Shown here: positions 1-64,000 of the stretch, one piece after another
Position numbering within the stretch: position 1 is the first letter of the stretch
Layout of the letters: each line of letters starts with the position of its first letter
Made by a program: the position numbers and the translations under genes
The notes under the pieces: model-generated
Databases searched by the model: none
What the model saw: only the letters and a program-made list of their open reading frames with translations
Told to the model about the DNA's origin: nothing
NCBI RefSeq assembly: GCF_003144535.1
Contig: NZ_PHFJ01000001.1
Span: 310,001 to 374,000 of the forward strand
From: Proteus penneri
GTDB taxonomy: Bacteria; Pseudomonadota; Gammaproteobacteria; Enterobacterales; Enterobacteriaceae
Length of the DNA: 64,000 nucleotides
Reading direction: 5' to 3'

Positions 1-1192
1 GTGCAGTAGGCGTCACGATTTCGACTTTTGCACCTTGTGTTAATCTATCCACTCCATCGGTTACAACGCGCTGATCTGCTGATAGACCAGATGCTATTAC
101 GACTTTTTCCGCATTTTGTAAGGCGACCTCTACGCGTAATTTACTCACTTTGTTTTCGTTATCCACGACCCAAACAAAGTGACCTTCATTACCCATTTGT
201 AGAGCAGCATTCGGAATAACAACCGCTTTTTCTAATGTAGTGACATAAAGACGCACGTTTACAAACTGGTTAGGAAATAATGTCGTCTCTTGTTGTGGAA
301 AACGTGCTTTTAACTTAATGGTGCCAGTTGTAGCATCAATTTGGTTATCAACGCTAAATAATTTACCTTGAGCTAATTCAAATTGGTTATTTCTGTCTAA
401 TGCGGTGACAGGCAAATCAGCACTGTTTTTACGTGCTTGAATGACTTTAGCTAAATCTTGTTCTGGCAATGTAAAAAGCACATCAACAGGATCCATTTGA
501 TTAATAACTACAATCGGTGTTGATGAACCACCTGAAATATAGTTACCCACATCAACTTGTTTTAATCCCACTTGGCCTGAAATAGGTGCTGTAATTTTAC
601 TGTAAGTTAATTGCAGTTGCGCATTACTGATCGTAGCCTCATCAATACGGATACTTGCTTCTGACTGCTTCACTAAAGCTTGCTGATTATCTAGCTCTTG
701 TTGTGAGACTAAATTAGTTTTTGCCAACTTCTGATAACGCGCTAAATCAAGACGTGCGTTAGCTAATGTGGCTTGATCTTTTGCAAGTTGTCCTTTGGCT
801 TGGGCTAATTGTACTTCAAATGGACGGGAGTCAATTTCTGCTAATAAATCACCTTGTTGAACGTGTTGCCCTTCCGTGAAATGTAAAGCCATTAATTGAC
901 CTTCAACTCGACTTGTCACTGTGACGCTATTGGTTGCTTTCACTGTACCTAAGGCCGATAAAAATTGAGGTACATCCTCTTGTGTTGATGTTGCAACTTG
1001 AACAGGCGGTAAAGGAGGGCGTCGAGATCCAGATGTACTTCGACTTTGTGAGTTAGTTGCTTGAGCCACTTTATTTTCAGGTGACGCTGTTTTTGCTGCA
1101 TTAAATTGCCAATAGGCGTAACCCCCTGCGATTACGACGATTAAAGCGATAATGAGAGAAACTCTTTTTTTAGCATTTTTGTTTTTATTCAT
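1..1192 (-). CDS. mdtA: MdtA-like RND efflux membrane-fusion (periplasmic adaptor) protein, 3' end cut off
   Basis: Reads right to left from an ATG at 1192 and is still open at base 1, so at least 397 codons are present against 415 in E. coli MdtA; only the last few residues are missing. The translation has a cytoplasmic basic start, one membrane anchor (about residues 10-27), then the biotinyl-lipoyl and coiled-coil region (motifs [27 protein letters not shown]) and the beta-barrel region ([21 protein letters not shown]). MdtA joins the inner-membrane pumps MdtBC to TolC and exports bile salts and some drugs. The pump genes would lie beyond the left edge, downstream on the same strand. Identification is strong; the exact substrates are inferred from the family. 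Confidence 0.93.
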
Positions 1193-1752
1193 TACTTTTG
1201 TGATCCCACTGGCAACTAGCTAATCAGAAATACTGAAATAAAATTTTGGAATAGTGACATTCTACCTGTTTCTACACAGTTAAAAATGGAGGAAATATGG
1301 AAATTAAGTCAAGGAATGTGTTTTATTGGCGTTATTTTAATCAATTAAAACAAATTGCTACTGGCATTATTTTATCGTTGTTATTCAATAAGAGATAATT
1401 TAGCAAATTAGCGATAATCACTAGCGTAGCTTAATTCTTTATATAGGGATAATTAAGTGGAATATAATTTATTAATAATCAGTACGTTATTTTGATTGGT
1501 GGTTTTTTAATCGCATAACTATTTTGTACAAATGCCTGTAACTATGATAAAACGCAATAGTTAGTTATAATTCTTAGATAATTATTCTTTCCAGTGATAG
1601 AATGCCAACCTTGTTTTTCTCTGCGTTGAACTCTTTTCAAAGAATAACAATCCAGTATGAAATTCACCGAGCTTTAACTCTGTCTTGAATAACGAAAATT
1701 TTGTAAAAATCAGCCTAACTATAAAGGCGTATAGAATAATTAGAGGTTTTTA
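1193..1752. other. Intergenic region between divergent mdtA and dtpA
   Basis: 560 bases of AT-rich DNA separate the two divergent genes and must hold both promoters. I see no convincing short gene, RNA gene or repeat in it. The last 60 bases contain AT-rich -10-like hexamers, but I cannot pick a single promoter with confidence. Confidence 0.5.
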
Positions 1753-3219
1753 GTGTCAACTGCAAACACACCTGACGATGGACAAAAACCGAGCCTGAAT
1801 GCATTTAAACAGCCTCGTGCGTTTTATCTCATCTTCTCAATCGAATTATGGGAACGTTTCGGCTATTACGGTCTGCAAGGGATCATGGCCGTTTATCTGG
1901 TTAAAATGCTGGGCATGGGTGAGGCAGAAGCCATCACTGTTTTTGCTGCATTTACCGCATTAGTTTATGGTTTTGTTGCTATCGGTGGATGGCTGGGTGA
2001 TAAAATCCTTGGTACAAAAAGGGTTATAATCCTCGGTGCTATCGTTCTGGCAATTGGTTATGCGATGGTGGCCTTCTCAGATCACAATAAAGATGTGATT
2101 TATTGGGGACTTGCAACCATTGCTGTAGGTAATGGTTTATTTAAAGCAAATCCATCTTCATTACTCGCGACCTGTTATGAGAAAAACGATCCGCAATTAG
2201 ACGGTGCATTTACGATGTACTATATGTCTATCAACGTAGGTTCGTTCTTATCTATGTTAGCAACACCATGGTTAGCAGCTAATTATGGTTGGGATGTAGC
2301 ATTTGCATTAAGTGTTGTAGGTATGCTGATCACTTTAGCAAACTTTATGGTTTGTCGGGGATGGATCAAAGATAAAGGCTCTAGACCTGATTTTGAACCG
2401 CTTAATTATTCAAAATTGTTATTAACGCTAGTGGGTATCGTTGCTTTAACGGCAGTATCGACTTGGTTGTTACATAATAATGAAGTGGCAAGTTGGTCTT
2501 TAGCTGTGATCTCATTAGGTATCATCCTCATTTTTGCGCGTGAAACCTTCATGATGAAAGGTGTGGCGCGTCGCAAGATGATTGTTGCATTCTTACTGAT
2601 GGTTGAGGCTGTGGTATTCTTTGTTCTTTACGATCAAATGCCAACATCTTTAAACTTCTTCGCAATTCATAACGTAGAACATTCTCTGTTAGGTTTCAGT
2701 GTTCAACCAGAACAATTCCAATCACTTAATCCATTCTGGATCATGTTAGCGAGTCCATTACTAGCCGCAGTGTATAACTTTATGGGCGATAAATTACCTA
2801 TGCCTTATAAGTTCACTGTTGGAATGTTCTTAAGTGCGACCGCATTCTTAGTGCTACCACTGGGTGCAAGCATGGCAAATGAAGCAGGGATTGTGTCTTC
2901 ATGGTGGTTAGTCGCAAGCTATGGTTTCCAAAGTATTGGCGAGTTAATGATTTCAGGGCTTGGACTTGCCATGGTTGCACAACTTGTACCACAGCGTTTA
3001 ATGGGCTTTATTATGGGGGCTTGGTTCTTAACTTCTGCCGCTGCTGCAATTATTGCAGGTAAAGTTGCGAGTTTAATGGCAGTACCAGAAGATGTACAAA
3101 GTGCTCACGCTTCATTAGAAATTTACAGCAGTGTATTCTTACAAATCGGTATTGTAACAGGTGTTATCGCAATTCTAATGCTGATCACGGCACCTATGCT
3201 AAGTAAAATGACACAATAA
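1753..3219 (+). CDS. dtpA: Dipeptide/tripeptide permease A (POT/PTR2 family)
   Basis: Proton-coupled importer of di- and tripeptides in the inner membrane. The 488-residue product aligns along its whole length with E. coli DtpA (500 residues). It carries the POT-family ExxER proton-coupling motif (E31-L-W-E34-R35) and the second PTR2 signature ([12 protein letters not shown]), with about 14 membrane segments. The start is a GTG preceded by AGAGG about six bases upstream; the first residues (MSTAN) match the E. coli start, supporting this choice. It is transcribed alone and ends in a terminator at 3258. Confidence 0.95.
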
Positions 3220-3257
3220 GTTGTGCCATTAAAAAGACAAAAAATTTAAGAAAAATA

Positions 3258-3283
3258 AAGGATGCCATAAGGCGTCCTTTTTT
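3258..3283 (+). terminator. Intrinsic terminator of dtpA
   Basis: A 9-bp stem (AAGGATGCC / GGCGTCCTT, one G-U pair) with loop ATAA runs into a T tract 40 bases after the dtpA stop. Confidence 0.85.
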
Positions 3284-3353
3284 GTTGTATATAGAAAAAT
3301 ACAGCCCCTATCAAGGAGCTGTATTGAGCAGAGAACGTTGATAATAAGTCGTT

Positions 3354-4727
3354 TTAACTAACAACTTTATCAATTTGTAATGCAACGTCTTTTTCACGGG
3401 TAGTTGGCTTTACCGCAGTCCAACCTCTATAGGCTAAAGGTAAAAATGCGACAGCAATTGCTAAGAATGAGACTCCAGCGACATAATAGGCACCTGCCAT
3501 TGCTGTCTTTTCTAACCATGCACCAGTTAACATTGGGGTTAATCCACCAAACACGGCATAAGCCATATTGTAAGCAAAAGACAAGCCTGAAAAACGAATT
3601 GATGGTGGAAATGCTCTTGTACTAACAATTGGTGTTGTTGCAATCGCACCAACAAAAAAGCCCATTAATCCATAATTCAATGCTAACTGAAAACCAGACA
3701 TTGTTGCATCTAAACTGCCATAGAAATGGAATGCTGTAACAATCAAACCACCCCATGATAATGTCATTGAAACTCGTGTTCCCAATTTGTCGCCAATCCA
3801 GCCCCAGAAGATACAACCTAAAGTTAAGGTTAATGTTGCAACACAGTTCGCTTCCAATGAGGTGGTTCTATCAATTTTGTAAATCCCTTCAACAATAACA
3901 CTAGGTGTCATCAATATGGTGACAACAATGGCTGTTGATAAAGACCATGTTAATGCAGCAGTAATTAAGCACGCCTGTTTATGATTTTTAATAACTGAAA
4001 CCACGGGCATTTCTTGTGCTAACGCTTTTTTCTCTGCCATCTCTTTAAAGATAGGCGTTTCTTGTAAAAAGCGACGTAAGTAAACAGAGATTAAGCCAAA
4101 AATCCCCCCTAAGATAAAGGGAATTCGCCATGCAAAATCATTCACTTCTTGAGCACTATAGCTACGCTGAACGATAATCGCCACGATTGAACCTAATAAA
4201 ATACCGCCTGTAATGCCTGAGGTTAATGTGCCTACACCTAAGCCATAACGTTGTTTTGGCGTATGCTCTGCGATAAACACCCAAGCACCAGGCATTTCAC
4301 CACCAATAGCAGCACCTTGCATAATGCGCATTAATAACAACAATAATGGCGCTGCAACACCAATGCTGGCATAAGTGGGTAATAAACCAATAACTAATGT
4401 TGGTACCGCCATTAAGAAGATACTTAAGGTAAACATGCGTTTACGGCCAATAATATCGCCGTAGTGTGCCATAATAATGCCACCCAAAGGCCGAGCAAGA
4501 TAGCCAGCTGCAAAAATACCTAAAGTCTGCATTTGTGCAATAAAGGCGTTATCACCAGGAAAGAACAAGTGGCTCAATGTTTTCGTAAAGAACACGAAGA
4601 TCACGAAATCATAGAACTCCAACGTTCCTCCTAGTGAGGATAAACCCAACGTTTTATAGTCGTTGCGGTTCAATGGTCTTGCCGTAGGTTGACTCAACGG
4701 CTGAGTGGAGTGTGATTGTGATGTCAT
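3354..4727 (-). CDS. MFS transporter of the metabolite:H+ symporter (ProP/ShiA-like) group
   Basis: 457 residues, about 12 membrane segments. Family marks visible: an early EFYDF motif in helix 1, GYLARPLGG, the loop motif GDIIGRKR, and RIMQGAAIGGEMPGAW in helices 4-5, all typical of the metabolite:H+ symporter branch that holds ProP, ShiA, KgtP and citrate carriers. The substrate cannot be told from sequence; an organic acid or osmolyte is the family expectation. The ATG at 4727 follows AGGTTG. It is convergent with dtpA and stands alone. No gene-specific regulator is adjacent. Confidence 0.85.
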   Translation of the reverse strand: MTSQSHSTQPLSQPTARPLNRNDYKTLGLSSLGGTLEFYDFVIFVFFTKTLSHLFFPGDNAFIAQMQTLGIFAAGYLARPLGGIIMAHYGDIIGRKRMFTLSIFLMAVPTLVIGLLPTYASIGVAAPLLLLLMRIMQGAAIGGEMPGAWVFIAEHTPKQRYGLGVGTLTSGITGGILLGSIVAIIVQRSYSAQEVNDFAWRIPFILGGIFGLISVYLRRFLQETPIFKEMAEKKALAQEMPVVSVIKNHKQACLITAALTWSLSTAIVVTILMTPSVIVEGIYKIDRTTSLEANCVATLTLTLGCIFWGWIGDKLGTRVSMTLSWGGLIVTAFHFYGSLDATMSGFQLALNYGLMGFFVGAIATTPIVSTRAFPPSIRFSGLSFAYNMAYAVFGGLTPMLTGAWLEKTAMAGAYYVAGVSFLAIAVAFLPLAYRGWTAVKPTTREKDVALQIDKVVS

Positions 4728-5496
4728 AATAACAACCTATAATAATTATCGTGATAAGAATAATAAGTAATAAGATCACAATGAGATTCTTTTTAAATAA
4801 GCGAATAAATTAGAGTGAAAATAAATAACAAAAAAGTTATTTAAAGGCTACTTATGCGAGAAAGAATAATATTGTGATGATGGTTTAAGTTATAACAGGA
4901 AGCTCTTTATAATGTAAATAGATGAAATTAAAACAATATTATTGACTATCATTTTAATTTCTTGTGGTTTTATTTACTTGTGATTTTGCATTTTACTGAA
5001 GTTAAATATCATTAAATTAAAATTTATCAATAGATAATAAATTTATTATATTGATTAAAAATAAGTAAGAACTCAGTATTTTTAAATAAAAAAAGTTTAA
5101 TGTTGAATATATTTATTCAACCCTAGTTATATATAAGAATAATAAATTAGGGAATAAGTTAATTTATTATTTTCCATAAATAAAGTTATTATTAGATAAT
5201 TAAGAAAGCTAACAGTATCAATAATGAAAGATATGATCTGATAGAAAATGAATTATTAGAATATTCTGCTGTATGTTAAATTTTGATTTATTGAAATTTA
5301 ATTTTACTATATTTGTTTTTATTAAAATTTAAATTCAACAAAGATTATGATGGTGATTTTATTTTTGTTTTTTTATGCATAATGTGGTTTTCATGAATTT
5401 CTTCTCTAAATTGAAAATAAAAACAAAAAGAGGCATCAAAAAAACTATTTTTGGTTATAATTACATCAGGACGTCAATTGATATATCGGAGGATTT
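4728..5496. other. Long AT-rich gap without a supported gene
   Basis: 769 bases, strikingly AT-rich, separate the MFS gene from a small membrane protein gene. No RNA gene, repeat or credible coding sequence is visible. A 40-codon open frame starts at 5393 but has no ribosome binding site and runs into the next gene, so it is not called. The gap must hold the promoters of both flanking divergent genes. Confidence 0.5.
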
Positions 5497-5718
5497 ATGG
5501 TCTCTATCTCAATGAGTGCTGTTCTCTTAGCCGCAATTGTTCTGTTCGTATCACTCTCTATCGTCGCATTAGGTGGTGGTTTAGCATTAAAAATTATGCT
5601 TAATGACACCGACCCAAATGACAGTTATTTATTAAGTACTTCTGTTAAAAAGACTTTTGTTACTTCATTGGTTATCGCTTTGTTGCTTATCTATTATTAC
5701 CTCTCAACAACGGTCTAA
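5497..5718 (+). CDS. Small two-helix membrane protein of unknown function
   Basis: 73 residues with two hydrophobic segments (about residues 4-32 and 52-69) joined by a polar loop rich in Asp, Asn and Ser. The ATG is preceded by CGGAGGA at the right distance, a strong ribosome binding site, so the gene is probably real. I do not recognise the family. The topology suggests both ends on the same side of the inner membrane. It converges on mgtE, and the hairpin between them is oriented for mgtE. Confidence 0.7.
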   Translation: MVSISMSAVLLAAIVLFVSLSIVALGGGLALKIMLNDTDPNDSYLLSTSVKKTFVTSLVIALLLIYYYLSTTV

Positions 5719-5736
5719 TATCTATTTGATTGACAT

Positions 5737-5771
5737 AAAAAACGCCACTGTATTTTATTATCAGTGGCGTT
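5737..5771 (-). terminator. Intrinsic terminator of mgtE
   Basis: Perfect 10-bp stem (AACGCCACTG / CAGTGGCGTT) between the convergent genes. The T tract follows the stem only on the minus strand, so it serves mgtE. Confidence 0.85.
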
Positions 5772-5793
5772 AGCGTTATAAGGCTTGTTTTAT

Positions 5794-7257
5794 TTAGACT
5801 AAGAAGATGGTTGCTAAACCTAAGAAGATAAAGAAACCACCTGTATCGGTAATCGCGGTTATCATAACGCTTGAGCCAATGGCGGGATCTTTACCTAATT
5901 TAATCATTGTCATTGGGATCAATACCCCCATCATGGCAGCCATTAAGAGGTTTAATACCATCGCCATTGTCATTACTGCACCCATAGCCATATCGCCATA
6001 GAGTAGGAAGGTGACAATTCCCATTATGCCTCCCCACACAATACCATTAATAAGGGCGACACCTAATTCTCTTAAAATTAAGAAAGAGAAACTACCCGTT
6101 TGTATTTGATGTAGTGCTAAAGCACGTACAATCATTGTAATAGTCTGATTACCTGTATTTCCCCCAATACCCGCAACAATCGGCATTAATGTAGCGAGAG
6201 CGACTAATTGGGAAATCGTATGTTCAAACACACCAATCACACGAGAAGCCACAAAGGCGGTACATAAGTTAATAGCAAGCCATGTCCAACGTGTTTTAAC
6301 CGCTTGCCCGACTGGTGCAAAGACATCTTCTTCTGGACTCAAACCACCCATACGACGAATATTGGTATCGCTCTCTTCGTGCATGTTATCAACGATATCT
6401 TCAACCGTTAATCGACCCATTAGAAGGCCATTACTATCAACAACAGCCGCTGAAATTAAGTCATAACGTTCGAACGCACCCGCTGCATCTTCACCTTTTT
6501 CTTCAGGCATAAAGCTAACGGTGTCTGTTTTCATTACATCAGAGACAAGCTTATCAGGAGATTGCGTCAAAACAGTCGTTAATGGAAGTTCACCTAACAG
6601 ATGGTTTTTATTATCAATAACGAAAATTTTATCCGTTGCTTCAGGAATAGAACCTCGTTGGCGTAGATAGCGCTGTACCGTTTTTAACGTGACATTCCCT
6701 CGCACAGTGACGAACTCAAAATCCATCATCTGGCCGACACTGTCTTTGGGATATTGCAGAACTTCTCTTATTCTATTACGCAGGCTTGGTTCTAAATAGG
6801 TAAGAAGGCGACGCATTGTATCGCGAGGTAAGTGTTCTGCGATGTACGCTTGCTCATCCACATGTAATGTGGCGACCGATCGTAATAATTCACGATCAGT
6901 CATATCTTTAATTAAGCTGTCCCAAACGGCGACAGAAGCTTCGACTAAAACAGCACCACGTTCATTATTATCAACCAAATGCCACAAAGCTAGACGTTCG
7001 TCATAGGGAAGGGCTTCAAGAATATCTGCAATATCTGCCGCGTGTAGATCTTGTAGTAATTCTCTAACAGTGGTGATTTTTTCATGAAGTTCATGGTGGC
7101 TCAGCCTATCATTTTCACTCGCTTCACCTAAAACGGTTTCAACAAAAGGCTCATCTTCGAGAAAGATGCTCAAAATTTGCTGACGCAGGTGTGCCACTTT
7201 TTGTGAATACGGATTGATGGCAGCCGCAGTATCATTGTTGATAGCTGTTTGAGACAT
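5794..7257 (-). CDS. mgtE: MgtE-type magnesium transporter
   Basis: 487 residues, near the usual 450-480 for MgtE. The order is family-typical: an N-terminal superhelical MgtE_N domain (about 50-155), a tandem CBS pair (about 165-290) that senses cytoplasmic Mg2+, a connecting helix, and five membrane helices (about 320-487) with the GIGGNTGNQ pore motif. It is a Mg2+-gated channel for Mg2+ uptake in the inner membrane. E. coli K-12 lacks an mgtE gene, so this is an addition next to the otherwise E. coli-like ppx-ppk region. Monocistronic, with its own terminator. Confidence 0.93.
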   Translation of the reverse strand: MSQTAINNDTAAAINPYSQKVAHLRQQILSIFLEDEPFVETVLGEASENDRLSHHELHEKITTVRELLQDLHAADIADILEALPYDERLALWHLVDNNERGAVLVEASVAVWDSLIKDMTDRELLRSVATLHVDEQAYIAEHLPRDTMRRLLTYLEPSLRNRIREVLQYPKDSVGQMMDFEFVTVRGNVTLKTVQRYLRQRGSIPEATDKIFVIDNKNHLLGELPLTTVLTQSPDKLVSDVMKTDTVSFMPEEKGEDAAGAFERYDLISAAVVDSNGLLMGRLTVEDIVDNMHEESDTNIRRMGGLSPEEDVFAPVGQAVKTRWTWLAINLCTAFVASRVIGVFEHTISQLVALATLMPIVAGIGGNTGNQTITMIVRALALHQIQTGSFSFLILRELGVALINGIVWGGIMGIVTFLLYGDMAMGAVMTMAMVLNLLMAAMMGVLIPMTMIKLGKDPAIGSSVMITAITDTGGFFIFLGLATIFLV

Positions 7258-7444
7258 GTTATTCCTTTTTAATTCTTACGAGGGAGATAACCACTGATAC
7301 TAATTATTCCATTTTAGGATGATTATCGGTCTTCTCCGTATAAAATATATGAATCTTGAACAATATTGCGTTGGTGATGTTCATATTATGGTCACAAATC
7401 AAACCTATGTTGTTATGTGATAGTCGTTGTATGATAGATGCAAC

Positions 7445-7470
7445 AAAAGACGCATTGACTAGCGTCTTTT
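7445..7470 (-). terminator. Probable terminator after ppx
   Basis: Perfect 9-bp stem (AAAAGACGC / GCGTCTTTT) 20 bases beyond the ppx stop. The T stretch belongs partly to the stem, and it could also act on the other strand. Confidence 0.6.
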
Positions 7471-7489
7471 TCTGTATAATATCATATTG

Positions 7490-9022
7490 TTAAGCAGATT
7501 CCTCTTTTATATCCAGTTTCCAACCGGGAACTGACTGCCAATGTTCTTGTTCTTTTTCTAAATCCAATTCCATCAATGTGTTATCGGAAAGATATTTTTT
7601 AGGAAAATAAAGTGTCCAATGATTTTCATCTGTAACTAAACGCAAAGAGGCAGGTTTTGTTGTTGATTGTCGTTGATTATTCAGTAAAGTCGCCAGCCTT
7701 AGTATTTGTACGAGTGGAAAATACTGTTTCTTTTTATAAAGATTAAATTTAGGCAACTCATCTAACTTGATCCCTTTTCGGTGATAGCGAACGAGGGTTG
7801 TTAATAACAGCTGTTGCTCTTGATTAAAACCGGGTAAATCAGTATTTGAAAGAATATAGGCAGAATGGCGATGTAATCCACTTAAATTAATGCTTAATCC
7901 TACTTCATGTAACATGACAGCCCAAACTAAAATAGCTTCTAAATCAGGGCGAACCAGTTTAGGATTTTGTTGTGCCCACTGAGCGTAAAGCGATTGCATT
8001 GTGTCAAGAACACGTTTTGCTTGTTCTCTATCGATATTATAGTGCTCTGCAAGGCTTTTAGCTGTGCGCTGACGAATATCTTGATGGCGAAATCGGCCTT
8101 CCATTTCGTAAAGCACACCTTCACGTAATGCACCATCAGATAGGTGTAAGGCTTTTAATCCTAAAGAATCAAAAATGCCGCATAAAATAGCCAAACCTGG
8201 TACAAAAACACGTTTACGTTCATCAGATAAACCCGGCAGGGCAATATCTTTAAATTTCTTAAATCGTAAAACTTGTTTAGTGAGCATAAGTAGGCGTTCA
8301 GGTGTGATAACACCGTCTTTTTCACCAAACTCAACTAAGATCTCATGGGCTGCTTTAATTGTTCCTGATGCCCCTAAAGCCACATCCCAGCCAGTCATTT
8401 TATATTGCCATGCAATTTTTTCCATTTTACGCGCTGCTTTTTCTCGCGCTTTACGAAAAGCGGATTCGCTAATTTTCTGCTCTGGGAAAAATTGACGGCT
8501 AAAACTGACGCAACCCATGCGTTGGCTTTCGATTAAAATGGGCTCAAAATTTTCACCAATAACGAGTTCTGTTGAACCACCACCGATATCGATAACGAGT
8601 TTCCGACCTTTTTCTGATTGAGTGTGTTCAACACCCATAAAAATAAGTCGTGCTTCTTCATGGCCTGAAATAATTTCAATAGGATAAGGAATAACGTCTT
8701 TGGCTCGTTGAAGAAAGACTTTAACATTAGTGGCGACACGCAAAGTATGTGTTCCTACGACGGTGACATTTTCTGCGGGGAAGCCCTGTAACCTTTCAGC
8801 GAAAAGAGAAAGAGCAGAAAGCCCACGTAACATAGCTTCTTCGCTTAATTCGTTATTATCATCAAGCCCATCAGCAAGATAAACTCGCTGCTTTAAACGA
8901 CTTAATACTTGCAATGCACCATTAACAACACGTGCAATTATCATATGAAAACTATTAGAACCGAGGTCAATAGCCGCAATTTCTAAAGGACGTGGTGAAG
9001 TGTCATCTTGTGATAAAGGCAT
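7490..9022 (-). CDS. ppx: Exopolyphosphatase
   Basis: Hydrolyses terminal phosphates from inorganic polyphosphate; the same fold degrades pppGpp. 510 residues against 513 in E. coli. The ASKHA phosphate-binding loops are visible: DLGSNSFHM (about 19-27) and DIGGGSTEL (about 145), and an HD-like C-terminal half follows. It starts four bases after the ppk stop, so ppk and ppx form one operon as in E. coli, coupling synthesis and breakdown of polyphosphate. The ATG at 9022 gives a normal N-terminus. Confidence 0.96.
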
Positions 9023-9026
9023 AAAA

Positions 9027-11108
9027 TTACGCTCGTGAATCTGGTTGTTCTAACAATTTAATGTACTCATAGACAGCAAGCTGGGAACGGATTTTACGTT
9101 TATTTCCACGAGGAACATAGCTATTTGTTAAATCTTTATCGATATAACGTGCTTTTACTGTGTCATTAAATTGAATATCCAGTATATCTAGAACGCGCTG
9201 TTTGAGTTGAGGATCAAGCAAAGCCACTGCAACTTCAATACGGTAGTCAAGGTTTCTTGTCATCCAATCTGCAGAAGAGAGAAAGATCTTTTCATCGCCT
9301 TTATTAGTGAACACATAAACACGGTCGTGTTCTAAAAAGCGGTCAACAATACTGGTGACCTGAATATTTTCACTAAATCCTGGTTGATTAGGGACTAAAG
9401 AACACATTCCACGGACTAATAATCGTATTTTTACGCCGGCTTCTGATGCGTCATAAAGGCGATTAACTAACTCTTCGTCAACTAAATTATTCACTTTTAA
9501 TGTGATCCCTGCAGGATGTCCGGCTTGAGCACTGTGAATTTCATTTGTGATTAATTGATTTAAAAGAATACGTGAATTTTGTGGTGAAACCATCAAATGT
9601 TCAAAAGTCACAGGGCGATAAGGGTTTTCAATAAAGTTAAAGACGCGGCGGACTTCATTGGTAATTTCAGTGTTAGCGGTTAATAGTGAATAGTCAGTAT
9701 AAAGACGGGCTGTTTTTTCGTTAAAGTTCCCCGTACCAATATGGGCATAGCGAATGATTTCACCATCTTCTAAACGTGAAATGATAAATAATTTCGCATG
9801 AATTTTTAAACCCGGAGCAGAGAAAATAACATGTACACCTGCTTCTGTTAGGCGTTTTGCCCAGTGGATATTCGCTGCTTCATCAAAACGTGCTTGTAAC
9901 TCAACAACGACCGTGACACGTTTGCCGTTATGCGCAGCGTGGATCATCGAATCAATGATCCGAGAATCTTTAGCAACACGGTAAATATTGATTTTTATTG
10001 AGATAACACTTGGGTCAAAAGAAGCTTGGCGCAACAATTCCAGCACATGTTCAAAAGTATGATAAGGATAATAGAGCAAGACATCGCGTTCACGTATGGC
10101 ATCAAAACCATTACGGAAGTTATCAAACCAAATATGGCGTAAGCGAGGGATCGGCTTATTTAATAGAAATTTACTTCCTTCATTTGGGAAGTTAATAAAA
10201 TCTTTAAAATTATGATAACGACCACCAGCAATGACGGAGTCATTATTCGATAAACCTAACTTACTGCGCAGCAATGCCACCATTTCATCAGGCATATCAC
10301 GCTGATAAACAAAACGGACAGGCTCTGCTGTAAGGCGTTGCTTTAATGTCGATGACATCATTTCAAGTAAGCTTGATTCCATTTCTGTCGCAAGATCGTA
10401 CTCTGCATCTCGTGTCATTTTCATGGAATAAGCACTTAATGACTCATAATCAAAAAAGCCTTTAAACACTTCATCAAGACAGTAGCGTAAAATATTATCC
10501 AACAAAATCATGGACTTTTTCTTACTACGTCCTTGGTCTGTTGGCAGAATAACAAAACGAGGGACTTTATCTGATGGAATTTCTAGCAGAGCATAATGAA
10601 TAGTTTGCCCTTGCACAATTTCAACCGCTAAATAGGTATAGTCATCTTTAAGAAATTCAACCAAATTGGTTTCAGGATTAATTAAAATAGGGGTGATGTG
10701 TTTTCTTAAATTTTGACGGAAATATTGGCGTAACCAAATTTGTTGATTAGGTGAGATTTGGCGTTCATTAATTAAAAAGATTTGATTTCGCGCCATTTCA
10801 AGTAACAAATCATTGTATAAAGCATCAAACTCTTGGTCAGCTTTAGCCACTTTTGACTGAATTTTTTTGATAAGATGGCGAGCATGGCTTGATGCAGAGC
10901 GTGAGCCACGCTCTTCATTAATTAAAATACGGCGTTTAACATCAGCAAAACGGACTTTATAGAACTCATCAAGATTATTTGAATAGATCCCCAGAAACCT
11001 GACTCTTTCAATTAACGGGTTTCGTTTATCAGCCGCCTCTTGTAATACACGTTCGTTAAACGCAAGCCAACTGATCTCTTTATCAATATAGAGTCGTTCC
11101 TGGGACAT
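9027..11108 (-). CDS. ppk: Polyphosphate kinase 1
   Basis: Makes long-chain polyphosphate from ATP, reversibly. 693 residues against 688 in E. coli. It begins with the Ppk N-domain ([16 protein letters not shown]), and the C-terminal phospholipase-D-like domains carry the motif KIHAKLF, holding the histidine that is phosphorylated during catalysis, followed by [10 protein letters not shown]. The ATG at 11108 has GGAG upstream. speG ends only 46 bases upstream with no strong terminator between, so some read-through from speG is likely. Confidence 0.96.
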
Positions 11109-11154
11109 CTGAACTCCAACTAGGGTTAAAGTTAAATCTTAATATCTGAATAAA

Positions 11155-11745
11155 TCAGACATGTTGCTTTATAGTCGCACCCGGTTTAACAAAATTTTCG
11201 GGTTTTGCCTCTTTGGCTTTTTTTTCAAAATAAGGTGCTTGGAAAGTACACATTCTAATCGCAGAACGGTAGGCACCGTTAACAAAAAACTCATCTATTA
11301 AATCACCTTCCTTTTTAAAGCCAAGCTTTTCATAAATATGAATCGCTTTAGCATTCTCTTTATCGACGATTAAATAGAGCTTGTATAAATTAAGTACAGA
11401 AAAAGCATAATCCATTGCCAGCTTCGCTGCTCGTGCAGCATATCCATGGCCTTGATGCGCAGGGGCGATGATAATTTGAAACTCAGCACGACGGTGAACA
11501 TAATCAATTTCAACCAGCTCGACAAGTCCAATTTTAGTGCCGTCATTTTCGGCAATAAAACGGCGTTCACTTTGGTCGTGAATATGTTTTTCATAAAGGT
11601 CGCTTAACTCGATAAAAGCCTCATAAGGCTCTTCAAACCAATAGCGCATAACGCTAGCGTTATTATCAAGTTGGTGAACAAAAGAGAGATCTTCTCGTTC
11701 GAGAGGACGTAATTTTATAGGTGGAACTTTCTTACCACCGGACAT
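11155..11745 (-). CDS. speG: Spermidine N1-acetyltransferase
   Basis: GNAT-fold enzyme that acetylates spermidine and spermine to relieve polyamine excess. The product is close to E. coli SpeG throughout ([30 protein letters not shown], and the acetyl-CoA loop QGHGYAAR). I start at the ATG at 11745, preceded by GAGGTG, giving 196 residues; a longer frame to 11793 has no ribosome binding site and adds 16 residues without counterpart. In E. coli speG lies elsewhere; here it sits between purN and ppk, an apparent insertion in a conserved string. The C-terminus is slightly longer than in E. coli. Confidence 0.93.
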
Positions 11746-11791
11746 AAGCACCTCGGTGAATGCATTGAATAAAAAGAGAAAAGGATGACAC

Positions 11792-11835
11792 AAAAAAAGT
11801 CACGCGGGCTACAGTGTAGCACAATGTGACTTTTT
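11792..11835 (-). terminator. Intrinsic terminator of purMN
   Basis: Long hairpin after the purN stop: AAAAAGTCAC pairs with GTGACTTTTT, with an inner GCTAC/GTAGC helix. A T tract follows on the minus strand. Confidence 0.85.
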
Positions 11836-11851
11836 ATCTTAAATGAAATAG

Positions 11852-12481
11852 TTACCCAAGGTTGTCGAAAAGCGCAATGTCATCGAGAAAAGCTTGATTA
11901 TTCTGCATTTTTAATCGCTCATCAGCTAACCATCCGATCGCCAATGGATAGATACGGTACTCTTCTGCTTGTATTCTTGTTTGTAAGGATTGTTCAGTAT
12001 CGTCAGCTAAAACAGGAATGCGCGCTTGAATAATCATAGGACCACCATCAAGTTCTTCTGTAACAAAATGGACGGTAACGCCATGAAAAGAGTCTTTATT
12101 CGCTAAAACTTGGCGATGGGTATGTAATCCGGGGTATTTAGGAAGCAAAGAAGGATGAATATTTAATAATTTATGCTGATAATGAGTCACAAAATCAGGC
12201 GATAAAATGCGCATAAAACCGGCTAAAACCACAATGTCGGGTTGGTAAGCATCGATTTTTTCAATTAATGCTTTATCGTAATCAGCTCTGTCATTATATA
12301 GAGTTGGATCAACAAAATAAGCTGGAATATCAGCAAGTTTTGCCCGTTCAAGACCATATGCATCAGCTTTATTACTTAAGACAGCAACCACATTACCTGT
12401 GATTTTATTTGCCCTACAGGCGTCAATAATCGCCTGTAGGTTGCTGCCGTTTCCAGAGATAAGGACGACAATATTTTTCAT
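11852..12481 (-). CDS. purN: Phosphoribosylglycinamide formyltransferase 1 (GART)
   Basis: Third step of de novo purine synthesis: transfers formyl from 10-formyltetrahydrofolate to GAR. 209 residues against 212 in E. coli. Visible marks are the phosphate-binding start GSNLQAI, the NIHPSLLPKYPG segment with catalytic Asn and His, and the GGPMI region near the catalytic Asp. It lies 13 bases after purM in the same orientation, so purMN is one operon controlled by the PurR box upstream of purM. Confidence 0.96.
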   Translation of the reverse strand: MKNIVVLISGNGSNLQAIIDACRANKITGNVVAVLSNKADAYGLERAKLADIPAYFVDPTLYNDRADYDKALIEKIDAYQPDIVVLAGFMRILSPDFVTHYQHKLLNIHPSLLPKYPGLHTHRQVLANKDSFHGVTVHFVTEELDGGPMIIQARIPVLADDTEQSLQTRIQAEEYRIYPLAIGWLADERLKMQNNQAFLDDIALFDNLG

Positions 12482-12494
12482 TCACATGTTTTCA

Positions 12495-13535
12495 TTAGTT
12501 AATAATAACTTGTGCTTCACCCGCAGCTTGTGGCGCGATTTTGCCAATTAACCATGCGTTTTCACCACACTCAGCAAGATGGGCTAATGTTTTTTCAACA
12601 TCATTTGGGTTAACGGCAATTAACAATCCAACACCACAGTTAAAGGTGCGATACATTTCATGTGTGCTGACTTGTCCAGCATCTTGTAACCATTTGAAAA
12701 CCAACGGCCATTCCCAGCTTTTACTGTCAATACGCGCTTGTGTGTTTTCAGGTAATACACGAGGAATATTTTCCCAGAATCCACCGCCAGTGATATGCGC
12801 TACCGCGTGAATATCAACATTTTTAATGAGCGACAGTAAGGATTTTACATAGATACGAGTAGGAGCTAGCAAATGGTCAGCCAATGATTTGTCACCTAGT
12901 GATGTGCTATCTGCTTGCGTATTGCTGACTTCAAGAATTTTTCTGATTAATGAATAACCATTAGAATGAGGACCACTGGATGCTAAAGCAATGAGTGCAT
13001 CACCAGCTTTAACTTTACTGCCATCAATAATTTCTGATTTTTCAACCACGCCAACACAAAAGCCTGCGATATCATAATCATTGCCATGATACATACCGGG
13101 CATTTCTGCTGTTTCGCCACCTACTAATGCACAACCAGATTGCTTACAACCTTCTGCAATACCTGTTACGACACGAGCCGCGGTATCGACATCCAATTTT
13201 CCTGTGGCATAGTAGTCAAGGAAGAAAAGGGGTTCTGCACCTTGAACAATTAAATCGTTGACACACATTGCGACTAAATCAATCCCGATGTCATCATGGC
13301 GATTTAACTCCATCGCAAGGCGAAGTTTAGTTCCTACGCCATCTGTGCCTGAAACTAAAATAGGTTCGCGGTATTTAGAAGGAATTGCACAAAGTGCGCC
13401 AAAACCACCTAAACCCCCCATAACTTCAGGACGGCGGGTTTCTTTTACTACACCTTTGATACGATCGACTAAAGCATTACCTGCATCAATATCGACACCG
13501 GCATCTTTATAGCTGAGAGAGGATTTGTTAGTCAC
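12495..13535 (-). CDS. purM: Phosphoribosylformylglycinamidine cyclo-ligase (AIR synthetase)
   Basis: Fifth step of purine synthesis: ATP-dependent ring closure of FGAM to AIR. 346 residues against 345 in E. coli. Starts with [14 protein letters not shown] and keeps the nucleotide-binding motifs ([38 protein letters not shown]). Head of the purMN operon; the divergent neighbour is upp, as in E. coli. Confidence 0.97.
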
Positions 13536-13598
13536 GTAGAGCCCTCACGGCAAGTTGCTGTTAAGAAAAAATGTGTGCGGACGCTATTCTAACAGGCA

Positions 13599-13614
13599 AA
13601 GCAAACGTTTGCGA
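13599..13614. promoter_or_regulatory. PurR operator of purMN
   Basis: The sequence AAGCAAACGTTTGCGA matches the PurR consensus ANGCAANCGNTTNCNT at all fixed positions but the last and contains a 12-bp perfect palindrome. It lies 64 bases upstream of purM, as in E. coli. Confidence 0.88.
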
Positions 13615-13716
13615 GGATCTTCTTTATAGGTCACAATTATTCATGTTGGTGTGGTTAAAAGCTGTGCGCTTGATCAATATCAATAGAAAAACGATGGAAT
13701 GTTGGCAAAAAAGCGG

Positions 13717-13722
13717 TATAAT
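13717..13722 (+). promoter_or_regulatory. Candidate -10 box of upp
   Basis: A perfect TATAAT lies 45 bases upstream of the upp ATG. The matching -35 region is weak, so the call rests on the -10 alone. Confidence 0.5.
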
Positions 13723-13766
13723 CTCGCGATTTTTTTGTCAGGCTGCGTCGTACATTAGGAGAAATT

Positions 13767-14393
13767 ATGAAGATCGTTGAGGTAAAACACCCACTCATTC
13801 AACATAAATTGGGGCTGATGCGAGATCATGATATAAGCACTAAACGCTTTCGTGAACTGGCTTCAGAAGTTTCCAGTCTACTGACGTATGAAGCTACCGC
13901 CGATTTAGAAACAGAGACGGTAACAATAGAAGGTTGGTGTGGTCCGGTAGAGATAGAACAGATTAAAGGAAAAAAAATCACAGTAGTTCCTATCCTCCGT
14001 GCAGGTATCGGGATGATGGATGGAGTATTAGAAAATATTCCTAGTGCCCGAATCAGTGTAGTTGGCGTTTACCGCGATGAAGAAACATTAAAACCTGTCC
14101 CTTACTTCCAGAAATTAGCATCCAATATTGAAGAACGTATGGCTCTTGTTGTTGACCCTATGTTAGCAACAGGCGGCTCTATGATTGCCACAATTGATTT
14201 ATTAAAAAATGCAGGCTGTACTTCAATTAAAGTATTAGTACTGGTTGCTGCTCCAGAAGGTATTAAGGCATTAGAAGAAGCTCATCCAGATGTGGAATTA
14301 TATACTGCATCTATTGATAGCCATCTTAATGAGCACGGGTACATCGTTCCAGGTCTTGGCGATGCTGGTGATAAGATATTTGGTACAAAATAA
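13767..14393 (+). CDS. upp: Uracil phosphoribosyltransferase
   Basis: Pyrimidine salvage: uracil plus PRPP gives UMP. 208 residues, the same as E. coli. The N-terminus [10 protein letters not shown] and the PRPP-binding loop [12 protein letters not shown] are conserved. The ATG follows TTAGGAGAA, a strong ribosome binding site. It is followed by its own terminator and then uraA, the uracil carrier, so uptake and salvage are adjacent. Confidence 0.97.
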
Positions 14394-14398
14394 TAATT

Positions 14399-14427
14399 AA
14401 GCCGACTTTGATAGTCGGCTTTTTTTT
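14399..14427 (+). terminator. Intrinsic terminator between upp and uraA
   Basis: Perfect 9-bp stem (AAGCCGACT / AGTCGGCTT) with a T tract of at least eight, six bases after the upp stop. Confidence 0.9.
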
Positions 14428-14449
14428 GGATCACTTATTTATTATTAAA

Positions 14450-14534
14450 CTCTAAATATTTTAAGGGGTTGTTAGATGACTAGTGCGAGAGGGCTTAGTC
14501 AGCAACATGGCGACTTAAAATAAGACGAGTATGA
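14450..14534. repeat. Degenerate palindromic repeat, copy 1 (upstream of uraA)
   Basis: The arms start TATTTTAAG at 14457 and, on the other strand, TATTTTAAG ending at 14514, and continue as an imperfect inverted repeat of about 26 bases each (both arms reach GACTA). The first 26 bases recur almost exactly at 17418 upstream of hda. It resembles in outline the mobile palindromic repeats found between enterobacterial genes; I cannot name the family with certainty. Confidence 0.55.
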
Positions 14535-14585
14535 AGTTAAAAATACAAACCAATTTCACATTCCTATTAAAGAGAGGTCGTAAGC

Positions 14586-15887
14586 ATGACTCGTCGTGCA
14601 ATCGGGGTAGAAGAGCGCCCACCATTATTACAAACAATCCCGTTGAGCCTTCAACATCTGTTTGCAATGTTTGGCGCCACCGTACTTGTGCCAATTTTAT
14701 TTAAAGTTAATCCGGCAACAATATTATTATTTAACGGGATCGGAACCCTGCTTTATCTCTTTATTTGTAAAGGACGCATTCCTGCTTATTTAGGTTCAAG
14801 CTTTGCATTTATCTCACCTGTGCTTTTGCTATTACCATTAGGGTATGAATTAGCACTTGGAGGATTTATCGTCTGTGGCGTGTTATTTTGTCTTGTGGCA
14901 GGTATTGTAAAAATAGCAGGGCGAGGTTGGATTAATGTGATGTTCCCGCCTGCAGCAATGGGCGCAATCGTTGCCGTCATCGGGCTTGAATTAGCAGGAA
15001 CCGCAGCAGGAATGGCAGGATTATTACCCAGTGCGGATGCACCAGTTGATAGTCAAACATTGCTTATCTCTATGGTCACTTTAGGTGTGACTATTTTAGG
15101 TTCAGTGATGTTTAGAGGATTTCTTGCTATTATTCCTATTCTTATTGGGGTATTAGCAGGTTATGCTCTTTCTTTCTTCTTGGGCGTTGTTGATATTACG
15201 CCAATTAAAGAAGCTAACTGGTTTGCACTACCAACATTCTATTCACCACGTTTTGAATGGAGTGCTATCTTTATTATTCTACCCGCCGCGTTAGTTGTTA
15301 TTGCTGAGCACGTTGGACACCTTGTTGTTACCGCAAATATTGTGCAACGCGATTTAATGAAAAATCCAGGCTTACATCGTTCTATGTTCGCAAACGGTTT
15401 CTCTACCATTATTTCGGGTTTCTTTGGTTCAACACCAAATACGACTTATGGTGAAAATATTGGTGTTATGGCTATCACTAAGGTTTACAGTTCATGGGTT
15501 ATTGGTGGTGCAGCAATTCTCGCTATCTTATTATCTTGTGTTGGTAAACTGGCTGCGGCTATAGCTGCTGTGCCTGTTCCAGTTATGGGCGGGGTTTCAT
15601 TACTGCTTTACGGTGTCATTGGTGCATCAGGTATTCGTGTCTTATTAGATTCAAAAGTGGATTATAATAAACCGCAAAACTTGATATTAACGGCTATTAT
15701 TCTGATTGTCGGTGTGAGTGGTGCTTCCATTCAAATTGGTGCGGCTGAATTAAAAGGCATGGCATTAGCAACCATCGTGGGTATTGTTTTAAGTTTGATT
15801 TTTAAACTCGTCAGCATTATTCGTCCCGAAACAGAATTAGCGGATAACACCATTGAGTCGGTTAGTGGTACAGCAAATAAAAAGTAA
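14586..15887 (+). CDS. uraA: Uracil permease (NCS2 family)
   Basis: Proton-driven uracil importer. 433 residues against 429 in E. coli, with about 14 membrane helices. The start MTRRAIGVEERPPL and the NCS2 signature around GFFGSTPNTTYGENIG are clear, with the uracil-contacting glutamate region AEHVGHLV. The ATG follows AGAGAGGTCG. Functionally paired with upp, but separated from it by a terminator and by a degenerate repeat, so it probably has its own promoter or depends on read-through. Confidence 0.96.
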   Translation: MTRRAIGVEERPPLLQTIPLSLQHLFAMFGATVLVPILFKVNPATILLFNGIGTLLYLFICKGRIPAYLGSSFAFISPVLLLLPLGYELALGGFIVCGVLFCLVAGIVKIAGRGWINVMFPPAAMGAIVAVIGLELAGTAAGMAGLLPSADAPVDSQTLLISMVTLGVTILGSVMFRGFLAIIPILIGVLAGYALSFFLGVVDITPIKEANWFALPTFYSPRFEWSAIFIILPAALVVIAEHVGHLVVTANIVQRDLMKNPGLHRSMFANGFSTIISGFFGSTPNTTYGENIGVMAITKVYSSWVIGGAAILAILLSCVGKLAAAIAAVPVPVMGGVSLLLYGVIGASGIRVLLDSKVDYNKPQNLILTAIILIVGVSGASIQIGAAELKGMALATIVGIVLSLIFKLVSIIRPETELADNTIESVSGTANKK

Positions 15888-15927
15888 TCGATTAAGAAAA
15901 TCTAAAGCAATATACTGAAATTAATAA

Positions 15928-15954
15928 AAAGGTGGATGATCTCCGCCTTTTTTT
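15928..15954 (+). terminator. Intrinsic terminator of uraA
   Basis: AAAGGTGGA pairs with TCCGCCTTT (one G-U pair), loop TGATC, followed by a T run, 40 bases after the stop. Confidence 0.85.
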
Positions 15955-16172
15955 ATTGTGTTTTATTCTTGTGTCATATTAAAAACTAAGATTTTTGATA
16001 TTTTAAGCGTTTAAGACTTAGAAAAGCATGAATAATTCAATCATGATGTTTATTTAAATAAAATAAATGAGACAATGGTAGTCTGTTCTTATGCGAAATA
16101 GGCATCTTATCTGCGATTTAAGTGATATTCGTTTTAAGGTTGAGGTATCTCAATAAAGGTATAACGTAATTT

Positions 16173-17377
16173 ATGAAAAACCTGATTGAAATTTATGATT
16201 TCATTACATCAAAGCAGATTTTTACCACAATATTTTTAGTTATTGTGTTGTTAGTAGTATGGTTTCTCGCCAAAATGATTTTCCGCCGAATCGCAAAGCG
16301 TTTACTTTTTTATTTACTGAGCTTTCAGATGAAGAAACCATAGAAGATATCGCTAAAAAGAGTGCATCTATTGTTGCTGTTACACTCGTTCTCTATATTA
16401 ATCAGCTACTACCGTCTTTTTCAACGGAAATGAATATTATCTTTGAGACGGTTGCTCGTGCCTTTATTATCATCAATATCGCCTCATTACTTAATAACGC
16501 CCTTGATATCTTCAATATTAGGCATGCTAAAAAAGCGTGGCATCGGAATAATTCCATCAAAGGCTATATTGAGATTGCCAAAATTGTGGTCTGGATTATC
16601 TCTTTTATCTTGATCATTGCGTTATTTACTGAACAGTCACCACTTATTATTATCTCAAGTTTTGGTGCTATTGCTGCGGTGTTAATGTTTGTTTTTCAGC
16701 ATACACTTATCTCTTTTGTTGCCAATATTCTTATTTCTAACGGAAAAGTATTAAAGCTTTATGATTGGATAGAATTGCCGAGTAGTAATATCAGCGGTGA
16801 GGTTATTGATATTGCATTGCATACGATTACTGTACGTAATTGGGATAATACAATTTCCCGTATTCCAACCAAAGACTTTTTGACGGAAAAATATACTAAT
16901 TGGCAACCGATGTTTTCATCAGGAGGGCGTCGGATTAAACGTAGTTTTTATATTGACCAATCTTCGATTTCATTTGCAACGCAAGAATTAGTATTAGAAT
17001 TAAAAAATACCGCTCCGCTTCGTAATAGCATAGAAACAATGCTTGAAGGAAAAGAAGAAGAGATTGGTGATATTAATGAGTGGTTAGAAACAAAAGGCGT
17101 GACTAACTTACAATTATTTCGCAAGTACATGCTAAATTGGATAAAAATGCGTGGCGATGTTCGACCTGATATGTATTTGGTGATCAGAACAATGCCACCG
17201 ACCCCAATGGGATTACCAGTAGAGTTATATTGCTTTACTCGTGCAACCACTTGGGTTGAATATGAAGAAACTCAATCTGAAATTTTTGAGTATATAAACG
17301 CATCAGCCAAATATTTTAAACTCGACATTTATCAGCAACCTTCCGGTAATGATGTTGCGAAATTAAACTTCAGATAA
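16173..17377 (+). CDS. YbdG (MscM)-like mechanosensitive channel with an apparent -1 frameshift near the N-terminus
   Basis: MscS-superfamily osmotic safety channel of the YbdG type. The main open frame (16259-17377, 372 residues) has the middle helices, the MscS pore/beta segment (IIISSFGAIAAVLMFV, then VLKLYDWIELP, TVRNWDNTISRIPT) and the YbdG-type C-terminus (LPVELYCFTRATTWVEYE). It has no helix 1. That helix is encoded in another frame: an ATG at 16173 gives MKNLIEIYDF, a strong membrane segment and IFRRIAKR before a stop at 16341. Joining the frames around 16288-16300 (near GCAAAGCG) rebuilds a normal protein of about 400 residues. It may be a sequencing slip, an inactivating mutation or, less likely, programmed slippage. 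Confidence 0.8.
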
Positions 17378-17417
17378 CCAAGTGAAACTTATTAACATGG
17401 AATATTTATTGATTTTG

Positions 17418-17478
17418 CTCTAAATAATTTAAGGGGTCGCTAAGTAACAATTCAATAAGGGGCTCGGAGTATATAAAA
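17418..17478. repeat. Degenerate palindromic repeat, copy 2 (upstream of hda)
   Basis: CTCTAAATAATTTAAGGGGT at 17418 repeats the start of the element at 14450 with few changes. The right part (CTCGGAGTAT) weakly echoes the right end of copy 1 (GACGAGTAT). It appears shorter and more decayed than copy 1. Confidence 0.45.
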
Positions 17479-17561
17479 TAGACTTATTATGGTGATCTTG
17501 CTGTTATCTTAACCAGTATCATGTGCTTTTTTAATATTGATTCTGACCTTGTGAGAATTTG

Positions 17562-17570
17562 TGTTAGAAT
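17562..17570 (+). promoter_or_regulatory. Candidate extended -10 box of hda
   Basis: TGTTAGAAT fits an extended -10 element and lies 36 bases before the CTG start. It overlaps the only in-frame GTG upstream (17561), which argues against that codon as the translation start. Confidence 0.45.
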
Positions 17571-17605
17571 CACCATGTTTATTACACTATTCAGGTGAGG
17601 TGCTT

Positions 17606-18307
17606 CTGAATACGCCGTCACAGCTATCATTACCACTATCTCTGCCCGATGATGAGACATTCGATAGCTTTTATGCAGGGGAAAACGCGTCGTTAGTCGC
17701 GGCAATTCGAACCGCCATTCATCAATCTCATGGCAGTTATATCTATTTCTGGTCTCGTGACGGAGGTGGAAAGAGTCATCTATTACATGCCGCTTGTGCA
17801 GAGCTCTCCTTAAAAGGTGATGCAGTGGGGTATGTTCCTCTTGATAAACGCGCCTATTTTGTTCCCGATGTTCTTGAAGGTATGGAACATTTATCCTTAG
17901 TTTGTATCGATAATGTTCAATGTATTGCGGGTGATGAAGAGTGGGAACTCGCCTTATTTAATCTTTATAACCGAGTGTTAGAGCATGGGCGAACCTGTTT
18001 ATTAATTACAGGGGATAGACCGCCTCGCCAAATAGAACTACAACTTCCTGATTTAGCATCTCGTCTTGATTGGGGACAAATCTACCGTTTGCAGCCTTTA
18101 AGTGACGAAGAAAAAATTCAAGCGTTGCAATTAAGAGCAAAACTTCGTGGGTTTGAACTACCTGAAGATGTTGGACGTTTTGTATTAAAACGTTTAGATA
18201 GAAAAATGCGTACCTTATTTGAAATGCTCGATGAACTTGATCATGCTTCTATTGTTGCTCAGCGTAAACTGACCATCCCATTTGTGAAAGATATACTCAA
18301 ACTTTAA
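17606..18307 (+). CDS. hda: DnaA regulatory inactivator Hda, probable CTG start
   Basis: AAA+ protein that, bound to the DNA-loaded sliding clamp, stimulates ATP hydrolysis by DnaA and so prevents re-initiation. From the CTG at 17606 the product is 233 residues, exactly the E. coli length, and begins [10 protein letters not shown], placing the clamp-binding motif QLSLPL at residues 6-11. AGGTGAGG lies five bases before this CTG. The alternative GTG at 17561 overlaps a promoter-like box and lacks a ribosome binding site. E. coli hda is known to start with CUG, so the unusual start appears conserved. Walker A (GGGKSHLL), sensor and C-terminal lid regions are intact. Confidence 0.93.
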
Positions 18308-18453
18308 ATGGCCTCACTCATCTTATTAGGTGAGGCGAATAATCTAAATCTAACCCCTCTTTTCGAAATTAAATACCCTTTGAAGATAACAATTTTTTGT
18401 TGCTTATTAATGGTGAACATTTCTTTTTATCTTTCCCGATAAAAATACGAGAT

Positions 18454-18487
18454 AAAAAACCGCTTGTCTTTATAAAAGGCAAGCGGT
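18454..18487 (-). terminator. Intrinsic terminator of the NupG-like gene
   Basis: 12-bp stem (ACCGCTTGTCTT / AAGGCAAGCGGT, one wobble) followed on the minus strand by a run of T. Confidence 0.85.
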
Positions 18488-18523
18488 GAGAAAGACAAAC
18501 AATAAAGGAGGAGGGTTAAATAA

Positions 18524-19774
18524 TTAGTGTGCTTCTACTACTTTAGTTTTCTTCTGTGGTACCAGTAAGAAAATCAGATAAAGTGCAGTAATTGCAACGG
18601 TGTAACCAGTGAAGATTAGCCAGAATGATTTCCAGTCAACTGCACCATTGGTAGTATATAAATCAATGACCCAACCACTTAACATCGCACCTAAATAAGT
18701 ACCAAAACCGTTCACTAAGGTCATAAACATACCTTGTGCTGTTGAACGATATTGCAATGGGATCTCTTTTTCTAAGAACAGTGAACCAGAGATATTAAAG
18801 AAGTCGAATGCACAGCCATACACAATCATTGATAATAATAAGACGATTTGTCCTAATGATGTGTAGTCGCCGTAAGCAAAGAAACCGAAACGTAAAATCC
18901 AAGCAATCATACTAAATAAAACAATAGTTTCGATTCTTACACGTTTTAGTAGCAGAGGTAGGAATAAAATAAAGACGACTTCTGAAATTTGTGAAATAGA
19001 TAAGAATACGGAAGGGTAACGTGCAAAGAATGAATCATCTGCATTTGGAGATTGTGCAATATCTTGCAGGAATGGTACACCAAAAGTATTCGTAATTTGC
19101 AGTACAGATCCTAACAATGTTGCGAAGAATAAGAAAACAACGACATTTTTCTTTTTAAATACGTGCAAAATATTAGAAAGACTAAATGCTGCTTCTTCTG
19201 CTTTAGCTTCATTTTTGTCAATAGCTTTTGTTGCAGGTAAGAACATGGCAAAAATAGCGAGAATAATAGAAGCAATTGCAGCCACAAAGAGCTGGTGGTA
19301 GCTATTACCTAAACCTAAGAAGCTAATAACCCACATGGCCGCGATAAAACCGACTGTGCCGTAAACACGGATCTTTGGAAAGTAGTTGTTAGGTTCTAAA
19401 TGTTTTTGCTCTAACAGTTCGAAAATGATGCTGTTTGCCATTGAGATACTAGGCATAAAGAACAACAAGTGCAACAAAGTCGCAAAGAATAGGGTGGTTA
19501 CTGTTGTCATTTGCGACATTAACACTAATGCTAATGCGGAAAAAATATGCAGGGTAATAAATACTAATTTGCGGTTATTTATTTTGTCTGCAATAAATCC
19601 CATGATGACAGGTGCGATAAGTGAGGCAAGCCCAAGAGCACTAAAAATAAGCCCAACATCACTACCTTTAAAATGCAGTTCTCCAAAGAGGTACGAGGCG
19701 AATGTTACCAGCCAAGACCCCCATATAAAGAACTGGAGGAATGAGACAAGTTTTAATCTAAGTACGATATTCAT
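18524..19774 (-). CDS. nupG: NupG/XapB-type nucleoside:H+ symporter (MFS)
   Basis: 416 residues (E. coli NupG 418), 12 membrane segments. Strong family matches occur at the start (LKLVSFLQFFIWGSWL), in IRVYGTVGFI, and in SMIVYGCAFDFFNISGS, the hallmark of the nucleoside H+ symporter family. It imports nucleosides across the inner membrane; NupG and XapB cannot be told apart with certainty by eye. I start at the ATG at 19774, preceded by TAGGAAA; the GTG nine codons upstream has no such site. Monocistronic. Confidence 0.87.
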   Translation of the reverse strand: MNIVLRLKLVSFLQFFIWGSWLVTFASYLFGELHFKGSDVGLIFSALGLASLIAPVIMGFIADKINNRKLVFITLHIFSALALVLMSQMTTVTTLFFATLLHLLFFMPSISMANSIIFELLEQKHLEPNNYFPKIRVYGTVGFIAAMWVISFLGLGNSYHQLFVAAIASIILAIFAMFLPATKAIDKNEAKAEEAAFSLSNILHVFKKKNVVVFLFFATLLGSVLQITNTFGVPFLQDIAQSPNADDSFFARYPSVFLSISQISEVVFILFLPLLLKRVRIETIVLFSMIAWILRFGFFAYGDYTSLGQIVLLLSMIVYGCAFDFFNISGSLFLEKEIPLQYRSTAQGMFMTLVNGFGTYLGAMLSGWVIDLYTTNGAVDWKSFWLIFTGYTVAITALYLIFLLVPQKKTKVVEAH

Positions 19775-20466
19775 CTGTTTTCCTATTAGCCTAGCAATCA
19801 CCCGACATCATAATGATGATTGGTTAGTTTTAATTGCCCATAATGTTGGCTATAACGTTGTTTATTTCATATACATCTATAACTTCATTTCACACCGATT
19901 AATTGTCATCAAATTAAAAATTAACAACTAAAGAAGAGATAGACTAAATAACAAATTGAAAGTTTATTGCCGTGTTGCAGTATTGTTTTAAATGTGTACT
20001 TCTTGTTAGTTTCTTTCTTGGATAATAATGAAAAAATATTTCGACGAGAATTTATTATTTATCAATTCTGCTATCATATTTTCTGATGCCCATGATATGT
20101 AGGAATGTATTTGTGTAAAGAGACTTGAGTCACAATATAAATGAAACACATGATTATTTTTTTCTTATAACCGTGACTTCGTAAGGTATGGTGTGATCTT
20201 GATAAAAGTTTTTAAAAATAGCAATTTCTTACTCATAAAAAATATGAATTTGAGATGAAAATTTTTGAAAGCATAAAACGATTGATTTTTTTCTATTATG
20301 GAAATAAGAAACTCTTTGCTAATTGTAATACTTACAATTTAATAACATTCGATGATTTATTTCTTAATTGAGAAAAGAGAGTAAACGGTTGCGGGATTAA
20401 TAATGAAGTAAATAGACAGAAGCCCATATAGGTAAGAATATAAATATGGGCTTTAAATATTGAAGG
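19775..20466. other. Intergenic region upstream of the NupG-like gene
   Basis: About 690 AT-rich bases between two minus-strand genes. Near its left of centre are poor CRP-like half-sites, none convincing. A 10-bp inverted repeat at 20420-20453 (AAGCCCATAT / ATATGGGCTT) lies just after yfgD and may end its transcript, though no T tract follows. No gene seen. Confidence 0.5.
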
Positions 20467-20823
20467 TTAATTAAACAGTTCTTTCACTTGTTCTGGTGGT
20501 CTACCTAAACGAGCTTTATTATCGACAACGACAATAGGGCGCTCAATAAGCTTAGGATTTTTATGCATTGCTTGAATTAATGCATCTTGTGACGTTTCGT
20601 CAGCAAGTTTGAGTGTTTTATAGATCTCTTCTTTTGTACGCATTAATTTTCTTGCATCATCAAACCCTAGTGCTTTAAGAAGAGTTTTAATTTCTGTTAC
20701 TGAAGGCGCAGTGTCTAAGTAGAGATTAATCTCAGGGGTTACTTGCATTTCTTCTAGCAAATGTAAGGTTTCACGGCTTTTTGAACAGCGTGGATTATGA
20801 TAAATCGTCACTTTCTTGGTCAT
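20467..20823 (-). CDS. yfgD: YfgD, ArsC-family thioredoxin-fold protein
   Basis: 118 residues against 119 in E. coli YfgD. It has the ArsC-type start YHNPRCSKSRE with the reactive Cys13, and RPIVVVDNKARLGRPPE near the end, the arsenate-reductase family signature. Annotated in some genomes as arsenate reductase, but no ars genes are near and arsenate reduction by this subgroup is not established. It starts eight bases after the bepA stop, so the two genes form an operon as in E. coli. Confidence 0.9.
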   Translation of the reverse strand: MTKKVTIYHNPRCSKSRETLHLLEEMQVTPEINLYLDTAPSVTEIKTLLKALGFDDARKLMRTKEEIYKTLKLADETSQDALIQAMHKNPKLIERPIVVVDNKARLGRPPEQVKELFN

Positions 20824-20831
20824 TTTGTCCC

Positions 20832-22304
20832 TTATTTAAATTGACTGTCTCTTTGCTGAATTTTTCTTAATTGGTCTATACGAGCATCAAAGCGAGCTTG
20901 ATCATTACTGCCTAATTTGACTTGTCGGCTTGCATCACCTAAATAACGGATCGCCGTTTCAAAGTCACCTCTTAGGGCCAAATCTTCTGCATAAGCCGCT
21001 AATTCATGCGCTCTATCACCTTGTTTGGCTGAATTTTCTGCCATTAATTGCCAACCAATAGGATCGTTTGGGTTATCAAAGGTATAACGATAAAGTAGGC
21101 GGCTAGCTTCGTTATATTGCTTATTATGCATGTATGAGTTAGCTAAGTTGGCAATAAGGACATTGTTATTGGGCCTTTGTTTCAATGCCAGTTGTAATCT
21201 TGCTACCGCATCGCCTGCGCGATTTTGTTCTAAATCGATATCTGTCATGGCATCAATAAGCCAAATATTGTTAGGCTCTTTTTCTAACATAGGAGTGAGC
21301 AGTTTTCTTGCATCATCAAATTTGCGATCACGAGAATAGATCAGTATAAGCGCATAATTTGCAGCTGATTTTTCAAGAGCAGTACCTTGCTTAAACTGAT
21401 CAAGTACCGTTTGTAATGCATTCTCTGATGTTGGATTTTTCGTCAGCATGGTTAATACACGCATTTTAGCAAATAGAAAGTCAGCTGACTGTGGAACCTG
21501 TCGAGCAGGATATTGGCTTGCTCGGCTTCTTGCATCGGATAAGCGACTATCGGGCAAGGGGTGCGTTAATAACATTTCCGGTGGTTTAGAGCTATATCGT
21601 ACCTGATCAGCAAGAATTTGCATAAAATCAGGCATCCCTTTGGGATCAAATCCCGCACGATAGAGCGTCTGTATTCCGATACGGTCTGCTTCCTGCTCGT
21701 TCATTTGGGTGAAGGTGATCATATTTTGCTGCATACCCGCCATACTTCCTGTAAATGTTGCAAGGCCTGCATTTGGGTTTGCCATAAATATCAGAATAGA
21801 ACCTAATACGCCGGCAACAGCAAGAGGTGTTGTTTTAGCCTGATCTTCCAGCATTCGTGCTAAATGACGCTGAGTAACATGCGTGATTTCGTGAGCCATA
21901 ACAGAGGCTAATTCACTTTCAGTTTGGCTATATCGAAAGAGCGCGGAATGCAAAACAATGTTTCCCCCAAAATAAGCAAAGGCATTAATATTTGGGTTGT
22001 TAACTAAATAGAAGTGAAAAGGCGTTTTGACCGAGCTGGCGTTAGAAACGAGTTTTTGTCCTAGATTATTAATATAGTTAGAAAGTAATGGATCAAAAAC
22101 TAATGGTGCACTATTTCGCAGTTGGCGAGTATAGTAATCACCCATAGCGATTTCTTGATTGATGCTTAATGTTGAACCTGCGGTAGTTCCCATATCAGGT
22201 AAAGAATCTTCAATATCAATCGCAGCATGTGCTGGCACTACTGATGTTGATAGCAACGCAGAAACAAGAAGCGCGACTAAAGGGGTTTTAAGTCTGAGTT
22301 TCAT
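20832..22304 (-). CDS. bepA: BepA, periplasmic outer-membrane assembly chaperone/metalloprotease
   Basis: 490 residues (E. coli 487). A cleavable signal peptide (about 1-28, ending AHA) is followed by an M48 peptidase domain with the zinc motif H138-E-I-T-H142 and a second-shell glutamate in NEQEAD, then a long C-terminal TPR region (about 310-470). BepA helps mature LptD and degrades stalled outer-membrane proteins together with the BAM complex, whose lipoprotein BamC is encoded 3.5 kb away. Head of the bepA-yfgD operon and divergent from perM. Confidence 0.95.
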   Translation of the reverse strand: MKLRLKTPLVALLVSALLSTSVVPAHAAIDIEDSLPDMGTTAGSTLSINQEIAMGDYYTRQLRNSAPLVFDPLLSNYINNLGQKLVSNASSVKTPFHFYLVNNPNINAFAYFGGNIVLHSALFRYSQTESELASVMAHEITHVTQRHLARMLEDQAKTTPLAVAGVLGSILIFMANPNAGLATFTGSMAGMQQNMITFTQMNEQEADRIGIQTLYRAGFDPKGMPDFMQILADQVRYSSKPPEMLLTHPLPDSRLSDARSRASQYPARQVPQSADFLFAKMRVLTMLTKNPTSENALQTVLDQFKQGTALEKSAANYALILIYSRDRKFDDARKLLTPMLEKEPNNIWLIDAMTDIDLEQNRAGDAVARLQLALKQRPNNNVLIANLANSYMHNKQYNEASRLLYRYTFDNPNDPIGWQLMAENSAKQGDRAHELAAYAEDLALRGDFETAIRYLGDASRQVKLGSNDQARFDARIDQLRKIQQRDSQFK

Positions 22305-22458
22305 ACAACTGTATCCTGATGGCTATCTTAACGAATAATTAATAATTAATGATGTATGATAGCAAAACCTAACGTAAAATCTGTCAAAAGATTATTGCTT
22401 ATGTAAATGAATACATATAGCTCTATTGTTCTGATTATTATAAAGGATCTTTATTTTC

Positions 22459-23535
22459 ATGCTGGACTTGCTTGTTCAATGGTACAAACGTCGATTTGCT
22501 GATCCACAAGTTATCGCCCTTGTGGTCATCTTGATTGCTGGCTTTTCAATTCTGTATTTTTTCAGTGGCATACTTGCTCCTTTATTAGTGGCAATTGTGC
22601 TTGCTTATCTTTTAGAGTGGCCAACGCATTTACTCGAAAAATTAGGATGTGCCCGTATATGGGCAGTATCGATAATTCTGACACTCTTTATTGGTATTAG
22701 TGCCATTGTTATTTTAATTTTAGCGCCAACCGTGTGGCAGCAGGGGGTGACACTGATTTCAGATATCCCAAATATGATCAATAAGTTCAATGCATTTGCA
22801 CATGAATTACCCGATCGTTTCCCTGCATTAATGGATGCGGGTATTGTTGATATGATGGCAGAAAACTTACGTAGTAAGTTCTCAACAGTGGCTGAATCTG
22901 TATTAAAAGTGTCTTTAGCTTCGTTAATCGGAATTATTACACTGTCGATTTATCTTATTCTTGTTCCTTTAATGACGTTCTTTTTACTTAAAGATAAGCA
23001 ACAGATGCTTAATGCAGTTCGCCGTGTTTTACCCAAAAACAGAATATTGGCAGCGCAAGTTTGGATTGAAGTTAACCAGCAAATTACCAATTATATTCGC
23101 GGTAAAGTCACTGAAATGATAATTGTAGGTGTTTTCACTTATTTTGTATTTGCATTCTTTGACTTACGTTACTCTGTATTACTTGCTGTTATCGTCGGTG
23201 TTTCTGTTTTAGTTCCTTATGTTGGTGCTGTTTTAGCGACGATCCCAGTTATTGTGATTGCATTATCTCAGTGGGGATTAGGCTCTGATTTTTGGGCGTT
23301 ATTTATCGCCTATCTTGTTGTTCAAGGATTAGATAGCAATTTATTAGTGCCAATTCTGTATTCTGAAGCTGTAAATATGCATCCTTTAGTTATTATCTTA
23401 TCCGTGATTATATTTGGTGGCATGTGGGGATTTTGGGGTGTTTTCTTTGCTATTCCATTAGCAACGCTGATAAAAGCTGTATTGCATGCACTACCTGATG
23501 AAATTGCGAGTGAACAACATATAAAGAAAAGCTAA
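22459..23535 (+). CDS. perM: PerM, AI-2E transporter family inner-membrane protein
   Basis: 358 residues (E. coli PerM/YfgO 353) with about eight membrane segments, including the family motifs around FFLLKDKQQML and GVSVLVPYVGAVLATIP. The AI-2 exporter family includes autoinducer exporters and Na+(Li+)/H+ antiporters; the role of PerM itself is not settled. Its place beside bepA and bcp is conserved with E. coli. The ATG at 22459 follows AAAGGATCT. It ends at a bidirectional terminator shared with bcp. Confidence 0.92.
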   Translation: MLDLLVQWYKRRFADPQVIALVVILIAGFSILYFFSGILAPLLVAIVLAYLLEWPTHLLEKLGCARIWAVSIILTLFIGISAIVILILAPTVWQQGVTLISDIPNMINKFNAFAHELPDRFPALMDAGIVDMMAENLRSKFSTVAESVLKVSLASLIGIITLSIYLILVPLMTFFLLKDKQQMLNAVRRVLPKNRILAAQVWIEVNQQITNYIRGKVTEMIIVGVFTYFVFAFFDLRYSVLLAVIVGVSVLVPYVGAVLATIPVIVIALSQWGLGSDFWALFIAYLVVQGLDSNLLVPILYSEAVNMHPLVIILSVIIFGGMWGFWGVFFAIPLATLIKAVLHALPDEIASEQHIKKS

Positions 23536-23560
23536 GTACCGTATTGAATGCATAGATAAA

Positions 23561-23592
23561 AAAACAGACAGCGTAAACTGTCTGTTTTTTTT
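23561..23592. terminator. Bidirectional terminator between perM and bcp
   Basis: Perfect 10-bp stem (AAAACAGACA / TGTCTGTTTT) with T tracts on both strands, between convergent genes. Confidence 0.9.
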
Positions 23593-23610
23593 ATCTATTT
23601 GAAGTTTTAA

Positions 23611-24081
23611 TTATGGATGTTGAGCGAGATATTCGAGAACGATTTGATGGTGATTACTGGTTTTAAAGTTATCAAACACATGTTCGATAACACCATTTTT
23701 ATCAATTAAGAATGTTGTACGATGAATACCATCGTAAGTTTTCCCCATAAATTGCTTTTCTCCCCAGATACCAAATTCTTCTGCAACTTTATGATCTTCA
23801 TCTGAAAGTAATGTAAAATTTAACATCTCTTTTTCAGCGAAACGGGATAGTTTTTCTGATTTATCTGTGCTGATACCTAATACTTCAACTTTGGCCTTTT
23901 TTAATGTATCCATTTCATCACGTAAGCCACAAGCTTGTGTCGTACAGCCTGGTGTCATTTCTTTAGGGTAAAAATAAACGAGCACGCGTTGACCAGCGAA
24001 ATCAGATAAATTAATTATTTCTCCATCTTGGTCGGGCAGACTGAATTGAGGCGCCTTTTCACCGGCTTTTAATGGGTTCAT
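23611..24081 (-). CDS. bcp: Thioredoxin-dependent thiol peroxidase (BCP, peroxiredoxin Q)
   Basis: Reduces peroxides using thioredoxin. From the ATG at 24081 it has 156 residues, the E. coli length, starting MNPLKAGEKAP; GGAG lies nine bases upstream, whereas an ATG five codons earlier has no such site. Peroxidatic Cys46 and resolving Cys51 lie in MTPGCTTQACGLRD, the two-cysteine arrangement of the BCP group. It follows gcvR closely in the same direction, as in E. coli. Confidence 0.95.
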   Translation of the reverse strand: MNPLKAGEKAPQFSLPDQDGEIINLSDFAGQRVLVYFYPKEMTPGCTTQACGLRDEMDTLKKAKVEVLGISTDKSEKLSRFAEKEMLNFTLLSDEDHKVAEEFGIWGEKQFMGKTYDGIHRTTFLIDKNGVIEHVFDNFKTSNHHQIVLEYLAQHP

Positions 24082-24099
24082 TTGGTCATTCTCCATTTT

Positions 24100-24657
24100 T
24101 TACTGTTTCATCATCAGACTATTTACGATACTTATTGTGCCTTGAGCATTTAGCTCTGTACATAATTGATTAAATTTCTCATTAATAACAATACCATGAT
24201 CATCTAATGGATTATGCGCCGTAATTTGTATTTCTAAACGGGCAGGTGAGCCATCTTCTGAAGGATGTGTCTTAGATATTAATTCAGCGAGATTAAAATT
24301 ATGCTGGCTAAATAAATTAGTAAAGCGTTCTACAATACCGGGCGCATCTTCAATATCAACCTTCGCTGCAATGGTAGAAGGATAGGTAATGGGAGCCCCA
24401 TTTTTGGTTCTTTTCATGACGGTCAATAAATCAAGTTCCGCACTTTTAATCGGCAACAACGCTTCTAACTGTGCGATAGCGTTCCAGCCACCTGAGAGTA
24501 GCATGATAAACGTAAACTCTTGACCAAACATCGCAAGTCGGCTGTCCTCGATATTACATCCGCATTGGCTGACTAATTGTGTAATGGTATCAACAATACC
24601 AGGGCGATCAGCACCTAATGCAGTAATGACGAGAAAATGTTTATCAGGTATGGGCAA
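24100..24657 (-). CDS. gcvR: Glycine cleavage system transcriptional repressor GcvR
   Basis: Regulatory protein that binds GcvA in the absence of glycine and turns gcvTHP off. Two ACT domains are visible (about residues 6-85, with FLVITALGADRPGIVDT, and about 95-175). No ATG lies at the start: I chose the TTG at 24657, which has AAGGAA eight bases upstream and gives 185 residues (E. coli 190). A TTG at 24705 would add 16 basic residues without an equivalent. Operon with bcp; divergent from dapA as in E. coli. Confidence 0.9.
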   Translation of the reverse strand: MPIPDKHFLVITALGADRPGIVDTITQLVSQCGCNIEDSRLAMFGQEFTFIMLLSGGWNAIAQLEALLPIKSAELDLLTVMKRTKNGAPITYPSTIAAKVDIEDAPGIVERFTNLFSQHNFNLAELISKTHPSEDGSPARLEIQITAHNPLDDHGIVINEKFNQLCTELNAQGTISIVNSLMMKQ

Positions 24658-24872
24658 AATGAGGTTCCTTTTGACTTTCAGTTTATTCTTAACAGGTAAA
24701 CACAAATTTTGATTTCTGCCAAGATCCCTTGCTCACTATCTTCAATTATTATATCTCTTTAATTCATATCAAAGAATATTAGCAAATTTCATTAGAAACC
24801 TAGAGTTAAGTAGTTTTCAATAGAGCAATGAATGAGTACCATTGAGTATACGTCTATCTCGGAGCAATGATT

Positions 24873-25772
24873 ATGGTGAATAACGAATTTAATTTTACAG
24901 GCAGTATGGTGGCATTGGTTACACCAATGGACGCAAAAGGCAATGTTGACCGGGTTAGTTTACGTAAATTAGTTGACTATCATGTTAATGCAGGCAGTGC
25001 TGCCCTTGTTTCTGTCGGTACAACAGGGGAGTCTGCAACATTAAGTCATGACGAGCATGTTGATGTCGTTTTAATGACATTAGATATGGCTGATGGACGT
25101 ATTCCTGTAATTGCTGGTACGGGAGCTAATGCAACATCTGAAGCTGTTTGGTTTACGCAACAGTTTGAAAATAAAGGTATCGCAGGTTGTTTAAGTGTAA
25201 CGCCATATTATAATAAACCGTCACAAGAAGGCTTGTATCAGCACTTTAAAGCGATTTCTGAAAGCACTGCATTACCACAAATCCTGTATAATGTGCCGGG
25301 TCGTACTGGATGTGATTTATTGCCAGTAACAGTTGCACGTTTAGCCAAGTTGGATAATATTGTGGCAATTAAAGAGGCGACAGGGAACTTAAGTAGGGTT
25401 AGTCAAATCCAAGAGTTGGTTAATGATGATAGTTTTATCTTATTAAGTGGCGATGACGCATCATCATTAGACTTTATGCAACTTGGCGGTCACGGTGTTA
25501 TTTCGGTTACTGCTAACGTTGCTGCGTCAGAGATGGTAGAATTATGTCGATTAGCAAATGCGGGTGAGTTTGCGAAAGCACGTGAACTTAATCGACGTCT
25601 GATGGACTTACATCATCAGTTATTTGTTGAACCTAATCCAATCCCAGCTAAATGGGCGTGTCAACGTATTGGGTTGATTGAAGACGCCACATTGCGCTTA
25701 CCTATGACTCCGTTGACATCATCAGGTCAGCAAATTGTTGAGAAAGCGCTGTTAACAGCGGGAATACTGTAA
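24873..25772 (+). CDS. dapA: 4-hydroxy-tetrahydrodipicolinate synthase
   Basis: First committed step of lysine and diaminopimelate synthesis: condenses pyruvate with aspartate semialdehyde. 299 residues. The Schiff-base lysine is K167 in AIKEATG, the active-site tyrosine Y139 in ILYNVPGRT, and the TT pair T50-T51 in VGTTGES. I prefer the ATG at 24873: CGGAG lies eight bases before it but only two before the ATG at 24867. It is followed after 16 bases by bamC, as in E. coli. dapE, later in the same pathway, lies about 10 kb away. Confidence 0.96.
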
Positions 25773-25788
25773 AACTTAGGGAATTTTA

Positions 25789-26835
25789 ATGGCAACACTA
25801 TTGCATAAATCAAAGATTATGAAAGTCGCGGGTCTGTCGCTGGTGGTTTTACTGGCAGCCTGTTCAAGTGATCAGCGCTATAAACGTCAGGTCAGTGGTG
25901 ATGAGTCTTATTTAGAGACGGCAGGGCTAAAGAATTTAGCGATTCCGGCGGGTATGGTGTTGCCTTTGCAAAATGGGGAATATGACATTCCAACCCCTAA
26001 AAAAACTGAACCTGTTGGTTTAGCGCTTGATATTCGTCCACCAACTCAAGCACTGAATCTGTTAAGTGGTTCACGCAGTGAAAACAATGCAGATAACAGC
26101 CGTTTGTTATTACCAAATTCACCAGAAAATACAACACTATACGAGCAAGTTAGTTCTATCTTAACAGAGAAAGGTGTTGCGATTGTTAAAAGTGATGCAG
26201 AGCAAAAAGAGATCCATACAGATTGGATCACATGGTTACGTGCTGATGAAAACGTACCTTTCCAAACACGTCAGCGTTTAGTGATTGCTCAGTCAGGTAA
26301 TGTTATTTCGTTAACAGTGACTAACGAAGGTTTACGCCAAGGCGAAACGGAAATGACAGATCCGGATGAAGTGAAGCGTTACAATACTTTAATGCTTAAC
26401 GAATTGGTTGATGGCTTAAACCGTATGCGTAATTTAAGCGAAAATACGGCAAGTAGTAGCTTACAAGGTATTATTGATGTTCAAAGTGGTAGTGATAATG
26501 CTGGCCTTCCAGTCATTATCGTTCGTGCTCCATTCGATGTGGTTTGGGATAGATTACCAATCGCATTAGAAAGTATTGGCATGAAGATGGGCGATCGCAC
26601 ACGTTCTAAAGGTTCAATAGAAGTAACCTATAAAGGAATGAGCAGTGCAAACTGGAGTGCATTAGGTGTTGATAGACCAACTGTTGATGAGGCGGATTAT
26701 AAATTACAAGTCGGTGATTTAAATAACCGTAGTAGTTTACAATTTATCAGTGATAAAGGTAAACCATTAACACAATCACAAAATGATCAAATGGTTGCTG
26801 CACTGAAAGCCGCTTTCAGTAAGCCTGTTAAATAA
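25789..26835 (+). CDS. bamC: BamC, outer-membrane assembly complex lipoprotein
   Basis: 348 residues (E. coli 344). The signal peptide ends in the lipobox LLAAC with Cys25 as lipidation site, followed by the conserved unstructured stretch CSSDQRYKRQVSGDE that binds BamD, then two helix-grip domains (about 100-215 and 225-345). BamC is an accessory member of the BamABCDE machine that inserts outer-membrane proteins. Cotranscribed with dapA; ends at the terminator at 26859. Confidence 0.96.
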   Translation: MATLLHKSKIMKVAGLSLVVLLAACSSDQRYKRQVSGDESYLETAGLKNLAIPAGMVLPLQNGEYDIPTPKKTEPVGLALDIRPPTQALNLLSGSRSENNADNSRLLLPNSPENTTLYEQVSSILTEKGVAIVKSDAEQKEIHTDWITWLRADENVPFQTRQRLVIAQSGNVISLTVTNEGLRQGETEMTDPDEVKRYNTLMLNELVDGLNRMRNLSENTASSSLQGIIDVQSGSDNAGLPVIIVRAPFDVVWDRLPIALESIGMKMGDRTRSKGSIEVTYKGMSSANWSALGVDRPTVDEADYKLQVGDLNNRSSLQFISDKGKPLTQSQNDQMVAALKAAFSKPVK

Positions 26836-26858
26836 GTATTATTTTTGAAAAATATGAG

Positions 26859-26891
26859 AAGCCGCACAATAAAGGTTGTGCGGCTTTTTTT
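26859..26891 (+). terminator. Intrinsic terminator of dapA-bamC
   Basis: Perfect 11-bp stem (AAGCCGCACAA / TTGTGCGGCTT) and a T run. Confidence 0.92.
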
Positions 26892-27123
26892 ATTATCTTA
26901 ATTTAATGGTATTAATCTAAATTGAAATGTGTTTACAACAAGACAATTGGAACTATCAGATTAAACATCATTAATTGAATACTCTTTTAATGATAGGATT
27001 TAATTTAAAGTTATTAATAATATTAATCTTAATGCAATACGTTTAAATTTATGCAATATTGCCTCAATTCTTATTTTTAAATAAAAATAACAAAGCACTC
27101 TCTGACTATATGAAGGAGCATTT

Positions 27124-27714
27124 ATGAGCGCTGGTGATATGATTATTCACTTGATATTAAGTGGGATACTTATTGTAGGTGTTTATCAATTTTATTTTTT
27201 TACTCAACGATATACATTGAGAGAAGTGAAAATTATTAATTCACCGATTGATGAAAAAATTCCTTTTTGGCCATGGTGGTCATGGATCTATAGCTTTTTA
27301 TATTATCCTGCAATTTTATATCTTAATTGGATCATTCAAGACTCAAGACAATTTATTATGATTGTTTTTAGTTATATTGTTTTGTTAGTCATGCAAATGT
27401 TTTTCTTTATTGTATTCCCTGTTGCAACCCCAGCACATTGGCGTACTTTAAATCCAGGTAAAACCGCATCAGAGAAATTTCTTAAGTTCGTTCAGTATTT
27501 TGATGACTCATCAAACTGTTTTCCAAGTATGCATGTTTCCGTAGCAACACTCACTGCATGTCTTGCTTATGCAAGCTTAGGACCATGGGTTTTCTTATTT
27601 CCATTGTTTATTGCATTATCTTGCATGTTTACGAAACAACATTACTTAATTGATTTACCTGCCGGTGCTTTATTAGGTTGGTTTGCTTATGAGATCTACT
27701 GTTTTATTATTTAA
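27124..27714 (+). CDS. PAP2-family membrane phosphatase/phosphotransferase
   Basis: 196 residues with about six hydrophobic segments. Two of three PAP2 motifs are clear: PSMHVS with the catalytic His (about residue 139) and CMFTKQHYLIDLPAG with His and Asp (about 177-181), of the form seen in the Aur1-like PAP2_3 branch. The first PAP2 motif is degenerate. Likely acts on a lipid phosphate at the outer face of the inner membrane; the substrate is unknown. The ATG follows GAAGGAGCATTT. It interrupts the E. coli order bamC-purC and ends at a strong terminator, so it looks like an independent insertion. Confidence 0.8.
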   Translation: MSAGDMIIHLILSGILIVGVYQFYFFTQRYTLREVKIINSPIDEKIPFWPWWSWIYSFLYYPAILYLNWIIQDSRQFIMIVFSYIVLLVMQMFFFIVFPVATPAHWRTLNPGKTASEKFLKFVQYFDDSSNCFPSMHVSVATLTACLAYASLGPWVFLFPLFIALSCMFTKQHYLIDLPAGALLGWFAYEIYCFII

Positions 27715-28209
27715 TTCAAGCATTACATTATTAAGAGATAATATGTGTATTTAAATATAAAAATAGATAAGAGATAAATCATCAAAACGTGTTGATACTA
27801 ATATTGGTAACCAGATTAATTCTCCATAAAAAGAAATTAATCTGGTTTTTTATTATTGATTACGCTAAATAAGTGTAACCTCAAATAGACCTAGTGTTTA
27901 CTAATAATATAATCTAAAAAATAGAAATAATATGGTGATATAATCTATAATTATTCTTATTCTGACTTTTTATATTTTCTGGCTTTATCAAACTACTTTT
28001 TATTAGTGCCATTATTTAATGGAATTAATTGAAATATGATTTCTAATGATGGTGTAGTTTTTAATAAAAAAACGTTGTGGATAGTGGATTATCGATGAGA
28101 TTTTTTTTAGTGATAGTACTCACGTTTTAAAAGCTTTTTTATCTAATCTAGAGTAGAGTATGGGAAGCAAATTTCTTGTTAAACCTATCACATCTTTGGA
28201 GTGTGTCAG
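27715..28209. other. Intergenic region before purC
   Basis: 495 AT-rich bases. The left part holds the terminator of the PAP2 gene; the right part must hold the purC promoter. I looked for a PurR box, expected from E. coli, and found only poor partial matches (around 28070 and 28121). No gene seen. Confidence 0.5.
27809..27851 (+). terminator. Intrinsic terminator of the PAP2 gene
   Basis: Perfect 13-bp stem (AACCAGATTAATT / AATTAATCTGGTT) followed by a T tract, about 95 bases after the stop. Confidence 0.88.
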
Positions 28210-28923
28210 ATGCAGAAAAAAGCTGAGTTGTATCGTGGAAAAGCAAAAACAGTCTATGCCACTGAATCTTCTGATTTTCTTATCCTTGAATTTAGAAATG
28301 ATACATCAGCGTTAGATGGCCAACGTATTGAACAGTTTGATCGTAAGGGGATGGTAAATAATAAATTTAACTATTTCATTATGAATAAACTGGAAGAAGC
28401 GGGTATCCCAACGCAGATGGAACGTTTGCTTTCTGATAATGAAGTGCTAGTCAAAAAACTCGATATGGTACCTGTTGAATGCGTTATCCGTAATCGTGCA
28501 GCGGGATCATTAGTTAAACGTTTAGGTATCGAAGAAGGTACACTTTTAAATCCACCAATCTTTGATTTATTCTTAAAAGATGATGCCCGCCATGATCCTA
28601 TGGTCAATGAATCTTACTGTGAAACCTTTGATTGGGTATCTAAAGAAAACCTCGCAGAAATGAAACGTTTGAGCTATAAAGCAAACGATGTCCTTAGCAA
28701 ACTCTTTGATAAAGCTGGACTTATTTTAGTCGATTTTAAACTTGAGTTTGGTTTATTTCATGGCAAAGTTGTATTAGGTGATGAATTCTCTCCTGATGGA
28801 AGCCGTTTATGGGATAAAAATACCTTAGATAAAATGGATAAAGACCGCTTCCGTCAAAGTTTAGGCGGATTGATTGAAGCATACGAAGAAGTTGCACGTC
28901 GAATCGGTGTTTCTTTAGACTAA
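28210..28923 (+). CDS. purC: SAICAR synthetase
   Basis: Purine synthesis: joins CAIR and aspartate using ATP. From the ATG at 28210 the product has 237 residues, as in E. coli, and begins [20 protein letters not shown] lies eight bases upstream; a GTG three codons earlier overlaps that site. The family motifs [17 protein letters not shown] and [10 protein letters not shown] are intact. Order bamC-purC is kept from E. coli but with a PAP2 gene between. Confidence 0.97.
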
Positions 28924-28965
28924 ATACGCAAACGATTACGTCAAGTTAAACAAGATGTAAATAGA

Positions 28966-28993
28966 AAAGGTCAGCTTAAAGCTGGCCTTTTGT
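28966..28993 (+). terminator. Intrinsic terminator of purC
   Basis: 10-bp stem (AAAGGTCAGC / GCTGGCCTTT, one G-U pair), loop TTAAA, short T run. Confidence 0.8.
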
Positions 28994-29086
28994 CTTAAGT
29001 AGTGCGTTTAAAATGGAATGTATTAAACGAACATAACTCAGTAGCTATGTAGATAGCTTGATAAATAACGTTTAATAATAAAAAAT

Positions 29087-29698
29087 TTATCGTAATCCTA
29101 AGCTTTCTAATAATTGTTTAATCTCATTATTAAGCGCAAGGCTATCAAGGTATTGATTAATCAGTGGCGTAGGCTGGATAAGCGCATACTTGCATAAAAA
29201 TATAAGGAAATAGCCCACATACACATCGGCAGCAGTCAGATTTTTGCCACAAATATAAGGATTGGCACTAGCTATCCCTGTTTCTAAACAATGAAAGGCG
29301 CGTTCAAAAGAACCAAACCCAGATGATTTTTGCTGTTCTTCATTAAGTTCAATACCAACCTCTTTCACTGTAAATGCGGATTCAATAGGGCCAGCAGTAA
29401 AAAAGAACCAACGATAATAAACTGCACGCTCAGGTGAATTAATGGCAGGCGCAAATCCTTTTTCAATAAACTTATCTGCTAAATAAGCACAAATTGCCGC
29501 TGTCTCTGTAACCACGATTTCGCCATCAACTAATGCAGGAACTTTTGCCATAGGATTAATAGCAAGATATTCAGGAGTACGCATTGGTTCGCCATATTCT
29601 AATTCGACACGCTGATAAGGCACATCTAACATTTTTAAGAAAAGTTCAACAGTGTTACCGCGAGACATTGTATTAGTATAAAGAATAAGTTCATTCAT
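29087..29698 (-). CDS. Glutathione S-transferase family protein
   Basis: 203 residues with a thioredoxin-like N-domain (1-78: LYTNTMSRGNTVELFLK, the cis-proline loop KVPALVDGE and the glutathione-contacting ETAAI) and an all-helical C-domain (about 85-200). A cytosolic enzyme or glutathione-binding protein of unknown substrate. The ATG is preceded by AAGGAAAT. It follows a WYL-type regulator gene in the same orientation, 92 bases downstream of it, a common pairing in which the regulator controls the enzyme; that link is inference. Confidence 0.88.
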   Translation of the reverse strand: MNELILYTNTMSRGNTVELFLKMLDVPYQRVELEYGEPMRTPEYLAINPMAKVPALVDGEIVVTETAAICAYLADKFIEKGFAPAINSPERAVYYRWFFFTAGPIESAFTVKEVGIELNEEQQKSSGFGSFERAFHCLETGIASANPYICGKNLTAADVYVGYFLIFLCKYALIQPTPLINQYLDSLALNNEIKQLLESLGLR

Positions 29699-29790
29699 AA
29701 TATTTCCTTACTGTGTTGATTAATATGATGTTATTTAAACTGAAATAGCTAAATGAAGAACAGCAAGGAAGATATTACGCAAACATTGTG

Positions 29791-30489
29791 TCAATTTTTG
29801 TCAGGAGCCTCTTTTAAGATCTCTTTTTTCCAGCGTGAGAATAAATAACTTTTAGGGTAAGGCAAATTATCACTTAATACTTCATAAGAGATAATTCTAT
29901 CAAGCCTAAAATGGCGATAGCTTTGGCGTAATTCACACCATGCAGCAATAACTTGAGAATCTTGAAAGTAGCCCACAGCAATAGGCCAAATAATTCGAGT
30001 GCTTAATTGTTTTTGGGCATCTTTATAATTTATTTGGGCTTTCTTTTCTTCGCGTAAACTAAAACGCATATCTTTAGCAATGGCATGATCAACTTCAATA
30101 ATTTGGTGTGTGGGAACAAACAAGGTATTTTGTTCAAGCAATGTTTGATGTTGTGTTGTTACCACTGCATTGATTTTATTAATTGCCCGTAATGCAGAGT
30201 GACTTAATTCTTTATCTGTATTACTTTCTACCCAGCGTAATCCCAGAATAAGTGCTTCAAGTTCATTAATATCAAAGGCTAGTGGTGGTAGGAGTAAACC
30301 GGATTTTAGCTGATAACCTATACCTGCTTCACCCGTGATTTCAGCCCCTTGATCACGTAAAGATTCAATATCTCGATAAATAGATCTGACACTAATTTGT
30401 AATTTATTTGCTAACACTTCTGCCGTTATCGGATAGTGATTCTCTTTTAAAATCTGCAATAAAGTGAGTAAACGTTGAGTTCGGGTCAT
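29791..30489 (-). CDS. YafY-type HTH/WYL transcriptional regulator
   Basis: 232 residues. N-terminal winged helix-turn-helix (about 1-60, LLTLLQILKENHYPITAEVLA, SVRSIYRDIESLRDQG) typical of the DeoR-like HTH_11 class, then a WYL domain (about 140-215) with the family's AWCELRQSYRHFRLDRI segment. WYL regulators sense small ligands or nucleic acids; the ligand here is unknown. Its target may be the downstream glutathione S-transferase gene. Confidence 0.85.
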   Translation of the reverse strand: MTRTQRLLTLLQILKENHYPITAEVLANKLQISVRSIYRDIESLRDQGAEITGEAGIGYQLKSGLLLPPLAFDINELEALILGLRWVESNTDKELSHSALRAINKINAVVTTQHQTLLEQNTLFVPTHQIIEVDHAIAKDMRFSLREEKKAQINYKDAQKQLSTRIIWPIAVGYFQDSQVIAAWCELRQSYRHFRLDRIISYEVLSDNLPYPKSYLFSRWKKEILKEAPDKN

Positions 30490-30754
30490 TTAAGGTATCT
30501 ATTTATTAGTGAAGAAAAACAGAAGCAAGATATAAGAATTCTATTATGAAATCATTAAGAAAGCCGTTTTAATTCCTTATGATGCTCATTTGTTCGTGGT
30601 GCTAACGAGTGCTATTTTACTCTGATAGTCTCTATTATCTTGCTCTTAAAAAATAGAGAATAGTGTTTGTAATTTTTTGTTATTATCTCAAATCAAGTGA
30701 TAAATTTATTCATTATAAAGCTAAAATCATCTATTTAAACTGTGGGGATAAGTT

Positions 30755-31639
30755 ATGCGTTGGAATGATCGCCGAAGAAGTGACAATGTTGAAGATAGAA
30801 GAGGGCAATCTTCCTCCGCATCTGGCGGTGGTAATCTCCCATTAGGATTAATTGCACTTTTACTGCGTACTAAATATGGTTTTGTAATAATTATTGTTTT
30901 AGTTATCGCCAGCTTTATGGGATTTGATTTTAACACATTAACGGGGAGCAACAATCAAGCCTCACAACGTAATGAGCAACAAACCGCACTTTATAATGAA
31001 GCTGCCGATTTTAGTAGTGTTATTTTAGCCAGTACTGAAGATTTTTGGCGAACAATTTTCGCACAAGCAGGAAAACAATATAGTGATCCTAAACTCGTGC
31101 TATATACCAATAGCACGACAACACAATGTGGAACTGGCACAAAAATAATGGGGCCATTTTATTGTCCCGCTGATCGAAAAATCTATCTTGATCTTTCCTT
31201 TTATAATGAAATGAAAAATAGCTTAGGTGGTGGTGGAGAATTTGCCCAAGGTTATGTGATTTCTCATGAAGTTGGGCATCATGTTCAGCATTTATTGGGT
31301 ATCACTAATCAAATGCGTGAACAACAACAAATGGCGCGTTCGAAAGCAGAGGTAAATCGTTTATCCGTAAAATTAGAGTTGCAAGCAGACTGTTTTGCTG
31401 GAATGTGGGGACGTTTTATTGCGGGTGAAGGTCGTATTGATGAAAGCGATTTATTAACTGCGATCAAAACGGCGCAAGCGATCGGTGATGACAAGTTACA
31501 GAAACAACAGCAAGGTTATGTTGTACCGGATAGTTTTACACACGGCACGGCAGAACAGCGCAAGACTTGGTTTATGAGAGGCTATAACAGTGGTAGCATC
31601 AAATCTTGCGATACATTTGCTTCTTCGTCTTTGAACTAA
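30755..31639 (+). CDS. ypfJ: YpfJ, membrane-anchored neutral zinc metallopeptidase family
   Basis: 294 residues (E. coli 287). N-terminus MRWNDRRRSDNVEDRR, a Gly/Ser-rich linker, one membrane segment (about 41-57), then a periplasmic zinc-peptidase-like domain with H171-E-V-G-H175 and a third metal-binding region in LELQADCFAG. No substrate is known for this family. Followed after 61 bases by a yeaL-family gene and then tmcA, the latter being its neighbour in E. coli. Confidence 0.93.
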   Translation: MRWNDRRRSDNVEDRRGQSSSASGGGNLPLGLIALLLRTKYGFVIIIVLVIASFMGFDFNTLTGSNNQASQRNEQQTALYNEAADFSSVILASTEDFWRTIFAQAGKQYSDPKLVLYTNSTTTQCGTGTKIMGPFYCPADRKIYLDLSFYNEMKNSLGGGGEFAQGYVISHEVGHHVQHLLGITNQMREQQQMARSKAEVNRLSVKLELQADCFAGMWGRFIAGEGRIDESDLLTAIKTAQAIGDDKLQKQQQGYVVPDSFTHGTAEQRKTWFMRGYNSGSIKSCDTFASSSLN

Positions 31640-31700
31640 TACCATTCGTCGGTAACTATAAGATAATTAACGCTATAAAGCGAAAGGCTTAGGAACAAAC

Positions 31701-32153
31701 ATGAGTAACGTTGATCCCTCACTATTAATTTTGCTGGTTCTCGCAGGACTTGGCATTATTAGTCATAATATGACTGTAACGTTAGCTATGCTGGCTTTGC
31801 TAGTCATTAAAATCACACCATTAAACCAATATTTTCCTGTTGTTGAAAAATATGGCATGACCATCGGGATCTTAATTCTGACGATTGGGGTAATGACACC
31901 TATTGCAACGGGGCGTATTTCAGGACAAGAAGTGCTTAACTCATTCTTAAATTGGAAATCACTATTAGCGATTGCTATTGGTATTGCTGTTTCTTGGTTG
32001 GGCGCTAGAGGTGTTTCTTTAATGAATAACCAACCTTCAACGGTTGCCGGCTTATTAGTAGGAACGGTTATTGGAGTAGCGCTTTTTCGGGGTGTACCTG
32101 TTGGGCCATTAATTGCAGCTGGTATTCTTTCATTGTTAATCGGTAAATCCTAG
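31701..32153 (+). CDS. yeaL: YeaL-family (DUF441) inner-membrane protein
   Basis: 150 residues (E. coli YeaL 148), four or five membrane helices, with the very conserved [21 protein letters not shown] and [14 protein letters not shown] motifs. Function unknown. In E. coli yeaL is elsewhere; here it sits between ypfJ and tmcA, with tmcA beginning two bases after its stop, so the two are co-expressed. The ATG at 31701 has AAAGGCTTAGGAAC upstream. Confidence 0.92.
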
Positions 32154-32155
32154 CT

Positions 32156-34204
32156 GTGTCATTTTCCCATTTACATCAATATCAGCAAAAATTAGCTCAA
32201 TTAGGGCAACGCCAATTACTGTTATTAGCGGGTAAACCTGCATGGCAAACAGAACAAATCCAGCAAATTATCCAATTATGCCAAGGTGATTGGATAACGA
32301 TTTCCTCCAGTAAGCCTAATGCAATTTTACCTGATCATGCTATTCGCCTATTAGGGCGTGAGTTCTTACATGCTGTTTTTGATGCTAATGAGGGATTTAA
32401 TACCGATGCTTTAGCGATGTTAACGGGCACATTAAAAGCCGGTAGTTTATTGATCTTGTGCTTACCCGATATTGAGAATTGGGATAGCTACATAGATAAC
32501 GATAGTCAGCGCTGGAATGATGCTCAAGGTGTACTTTCAACACCAAATTTTATGGAATGGCTAAAAGATATCACGTTAGGTGATAGTCAAGTGATTGTAT
32601 GGCAACAATCAACGCCATTTCAATTACCCACATTGATTGAAAAAGCTAAACCTTGGGCGCTTCCACAGGGTAAACCGACCGCAGAACAGCAAGTTATTTT
32701 AGATAAATTGCTCCTATCGACATCGGGTGTTTGGAGTGTTATTGCACCAAGAGGTCGAGGAAAATCAGCGCTTGCTGGTATGTTTATCGAGCAATATCAA
32801 GGAAATGTATTGGTATGTGCGCCAGCTAAAAATAGTACAGATGTTTTATCTTCACACACCAACAAAGCTATTTCATTTTATTCCCCTGATAATTTATTAG
32901 CGCAGTGTATAAATAACGAAATTCAAAGTGATTGGCTGATTATTGATGAGGCGGCTTCTGTGCCCATTGCACAATTAGAAGCGTTGTGTGGTTACTTTCC
33001 TAATGTATTAATGACAACCACAGTACAAGGTTATGAAGGAACTGGCCGCGGTTTTATGCTTAAATTAGGAGACAACATTCCTAATTTGCGTACCTATCAA
33101 TTACAAATACCTATTCGTTGGGCTAAAGATTGCCCATTAGAAAATTGGCTTAATCAGTTGTTACTGCTTGATGAGCCAGAATACAATTTTGATTGTCAGC
33201 AACAAGGTGATGTCGATATCCAACAGCTTCAAGGAAATTGGCATAATAATATTCCACAATTACATGGTTTTTATCAACTTCTTACTAGTGCGCATTATCG
33301 AACAACACCACTTGATCTACGACGTTTACTTGATGGTCGAAAACAGCGTTATTGGTCAGCATCAATCAATAAAAAGATCGTAGGTGCTGTGTGGTGTATC
33401 GAAGAAGGGGGATTACCTTTCAAACTTGCTCACGATGTTTGGTTAGGTATTCGTCGGCCTAGAGGTAATCTGGTTGCTCAATCATTAGTCACCTATGGTT
33501 TAACACCGGATGCGATGTGTTTAAACTCATTGCGTATCAGTCGTATCGCTGTTTTACCTCAATATCGGCGGCAAAAAATTGCTGCGACTTTGATTGCTAA
33601 TATTGTAAAAGAGAGTCAAAAACAGGCTGTTGATTATCTTTCAGTGAGCTTTGGTTACACTGAGACATTAGTGCAGTTTTGGATGCAATGTGGTTTTCAA
33701 ATAGTACGACTGGGGGTACATAAAGAGGCAAGTAGCGGATGTTATACCGCAATGGCGATTTATCCACTAACTGAAAAAGGCGAGCAGCTATTGCGCTCGT
33801 CTTTAAGTGCCTTTGCTTTGCAATATCAGCAGATAGAACGGCAAACAAAGCTCTGCTTAGCAGATAAGTCAATACCAAGTCATAGTGCGACAGCACAAGA
33901 TAATTGGTTAATGATGGCGGGTTTTGCCTTTGCTCATCGTTCAGTTCTTACTGTTTATGAGAGTGTTGCTAACTTTCTGGTCGGTTATGAGCAACACTAT
34001 CCGTTATTAGTCGCTTTTTTTGTAGACAATAAATCAGTTGAACAGTGTGTGGCTGAGTTTTCTTTATCAGGAAAAAAAGTCTTAACCAAGCAATTAAGAG
34101 AGCAATGTGCGCAATTAATGGCTGAAAAAGATGCTCAATTAACATCGCGTTATCAACAATGGTTATCTACTTATTCTCATCCTTCTTGTTTTGATTTTGT
34201 TTAG
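32156..34204 (+). CDS. tmcA: tRNA(Met) cytidine acetyltransferase TmcA
   Basis: Makes N4-acetylcytidine at the wobble base of elongator tRNA-Met using acetyl-CoA and ATP. 682 residues (E. coli 671). An N-terminal domain (1-165), a RecD-like helicase module with Walker [10 protein letters not shown] (198-206) and Walker B LIIDEAAS (about 260), a GNAT acetyltransferase domain (about 370-540) with [17 protein letters not shown], and a C-terminal tRNA-binding domain. Start is GTG. The 3' end overlaps the end of ypfN on the other strand by 38 bases. Confidence 0.95.
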
Positions 34205-34376
34205 GCCAATCATCTTCATCATCCCATTTATCATTAAAATCACGATGTGGAGGCAACTTCCGCTTATTTTTAAGAAATTGCTTGGGATCGATTTTGTTCA
34301 TATCTTTAATAGCATTAATAATAATTCCTACTAAAAGAATTAAAATTATCCACCAATAGTCAGCAAACCAGTGCAT
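34167..34376 (-). CDS. ypfN: YpfN family (UPF0370) small membrane protein
   Basis: 69 residues (E. coli YpfN 66): one membrane segment (about 5-23), then a charged tail with the conserved [19 protein letters not shown]. Function unknown. The match to E. coli YpfN is unmistakable over most of its length. It is convergent with tmcA and its last 12 codons overlap the tmcA 3' end, so the two messages are complementary there. In E. coli it lies next to dapE, as here with two genes inserted. Confidence 0.93.
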
Positions 34377-34474
34377 AAATAAGCCTTATATTTTAAAATT
34401 GTTGTTGAGAATGAGGATCTTTTTTATTTGGTCTATAAAATAACGCAATAAAGCATAGGTTGGAAAAACACAGC

Positions 34475-34858
34475 ATGAAACGGGTATTACTAATTATAGC
34501 AGGTTGGTTATGTGTTGGATTAGCCACATTAGGTGTTATTTTGCCTGTGTTACCTACTACACCTTTCTTATTACTTGCGGCATGGTGTTTTTCTCGTTCG
34601 TCAAAGCGTTTCCATTATTGGTTACTTTATCGCTCTTGGTTCGGTCCTTATTTACGATATTGGCAAACTTATCGCGCTATGCCTAAAGGGGCAAAACCTA
34701 AAGCTATTTTAGTGATCTTAATTACCTTTGCAATTTCACTATGGTTTGTGTCTATGCTTTGGGTCAGGATCTTATTACTGATAATCTTAGGTTGTTTATT
34801 GATCTTTATGTGGAGACTTCCTGTTAATGATCAACAAGAAGCTCCATATGAAAAATAA
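34475..34858 (+). CDS. ybaN: YbaN-family (DUF454) inner-membrane protein
   Basis: 127 residues (E. coli YbaN 125) with about three to four hydrophobic segments and the DUF454 signature GVILPVLPTTPFLLLAAWCF followed by RSSKRFHYWLL. Function unknown. The ATG at 34475 is chosen over the in-frame TTG at 34460. It converges on the M15 peptidase gene with only two bases between stop codons. Confidence 0.88.
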   Translation: MKRVLLIIAGWLCVGLATLGVILPVLPTTPFLLLAAWCFSRSSKRFHYWLLYRSWFGPYLRYWQTYRAMPKGAKPKAILVILITFAISLWFVSMLWVRILLLIILGCLLIFMWRLPVNDQQEAPYEK

Positions 34859-34860
34859 CA

Positions 34861-35529
34861 TTATTCAGGCAAAATAATGTAACGAGCAAATATCTCGTCA
34901 AGATTAGCTAATAGCCACTGTTTACCATCAATATTCTCTTCTTCTAACACAGATTTTAGAATATCAGGTGTATAAGCAAGAGACGCTTCATGAGATAGAG
35001 GCCAATAACTGATATGCCAAGGTTCGTAAGCAATATCGCTCTCTTTATGAGTAAAAGGGCGATAAAAATCATACGCTGACATATTTTCTGTTAACCATTC
35101 ATTAAGTTCTGCAAAATAGCCACCATCCTCGTATTCCCAAGGTTCTAATTGTAATGACTGGCCTTCAGGTAAACGAAAAGGATCATAAATATCAATCTCA
35201 GTACCCCAATGATGACGACTTGCACCAGGTAACGCTGACCACTTTAAAATCGCGATACAGCGTTCACCTTCTGATAATGCATGAATATCTATTGGTTGAC
35301 TTTGTGCATCTAAAACAGGGCGAGTGCCTTCAAATTTGCCATTCCATATTGCTAATTGGCGATTAAAATCACGGAAAGAGCTGGCTGGCATTAATTTAAA
35401 GCCAGCTTTCGTGGCTTGTTGTTGTAATGCTAAAAAAGCCTTAGTGGCATTAAATTGTAAGCGATGCTGACCGGATAAAGTGACTAAATGGTCAGTAGAA
35501 CGGCCTGTTAGCATTAAAGGCGTTATCAT
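34861..35529 (-). CDS. M15B (VanY-like) D-Ala-D-Ala carboxypeptidase family protein
   Basis: 222 residues. The zinc-peptidase motif [10 protein letters not shown] (about 104-113: SxHxxGxxxD form) and the C-terminal EPWHISYW histidine are intact, and SFRDFNRQ matches the VanY start. No signal peptide or membrane segment is visible, odd for an enzyme expected to cut peptidoglycan stem peptides, so it may act on cytoplasmic precursors or recycled muropeptides. Its ATG overlaps the dapE stop (ATGA), so it is translationally coupled to dapE, which makes the diaminopimelate of those peptides. Confidence 0.85.
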
Positions 35530-36656
35530 AAAATAAGTTGCTCCATAACCCGCTGATAAATTCGGCTAAGTTGTTGTAAATCGGCTGCATTAACGCATTC
35601 ATTAACTTTATGAATTGTTGCGTTAACTGGGCCTAACTCGACAACTTGCGCTCCCATTTGGGCAATAAATCGACCATCAGAAGTCCCTCCACTGGTGGAG
35701 AGTTCTGGTTCTAAATTGGTGTAATGTTTAACGGAGTAACATACAGCTTCAAGTAATTTTCCTTGCCCAGTAATAAAAGGCTGACCAGATAAAGACCATT
35801 CCAGCTGATAGCGAAGTTGGTGTTTTTGTAATAACGCCTCTGTACGTTGGCGAATTTCTTCATCTGTAATAGCCGTACTAAAACGGAAATTAAATTGAAT
35901 AAATAGCTCACCAGGGATCACATTATTACTGCCTGTACCGGCATGGATATTGGCAATTTGCATTGTGGTCGCCGGGAAAAATTCGTTACCTTCATCCCAA
36001 ACCGTATTAATGAGTTCTTGGATAAAAGGAGAGGCAAGATGGATAGGATTCTCTGCAAGGTGAGGGTAAGCGACATGACCTTGTACACCTTGAATAATTA
36101 AATTTGCTGTTATTGAGCCTCGACGACCATTTTTTACCATATCACCTAAATGATGTTGGCTCGAAGGCTCACCCACAAGGCAATAATCGAGGCGTTCGCC
36201 ACGTGACATTAAAGATTGTACGACTTTCACCGTACCATCTGTGGCTTTAGCTTCTTCATCTGAAGTAATTAAAAAAGCAAGCCGTCCACGGTGATCCGGA
36301 TAAGAGTGAACAAAACGTTCAGCCGCGACAATCATGGCAGCAAGCGAGCCTTTCATATCTGCTGCTCCGCGCCCATATAACATTCCATCACGAATAGAGG
36401 GTTCAAAAGGCGGGTTATCCCACAAATTAGGATCACCTGTTGGTACAACATCAGTATGACCAGCAAAAGCCAGTGTTTCACCTTCACCACCACGGCAAGC
36501 CCAGAAGTTTTCAGTCTCACCGAAAGGCATTCTTTCAATCGTAAAACCAAGAGGAGTTAGCCTATCGATAATCAATTGTTGGCAACCTTGATCGTCAGGA
36601 CTTATCGAAGGGCGTGAAATTAATTGTTGTGCAAGTTCAATAACAGGACAGGACAT
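35526..36656 (-). CDS. dapE: Succinyl-diaminopimelate desuccinylase
   Basis: Zinc enzyme of lysine and diaminopimelate synthesis. 376 residues (E. coli 375). Metal and catalytic residues fall at the usual places: H67 and D69 in AGHTDVVP, D100 in RGAADMKG, E134-E135 in TSDEEAKA, and the late histidine in NATIHKVNE. It follows yffB after five bases, as in E. coli, and is coupled by a 4-base overlap to the M15 peptidase gene. Confidence 0.96.
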
Positions 36657-36661
36657 AAATA

Positions 36662-37033
36662 TTAGGCTCCTGTAAAGGTCAAATAGTCATTGGTATTAAA
36701 ACCGACAATAAAACGGTTATCTGATGAGACAAGAATAGGGCGCTTAATGATGGCGGGTTTATCTAACATCAACGAGATTGCAGAGGTAACATCAGTGATT
36801 GCATTTTTTTCTTCATCGGATAATTGGCGCCAAGTTGTTCCTCTTTTATTCACAAGTGTCTGCCAATCTAAATTTTCTGTAAAGGTGCGTAATAATGCTT
36901 CCGTCAAACCCTCTTTGCGGTAATCATGAAACGCGTAAGGAATATGATTATCATCTAACCATTTACGCGCTTTTTTGATGGTATCGCAATTTTTTATGCC
37001 GTACATGGTATATGTCAGGTTTGTCGTGGACAT
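36662..37033 (-). CDS. yffB: YffB, ArsC/Spx-family thioredoxin-fold protein
   Basis: From the ATG at 37033 (AAGGAAA upstream) 123 residues; E. coli YffB 118. It keeps [16 protein letters not shown] with Cys16, HDYRKEG and AIIKRPIL. A glutathione-dependent thiol reductase role has been suggested for the family. Second ArsC-like protein in the window (with yfgD) but of a different subgroup. First gene of yffB-dapE-M15. Confidence 0.92.
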
Positions 37034-37239
37034 GATATTTTCCTTATATGACAATACGTAATATTAGTATTGATGAGAATGAGTGTTATACAATTCCAAA
37101 ATAACAGCTTTTGGTGTAGTGAAAAATCCTATTTACATTATAAAATATATCGGATATTAAACTGTCACGTTAGTGTAACGAATTGTGTAGCGTAGGGTAA
37201 TATAAATACGAATAAAGATTTCCGTTGGTAAAAGAAAAT

Positions 37240-37800
37240 ATGAAAAGTATTTCACTGAGTCTTATATTGCTTTTACTCTCTTCTTTTAGTTGGGCTGATG
37301 AAGAACAAGATGACCCAAAAGTTGATGAGTATAAAATAGCCTTAGAGGCCTTTTTTAACAGTGATTATTTATTGTGTTTGGGCGAAGGGAAATGGCCTGT
37401 CTACAGCAATGAAGATGATGCACCATGGGTTTTAGAAAGAATGCATGCATTAGTTGAAGCAGGATTGATTGAACAAACCGAAAATGGAGAAGAATGGGTG
37501 TTTAATCTTAGTGATAAAGGACGTAAAGCTTGGCAACCTTATCAAGACTTCTGCTATGGTCACCTTTTTATTAGTCAGATAAAAGAAATTCAGCCAATAG
37601 ACTCAGGTAAAAGTAAAATTTATTTCTATTATGGTGTAAGAGGTATCCCTTCATGGGCAACCAATGAGGAAATACAATCCGCCTTTAGCGAACTTGATAT
37701 TGTGATTAATGGAATAAATCGAGAGCTGTATCAGCTTAATATCGAAAAATTACCTGATAACCATTTTAAAGTATTGAGTTATCCAGTACCGATTGAGTAA
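37240..37800 (+). CDS. Secreted protein of unknown function
   Basis: From the ATG at 37240 the product has 186 residues: a signal peptide (about 1-19, ending FSWA), then an acidic start and a mixed alpha/beta domain with two cysteines (in LLCLGEG and DFCYGH) that could form a disulfide in the periplasm. I do not recognise a family. It stands alone between yffB and narP; a shared hairpin separates it from narP. The exact start is uncertain because a TTG five codons upstream is also in frame. Confidence 0.7.
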   Translation: MKSISLSLILLLLSSFSWADEEQDDPKVDEYKIALEAFFNSDYLLCLGEGKWPVYSNEDDAPWVLERMHALVEAGLIEQTENGEEWVFNLSDKGRKAWQPYQDFCYGHLFISQIKEIQPIDSGKSKIYFYYGVRGIPSWATNEEIQSAFSELDIVINGINRELYQLNIEKLPDNHFKVLSYPVPIE

Positions 37801-37848
37801 TACATGATTTAACATAAATTTAAATGGAATGTTAAAGCGATATATCTT

Positions 37849-37874
37849 ATTACCCCGACCCAGTGTCGGGGTAA
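37849..37874. terminator. Hairpin between convergent genes
   Basis: Perfect 11-bp stem (ATTACCCCGAC / GTCGGGGTAAT) with loop CCAGT between the secreted protein gene and narP. No clear T tract on either side, so termination is probable but not proven. Confidence 0.6.
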
Positions 37875-37879
37875 TACGT

Positions 37880-38503
37880 TTAGTACTGATGCTTAATAAG
37901 AATAAGACTGGCAGCTAAACGAGACGTGACTTGCAATTTCTTTAAAATATTACGAATGTGAACTTTCACTGTTTCTTCTGAAATAAATAAATTTTCAGCA
38001 ATTTGCTTATTTTTCATTCCAGCAGACACTTCATGAAGTACATCCAACTCTCTTTTAGTCAATGCTGAAAGTGGATCAGAATAGTTTTGTCTAAGCTGAA
38101 TATATTGCCACACTCGCTCACTATAAACCGGATGTCCAACAGCCGCTTTGCGTAGGCTAAGTAATAGCATATCTAACTCACACTCTTTTAAGAGATAACC
38201 GTTTGCGCCTGCATCCAACGCAGCGTAAACATCATTACGTGAATCAGAAACGGATAAAACAAGAACATAAGATGTTAAACCAGAGCGACGAAGTGTTCGA
38301 ATAATATCAATACCTGAACGCCCTTGTAGATTTAAATCCATCATAATTAAATCTGGATTTAACTGTTTTGCAGCGGTTACCGCCTCTTGAGCATTGCCAC
38401 TTTCGCTTACTACGACAAAATCTTTGTCTTTTTCTAGCAATAGCCGTAATCCATATCTCATGATAGGGTGATCATCCACTATCATAATTGAGTAGCTAGG
38501 CAT
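37880..38503 (-). CDS. narP: NarP-type nitrate/nitrite response regulator
   Basis: 207 residues (E. coli NarP 215). Receiver domain (1-120) with the acidic pocket D10-D11, phosphoacceptor D56 in MMDLNLQG and Lys in YLLKE; a LuxR-type helix-turn-helix (about 143-205) with LTKRELDVLHE and EETVKVHIRNILKKL. I start at the ATG at 38503, preceded by GGGAGAGGGG. No sensor kinase is adjacent. In E. coli the nitrate sensor gene narQ lies in this neighbourhood (near yffB), whereas narP is elsewhere. A near-perfect NarP site lies 418 bases upstream. Confidence 0.9.
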   Translation of the reverse strand: MPSYSIMIVDDHPIMRYGLRLLLEKDKDFVVVSESGNAQEAVTAAKQLNPDLIMMDLNLQGRSGIDIIRTLRRSGLTSYVLVLSVSDSRNDVYAALDAGANGYLLKECELDMLLLSLRKAAVGHPVYSERVWQYIQLRQNYSDPLSALTKRELDVLHEVSAGMKNKQIAENLFISEETVKVHIRNILKKLQVTSRLAASLILIKHQY

Positions 38504-39058
38504 AACCCCTCTCCCTAAAAAAAATAATAATGTGCGTAATCTTTCCAAGCGCAGAAAATAAAAAAGTAAATTCCAAATGAGGAATAAAAATTAGAATCAG
38601 ATATCTTATTAAAACAATAAGAAAATAAAATTGACGGTTGGCAATATTACACCAATTATTGTTACGGGTAAAAAAGAAAATAACCGAAAAGACTAACAAA
38701 AAATCTAACTCTATAAAATCTTTATAGTTACAATGAGTTGTAAAGAAGAGAGCCTATATTAAAAATAATCAACAAGTGAAAACAGTTATTGTTTTTTTAA
38801 ACTATATAAAAAATTTAATTATTTTAAATGTTAATTTAATACCTGGTAAATAATAAACAAATATTGTCTTTTTTCTGTTCGAGTTTATTACAACGATGAA
38901 ATTAAATAGTGTTAATAGTATACCTATAACTAGGTATTAATTGTTTCTAATAAATCAAGTTTACTAATTTGAAAAAAGTGTCGTAGCCGTCATGATTTAA
39001 CGCTCCATTACCATTATACTAACGAAGCCCTTACCCTATTGATACAAAGGATATGAAG
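38504..39058. other. Regulatory intergenic region between divergent narP and maeB
   Basis: 555 AT-rich bases that must drive both genes. It contains the 7-2-7 site at 38921 but no credible gene; the short open frame on the minus strand at 38496-38699 is low-complexity and lacks coding character. Confidence 0.55.
38921..38936. promoter_or_regulatory. Putative NarP/NarL 7-2-7 binding site
   Basis: TACCTAT AA CTAGGTA: the left heptamer fits TACYYMT at 7 of 7 positions, the right heptamer fits its inverted form at 6 of 7, with the two-base spacing that NarP requires. It lies 122 bases before the maeB start. Confidence 0.6.
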
Positions 39059-41341
39059 ATGGAAGACAAATTAAAACAAAGCGCTCTAGATTTTCATGAA
39101 TTTCCCGTACCTGGCAAAATCACAGTAACACCAACAAAACCACTCATAACCCAACGTGATTTAGCATTAGCTTATTCACCAGGCGTCGCTGTTCCTTGTT
39201 TAGAAATTGCAGCAAATCCTCTTGCTGCTTATCGCTATACGGCAAAAGGTAACCTTGTCGCGGTGATTTCAAATGGTACTGCGGTACTCGGACTTGGAAA
39301 TATCGGCGCTTTAGCAGGTAAGCCTGTAATGGAAGGTAAAGGCGTTTTGTTTAAGAAGTTTTCTGGCGTTGATGTTTTTGACATTGAAGTTAATGAAACA
39401 GATCCTGATAAACTTGTTGATATTATTGCGTCATTAGAGCCAACATTTGGTGGTATTAACCTCGAAGATATTAAAGCACCAGAGTGTTTCTATATTGAGA
39501 AAAAACTTCGTGAGAGAATGAATATTCCTGTATTCCATGATGATCAGCATGGTACAGCGATTATTTCTACAGCCGCTATTCTCAATGGCTTGCGCATTAT
39601 TAAAAAAGAGATTAGCAAAGTAAAATTAGTGGTATCAGGAGCGGGTGCCGCGTCAATTGCGTGTATGAATTTATTAGTTGCTTTAGGGCTAGCACGCGAA
39701 AACATCACAGTATGTGATTCTAAAGGGGTTATCTATCGTGGCCGTGAAGCTAATATGGCAGAAACCAAAGCTGCTTATGCGATTGAAGATAACGGCACTC
39801 GCACATTAGATGATGTTATTAATGATGCTGATATTTTCTTAGGTTGTTCAGGGCCTGGCGTATTAACGCAAGAAATGGTCAAGAAAATGGCACGCGATCC
39901 ACTTATTCTCGCGCTTGCAAATCCAGAGCCTGAAATTTTACCACCACTAGCAAAAGCGGTACGTTCTGATGCAATTATCTGTACTGGTCGTTCTGACTAC
40001 CCAAATCAGGTTAATAACGTATTGTGTTTCCCCTTCATCTTCCGTGGTGCATTAGACGTTGGTGCGACGACAATTAATGAAGAGATGAAACTTGCTTGTG
40101 TTCATGCGATAGCCGAATTAGCGTTAGCTGAACAAAACGAAGAAGTCGCTTCAGCGTATGGTGATCAAGAGCTTTCTTTTGGTCCAGAATACATTATTCC
40201 AAAACCGTTTGATCCACGCTTGATTGTGAAAATTGCGCCAGCCGTTGCAAAAGCAGCAATGGATTCTGGTGTTGCAACACGCCCAATTGAGGATTTCTCT
40301 GCTTATATCGAACACCTTAATGAGTTTGTTTATAAAACGAACTTATTTATGAAACCTATTTTCTCTCAAGCGAAAAAAGAGAAAAAACGTATTGTGTTAG
40401 CAGAAGGGGAAGAAAACCGCGTACTGCATGCAACTCAAGAATTAGTCACATTAGGATTAGCCTCACCAATCTTAATTGGTCGCCCTAGTGTGATTGAAAT
40501 GCGTATTCAGAAATTGGGTTTACATATTAAAGCGGGTAAAGACTTTGAAGTGGTGAATAATGAAAATGACCCACGTTTCAAAGAATATTGGCAAGAATAT
40601 CATCAAATTATGAAACGTCGCGGTGTATCACAAGAGCAAGCTCGCCGTGCAATGATTGGCAATCCAACACTTATTGGCGCCATTATGGTTCGCAGAGGTG
40701 AAGCAGATGGTTTGATTTGCGGTACAGTAGGGAGCTATGCAGAACACTTCGAAATCTACAAAAATGTGTTTGGTTTACGTGAAGGTATGGAAACGGCAGG
40801 AGCAATGAATGCCCTGTTATTGCCAAGTGGTAATACTTTCATTACAGATACTTATGTTAATGAAGATCCAACAGCCGAACAACTCGCCGATATTACTCTG
40901 ATGGCAGCGGACACTATTCGCCGCTTTGGTATTGAACCAAAAGCAGCGCTAGTTTCTCGCTCAAGTTTTGGCTCTTTTGATAGCCCATCATCAATTAAAC
41001 TTAGAAAAGCATTAGAGATAATCAAACAACGTGCACCTGAATTAGAAATTGATGGTGAAATGCATGCCGATGCGGCATTAGTAGAGTCTATTCGCCGTGA
41101 TGTGATGCCAGACAGCCCATTAAAAGGCTCTGCAAACTTGTTAGTTATGCCAACAATGGAAGCGGCACGTATTAGCTATAATTTACTACGTGTAACGAGT
41201 TCTGATGGTGTGACCGTAGGTCCAGTATTAATGGGTGTTGCTAAGCCAGCTCACATCCTAACGCCAATTGCGTCAGTACGTCGTATCGTAAATATGGTGG
41301 CATTAGCTGTTGTTGAAGCTCAGGCTCAATCTCAAAATTAA
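39059..41341 (+). CDS. maeB: NADP-dependent malic enzyme with C-terminal phosphotransacetylase-like domain
   Basis: Malate plus NADP gives pyruvate, CO2 and NADPH. 760 residues (E. coli MaeB 759). The N-terminal malic enzyme part (about 1-420: [23 protein letters not shown]-binding VVSGAGAAS) is followed by a phosphotransacetylase-like regulatory domain (about 430-755). The ATG at 39059 has AAGGAT seven bases upstream, and starts [15 protein letters not shown] as E. coli does; the ATG two codons earlier is too close to that site. Confidence 0.96.
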
Positions 41342-41369
41342 TTGTAACTAATTAAATAATTTCATCCAT

Positions 41370-41397
41370 AAAGCGCCTTTTATTAGGCGCTTTTTTT
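41370..41397 (+). terminator. Intrinsic terminator of maeB
   Basis: AAAGCGCC / GGCGCTTT stem with a run of T. Confidence 0.9.
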
Positions 41398-41446
41398 ATA
41401 CTATTGGAATAGATATAAAATATCAAATGCAAATTAATATAAGAAT

Positions 41447-41465
41447 GATATTGATAATTATTAGC
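41447..41465. promoter_or_regulatory. Fur box of the haem/iron uptake cluster
   Basis: GATATTGATAATTATTAGC matches the 19-bp Fur consensus at 16 positions. It lies 58 bases before the first gene of the cluster, a normal place for repression. Confidence 0.8.
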
Positions 41466-41522
41466 AATAATATTAACCTGTTCGTCTAACCAAAGTAGGT
41501 ATATATAACTAATAGGATGATT

Positions 41523-42392
41523 ATGTTTTTCTCAATATTAAAAAGGATCTTACTACTAGTCTCATTAATAAGCCTTTCAGCATGTCATTCGATAGAAAAA
41601 CAACCGGTATCAACCCTAGATTTAGAAATTATTCAGTCGGCAAACATCATTGATACTCAGACAGGGCAATCCATCACGGCAGATACATTGTTAACACGAT
41701 TAGCAAGTCAAGCACGTGTGATTATTGGTGAAAAACATGACAATGCTTATCATCATGACATTGAATATTGGTTAATGACAGAACTGCCTAAAAAACGCCC
41801 TCAAGGCGCGGTTTTACTTGAGATGCTAACACCAAGTCAGCAATCATTAGTTGATAACACAAAAAAACGTTATTCAGGCTCAGAATACCTACGGGATGAG
41901 CGATTAATGGCGGCATTAAAATGGAATTCAGGTTGGCCTTGGAAATGGTATGGTAATATTGTTAAAGCAGGACTAAGCGCTGATTATCCTTTATTAGCGG
42001 CAAATATTGATCGCAGTGAAATATCTAGTGCGTATAAAAATCCACCTATTATTGATGGTGTACATTCAACTGAGACATCTGTTCGTCAACTTATTGAAAA
42101 AACAATCAAGCTTTCTCATGGTGGTGAGCTTGATAAAACACAAGCAGAAAAAATGACAGTTATTCAGCAATTGCGTGATCGTGCAATGGCGAAAAGTTTA
42201 TTAGATGCGCCGACACCCGCACTTTTAATTGCTGGCTCTTTTCATGCCACAAAAGTAATGGGTGTACCTTTGCACGTTGCTGATTTAGCACCGAATGAAA
42301 ATGTGACAGTCGTGATAATGATGGAAGAGGGAAGTGATATCACTTCAGCTCATGCCGATTATCTTTGGATAACACCTGTCGCATTACCTTAA
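41523..42392 (+). CDS. ChaN-like haem-binding lipoprotein
   Basis: From the ATG at 41523 (AGGATG upstream) 289 residues. A lipoprotein signal ends in LSAC with Cys21. The body is the ChaN/DUF399 fold: VIIGEKHDNAYHH, GAVLLEML, LKWNSGWPWKWYG, LLIAGSFHATKVMGVP. ChaN of Campylobacter binds haem and is Fur-regulated, often next to a TonB-dependent receptor, which fits the Fur box here and the receptor three genes on. First gene of a four-gene run on the plus strand. Confidence 0.85.
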   Translation: MFFSILKRILLLVSLISLSACHSIEKQPVSTLDLEIIQSANIIDTQTGQSITADTLLTRLASQARVIIGEKHDNAYHHDIEYWLMTELPKKRPQGAVLLEMLTPSQQSLVDNTKKRYSGSEYLRDERLMAALKWNSGWPWKWYGNIVKAGLSADYPLLAANIDRSEISSAYKNPPIIDGVHSTETSVRQLIEKTIKLSHGGELDKTQAEKMTVIQQLRDRAMAKSLLDAPTPALLIAGSFHATKVMGVPLHVADLAPNENVTVVIMMEEGSDITSAHADYLWITPVALP

Positions 42393-42410
42393 TTTATTGA
42401 TAACACGAAT

Positions 42411-43220
42411 ATGCTTATTTCCTCTTTTATGGATCAAATGCCGAAATTTCAGCTTTATAGTTCTAAAGCATTTATTTTGGCTATCGGTATACATGCTGTT
42501 TTTGTCATGGCTTATTTTTATTTCAATAAAGAGAATACGGTATTTATACAAGAGCCTGAAGTAGCTGTAATGATGAGCTTAAGTGAAAACGTACAAGCAA
42601 TCAGCGATGAAAAACAGATTGTAGGCGCCGATCAACAACTGGCGGTGGCAAGCCAAAAAAAGGTAGAGCAAGATATTGCTGAAAAGCAGCATGATCTGAT
42701 TGTGAATGAAAATGCTGATATTTTGATCGAAAAACCTAAAAAAAGGGTCAATGTAGAGCAAACTGCTAAAGTAGCCCCTGTTACTTCTCCTGTAAAGCCA
42801 GCACCTACCATTAGTGAAAATGTGTCTAGCCAATCAGCACCTTCAAGTAGCCGCTCTGCGGCAAGACAGCAATCTAGTGATGTTAGTGCAAATTATGACA
42901 GTGATTCGGATAGTTCAGAAAGCGCATTAGCATTATGGCAAGCTAAAACAAAAGGACATCTTAATCGCTATAAAGCCTATCCTGAAGAAGCAAAAAGCAA
43001 AGGGAGAACGGGGATTTCTAAAGTGCGCTTTATTGTTGATGAACAAGGTTATGTCATATCGAGTGAACTAATTCTCAGTAGTGGTGTGCGTTCTTTAGAT
43101 AGAGAAGCGCAAAGAGTACTCAAACGTGCTGAACCCTTACCGGTACCGCCTCTTGAGTTATTGTCGAAAGGTAAAATAATGGTTGAAATGCCAATTGAGT
43201 TTTCTACACTAACATTCTAA
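42411..43220 (+). CDS. TonB-family energy-transducing protein (cluster-specific)
   Basis: 269 residues: a membrane anchor near the N-terminus (about 20-38), a long spacer rich in Lys, Glu, Ala and then Ser (about 60-165), and a TonB C-terminal domain (about 175-269: YPEEAKSKGRTGISKVRF, SSGVRSLDREAQRVL). It should pass proton-motive energy to an outer-membrane receptor, most simply the one encoded at 45581. The spacer lacks the long Pro-Glu/Pro-Lys repeats of the housekeeping TonB. ExbB/ExbD are not encoded here and would be shared. The start is uncertain; later ATGs at 42429 and 42438 are possible. Confidence 0.85.
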   Translation: MLISSFMDQMPKFQLYSSKAFILAIGIHAVFVMAYFYFNKENTVFIQEPEVAVMMSLSENVQAISDEKQIVGADQQLAVASQKKVEQDIAEKQHDLIVNENADILIEKPKKRVNVEQTAKVAPVTSPVKPAPTISENVSSQSAPSSSRSAARQQSSDVSANYDSDSDSSESALALWQAKTKGHLNRYKAYPEEAKSKGRTGISKVRFIVDEQGYVISSELILSSGVRSLDREAQRVLKRAEPLPVPPLELLSKGKIMVEMPIEFSTLTF

Positions 43221-43247
43221 CGACAGGTTAAAAAGGAAATAAACGTT

Positions 43248-45416
43248 ATGCTAGTCGCAACCAAAAAACGGATGACGTTGCAATTAACGAGTGCGATCAT
43301 AGCATTGTTAATTTCAACAACACCTGCATTGGCTCAAAATCAAAAGGACTCCCTAGTGACGCCACCAAAAGCAAATAAAGTACCTCATGTGATGACAGAA
43401 CATGGAGATACGCGTACTGACAATTATTATTGGCTAAGAGATGATTCACGTAAAGATCCTAAAGTGCTTGATTATCTTAATGCTGAAAACGCCTATACCG
43501 AATCCGTAATGAAAGAAGGTAAGGCCTTAGAAGAAACACTCTTTAATGAAATGGTGAGCCGCATGGCTCAAAATGATGAGTCTGTGCCTTACATTTATAA
43601 TGGTTATACTTATCGTACTATTTACCAAGAAGGTAAAGATTTTCCTATTTATCAGCGTAAACCAGTTAATAGCGAGAGTGAATGGGAAGTTCTCGTTGAT
43701 GGAAACGAACGTGCTAAAGGGCATGAGTTCTATCAATTAGGTGATTTGACTATCAGTCCAGATAACAAACGTATAGCGATTGCTGAAGATAAAGAAGGGC
43801 GCAGAAACTATAATGTTGCCTATAAAGATTTGTCAGATAACACATGGAAAGAGAATGTGTTAACCAATATCTCAGCAAACTTAGTGTGGGCAAATGATAG
43901 CAAAACACTATTTTATGTTGATAAAGATCCGCAAACGCTACTGCCTTATCAAATCTATCGCCATCAATATGGCACTGATCGCAAACAAGACGTCAAAATC
44001 TTCGAAGAAAACGACGATCGCTTTTATACATGGATGGGTAAAAGCAAATCTGAAGATTACATTCTGGTCTCTATTGAAAGCTCAACAACCTCAGAGTCTC
44101 GTTTAATTGATGCGAATGCACCAGAAAAACCAATGGTTATCTTCTCTGCACGTCAAGAAGGGCGCGAATATGATATCGACCATTTTAATGGTGAATTCTA
44201 TATTCGTTCGAATCATGAGAGTGAGTTGTTTGGTCTTTATAAAACGGCATCAATCGATAAACCTTGGAAAACCGTCATTGCACCACAAAAAGATGTCGAT
44301 TTAGAAGGTTTTGATCTGTTTAATCGCTGGTTGGTTGTGGAAGAAAGAAAACAAGGTCTAGTCTCATTGCGTCAGATTGATTGGAAAACAGGTCAATCAA
44401 CTAATGTCACGTTTGACGATCCTGTTTATATGGCATGGTTAGGATTTAACCCTCAAGCAGATAGTGAAGAGCTTCGCTTTGGTTATACATCCATGACAAC
44501 ACCATCTTCAACTTATCAATGGAATATGCAAACACATCAAAAGAAACTGCTTAAACAGCAAGAAGTAAAAGGTTTTGAACGTGATTTGTATGAAAGTGAG
44601 CGCATTTGGGTAAAAGCACAAGATGGTGTTGAAGTTCCCGTATCATTGGTTTATCGCAAAGACTTATTTAAGAAAGGTGAAAATCCTATCTTAATTTATG
44701 GTTATGGCTCTTATGGTAGTAGCATTGATCCATCATTTAGTTCTCCTCGTTTAAGTTTGTTAGATAGAGGTTTTGTCTATGCGATTGTTCATGTCCGTGG
44801 TGGTGGTGAATTAGGTAAGCGTTGGTACAACCAAGGTAAAATGGAACATAAAGTTAATACGTTTACTGACTTTATTGATGCCACTAAATACCTAATTGCA
44901 GAAGGTTACGGAGCACCTAAACACGTTTACGCTATGGGTGGCAGTGCGGGTGGTTTATTAATGGGCGCTGTTGTGAATATGGCACCAGAATTATACCGTG
45001 GTGTGGTATCCCAAGTTCCATTTGTTGATGTTGTGACAACCATGCTCGATGCTTCAATTCCTTTAACAACAGGAGAATATGAAGAGTGGGGAAATCCTGC
45101 CGATAAAGACGTTTATTTCCGCTTAAAATCTTATAGCCCATACGATAATGTCGTTGCTAAGGCTTATCCTCATTTATTAGTCACAACAGGATTACATGAT
45201 TCACAAGTACAATATTGGGAGCCTGCGAAGTGGGTTGCTAAATTACGTGAATTAAAAACAGATAATAACCTACTATTACTTGATACTAATATGAGTGCAG
45301 GGCATGGTGGCAAATCAGGACGTTTTAATCGCTTACGTGATACCGCAAAAGAATATGCCTTTATTCTGATGTTAGAACAGCCTGAAGTCTATTTTAAAAC
45401 TCAAAATATAAAATAG
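43248..45416 (+). CDS. Exported oligopeptidase B-like S9 serine peptidase
   Basis: 722 residues, close to E. coli PtrB (686) from the VPHVMTEHGDTRTDNYYWLRDD segment on, but with an added N-terminal signal peptide (about 9-29, ending ALAQ), so it should be periplasmic rather than cytosolic. The beta-propeller part (about 70-420) is followed by an alpha/beta hydrolase with catalytic Ser566 in GGSAGG, the Asp in TGLHDSQVQ, and His686 in GHGGKSGR. PtrB cuts after Lys and Arg in short peptides. AAGGAAAT precedes the ATG. Its place between TonB and the receptor suggests work on peptide parts of the imported ligand. Confidence 0.87.
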   Translation: MLVATKKRMTLQLTSAIIALLISTTPALAQNQKDSLVTPPKANKVPHVMTEHGDTRTDNYYWLRDDSRKDPKVLDYLNAENAYTESVMKEGKALEETLFNEMVSRMAQNDESVPYIYNGYTYRTIYQEGKDFPIYQRKPVNSESEWEVLVDGNERAKGHEFYQLGDLTISPDNKRIAIAEDKEGRRNYNVAYKDLSDNTWKENVLTNISANLVWANDSKTLFYVDKDPQTLLPYQIYRHQYGTDRKQDVKIFEENDDRFYTWMGKSKSEDYILVSIESSTTSESRLIDANAPEKPMVIFSARQEGREYDIDHFNGEFYIRSNHESELFGLYKTASIDKPWKTVIAPQKDVDLEGFDLFNRWLVVEERKQGLVSLRQIDWKTGQSTNVTFDDPVYMAWLGFNPQADSEELRFGYTSMTTPSSTYQWNMQTHQKKLLKQQEVKGFERDLYESERIWVKAQDGVEVPVSLVYRKDLFKKGENPILIYGYGSYGSSIDPSFSSPRLSLLDRGFVYAIVHVRGGGELGKRWYNQGKMEHKVNTFTDFIDATKYLIAEGYGAPKHVYAMGGSAGGLLMGAVVNMAPELYRGVVSQVPFVDVVTTMLDASIPLTTGEYEEWGNPADKDVYFRLKSYSPYDNVVAKAYPHLLVTTGLHDSQVQYWEPAKWVAKLRELKTDNNLLLLDTNMSAGHGGKSGRFNRLRDTAKEYAFILMLEQPEVYFKTQNIK

Positions 45417-45452
45417 AATAATCGGTATAATAAATCAGTTTAATAATTTAGC

Positions 45453-45475
45453 CTGTCTCTCTTTAAGAGAGACAG
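45453..45475 (+). other. Hairpin between the peptidase and receptor genes
   Basis: Perfect 9-bp stem (CTGTCTCTC / GAGAGACAG), loop TTTAA, no T tract. It sits in the only sizeable gap of the cluster (164 bases) and could stabilise or process the message, or attenuate it. Confidence 0.45.
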
Positions 45476-45580
45476 TGCTATTATTTAAAACGAATATAAC
45501 AATAATAATATTTTCTAGTTTAATAACTTTATATAAAGCAACGTGAGCCTATTTAAAGAAAAATAAAGAATAGGTTTATT

Positions 45581-47824
45581 ATGAAATTTACAAGAAAAAT
45601 TATTAGCACTCTTATTTTATTTTCGGGTGTTAATCATTTTGTCATCGCTTCTGAAACAGATAAAGCAGTTCAATTTAGTAGTTTAAAAGTATCATCAACA
45701 CAAAAAGAAACGCCAGAACAAAAAGCATTGGGAAAACCAGGGGCTTATAGCGCTATTGGTGAAATTAATAATCTTGAATCTGTAGAACAAGCATTACGTT
45801 CAACGCCAGGAACGTATACTCAAATGGATGTAAGTCAACCGGGTGTTAGTGTCAATATTCGCGGGCTTAGTGGTTTTGGGCGCGTGAATATGATGGTGGA
45901 TGGTGTCACACAAACGACATATAGCACATCCCCTAGTCAAATTAGTCATGGCGGTCAACCATATAACCAATTTAATAGCATGCTTGACCCAAACTTTATT
46001 ATTCAAGTGGATATTTCGCGCGGTCAACAAGATGGTGAAAATAGCATTAATGCGTTGGCGGGTAGCGCTAACTTTAAAACCATTGGTGTCGAAGATGTTT
46101 TATTTAAAGGGAACTCATGGGGAATAAGAAGTAAAGCTGCTGGTGGCACGAATGGTCTAGGCTATAACGGTATGATTGCTTTTGCAGGGCAACGTTCTCT
46201 ATTTAATGATAATAGTTCAGTTGGCGCAATGCTTGCTTTAAGTGGGCATAAAATAGAATCGTCTTATAAGAATGGTGCAGGATTTAATAGTGAAGAGTTT
46301 GCCACTAATAAACACTTTAATCAAAAACCACACTCAGAATTGGCGAAAATTAATATTAAACCTAATGATTCTCATGAATTAGAATTAAGTGGTCGGTTTT
46401 ATAATAATAACTTTAATCGACGTAAAATTGATGCTAAAGATTATTATGCAAAATATCGCTATACGCCATTAAATGACCTTTTTGATAGTGAAATTCGTTT
46501 AAGTCACAGCCAAGCCTCTCAAAAATTTGAAGGTGATTCTTTAATGAGCTTGCGTAATGCAAATGCAGAAAATATCTCTGATTCATTAGTGGCTAAAAAT
46601 ACCAGTCGCTTTAATTACGGCGAATTGGATATGGCATTTACATTAGGCTCAAAGTTAATGTTTACAGAATATAAACGTAGCGTTATTGCACCATCAACAG
46701 ATGCTTGGCAAGCAAACAATATGGTTGAAAATAACGTATTTGCACCTCAAGGGAAAAATAATTTAACCAGCTTCTTTTCACAAATGAAATTTGAATATGA
46801 TATTTATACGCTAAATTTCAATTTAAATTATGTGGATTACAATATAAAAGGGCATAAACCAGCGTGTGCTAGCCGTGATGCATGTTTCCCTGAAGGTGCA
46901 ATGGATCTTAATCGCCATGATAGAAATTGGGAGCCGGGAATGCTAATTGCAGCTGAAATTATTCCTGAATTTCAGCCCTTTGCAAGTTATGCTCACACTA
47001 TGAGAGCGCCAACTTCACAAGAGATCTTCTTTGCCAATGAAGGCGGTGCTTCAATGAACCCATATTTAAAGAGTGAAAAGGCTGATACATTCCAACTTGG
47101 ATTTAATAGTTATCGTCCTGATTTAATTGTTGAAGGGGATAGCTTACGATTTAAAGGATTGTGGTATCACACCAAGATCAAAAATTATATTTCTAGTGAA
47201 TCTTTTATAGTGTGTAAAGGAGGGATCCGTTGTAGAGCTGATGATTCATTAACATTGGATGACTACGCCAATATGGAAAATGACGGTAACATTCATCTTC
47301 ATACTAACAGTATCGATCCTGTGACTTTGCGTGGTTATGAGCTACAAGCTAATTATGATGCAGGGATATTTTACGCTAACCTTTCCTATAGTGATCAACG
47401 CACTTCACAACCCACATCAATTGCGAGTTTAGATTTTGGACAAACTCCTGCTTCAGAACTTCCTAAATATTATGCCACTATTGATACTGGTGTTCGCTTC
47501 TTTGATGACCAGTCATTAGAATTAGGTACGGTGATCCAAATAACAGGTAAATCGCGTAAATCAGCACCGGAAGGGGTAGACTACGATTTAGGTATAGTAC
47601 CTATGGTTGAACAAGAAAAAATCCCAACGATAATTGACGTTTACAGTAATTATCAAATTAATAAAAATGTCTCATTGAAATTTGCTGTGCATAATTTAAT
47701 GAATAAAAATTATTCTAATGCACTTGATAGAAGTAATTCAGCGCCAATTATGCAAGATCCGGGTGCTAACACTCAGACGGCTCGCGGTAGAAGTTACTTG
47801 TTTGCAGGAGAGGTGCGTTTTTAG
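45581..47824 (+). CDS. TonB-dependent outer-membrane receptor, probably for haem or haem protein
   Basis: 747 residues. A signal peptide (about 1-23), plug domain (about 45-165 with GVSVNIRGLSGFGRVNMMVDG) and a 22-strand barrel ending in aromatic F. The barrel has the paired boxes of haem receptors, MRAP (474-477, for FRAP) and NPYL (493-496). The short stretch between them lacks the histidine that coordinates haem in HmuR-type receptors, so the ligand is not certain; HasR-like haem-protein receptors are the nearest group I can suggest. The Fur box, ChaN and TonB upstream support an iron or haem role. Confidence 0.85.
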   Translation: MKFTRKIISTLILFSGVNHFVIASETDKAVQFSSLKVSSTQKETPEQKALGKPGAYSAIGEINNLESVEQALRSTPGTYTQMDVSQPGVSVNIRGLSGFGRVNMMVDGVTQTTYSTSPSQISHGGQPYNQFNSMLDPNFIIQVDISRGQQDGENSINALAGSANFKTIGVEDVLFKGNSWGIRSKAAGGTNGLGYNGMIAFAGQRSLFNDNSSVGAMLALSGHKIESSYKNGAGFNSEEFATNKHFNQKPHSELAKINIKPNDSHELELSGRFYNNNFNRRKIDAKDYYAKYRYTPLNDLFDSEIRLSHSQASQKFEGDSLMSLRNANAENISDSLVAKNTSRFNYGELDMAFTLGSKLMFTEYKRSVIAPSTDAWQANNMVENNVFAPQGKNNLTSFFSQMKFEYDIYTLNFNLNYVDYNIKGHKPACASRDACFPEGAMDLNRHDRNWEPGMLIAAEIIPEFQPFASYAHTMRAPTSQEIFFANEGGASMNPYLKSEKADTFQLGFNSYRPDLIVEGDSLRFKGLWYHTKIKNYISSESFIVCKGGIRCRADDSLTLDDYANMENDGNIHLHTNSIDPVTLRGYELQANYDAGIFYANLSYSDQRTSQPTSIASLDFGQTPASELPKYYATIDTGVRFFDDQSLELGTVIQITGKSRKSAPEGVDYDLGIVPMVEQEKIPTIIDVYSNYQINKNVSLKFAVHNLMNKNYSNALDRSNSAPIMQDPGANTQTARGRSYLFAGEVRF

Positions 47825-47943
47825 TATTTAATAATAATTATCTGAAGATGTCATCTGAGTAAATAATAAAAAACGGCACCAAATATGATTTTGAGGCCGT
47901 CTTTCTTTTATATTTATATAAAGCTTAAATCACTTGATTTGAC

Positions 47944-49326
47944 TTAATCGTTATTTTTAGCAGTTGTTTTGCGTTTTGCTCTTATCTTTTGTGTTTTCAC
48001 CACTTCACTAGTGATCCAACCATCTTCAACTCGGGTTTTTAGAGGATCACCCACTTTTACTTGTTTAGTATTTTTCAGCACCTCTCCAGACATAGTTTCA
48101 CTAATACTGTAACCGCGAGAAAGTGTTGCGAGAGGACTCACACTTTCTAAACGAGAACAGCTAATAGCGAACTGTTCACGTTGACGAGATAGCTGTTGTG
48201 CAATACTTTCTCGCATACGGTAAATCAACAGCTGTTGTTGGCGAAGTAATGTTTGAATTTGGGAACTAGGCTCTTGGTAATTAAGGCGTTTTTGTAGTTG
48301 TGTTTGTTGATGTTGTTTGGCTTGCAATAGTCGCTGAAAACTAGAAACTAAACGCTGTTGTGTGGAAGCTAATACATTTTGCTGACGAGCAAGACGTAAA
48401 TGAGGATGCTGTTGCTGTAAACGGTGATAAAGCTGTGTTATTGCGCGTAATTTTTTCGCTAAGTAGTAATCCATTGCCATTTCAAGGCGTTGTTGTTGTG
48501 ATTGCAATTGGCGCAATAGCTCAAGCTTGTTTCGGCTGATTAGTTCTGCTGCTGCAGAAGGTGTTGGCGCCCTAAGGTCAGCAATAAAATCAGCTATGGT
48601 TACATCAGTTTCATGACCAACAGCACTTACAATGGGAATTTCACTGGCAAAAATAGCACGGGCAACGCGTTCATCATTAAATGCCCAGAGATCTTCTAAT
48701 GAACCACCGCCACGGCCAACGATTAAGACATCACACTCTTTACGGCGGTTAGCAAGTTCGATGGCATGAACAATTTGCATAGGCGCCTCAGCACCTTGAA
48801 CTGCGGTTGGGTAGATAAGCACAGGTAATGAAGGATCACGACGACGAAGAATATTTAAAATATCGTGTAATGCGGCACCCGTTGAAGAAGTGATGACCCC
48901 GATTTGTTTTGCTGGTGATGGCAGAGGTTTTTTGTAAATGGCATCAAATAATCCTTCTGCACTGAGTTTTTGTTTTAATAGTTCAAATTGTTGTTGTAAA
49001 AGCCCGTCACCAGCAGGTTGCATACTTTCAACAATCAATTGGTAATCACCTCGTGGTTCATACAATGTAATTGTTGCGCGAACTAAGACTTGCTGACCAT
49101 GCTGAGGGCGAAAAGTCACTTTAGCATTTTGCCCACGAAACATCGCAGCTCTAATTTGGGCATGAGTATCCTTTAACGTAAAATACCAGTGACCAGAAGA
49201 AGGCTGAGTAAAATTGGAAATTTCAGCGCTGATCCAAATGCGACCCATTTCCATTTCTAATAACTGACGAACGGTCTTATTTAGACGGCTAACAGTAAAA
49301 ATATTATTGTTTATTGGTAGTGTCAT
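47944..49326 (-). CDS. xseA: Exodeoxyribonuclease VII large subunit
   Basis: 460 residues (E. coli 456). An OB-fold N-domain (about 1-100: [26 protein letters not shown]), the catalytic region with [16 protein letters not shown] and [11 protein letters not shown], then a long Gln-rich coiled coil (about 280-400) and a C-terminal domain with LSRGYSI. With XseB it degrades single-stranded DNA from either end. Divergent from guaB, as in E. coli. Confidence 0.96.
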
Positions 49327-49418
49327 GTGAGCCAGATCAAATTTTAAAACAAAGACTTAATTGATTGATACTACCTAAGTTAGTGGTAGGGGCAATAAAA
49401 ATTTTGAAAAAAAGCTAG

Positions 49419-49444
49419 AAGCAACCGATTTCGGTGTGTATAAT
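49419..49444 (+). promoter_or_regulatory. PurR operator and -10 box of guaBA
   Basis: AAGCAACCGATTTCGG (49419-49434) fits the PurR consensus at every fixed position but the last. A perfect TATAAT follows at 49439. The operator therefore covers the -35/spacer region of the promoter, as expected for repression by hypoxanthine or guanine. Confidence 0.82.
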
Positions 49445-49495
49445 GCCGCGGCAATATTTTCTATTTCTTAAAAGCCGCCTTGGTGAGATATTGCT

Positions 49496-50962
49496 ATGTT
49501 ACGAATTAAAAAAGAAGCACTTACATTTGATGATGTTTTGTTAGTTCCTGCACACTCCACTGTTCTTCCTAATACTGCCGACTTATCTACTCAACTGACT
49601 GAAACAATCCGCCTAAATGTTCCTATGCTTTCTGCTGCAATGGATACTGTGACTGAAGCGCCTTTAGCTATCGCATTAGCTCAAGAAGGTGGAATTGGTT
49701 TTATCCACAAAAACATGTCTATCGAACGCCAAGCAGAAGAAGTTCGTCGTGTGAAAAAACATGAAAGTGGTGTTGTCACTGATCCTATCACCGTAACACC
49801 AGAAACTTCTTTACGTGAAGTTCAAGCAATGACTGAACGCAATGGCTTTGCTGGTTATCCTGTTGTGACTAATGATAACGAATTAGTTGGTATTATTACT
49901 GGCCGTGATGTTCGTTTTGTAACTGATTTAGACCAACCTGTTACTGCGGTAATGACACCTAAAGAACGCTTAGTGACAGTACAAGAAGGTGAAGCACGCG
50001 ATATCGTTATGCAAAAAATGCATGAAAAACGTGTAGAAAAAGCGTTAGTGGTTGATAACCACTTCCACCTGAAAGGTATGATCACTGTAAAAGATTTCAA
50101 AAAAGCAGAACGTAAACCTAATGCTTGTAAAGACGAACATGGTCGTTTACGTGTTGGTGCCGCTGTTGGTGCGGGGGCAGGTAATGAAGAGCGCGTGGCT
50201 GCATTAGTTGCTGCTGGCGTTGATATTTTGCTTATTGACTCTTCTCACGGTCATTCTGAAGGTGTACTGCAACGTATTCGTGATACTCGTGCTTTATATC
50301 CTAACTTACCTATTATTGGTGGTAATGTTGCAACCGCAGAAGGAGCTTTAGCATTAGCTGATGCTGGTGTAAGCGCGGTTAAAGTAGGTATTGGCCCAGG
50401 ATCAATCTGTACAACACGTATCGTAACAGGCGTTGGTGTACCGCAAATTACCGCTATTGCAGATGCGGTAGAAGCACTAAAAGATCGCAACATTCCTGTT
50501 ATTGCCGATGGTGGGATTCGTTTCTCTGGTGATATCGCGAAAGCATTAGCAGCGGGCGCAGCTTGCGTTATGGTTGGTTCAATGTTTGCAGGTACTGAAG
50601 AATCTCCAGGTGAAATTGAACTGTTCCAAGGTCGCTCTTATAAATCATACCGTGGTATGGGTTCATTAGGTGCAATGTCTAAAGGTTCATCAGACCGTTA
50701 CTTCCAAACTGATAATGCCGCAGACAAATTAGTACCAGAAGGCATTGAAGGTCGTGTTGCTTATAAAGGATTATTGAAAACCATCGTTCATCAACAAATG
50801 GGTGGTTTACGTTCATGCATGGGCTTAACAGGCTGCGCAACCATTAAAGAATTAAATACTAAAGCTGAATTCGTTCGCATCAGTGGTGCGGGTATTCAGG
50901 AAAGCCATGTTCATGATGTTACTATCACAAAAGAATCACCTAATTATCGCTTAGGTATGTAA
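49496..50962 (+). CDS. guaB: IMP dehydrogenase
   Basis: IMP plus NAD gives XMP, the committed step to GMP. 488 residues, the E. coli length. The TIM barrel is interrupted by a CBS pair (about 93-205). The catalytic cysteine lies in [10 protein letters not shown] and the flap in [15 protein letters not shown]. First gene of guaBA; guaA follows after 83 bases. Confidence 0.97.
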
Positions 50963-51045
50963 TTTATTCCGAGAAAGGCTTGTGGTAATAATACAGCGCA
51001 AGCCTTTCAACTTTATGACTTTATCTGTTTTGGAATTCACCACAA

Positions 51046-52623
51046 ATGACAGCAAATATCCATAATCATCGCATTCTTATCCTTGATTTCGGTTCACAGT
51101 ATACGCAGCTTATTGCTCGTCGTATTCGTGAAATCGGCGTTTATTGTGAACTCTGGGCATGGGATGTTACAGAAGAACAAATTCGTGAATTTAATCCTAA
51201 TGGTATTATTCTGTCTGGTGGCCCTGAAAGCACTACAGAAGACAATAGTCCTCGTGCGCCAGAATATGTATTTAATGCAGGTGTTCCTGTATTAGGAATT
51301 TGTTATGGTATGCAAACGATGTCGATGCAATTAGGTGGCGACGTCGAAGTTTCTGGTGAGCGTGAATTTGGTTATTCACAAGTTGAAATTCGTGAAACTT
51401 GTGCACTGTTCAATGATATTCAAGATTCAGTTAGTGAAGATGGTAAACCATTATTAGATGTGTGGATGAGCCACGGTGACAAAGTTACTGCTATTCCATC
51501 AGACTTCGTGACAGTAGCAAGCACTGAAACTTGCCCATTTGCTATTATGGCCAATGAAGAAAAACGCTTCTATGGCGTTCAATTCCATCCAGAAGTGACA
51601 CATACTCACCAAGGTTTAGCGATTTTAAAACGTTTTGTTTTAGATATTTGTGGTTGTGATGCTTTGTGGACATCGGCTGCAATTATTGAAGACACAGTTG
51701 CTCGTTTAAAGGAGCAAATTGGTGATGATCACGTTATTTTAGCATTATCAGGTGGTGTTGATTCCTCTGTTACCGCATTACTATTAAACCGTGCAATTGG
51801 TAAACGTTTAACCTGTGTATTTGTTGATAATGGTTTATTACGTCTGAATGAAGCAGAACAAGTGATGGAAATGTTTAAAGGTAAATTTGACCTTAATATT
51901 ATCCATGTTGAAGCCGAAGATCGCTTCTTGACTGCACTGAAAGGCGAAAACGATCCTGAGAAAAAACGCAAAATCATTGGTCATACATTCATTGAAATCT
52001 TTGATGAAGAGGCCGTTAAACAGCCACAAGTTAAATGGTTAGCACAAGGTACTATCTATCCTGATGTGATTGAATCAGCAGCGTCAGCAACTGGTAAAGC
52101 TCATGTGATTAAATCACACCACAATGTGGGTGGTTTACCAGAAGATATGAAACTGGGCTTAGTTGAGCCATTAAAAGAACTGTTTAAAGATGAAGTGCGT
52201 AAAATTGGCCTAGAGTTAGGTTTACCTTACGATATGCTTTATCGTCACCCATTCCCAGGACCTGGTTTAGGGGTTCGCGTATTAGGTGAGATCAAGAAAG
52301 AGTACTGTGATTTATTACGCCGTGCTGATGCTATCTTTATTGAAGAACTACATAAAGCTGACTTATATAACAAAGTAAGCCAAGCATTTACTGTGTTCTT
52401 ACCTGTACGTTCAGTGGGTGTTATGGGCGACGGCCGTAAATATGACTGGGTTGTTTCATTACGCGCAGTTGAAACCGTAGACTTTATGACTGCGCATTGG
52501 GCACATTTGCCGTATGACTTCTTAGGTCGTGTTTCTAATCGCATTATCAATGAAGTAAGCGGAATTTCCCGTGTTGTTTATGATATTAGCGGTAAGCCAC
52601 CAGCAACCATTGAGTGGGAATAA
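51046..52623 (+). CDS. guaA: GMP synthase (glutamine-hydrolysing)
   Basis: XMP to GMP using glutamine and ATP. 525 residues, the E. coli length. Class I amidotransferase domain with Cys86 in GICYGMQ and His/Glu in QFHPEV, an ATP pyrophosphatase domain with the P-loop LSGGVDSS, and a C-terminal dimerisation domain ending PPATIEWE. Second gene of the guaBA operon. Confidence 0.97.
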
Positions 52624-52667
52624 AATACCGTTTATCAGCAATAGTTGATAAAGGTTAAAAAACTAAG

Positions 52668-52697
52668 AGCCATCAGTAAGTTACTGGTGGCTTTTTT
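52668..52697 (+). terminator. Intrinsic terminator of guaBA
   Basis: GCCATCAGT / ACTGGTGGC stem (one G-U pair) with loop AAGTT and six T. Confidence 0.88.
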
Positions 52698-52878
52698 GTA
52701 TGTTTCTATTTATTAGTGATAGGCTTATTTTTATAAATAATAAACTCAATAAAGTTTTGGATTGATATTTGCTCACTTAACGGTAATTTAGAATAAGTTT
52801 TTCTATCGTAATTAATAGCGCCTTTATTATTCGTGCCAAGAGATCTTGCAAATTAAGAAAATAGGAGATAAGGAGATC

Positions 52879-53658
52879 ATGCATAATGAGATATTAAAAA
52901 AGTTGCCGCAAATAGAGCAAGAGTATCAAGTTAAATTACTTTATGTTGCAGAAAGTGGTAGCCGAGCTTGGGGGGTTGCTTCAACAGATAGTGATTATGA
53001 TGTGAGAGGTATTTTTATACGTCCACGCAATGCTTATCTTTCTATTGATAAACCTAAAGAAACCTTCGAATGGATAGAAAATAGTTGGTTTGATGTTGGT
53101 GCTTGGGATATTACAAAAGCGCTGCACTTATTACGTAAATCGAATTGCATATTATTAGAATGGCTCCAATCGCCAATAATTTATCAACAATATTCTAATG
53201 TTCAAAAAGAGTTATTTGAACTGGCAAAACTCTATTATCAACCAAAAGTAATTGTTCATCATTACAGAGGAATTGCTAAAGTTGTGAGTAGATATTCTCC
53301 TGAAAATAACTCTAAAAATGAGATTAGTGCAGAGCCAATAAAATTAAAAAAATGGTTCTATATGTTACGTTCTCTTTTATCTGCCTATTGGATGGTGAAA
53401 ACGGGTGAAATTCCACCTATGGAATTGGATAAACTGATAAAAATTTTAACTGTTGAAGAACAAAAAACCATCAAAGAATTAGTAGAATTTAAATCAGATA
53501 AAAATGAATATTTTACTTGGGTTCCAACACATACGATGCAATATCTAGTGACTTTTTTATGGAAAGAGACAAATGTCCAATTAACCAAAAGAATAGTACC
53601 TGATAATGATATTTTAAATAATTGGTTTAGGAAAAAATTAGATGAAACTGACTATTGA
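52879..53658 (+). CDS. RlaP-like nucleotidyltransferase (PF10127 type), first of a pair
   Basis: From the ATG at 52879, with AAGGAG at ideal spacing, 259 residues. The DNA-polymerase-beta-type core is visible: G27-S28-R-A-W, then D37-S-D39-Y-D41 (the hG[GS]x9-13Dx[DE] pattern), followed by RGIFIRP and an all-helical rest (about 95-255). The PF10127 group has been linked to RNA-repair gene sets that include RNA ligases, and an RNA ligase gene lies 8.7 kb downstream in this window. The catalytic acidic residues look intact, so it should be active; the nucleic acid it extends is unknown. Confidence 0.8.
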   Translation: MHNEILKKLPQIEQEYQVKLLYVAESGSRAWGVASTDSDYDVRGIFIRPRNAYLSIDKPKETFEWIENSWFDVGAWDITKALHLLRKSNCILLEWLQSPIIYQQYSNVQKELFELAKLYYQPKVIVHHYRGIAKVVSRYSPENNSKNEISAEPIKLKKWFYMLRSLLSAYWMVKTGEIPPMELDKLIKILTVEEQKTIKELVEFKSDKNEYFTWVPTHTMQYLVTFLWKETNVQLTKRIVPDNDILNNWFRKKLDETDY

Positions 53659-54694
53659 AGATATAAAACCTTACCTTTTATTTGAAAGTATCGCTGGAAG
53701 TCGTTCACATAATCTTGCGACAGAAAAATCAGATACAGATATTAAAGGAGTCTTTTACCTCCCTAAAGATCTTTTTTATGGGTTGGAATACACACCACAA
53801 GTAAGTAATGAAAGCAATGATATAGTCTATTATGAGCTTGGGAGATTTATAGAACTATTATGTGCATCTAATCCTAATATTTTAGAGCTACTTAATTCAC
53901 CTGAACATATGGTTATTTATCGACACCCTTTAATGTCATTAATAAAGCCAGAATGGTTTTTGTCTAAAACTTGTGTTCAAACATTTGTACATTATGCACA
54001 AAGGCAGGTTAAGAAGGCTCAAGGGCTAAACAAAAAAATAGTAAATCCAGTTGAAAAAAAATTAAAAACCATTCTCGATTTTTGTTATGTCATTGAAGAT
54101 GGAAAAACAATATTAATCAATACATGGCTAAAAAATCGGCATTGGAAACAAGAACATATTGGGTTAACAAAACTTACCCACGCACAAGATATTTATGCAA
54201 TTTATTATGATGATAAAGTGTCTTATCAAGGAATAATAAAAAAAGAAAATGCTAATGATGTATTGCTAAGTAGTATTTCTAAAACAGCAAAACCAGAAGG
54301 TTATCTTAGCTTTAATAAAGAAGGTTATAGTGCATATCGCAAGCAATATCATGAATATTGGCAATGGGTTGAGCAACGTAATGATGTTCGTTACCAACAA
54401 AACATCGATCATGGAAGAAATTACGATAGTAAGAATATGATGCATACTTTTAGATTACTTTATATCGCACTAGGGATAGCACAAGAAGGGAAAGTGAAGG
54501 TTTGGTGTGATAATAGAGATGAATTATTAGCAATTAAAGCAGGACAATTTAGTTATGATGAATTATTAGAGCGTAGTGAAATTCTTATTAAGACCATTAA
54601 TAATGCATTTCAACTAAGTCTATTGCCTGATGAAATTGAGCCTTCAATTGCAGAAGTTGCTCTTATAAATATAAGAAAAGCGCTCTATAAATAG
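53642..54694 (+). CDS. RlaP-like nucleotidyltransferase, second of a pair
   Basis: 350 residues. Same core as its neighbour: G19-S20-R-S-H, then D31-T-D33 in a SDTDIKGVFYLP context, followed by helical regions. It overlaps the end of the first gene by 17 bases and has AGGA ten bases before its ATG, so the two are translated from one message. The proteins are clearly diverged paralogues rather than a recent duplication. The operon ends in a 12-bp perfect hairpin. No known substrate; RNA repair or tRNA end modification is the best family-based guess. Confidence 0.78.
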   Translation: MKLTIEDIKPYLLFESIAGSRSHNLATEKSDTDIKGVFYLPKDLFYGLEYTPQVSNESNDIVYYELGRFIELLCASNPNILELLNSPEHMVIYRHPLMSLIKPEWFLSKTCVQTFVHYAQRQVKKAQGLNKKIVNPVEKKLKTILDFCYVIEDGKTILINTWLKNRHWKQEHIGLTKLTHAQDIYAIYYDDKVSYQGIIKKENANDVLLSSISKTAKPEGYLSFNKEGYSAYRKQYHEYWQWVEQRNDVRYQQNIDHGRNYDSKNMMHTFRLLYIALGIAQEGKVKVWCDNRDELLAIKAGQFSYDELLERSEILIKTINNAFQLSLLPDEIEPSIAEVALINIRKALYK

Positions 54695-54722
54695 TAGAAA
54701 AATGAACTAGCCTAGAAAACTA

Positions 54723-54758
54723 ATATCCCTTACATAATGTAAGGGATATGCTATTTTT
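54723..54758 (+). terminator. Terminator of the nucleotidyltransferase operon
   Basis: Perfect 12-bp stem (ATATCCCTTACA / TGTAAGGGATAT) with a three-base loop, followed by GCTATTTTT. It may also serve the convergent small gene. Confidence 0.75.
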
Positions 54759-54822
54759 AATATTTTAAGTATACAAACTAAATACGAAAATATTTATTAA
54801 ATAGCGTTTGCGTATGAAAATA

Positions 54823-55056
54823 TTAATTAGTTGCAAGATACTCAGGATAAGCATCTGTTAACTTCATATAGATACGCTTGTGCGTTGCTTTCTTTCTGAA
54901 ATCCTGTTTTAAACAGATTTTAGCTGCATTTTTTAACTCAGCAGGTACATTTTCAGCGTTTGTAGAGGCAATAATGGAAAAACGCACTTTCTTTTTAGAC
55001 CGACTTAAATTATAAGGTAAACCTAAAATTCGTCTTGCGACTCTGTTTGTTTTCAC
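54823..55056 (-). CDS. Small basic protein of unknown function, GTG start
   Basis: 77 residues, Lys/Arg-rich in the first third (RVARRILGLPYNLSRSKKK) and again near the end (FRKKATHKRIYMKL). The GTG start follows AAGGAGTGAG at good spacing, which makes a real gene likely. No signal peptide or membrane segment. The charge suggests nucleic-acid binding. Convergent with the RlaP-like pair. I do not recognise a family. Confidence 0.65.
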   Translation of the reverse strand: MKTNRVARRILGLPYNLSRSKKKVRFSIIASTNAENVPAELKNAAKICLKQDFRKKATHKRIYMKLTDAYPEYLATN

Positions 55057-55447
55057 AACTCACTCCTTTTTACATGTAATTTAGAGAAAGCCCTTTTATT
55101 ATAACAGAAAATAAAAAGAATAAGGTGTTGGTAACCTTATTAATTTAGCATTAAAGGCTATTTTCTCTATAATTTTTAAAATATATTTAGATTAATAAAA
55201 AATGTTTTTCTAGTCGAAATTTAACTAACTAGATTGTCGTTACTTTAAATTAAAATTTTTATTCTTATAAAGAGTATTTAAAATACTGTCATTATTAAAA
55301 ATAATAAATTTAGTTTAATATTAACAATGGGTTACTTGTCTTATAATTTAGATGATAATGATATAAGATGTTTTAAATTACAAATAATTATCATCTTTTT
55401 GAAAAAAGATATTGGAAAAGAGATCTCAATAAAAATTTAACGTTATT
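55057..55447. other. AT-rich gap without gene
   Basis: 391 bases between the small basic protein gene and cutA. Rich in A and T, no inverted repeat of note, no credible open frame. It must hold the promoter of the small basic protein gene. Confidence 0.5.
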
Positions 55448-55756
55448 TTAGCCCAAGGAAGTATGGATCCAATTAAGATAACCTTTAAAACCATTTTCAA
55501 TCGGTATTATAATCACTTCGGGAGTATCATAGGGATGTATTTCGACAAGAGCATCAATTAAGTTTTGCTGTTTAATTTTTTCAGATTTTATCATCATAAG
55601 TATTTCATTATCTTCAATAATTTTATTATCCCAATGATAAATAGATTTAACTTGAGGTATTAAGTTTACACAAGCAGCAAGCTTTGTATTGATGAGGTAA
55701 TGCGCAATTTCATTAGCGATTTTTTCATTTGGTGCTGTAGAGTATGCAATTATCAT
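55448..55756 (-). CDS. cutA: CutA divalent-ion tolerance protein
   Basis: 102 residues (E. coli 112, with a longer N-terminus). The CutA core is clear: YSTAPNEKIA, KLAACVNLIPQVKSIYHWDNKI, MMIKSEK, IHPYDTPEVIIIPIENG, YLNWI. Trimeric cytosolic protein; the copper-tolerance role comes from early genetics and is not firmly explained. Standing alone here, not next to dsbD as in E. coli. Confidence 0.92.
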   Translation of the reverse strand: MIIAYSTAPNEKIANEIAHYLINTKLAACVNLIPQVKSIYHWDNKIIEDNEILMMIKSEKIKQQNLIDALVEIHPYDTPEVIIIPIENGFKGYLNWIHTSLG

Positions 55757-56124
55757 TGTTTGTCCTTTTAAAATTAATTTGATTTTTCATAGCAGTAATC
55801 AGGCTTGATGATTTTAATTTTATCAAAATAAAACTTTTTAAAACTTAAATCTAATATTTTTATTTTTAGCGAAATAAAACAGTATTTTCAAAAAAAACTT
55901 TCTCGATATGAGCTGTTTACGGCATTATTAAGGGCATTTTACGTATTATAAGGTTCTTGTAGTAAAGAAAAATATAAGAGTGCCGATATTATTGGTAGAT
56001 TAATGAAATGTATCTATTTGTGTTATAGGCTTAATTTGGCTAAAGGCATTTTATTTTCAATAATATCTCTAATATAAAATAAACTAATTAGTCATAAGAT
56101 TTATAAAAATTTGTGGGGTTTAAA
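55757..56124. other. Divergent promoter region of cutA and the SorC-type regulator
   Basis: 368 AT-rich bases. Some short dyads around 55900-55960 but nothing I can name. No gene seen. Confidence 0.45.
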
Positions 56125-57108
56125 ATGGATAATAATTCGCTAAAAAACGCGAGTTTATTTGATAATGATCCCGTTCTCTATGCAGCGTGGCTTTACTATC
56201 AGGACGGACTCAGCCAAAGTGAAGTTGCAAATATTATGGGTGTTTCTCGTGTTACTGTCGTGAAATATTTGCATTTAGCTAGAGAAAAAGGATTCGTAAA
56301 TATTAACTTGGATTCATCAGTATTTTCTACGATTGATTATGCCCTCAGAATAAAAGCAAAATTCGATCTTAATAATGTGCTTATTTTACCTGATGAAGAA
56401 AAGAATAAATCACAACATACTTTAAATATGAACAGAGAAAGGTTAGCGAAAGCAGGAGCAATGTATCTTTCTCAGATAATTAATGACGATGATATTTTAG
56501 GTGTTGCTTGGGGACGAACAATTTATAAATTGGGTAATTATCTTTCACCCAAGTCATTAAAAAATATCACAGTACTACAAATGATAGGCGCCGTAGCGCC
56601 ACAGCCTGATTTTAAAACAACAGAAGCAGCCGCGTTAATTGCAAACAAGTTGTCAGGGTGCAGTATTAATTTGCATGTACCTGCGGTAGTTTCTAGTGCG
56701 CGCCTAGCAATGGAACTTCAAGCTGAGCCTATTATTAGGCGCAGTTTTTCGGCGCTAAATCAGTGTAATAAAGCCCTTTTTGTTGTGGGTAATACATTTG
56801 ATGATAATCCTTTGGTAACAACGGGGGTTTTAACGAGTAGTGAGATGGCTCAATATCGTGATTTAGGCGCTGTCGGTGTAATTTGTGGACGTTTTTATGA
56901 TGCGCAAGGTAATCCTTTAGTTTCTGATATTGACCTTAGGATAATGGGAATAAGTCTTGCTCAGTTAAGACAAATAACACAACGACTTTTTATTGCTGGT
57001 GGTGTGGAAAATATTCAAGCAACAATAGGGGCGATAAAAGGAGGTTATGCCACTGATATTGTAATTGATGAAGTCACAGCGTTGGCATTATTAGAGTTAG
57101 ATAATTAG
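56125..57108 (+). CDS. SorC-family sugar-binding transcriptional regulator
   Basis: 327 residues from the ATG at 56125 (GGGG eight bases upstream). N-terminal helix-turn-helix (about 15-60: WLYYQDGLSQSEVANIMGVSRVTV) and a SorC-type sugar-phosphate sensing domain (about 70-325: GVAWGRTIYKLG, VLQMIGAV, GRFYDAQG, IAGGVENIQATIGAIKGGYATDIV). These proteins respond to a phosphorylated sugar and usually control a sugar operon next door; none is present here, the next genes being a ModE-boxed ABC transporter. Its target is therefore unclear. Ends at a terminator. Confidence 0.88.
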   Translation: MDNNSLKNASLFDNDPVLYAAWLYYQDGLSQSEVANIMGVSRVTVVKYLHLAREKGFVNINLDSSVFSTIDYALRIKAKFDLNNVLILPDEEKNKSQHTLNMNRERLAKAGAMYLSQIINDDDILGVAWGRTIYKLGNYLSPKSLKNITVLQMIGAVAPQPDFKTTEAAALIANKLSGCSINLHVPAVVSSARLAMELQAEPIIRRSFSALNQCNKALFVVGNTFDDNPLVTTGVLTSSEMAQYRDLGAVGVICGRFYDAQGNPLVSDIDLRIMGISLAQLRQITQRLFIAGGVENIQATIGAIKGGYATDIVIDEVTALALLELDN

Positions 57109-57112
57109 TAAT

Positions 57113-57139
57113 AAAATCCTCGTGAAAGCGAGGATTTTT
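57113..57139 (+). terminator. Intrinsic terminator of the SorC-type regulator gene
   Basis: Perfect 10-bp stem (AAAATCCTCG / CGAGGATTTT) with loop TGAAAG and T tail. Confidence 0.9.
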
Positions 57140-57301
57140 TGGCAAATGACTATTTAAGATCTACTTATCTCTGATAATAAGCATTTATTTTGAAAGGTCT
57201 TTTCTGTAAATCTTATACATAAAGAAAAAGATAAAAATGATAAGTTGTTAACATTTTTACCTTTTTTTAATATGAGTCTCTTGCCTTAAATGCTTATATC
57301 A

Positions 57302-57329
57302 TTCATTATATAAAAAATTATATAACGAT
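57302..57329. promoter_or_regulatory. ModE operator before the ABC transporter
   Basis: TTCATTATATA - six bases - TATATAACGAT. The right half equals the ModE half-site (ATCGTTATATA on the other strand) and the left half matches 9 of 11. It ends 19 bases before the chosen start of the binding-protein gene, where it would block transcription when molybdate or tungstate is plentiful. Confidence 0.78.
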
Positions 57330-57348
57330 GATTGGGATTACCATATTT

Positions 57349-58104
57349 ATGAAACGCCAATTGCTTGCTAGTTTAGGATTAGCATTAGGATTAATTTGTC
57401 ATAATACATTTGCAGCTGAGCTTCATCTTTATGCAGGGGCTGGATTAAAACAACCCGTAGAGCAGGTTGTGAGTGTGTTTGAAAAAGAGACAGGAAATAA
57501 AGTCACTATTGAATATGGTGGTTCAGGCCAAATATTAACACGCTTTAATTTAACTAAGCAGGGAGATTTATTCTTTCCTGGGTCACAAGATTATGTTGAA
57601 AAGTTAGATAAAGAAGGGCAAGTGGTTAATCAGTATTCTATTATTCGCCATATTCCAGTTATTGCTGTGCGTAAAGATAAAGTGGGGGATATTAAAACCC
57701 TAGAAGATCTTGCGAATAGTTCATTAAAACTAGGTATGGGTGATGCTAAAGCTATCGCATTAGGAAAAAGTGGCGAACAACTTATTGATGCATCAGGACA
57801 AGGTGATAAATTACGCGATAAAGTTGTGGTTCGCACTGCAACAATTAAACAATTGCTTATGTATTTATTAAATGGGGAAGTGGATGCTGCCATTATTGGA
57901 TATGCAGATGCAATGAAAAACCAAGATAAACTTGTTTTACTTCCAGTTCCTGAAGGTAGTCCAGAAGAAGTGGCAACACTTGCTGTTTTAAAAACATCAG
58001 CAAATCCAGAAGAAGCACAATTACTTGCTGATTATTTTACTCGCTCTGAAGGGATCAAGGCTTTTACTGATTATGGTTTTCTTCCTGTAATTTCGAAACC
58101 ATAA
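57349..58104 (+). CDS. ModA-like substrate-binding protein (molybdate/tungstate type)
   Basis: From the ATG at 57349, 251 residues with a signal peptide (about 1-23, ending TFAA). An ATG seven codons earlier overlaps the ModE operator and is unlikely. Mature protein is of the ModA/WtpA-related class: LHLYAGAGLKQPVEQVV, VTIEYGGSGQI, GDLFFPGSQDYVEKL, DAAIIGYADA. It differs enough from E. coli ModA that tungstate or another oxyanion is possible. The ModE box supports molybdate or tungstate. A terminator-like hairpin separates it from the permease gene. Confidence 0.85.
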   Translation: MKRQLLASLGLALGLICHNTFAAELHLYAGAGLKQPVEQVVSVFEKETGNKVTIEYGGSGQILTRFNLTKQGDLFFPGSQDYVEKLDKEGQVVNQYSIIRHIPVIAVRKDKVGDIKTLEDLANSSLKLGMGDAKAIALGKSGEQLIDASGQGDKLRDKVVVRTATIKQLLMYLLNGEVDAAIIGYADAMKNQDKLVLLPVPEGSPEEVATLAVLKTSANPEEAQLLADYFTRSEGIKAFTDYGFLPVISKP

Positions 58105-58133
58105 ATTTTTTCTCACATAAATTGTGTTTTTTT

Positions 58134-58159
58134 GCCACCAACTCACTGGTGGCTTTTTT
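58134..58159 (+). terminator. Terminator-like hairpin between binding-protein and permease genes
   Basis: GCCACCA / TGGTGGC stem followed by six T, inside the transporter operon. It probably lets the binding protein be made in excess over the membrane parts. Confidence 0.8.
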
Positions 58160-58203
58160 CATTATCACAATAAAATAAATATTTATCGTAAAAAGGAAAT
58201 AAC

Positions 58204-58980
58204 GTGTTTCGATGGGCATTAATTCCACTCTTTTTATTGTTATTTCTGATCTTAGGATCGCTAATTGCGCTGATATGTCAACTTTCTTATGTTGAATTGA
58301 GGCAAGTTATTATTGATCCTGAATTTCATTTTGCTATTGGTATGTCACTCAGTACAGCGCTAACTTCTTTATGTTTAGCAATTATCTTAGGTGTACCCGC
58401 CGCATGGGCAATGACAAGAATTCCTTTTAAAGGGCATCGTTTCATTGATGCGTTATTAGATTTACCTTTGGTGACTCCTCCATTAGTTATCGGTATCGGA
58501 TTATTATTGTTATTAGGAAATCAGGGGCCTTTAACAGGTATTTTTCCTGAGTTATCTCGCTCTCTTTTTTCACCGTTGGGTATTATTATTGCTCAAACTT
58601 ATGTTGCTAGCGCGATTATTATGAGAAACAGCCTTTCTGCTTTTAAGTCGGTTGATCCTGCTTATATTCAAACAGCACAAAATTTAGGATTAACACCAAC
58701 AAAAACATTTTTCTTAATTGAAATACCACTTTGCTGGTCAGCTCTAATGAGTGGAAGTATTATCGCATTTTCTAGAGCCTTAGGTGAATTTGGCGCTACG
58801 TTAATGTTAGCTGGTGCAACAAGGTTAAAAACCGAAACGTTGCCTATGGCAATTTATCTAAATATCGCCAGTGGAGATTTCACCTTGGCAATAGGTTGTG
58901 CGCTCGTTCTTATCGCTATCGCGATTACTTTATTATTTGCGTTGCATCGTTTACAGCGAGAAAGGAAGGCATCATGTTAG
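58204..58980 (+). CDS. ModB/CysT-type ABC transporter permease
   Basis: 258 residues, about six membrane segments, GTG start with AAAAGGAAAT upstream. The EAA loop that touches the ATPase is visible (DPAYIQTAQNLGLTPTKTFFLIEIPL), followed by SRALGEFGATLMLAG, typical of molybdate and sulfate permeases. It overlaps the start of the ATPase gene by seven bases. Confidence 0.88.
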   Translation: MFRWALIPLFLLLFLILGSLIALICQLSYVELRQVIIDPEFHFAIGMSLSTALTSLCLAIILGVPAAWAMTRIPFKGHRFIDALLDLPLVTPPLVIGIGLLLLLGNQGPLTGIFPELSRSLFSPLGIIIAQTYVASAIIMRNSLSAFKSVDPAYIQTAQNLGLTPTKTFFLIEIPLCWSALMSGSIIAFSRALGEFGATLMLAGATRLKTETLPMAIYLNIASGDFTLAIGCALVLIAIAITLLFALHRLQRERKASC

Positions 58981-59600
58981 AAATTCGTTCATTAACATCG
59001 GGCATATTAAAAGATGTCTCGTTAAAGGTAGAGAAAGGAACTTGCTTAGGAATAAGTGGTACATCAGGAAGCGGTAAAACTACACTTTTAAATGCGATTG
59101 CTGGATATACTTCGTACTCTGGAGATATCTATCTTGCAAATAAAAGTATAAATGAACAGCCTGTGTGGTTGCGTTCTTGCCGATATTTAAATCAACGGCT
59201 TTATTTATTTCCGTTTATGACGGTGACACAAAATTTATGGCTAGCACAATATGGTGCAAAACAGAAAAGAAGTAAGGAGAGAGAAAAGGCGATATTAGAG
59301 CAAATGGGAATTACACATCTTGCTGAACGTTATCCTTATCAAATATCAGGAGGTGAGCAACAACGTGTTGCATTGGCAAGAGCTCTTATTAGCCAACCCA
59401 AACTTTTACTACTGGATGAACCTTTTTCGAGTTTGGATTGGGAAACACGTTATCAACTTTGGGATTTAATGAGTTCCTTAAAATCTAAGGAGATAACGAT
59501 GATCATGGTTACTCATGAGCCTCGTGAAATAAAAGCGCTAGCAGATAAAACGGTTTTATTGTCTCAAGGACAAGTTGTTACTGAAAATTCTATACTATGA
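58974..59600 (+). CDS. Short ModC-like ABC transporter ATPase
   Basis: From the ATG at 58974 (AAAGGAAGG upstream, overlapping the permease stop) 208 residues. All core motifs are present: Walker A GTSGSGKT (29-36), Q-loop Q74, signature SGGEQQR (125-131), Walker B LLLLDEP and the switch His181. It ends shortly after the core, so it lacks the C-terminal oxyanion-binding (TOBE/Mop) domain of E. coli ModC (352 residues), which in ModC takes part in feedback inhibition. Confidence 0.88.
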   Translation: MLEIRSLTSGILKDVSLKVEKGTCLGISGTSGSGKTTLLNAIAGYTSYSGDIYLANKSINEQPVWLRSCRYLNQRLYLFPFMTVTQNLWLAQYGAKQKRSKEREKAILEQMGITHLAERYPYQISGGEQQRVALARALISQPKLLLLDEPFSSLDWETRYQLWDLMSSLKSKEITMIMVTHEPREIKALADKTVLLSQGQVVTENSIL

Positions 59601-59620
59601 AGTTATTGATTGCTTATTGA

Positions 59621-60313
59621 TCACCAAGCCATTACTGACCAATGGATAATACGCCCCATAATTTTTACAGAACTTGTTTCCGCTGATTCATCAGGAAATT
59701 CGTCTTTATTATAACTACGTATAATTAATTTACCGCCAGGTTGACGATAGAGTAGTTTTATTCTAAACAAAGCATCTTGTTCGATAGCATAAATACCACC
59801 ATCAACAATACGAGTATTGCCTGTATCGACAGTAACTGTTGAGCCATTTGGAATAACGGGTGACATACTGTCGCCATAAACAGAAAAGCAGATCACGTTC
59901 TGAGATGATGCGCCATAACGGCGTAATGTGCTTTTTGAAAATCTCAATTTATATCCATTATGATCTTCGTTAGTACAACAACCGTCACCTGCTGCGAGCT
60001 CGATACTTTTAAAATAGGGTATTTCTACTTCATCATCACCTAAAGGAGTATTACTGTCCCATTCACTTACAGGTTGCCATTCATTCTCTGGTGGAATTTC
60101 AGAAGTTGCATTGGTTTGTTCTTCACCTCCAAGTAGCCAAGCCAAATCACAATTTAACGCTTTTGCTAATTCAGGTAAAAAACGGGGACGTTTAGTTTTA
60201 CCGCTTTCTAGTTGTTCTATGGATTGCTGTGTCGTACTTGCTAAAGTGGCAAGTTCTGATTGTGTTAAACCTAACGCAATGCGTTTATCTTTGGTACGTT
60301 TCGCAATAGACAT
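59621..60313 (-). CDS. Lone XRE-S24 (LexA/cI-like) repressor
   Basis: 230 residues. Helix-turn-helix at about 7-62 ([27 protein letters not shown]), then an S24 self-cleaving domain: Ala108-Gly109 as likely cleavage bond in ELAAGDG, Ser149 in YGDSMSP and Lys186 in FRIKLLY, 37 residues apart as in LexA. Such repressors give up control of phage or accessory genes on DNA damage. No other phage gene is near, so it is either a prophage leftover or an independent regulator; its targets may be neighbours in this accessory block. Confidence 0.87.
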
Positions 60314-60423
60314 TAGTGACTCCTAATACGTGTCCTTACATATTCAAGTACAAAGAGTATATCGTAAAAAGAAAACAAATTAAATTGTATTTTACCTTAA
60401 GAATAAAATTAAGAATAGATTAA

Positions 60424-60681
60424 TTACTTAATTTTGAAAACGTCATCTGCACTATCTGGTGGGGTGAGATAAGGATTTTCATCAGTGACTTCAGGATCTC
60501 TCAAGACTTCTCCACAGAAAATAATAAGGTCAGGTCTTTTTTGTTTTAAGTAGTTAAGTCGCGTTGTGCATTCATCTTTAGTATAAATTGTTTCTGTAAC
60601 AGGAACAGCATCACAAGAATCATTTCCACAAGGACTTACCAACAATACATAACCGACCAGCATGAGCTGTGAAGTAAACAT
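60424..60681 (-). CDS. Small secreted protein, possibly DUF1482-like
   Basis: 85 residues with a hydrophobic N-terminus (about 3-16) and four cysteines (in SPCGNDSCD, DECT, IFCGE), suggesting two disulfides in the periplasm. The layout faintly resembles E. coli YebW (DUF1482), a phage-linked small protein. The ATG follows AAAGGATA, supporting a real gene. It lies next to the XRE-S24 repressor in the same direction. Function unknown. Confidence 0.6.
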   Translation of the reverse strand: MFTSQLMLVGYVLLVSPCGNDSCDAVPVTETIYTKDECTTRLNYLKQKRPDLIIFCGEVLRDPEVTDENPYLTPPDSADDVFKIK

Positions 60682-61280
60682 AAAATATCCTTTTAACTAT
60701 TCATGTTTGGTCATCAAAATCAGACCGCTAGATTACCTATTTGTTGATAAAAAAGCAGTTTCTATTTGTCTTAAATAGCATTAATGATGCAAAAAAGTGT
60801 ATTTGATCACAATTTTTCTAGTGTTTGTTTGTATTTTTTTGTAATGTGTTATAGGCGAATAACCTAATCATCAGAGAATAATACGCTATTGATATATTGT
60901 GAAAACAAATAGAATTGTTTTTCAGGCTACTTACTTGTTGTAATATTGTTATTTGCATTATCTAAATTAATATCCCCCATAAGAAACTAATTTAAATAAT
61001 GTTTATTAATTATATAAATTTAGTTAAAAAACAGATATCTAGTATTTACTCAAGACTAAGTGTTTATTGGACAGAACACGCCGTTATGGCATGGCTAACA
61101 GAGAAGGGGCCTATTCTAAGAGAACTCGAAAATTAGATATACCATTTGTTTCAGATAGAGAGCTTATTATTTTAAAATAACTTGATTAACTCTGAAAATA
61201 TTGTGCTTTATTTAGAACGAGAGTAATTAATAATACATCCCACTTTCTAGTAATATAGAAAGTGGGAACTTTATTGTCGA
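60682..61280. other. Gap of about 600 bases with a possible gene fragment
   Basis: Mostly AT-rich. A short open stretch at 61043-61180 (46 codons, ending CGMANREG-like and FVSDRELIILK residues before a TAA) stands out by higher GC, but it has no ATG and no ribosome binding site. It may be the decayed end of a former gene. Nothing else of note. Confidence 0.35.
61238..61267. terminator. Hairpin after the short-chain dehydrogenase gene
   Basis: Perfect 12-bp stem (TCCCACTTTCTA / TAGAAAGTGGGA) 14 bases past the stop. The T tract is poor on both strands. Confidence 0.6.
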
Positions 61281-62069
61281 TTAACCTTTACCAGATTGAA
61301 AAGAGGAATAAAGTGTCATCCCTCCGTCAATAAAAATAGTCTGTCCTGTGATATAGGCTGATTGTTCAGATGCTAACCAAGCGGCTACATTAGCAACGAC
61401 TTCTGGCTCAGCAGCATATCTCATGGGGATCATCTCTTCTAATTCTTCACGAAGCGTATCATCTTGCATTTTTTCTTGGTTGATGGGGGTATTTATTGCT
61501 CCGGGGCCAATTGAATTAATTTTAATACCTTGACTTGCATATTCAAGAGCGAGAGATTGAGTTAGCATTCTTACCCCACCTTTACTTGCTGCGTAACTTG
61601 CAAAAGTGGGCCAAGGGATAATTTCATGAACTGAAGATATATTAATGATATTGCCTTGAATTTTATTTTCTACAAAATATCTTAGCGCAGAGCGGGCGGT
61701 AAGAAAGTAACTCGTTAAATTCACATCTATAATTTTACGCCAATCAGCTAAATCAACAGCATGGGAAGGTGTTTGTGTTTCAATACCAGCATTATTAATA
61801 AGAAGGTCGAGCTTGCCAAAATGATTGATGGCACAATAAATAAAATTATGGGCAACATCTTCGTTGCTAATATCACCCCCAAAAATAATGGCTTTACCTA
61901 AATTTAATTTATTTAAATCATCGGCAAGGCATTGAGCCTCTTTTTCGTCAGAATGATAGTTAATCACGACATTCATTCCTTCAGCGACTAATCGTGACAC
62001 AATAGCAGCACCAATTCCTCTTGATGACCCCGTAACGACAGCGACTTTTCCTTGAAGATCGTTGTACAT
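61281..62069 (-). CDS. Short-chain dehydrogenase/reductase, glucose 1-dehydrogenase-like
   Basis: 262 residues, classical SDR. Cofactor motif TGSSRGIG (13-20), NNAG (about 92-95), catalytic Ser146, Tyr159 and Lys163 in the YAASK motif, and the C-terminal YITGQTIFIDGGMTLY, which is close to Bacillus glucose dehydrogenases. NAD(P)-dependent oxidoreductase with an unproven substrate. GGAGG precedes the ATG. Divergent from the RNA ligase gene; no functional tie is evident. Confidence 0.88.
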   Translation of the reverse strand: MYNDLQGKVAVVTGSSRGIGAAIVSRLVAEGMNVVINYHSDEKEAQCLADDLNKLNLGKAIIFGGDISNEDVAHNFIYCAINHFGKLDLLINNAGIETQTPSHAVDLADWRKIIDVNLTSYFLTARSALRYFVENKIQGNIINISSVHEIIPWPTFASYAASKGGVRMLTQSLALEYASQGIKINSIGPGAINTPINQEKMQDDTLREELEEMIPMRYAAEPEVVANVAAWLASEQSAYITGQTIFIDGGMTLYSSFQSGKG

Positions 62070-62265
62070 ACTTCCTCCGATATTCGATTTGAAAATTAAG
62101 CAAAAAGTAATATAAGAGATAAATAAGATTATTTATCTAGCACTCTACTAAGCTTATGGTTAATATAGCCACTTATTTATTTTTCACTTCTCTTTATTGT
62201 AGGTTGTTATTATGTAATACGCATTAAGGCACTGAAAGAATCGTGCAAATACAGAAAAATTAACT

Positions 62266-62292
62266 TACCAAATTTATTTTAAAAATTTGGTA
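62266..62292. promoter_or_regulatory. Perfect inverted repeat before the RNA ligase gene
   Basis: TACCAAATTT - seven bases - AAATTTGGTA, a 10-bp perfect dyad ending 30 bases before the RNA ligase ATG. Candidate operator or mRNA hairpin; the regulator is unknown. Confidence 0.5.
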
Positions 62293-62322
62293 GAGCTTCT
62301 GTTACTTAATGAGTATTAAATA

Positions 62323-63027
62323 ATGAATAATCAATCACAAAAATATGATAGAACCTATCACTATCCTTTTTCACCAGGCACAACAAACGACGATCGTATA
62401 AATGCGCAATGGTGGCAGGATATTTGTCAAATAAAACAACTTATCCATACAGAAAAACTAGATGGAGAAAATAATTGCCTAAATAAAATGGGGGTTTTTG
62501 CGCGTTCGCATGCAACTCCAACGCAATCAGCGTGGACATCTCAATTGCGTCAACGTTGGCAAATGATGAAAAATGATTTAGGTGAATTAGATATTTTCGG
62601 TGAAAATTTATATGCCATTCATTCTATTGAATATGCACACTTAGAAGAATATTTTTATGTGTTTGCGGTTCGTTATAAAGATAAATGGCTAGGTTGGGAA
62701 GAAGTGCAGTTTTATGCTTCTTTGTTTGATCTTCCTACTGTGCCAGAAATTAAATTGCCTGAATGTCAGGATAAAACAGAGTTTGAAAATATGATTGTTT
62801 CACAAGCCAAAAAGGCAAGTTTTTTTCAATCTCAAGATGTTTTAACTCAAAAACTAAGCCCAATGGAAGGTATTGTTACACGAGATGCACAGTCATTTTC
62901 TTTAAATGATTTTTCTCATCGTGTTTTTAAATATGTTAGAAAAGACCATGTTAAAACAGATGTTCATTGGAAAAAAAATTGGCGGCGAGCCCCTTTAATC
63001 TGGGAAAAAACACAGGAGTCTCAATGA
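62323..63027 (+). CDS. RNA ligase (Rnl-type nucleotidyltransferase)
   Basis: 234 residues with the full motif set of ATP-dependent RNA ligases: motif I K45-L-D-G48 (lysine that takes AMP), Ia-like FARSHA (59-64), III around FGENLYAIHSIEY (92-104), IIIa FYVFAVR (111-117), IV E182-G-I-V and V K203-Y-V-R-K207. Joins RNA ends bearing 5'-phosphate and 3'-OH. The next gene, which would prepare such ends, overlaps it by four bases (ATGA). No strong ribosome binding site is seen before its ATG, but a perfect dyad lies just upstream. Confidence 0.85.
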   Translation: MNNQSQKYDRTYHYPFSPGTTNDDRINAQWWQDICQIKQLIHTEKLDGENNCLNKMGVFARSHATPTQSAWTSQLRQRWQMMKNDLGELDIFGENLYAIHSIEYAHLEEYFYVFAVRYKDKWLGWEEVQFYASLFDLPTVPEIKLPECQDKTEFENMIVSQAKKASFFQSQDVLTQKLSPMEGIVTRDAQSFSLNDFSHRVFKYVRKDHVKTDVHWKKNWRRAPLIWEKTQESQ

Positions 63028-64000
63028 TGCTTCATAAAAAACTACACACTGAAATGTCATGGGAACACCTTTGTGAACTGTATGATGAAATAAATGATAT
63101 GGCTGGTGTTATACAAGATCCTATTCATCATGCAGAAGGCGATGTGGCGATACATACACAAAGAGTAATCAATTCAGTGAAATCATTGCCAGAATATACG
63201 AGGCTAACTGAAAGAGAACAGCAAATTTTATGGATCTCGGCACTATTTCATGATGTAGAAAAACGCTCTACAACCCGGGAAGAAGAGGGACGTATTGTTT
63301 CACCGGGTCATGCACGTAAAGGTGAGCTAACAACGCGTCTTTTTCTATATAAAAAAGTACCTTTAAGCTTTGCTGATAGAGAGCAGATCGCTGCTTTAGT
63401 TCGCTTTCACGGTTTACCGTTGTGGGTGATGGATAAACCTGATCCTAAAAAAGCTCTGCTTGCTGCATCACAGAGAGTAGATTGCTATTTATTAGCATTA
63501 TTAGCTAAAGCTGATGTTTTAGGGCGAGACTGTGAAGATAAACCAGCTCTTTTTGATAAAATTGCGTTATTTACACTTTATTGTGAAGAGTTAAATTGTT
63601 GGCGTAGAGCTGCTCCATTTCCTTCAAATGATGCTCGTTTTCACTATTTTTATACAGACAGTAGTACGGATTGTAATTACGAGCCTTATCCTGAAAAAGG
63701 AAGTGAAGTGACAGTGTTATGTGGATTACCTGGTATGGGAAAAGATACCTTTATTCGCCAACATTGTGCAGATCTTCCGATTGTGAGTTTAGATGATCTC
63801 CGTCGCCAACATAATATTAAACCTGATAACAGAGATGCTAATGGTTGGATAGCACAGCAAGCAAAAGAACAAGCTCGTATATATTTACGAGAGCATAAAC
63901 CTTTTGTTTGGAATGCCACCAATATTACAAGAAAAATGCGAGATCAACTTATCTCTTTGTTTTATCGTTACAATGCAAAGATTACGTTGGTATATATTGA
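63024..64000 (+). CDS. HD phosphohydrolase-polynucleotide kinase fusion, 3' end cut off
   Basis: Open to the right edge (325 codons seen), starting at an ATG that overlaps the ligase stop, with AGGAG upstream. N-terminal HD domain: His44, H76-D77 (ALFHDVEK), H96, H129 and D164 (KADVLG), the usual metal-binding set. Then a P-loop kinase: GLPGMGKDT (234-242), LDDLRR and WNATNITRKMRDQL, typical of bacterial polynucleotide kinases. The HD part may remove 3' or 2',3'-cyclic phosphate while the kinase adds 5'-phosphate, making ends fit for the ligase. This is inferred from domain content and pairing. Confidence 0.84.
   Translation, partial: MMLHKKLHTEMSWEHLCELYDEINDMAGVIQDPIHHAEGDVAIHTQRVINSVKSLPEYTRLTEREQQILWISALFHDVEKRSTTREEEGRIVSPGHARKGELTTRLFLYKKVPLSFADREQIAALVRFHGLPLWVMDKPDPKKALLAASQRVDCYLLALLAKADVLGRDCEDKPALFDKIALFTLYCEELNCWRRAAPFPSNDARFHYFYTDSSTDCNYEPYPEKGSEVTVLCGLPGMGKDTFIRQHCADLPIVSLDDLRRQHNIKPDNRDANGWIAQQAKEQARIYLREHKPFVWNATNITRKMRDQLISLFYRYNAKITLVYI

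What the first reader, a model, noticed from the sequence alone, without database searches (positions are those of the whole stretch)
62323..64000. RNA ligase coupled to an HD-polynucleotide kinase: an RNA-repair operon at the window edge
The ligase has every catalytic motif (I, Ia, III, IIIa, IV, V), and the next gene, sharing ATGA with it, fuses a complete HD phosphohydrolase site to a P-loop polynucleotide kinase. End-healing plus end-sealing in one message is what is needed to mend RNA cut by ribotoxins such as anticodon nucleases, and E. coli K-12 has no such pair (it has RtcBA). The healing partner using an HD domain in place of the T4-type phosphatase is unusual and little studied in Enterobacterales.
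Basis: partly seen in the sequence, partly recalled or inferred. Interest (0 to 1): 0.82.

Follow-up and report, generated by a model that had tools for sequence, protein, structure and literature searches.

The report
RNA-mending gene pair in Proteus
Two overlapping bacterial genes look like a repair kit that trims and rejoins cut RNA; the same kind of kit is already known in Deinococcus, but it also turns up in nearly one in five complete E. coli genomes and keeps company with a known ribosome-repair system, which makes its role testable.

Summary
Confirmed. The window is Proteus. A 234-aa ATP-ligase (PF09414; motif residues invariant in 45 aligned relatives) overlaps by ATGA an HD-phosphohydrolase/polynucleotide-kinase (378 aa; the window holds 325). 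A terminator follows, so the unit has two genes. It is a new member of a known kind: the Deinococcus DRB0100/DRB0098 (ligase/HD-Pnk) unit. Caution: purified DRB0100 adenylated itself but joined neither RNA nor DNA.

New here: (1) 980 of 5,426 complete E. coli genomes hold at least 80% of the pair, between emrB and luxS in the three loci read; in K-12 MG1655 that site is empty. (2) It keeps company with the RtcB2-PrfH ribosome-repair module. In 295 genomes of the order, 14 of 17 with the pair have PrfH, against 15 of 278 others; in three genomes (two genera) all lie in one cluster. In E. coli, 949 of 981 carriers have rtcB2, against 1,740 of 4,445 non-carriers, but this is strongly lineage-structured. 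(3) The enterobacterial pairs group with large-phage pairs.

Best reading: an RNA heal-and-seal unit for RNase-damaged translation RNAs. Substrate and joining are inferred; DNA repair remains a live rival.

The parts
62323..63027 (+). ATP-dependent polynucleotide (RNA) ligase, nucleotidyltransferase domain only, 234 aa, DRB0100 type
   Evidence: (AlphaFold2 mean pLDDT 93.1)
62449..62472 (+). ligase motif I, T43-E-K45-L-D-G-E-N50; K45 is the residue expected to take AMP
   Evidence: aligns with DRB0100 K40, reported adenylated in PMC1997131 (passages)
62866..62940 (+). ligase motifs IV (E182-G183) and V (K203-Y-V-R206)
   Evidence: invariant in 45 of 45 rows
63024..64000 (+). HD-Pnk: HD phosphohydrolase fused to P-loop polynucleotide kinase; cut by the window edge, ends at window-equivalent 64160 (L002 5025-6161, 378 aa)
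   Evidence: (AlphaFold2 of the P. vulgaris copy, pLDDT 91.5)
63129..63515 (+). HD metal site: H36, H76-D77, H96, H129, D164
   Evidence: invariant in 18 of 18 rows; H76-D77 align with DRB0098 H81-D82
63723..63743 (+). kinase P-loop GLPGMGK (residues 234-240)
63024..63027 (+). ATGA overlap of the two genes
   Evidence: the same overlap follows from the coordinates of 8 of 8 named Proteus loci and is printed for E. coli L251
62200..62247 (+). upstream block nearly invariant in Proteus, with a dyad GGCAC...GTGC at 62228-62247; candidate promoter or operator, function unknown
   Evidence: 9 sequences; the only exact match of the pattern in the genome; with up to 2 mismatches 20 hits against 22 for the reversed-pattern control

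Best explanation
The two genes are one co-translated RNA end-healing and end-sealing unit. The HD domain removes 2',3'-cyclic or 3'-phosphate ends and the kinase domain adds a 5'-phosphate to 5'-OH ends, the ends left by metal-independent RNases. The small ligase takes AMP from ATP on K45, passes it to the 5'-phosphate and joins it to the 3'-OH. Its likely duty is to restore translation RNAs (ribosomal RNA, perhaps tRNA) cut by RNases of rival bacteria, phage defence or phages, as a second, ATP-driven sealing route beside the RtcB2-PrfH module. Shown here: genes, motifs, predicted folds, overlap, conservation, genomic company. Reported by others for the Deinococcus homologues: self-adenylation and 5'-kinase activity. 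Inferred: RNA as the real substrate, joining activity, and a working link to RtcB2-PrfH.
For: Catalytic residues invariant in both proteins. Ligase model (pLDDT 93) matches RNA ligases ahead of DNA ligases. Kinase part: profile matches Clostridium Pnkp kinase and T4 Pnk; Foldseek ranks mammalian PNKP and 6-phosphofructo-2-kinases first by E-value, with Clostridium Pnkp kinase 4jt2 at 2.5 A over 152 columns. HD-Pnk lies beside the ligase in 17 of 18 ligase-bearing genomes of the order, although the ligases belong to two distant clades. PrfH over its cut-off: 14 of those 17 against 15 of 278 others; by genus 7 of 10 ligase-bearing genera against 9 of 90; within genus g56, 6 of 7 against 2 of 9, p 0.02. 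In three genomes (two genera) the cluster reads rtcB2-prfH-phosphatase-like-ligase-HD-Pnk, with a proteasome-like gene added in one. E. coli: 949 of 981 carriers have the rtcB2 stretch against 1,740 of 4,445 non-carriers. A BrxL control: 8 of 242 genomes, one shared with each set. RtcB2-PrfH protects E. coli from colicin E3, which cuts 16S rRNA (PMC9223846, passages).
Against: DRB0100, 33% identical over 212 aligned columns, adenylated itself but joined neither RNA nor DNA, alone or with its operon partners; HD mutants H81A and D82E of DRB0098 kept 3'-phosphatase activity in that assay, which the authors thought might be a contaminant (PMC1997131, passages). The Deinococcus operon is induced by radiation, and a review says LigB is active as a ligase in complex with DRB0098 and PprA (PMC5128194, passages). 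In the window's genome the pair is not linked to rtcB2-prfH (contig 11 against contig 22), and rtcB2 there is interrupted. The E. coli association is strongly lineage-structured: in 60 spread rows, both genes in 23 of 26 rows whose rtcB2 stretch is at least 98.7% like Nissle's but in 2 of 32 less similar ones; the 2 other rows show the pair alone. At family level the PrfH association is weak (6 of 7 against 7 of 20, p 0.03). Three ligase/HD-Pnk genomes of the order have no PrfH (G105, G121, G292). RtcB2-PrfH did not protect against tRNA-cutting colicins E5 and D, so the link gives no support to a tRNA target. The pairing is looser elsewhere: a full HD-Pnk is found in the held DNA of only 8 of 80 phage ligase loci; ligase without HD-Pnk nearby in Rhodovulum and phage Phosso; about 8 kb apart in a Vibrio plasmid; no annotated ligase beside HD-Pnk in Sphaerospermopsis and Miltoncostaea.
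Confidence: 0.55

Rival explanations
1. DNA break repair: the pair heals and seals DNA ends, as proposed for the Deinococcus LigB operon.
For: DRB0098-0100 operon strongly induced by radiation (PMC1997131, passages); LigB reported active with DRB0098 and PprA, and ligB deletion said to lower damage tolerance (PMC5128194, passages citing others); a paper whose title, seen only in a reference list, says D. radiodurans HD-Pnk abets resistance to radiation and mitomycin C.
Against: DRB0100 disruptant fully radiation-resistant (PMC1978522, passages); no DNA joining by the purified proteins; model closer to RNA ligases than DNA ligases; company with RtcB2-PrfH. Ku or PprA was not searched for in Proteus.
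Confidence: 0.2
2. Phage-derived counter-defence cargo: the pair came from a large phage and serves to keep translation going against host or phage RNases, with no particular partner in the cell.
For: Proteus, G196 and E. coli ligases form one clade (99/98), joined with large-phage ligases in a 95/96 clade inside a viral radiation; AU tests reject holding the Proteus rows with the other cellular DRB0100-type rows (p 2.6e-7) and holding all viral rows apart (p 7e-4). HD-Pnk gives the same placement. Different chromosomal sites in Proteus, G196 and E. coli.
Against: Conservation in 19 of 20 Proteus genomes suggests a cellular use; cellular relatives were sampled thinly, so phage origin and direction are not settled; most phage ligase loci lack HD-Pnk nearby. 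It differs from the best reading mainly in origin, not chemistry.
Confidence: 0.15
3. The small ligase is not a strand joiner but an adenylyltransferase of RNA ends or of another molecule.
For: Nucleotidyltransferase domain only; DRB0100 adenylates itself without joining anything in the assays of PMC1997131.
Against: All residues of the joining class kept; coupling in the order with an enzyme that makes the ends a ligase needs.
Confidence: 0.1

Closest known systems
Deinococcus radiodurans DRB0100 / DRB0099 / DRB0098 operon (LigB, PARG, HD-Pnk)
   Same: Domain-only ligase (33% identity over 212 columns) and HD-Pnk (29% over 91% of the query) in one operon
   Different: D. radiodurans has a PARG (TIGR02452) gene between them; Proteus, E. 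coli and Deinococcus KNUC1210 do not
Runella slithyformis HD-Pnk (recalled; paper not held)
   Same: HD phosphoesterase fused to polynucleotide kinase, often in an operon with an ATP-dependent ligase, as recalled
   Different: Not compared here; no sequence fetched
RtcB2-PrfH ribosome-repair operon of E. coli
   Same: Same company in genomes; same kind of task proposed
   Different: RtcB2 joins cyclic-phosphate and 5'-OH ends directly; this pair would first have to heal them; Pfam and NCBIfam give no RtcB match to either protein
Large-phage Rnl2-family ligases, some fused to HNH (PMC7824862, passages)
   Same: Closest relatives found outside the enterobacterial clade, about 50-53% identity for full-length rows; some beside HD-Pnk; one HNH-like fused copy
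   Different: The Proteus ligase has no HNH part; most phage loci lack HD-Pnk nearby. That these phage rows belong to the paper's Rnl2 family is my inference.
Pnkp-Hen1 and Pnkp1-Rnl-Hen1 RNA repair complexes
   Same: Kinase domain related (TIGR04075 34.8 bits; 4gp7 E 1.5e-20)
   Different: Phosphatase is HD, not metallophosphoesterase (the latter recalled); far below the family cut-off of 750 bits

Membership tests
DRB0100/HD-Pnk type ligase-healing unit | PF09414 ligase consisting of the nucleotidyltransferase domain only | tested here: met
   95.6 bits against 27 over residues 39-205 of 234; DRB0100 is 210 aa and adenylation-domain-only in PMC1997131
DRB0100/HD-Pnk type ligase-healing unit | HD phosphohydrolase fused N-terminally to P-loop kinase, with catalytic residues | tested here: met
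   the Pfam HD model alone is under its cut-off
DRB0100/HD-Pnk type ligase-healing unit | Both genes in one transcription unit | tested here: met
   ATGA overlap, shared order, terminator-like site after the second gene; no transcript data
DRB0100/HD-Pnk type ligase-healing unit | PARG (TIGR02452) third gene | tested here: not met
   No room between the genes and no such gene next to them (by reading); also missing in Deinococcus KNUC1210, so probably not defining
DraRnl (DRB0094) / Rnl5 family | Sequence relation over the ligase domain | tested here: not met
   23 bits over 32 columns only; fold class shared with Naegleria Rnl
Bacterial Pnkp (TIGR04075) | Score over family cut-off | tested here: not met
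   34.8 against 750 bits
RtcB2-PrfH operon | Linked to rtcB2 and prfH | tested here: not met
   Not linked in the window's genome; linked in G031, G056, G025
RNA repair enzymes | Heals and joins RNA ends | not testable with these tools
   needs biochemistry

The most novel reading that the evidence does not exclude
The pair is the second, ATP-driven sealing arm of a two-armed ribosome-repair system: PrfH frees ribosomes with cut 16S rRNA, RtcB2 seals cyclic-phosphate/5'-OH breaks, and HD-Pnk plus the small ligase mend breaks whose ends RtcB2 cannot use. It is an accessory trait of about 18% of complete E. coli genomes and of 19 of 20 Proteus genomes searched, and was exchanged with large phages.
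Probability: 0.3. Interest if true: 0.72.

Novelty: new member of a known kind. Interest (0 to 1): 0.5.

Why it matters
What DRB0100-type ligases join is unsettled: one 2007 study saw self-adenylation but no joining, a review reports joining only with partner proteins. The finding that E. coli strains, among them Nissle 1917 and W, carry a pair at a site that is empty in K-12, and that the pair keeps company with RtcB2-PrfH, puts the question into laboratory E. coli with a known challenge (colicin E3).

Tried and rejected
Considered and rejected: DRB0094-type ligase; a longer operon to the right; a regulon sharing the upstream dyad (20 hits with up to 2 mismatches against 22 for the reversed control); structured RNA beside the genes (Rfam, 2 matches, both far under their gathering scores); tRNA genes in the window or L002 (0 found); PDB sequence relatives of the ligase (no meaningful match for the single sequence; one tRNA ligase at 7e-4 with the profile). 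The viral scan with the single HD-Pnk sequence found nothing; the alignment scan found 61 loci. A DNA search of E. coli with the G145 pair found nothing; with the Proteus pair it found 980 genomes.

Rows and samples left out of counts: the class sample (6 of 274) gave 4 ligases outside the order, of which only G390 has HD-Pnk within the 1.5-kb flank. The phylum sample (3 of 398 by single sequence: G000, G196, G025), the single-sequence order sample (6 of 295) and the 148-genome sample (9 hits) are not used. Of 80 viral ligase loci 64 entered the tree; two were short or split and 14 identical to others. The viral list holds 80 of 390 relatives. The HD-Pnk tree used 38 of 87 loci: partial matches, repeats, rows under 60 bits and most bacterial duplicates were dropped. 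The 18th ligase genome of the order (G042) has no HD-Pnk and is outside the 14-of-17 count; with it the count is 14 of 18.

Literature limits: the Runella and Deinococcus HD-Pnk papers and the 2016 RNA-repair survey by Burroughs and Aravind are not held, so I cannot say that the RtcB2-PrfH link is unpublished. The listings showed no paper whose title or abstract start mentions it. The passages seen of PMC6514570 name TPR and Pol-beta type genes beside PrfH-RtcB, and its main text has 0 occurrences of 'kinase' and 'phosphatase'; its supplement was not seen.

Full report
WHAT IS THERE. The window lies in a Proteus genome (G000, 3.77 Mb in 26 contigs; window = contig 11, 310001-374000; genus from named relatives). 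At 62323-63027 stands a 234-aa ORF, and from 63024, sharing ATGA, a second ORF that runs off the window. The genome completes it to 378 aa, ending at window-equivalent 64160. A terminator-like hairpin of 13 pairs follows at window-equivalent 64208-64237 (offset computed), then a convergent DUF4822 gene. So the unit has two genes. A divergent short-chain dehydrogenase lies upstream in the window and in 6 of the 8 named Proteus loci; the DUF4822 gene lies downstream in 8 of 8.

LIGASE. Pfam RNA_ligase 95.6 bits against a cut-off of 27. The motif residues are invariant in 45 of 45 rows; motif V reads K-x-V-R. AlphaFold2 on an alignment of window and the search for related loci sequences gives mean pLDDT 93.1. 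Foldseek against the PDB returns 35 chains at E<=0.001: Naegleria, archaeal, T4 Rnl2, trypanosome editing and fungal tRNA ligases, plus two chains of one Aquifex entry titled putative DNA ligase; recognised DNA ligases start at 1.6e-3. TM-scores are about 0.5, so this is a class assignment, not a close match.

HEALING ENZYME. HD residues (H36, H76-D77, H96, H129, D164) and kinase residues (G239-K240, D257, R260, R306, R339) are invariant in 18 of 18 rows of A4. The model (P. vulgaris copy) has pLDDT 91.5. By profile the kinase part matches Clostridium thermocellum Pnkp kinase and T4 Pnk, and the HD part resembles that of poly(A)-polymerase-type entries. By fold the kinase part matches mammalian PNKP and 6-phosphofructo-2-kinases first, then Clostridium Pnkp; the HD part gave no listed fold match.

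CLOSEST KNOWN PAIR. In Deinococcus radiodurans the hits lie in a run ligase (210 aa), TIGR02452 protein, HD-Pnk. I matched these to DRB0100, DRB0099 and DRB0098 of PMC1997131 and PMC11833690 by order and product. PMC1997131 (passages): DRB0100 adenylates K40, which aligns with K45 here, but no DNA or RNA joining was seen, alone or with its partners; DRB0098 phosphorylated 5'-OH ends. PMC1978522 (passages): a DRB0100 disruptant is fully radiation resistant. PMC5128194 (passages): a review says LigB is active with DRB0098 and PprA. PMC11833690 (passages): the PARG removes ADP-ribose from RNA and DNA 5'-phosphates. The kind is therefore known and its substrate is unsettled.

DISTRIBUTION. Proteus: 19 of 20 genomes; the one without (G010) is in about 290 contigs. 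Order: 18 of 295 with the profile, 17 of them with HD-Pnk beside the ligase. The ligases fall in two distant clades, so in this order HD-Pnk is the constant partner. E. coli: 981 of 5,426 complete genomes match, 980 holding at least 80% of the 1,817-base pair, at emrB-luxS in the three loci read. K-12 MG1655 has emrB and luxS 63 bases apart; the rest of its genome was not searched by name. Proteins are 61% (ligase) and 51% (HD-Pnk) identical to Proteus over the aligned columns.

COMPANY WITH RTCB2-PRFH. In G031, G056 and G025 the order is rtcB2, prfH, (a proteasome-like gene in G025), a low-molecular-weight-phosphatase-like gene, ligase, HD-Pnk (in G031 rtcB2 TIGR03073 526 bits, PrfH 248.9 and phosphatase-like 27.7 are over their cut-offs). 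PrfH over cut-off occurs in 29 of 295 genomes of the order: 14 of 17 pair genomes against 15 of 278 others (Fisher 1.4e-13; species are not independent). By genus 7 of 10 ligase-bearing genera against 9 of 90 (6.6e-5), by family 6 of 7 against 7 of 20 (0.03). Within genus g56, 6 of 7 against 2 of 9 (0.02; the nine non-carriers were counted by me from the listing). BrxL, a sporadic defence gene, occurs in 8 of 242 and overlaps each set once; it is one small control. In E. coli the rtcB2 stretch tested (300 bases) occurs in 2,689 genomes and the union with the pair in 2,721, hence 949 of 981 carriers against 1,740 of 4,445 non-carriers. This is heavily lineage-structured: in the 60 spread rows, both occur in 23 of 26 rows with a Nissle-like rtcB2 stretch and in 2 of 32 others, and 2 rows have the pair alone. 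So the E. coli figure adds few independent events. In the window's own genome rtcB2-prfH lies on another contig and its rtcB2 is split into two open frames; a full-length match to PF01139 is present in 15 of 20 Proteus genomes but not in this one.

ORIGIN. The Proteus, G196 and E. coli ligases form a clade (99/98) that joins large-phage ligases in a 95/96 clade, within a viral radiation. Forcing the Proteus rows with the other cellular DRB0100-type rows is rejected (p 2.6e-7), as is holding all viral rows apart (p 7e-4); the groups were named after seeing the tree, so the p-values are indicative. HD-Pnk gives the same placement (96/94). Four of the five phage rows in the sister group have a full HD-Pnk in the held DNA; the fifth contig ends 386 bases after its ligase. 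Two partial or split phage ligases score higher over shorter stretches (60-62%) and were not in the tree. The pair sits at different chromosomal places in Proteus, G196 (after genes that by eye read like dnaB, alr and an aminotransferase) and E. coli. Exchange with phages is likely; direction is unproved because cellular relatives are thinly sampled.

MECHANISM. Cyclic-phosphate/5'-OH breaks are healed by HD-Pnk to 3'-OH/5'-phosphate and sealed by the ligase with ATP. Shown: residues and predicted folds. Reported elsewhere for homologues: adenylation, kinase. Inferred: RNA substrate, joining, ribosomal target. RtcB2-PrfH protects E. coli from colicin E3 but not from tRNA-cutting colicins (PMC9223846, passages); a sister route for ends that RtcB2 cannot use would explain the company. 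DNA repair remains possible.

LIMITS OF THE PAIRING. Outside the order the two genes are often apart: a full HD-Pnk in 8 of 80 phage ligase loci; ligase alone in the Rhodovulum and Phosso stretches; about 8 kb apart in a Vibrio plasmid; HD-Pnk without an annotated ligase beside it in Sphaerospermopsis and Miltoncostaea.

VERDICT. Real, ordinary in kind, under-noticed in Enterobacterales as far as the papers held show, with a testable new link.

Noticed in passing
L210 (G000 contig 22, 48271-49915): In the window's own genome the rtcB2 frame beside prfH is split into two open frames, and no full-length RtcB-family match was found (15 of 20 Proteus genomes have one). The ligase/HD-Pnk pair may be the only intact RNA-sealing route found here, unless this is an assembly error.
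   Followed up: partly
L048, L049, L058 (G689, G355, G042): A different RNA-ligase context in three families: in L058 an ATPase ORF (AAA_15/AAA_21, AbiEii-like), then a 180-aa ORF beginning like a PIN nuclease (by eye; no Pfam match), then a ligase, without HD-Pnk; L048 and L049 look alike by eye. Possibly another RNA damage-and-repair cluster.
   Followed up: no
L044 8100-13938 (G025): The rtcB2-prfH-ligase-HD-Pnk cluster also holds a proteasome-beta-like gene, and upstream a Tpt1/KptA RNA 2'-phosphotransferase-like gene, a NADAR gene and a nicotinate phosphoribosyltransferase-like gene.
   Followed up: partly
L042 3317-6865 (G292): Ligase, HD-Pnk, then a second PF09414 ligase (236 aa) and a 275-aa ORF that by eye reads like a phosphoesterase (no NCBIfam match): two ligases with one healing enzyme.
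   Followed up: no
L024 5587-6681; L033 4593-5672: Ligase with an N-terminal HNH-like extension (by eye) beside HD-Pnk in a 462-kb phage and in a Pseudomonas plasmid, the latter with reversed gene order.
   Followed up: partly
window 62228-62247: Dyad GGCAC...GTGC in a block almost invariant across nine Proteus sequences upstream of the pair, also in the two loci where the upstream gene differs; the only exact match in the genome.
   Followed up: partly
NZ_OL790811.1 and NZ_OL790812.1: Two 4.08-Mb Proteus mirabilis records are filed as plasmids in PLSDB but by size look like chromosomes; they carry the pair at 82.5% and 80.4% protein identity.
   Followed up: no
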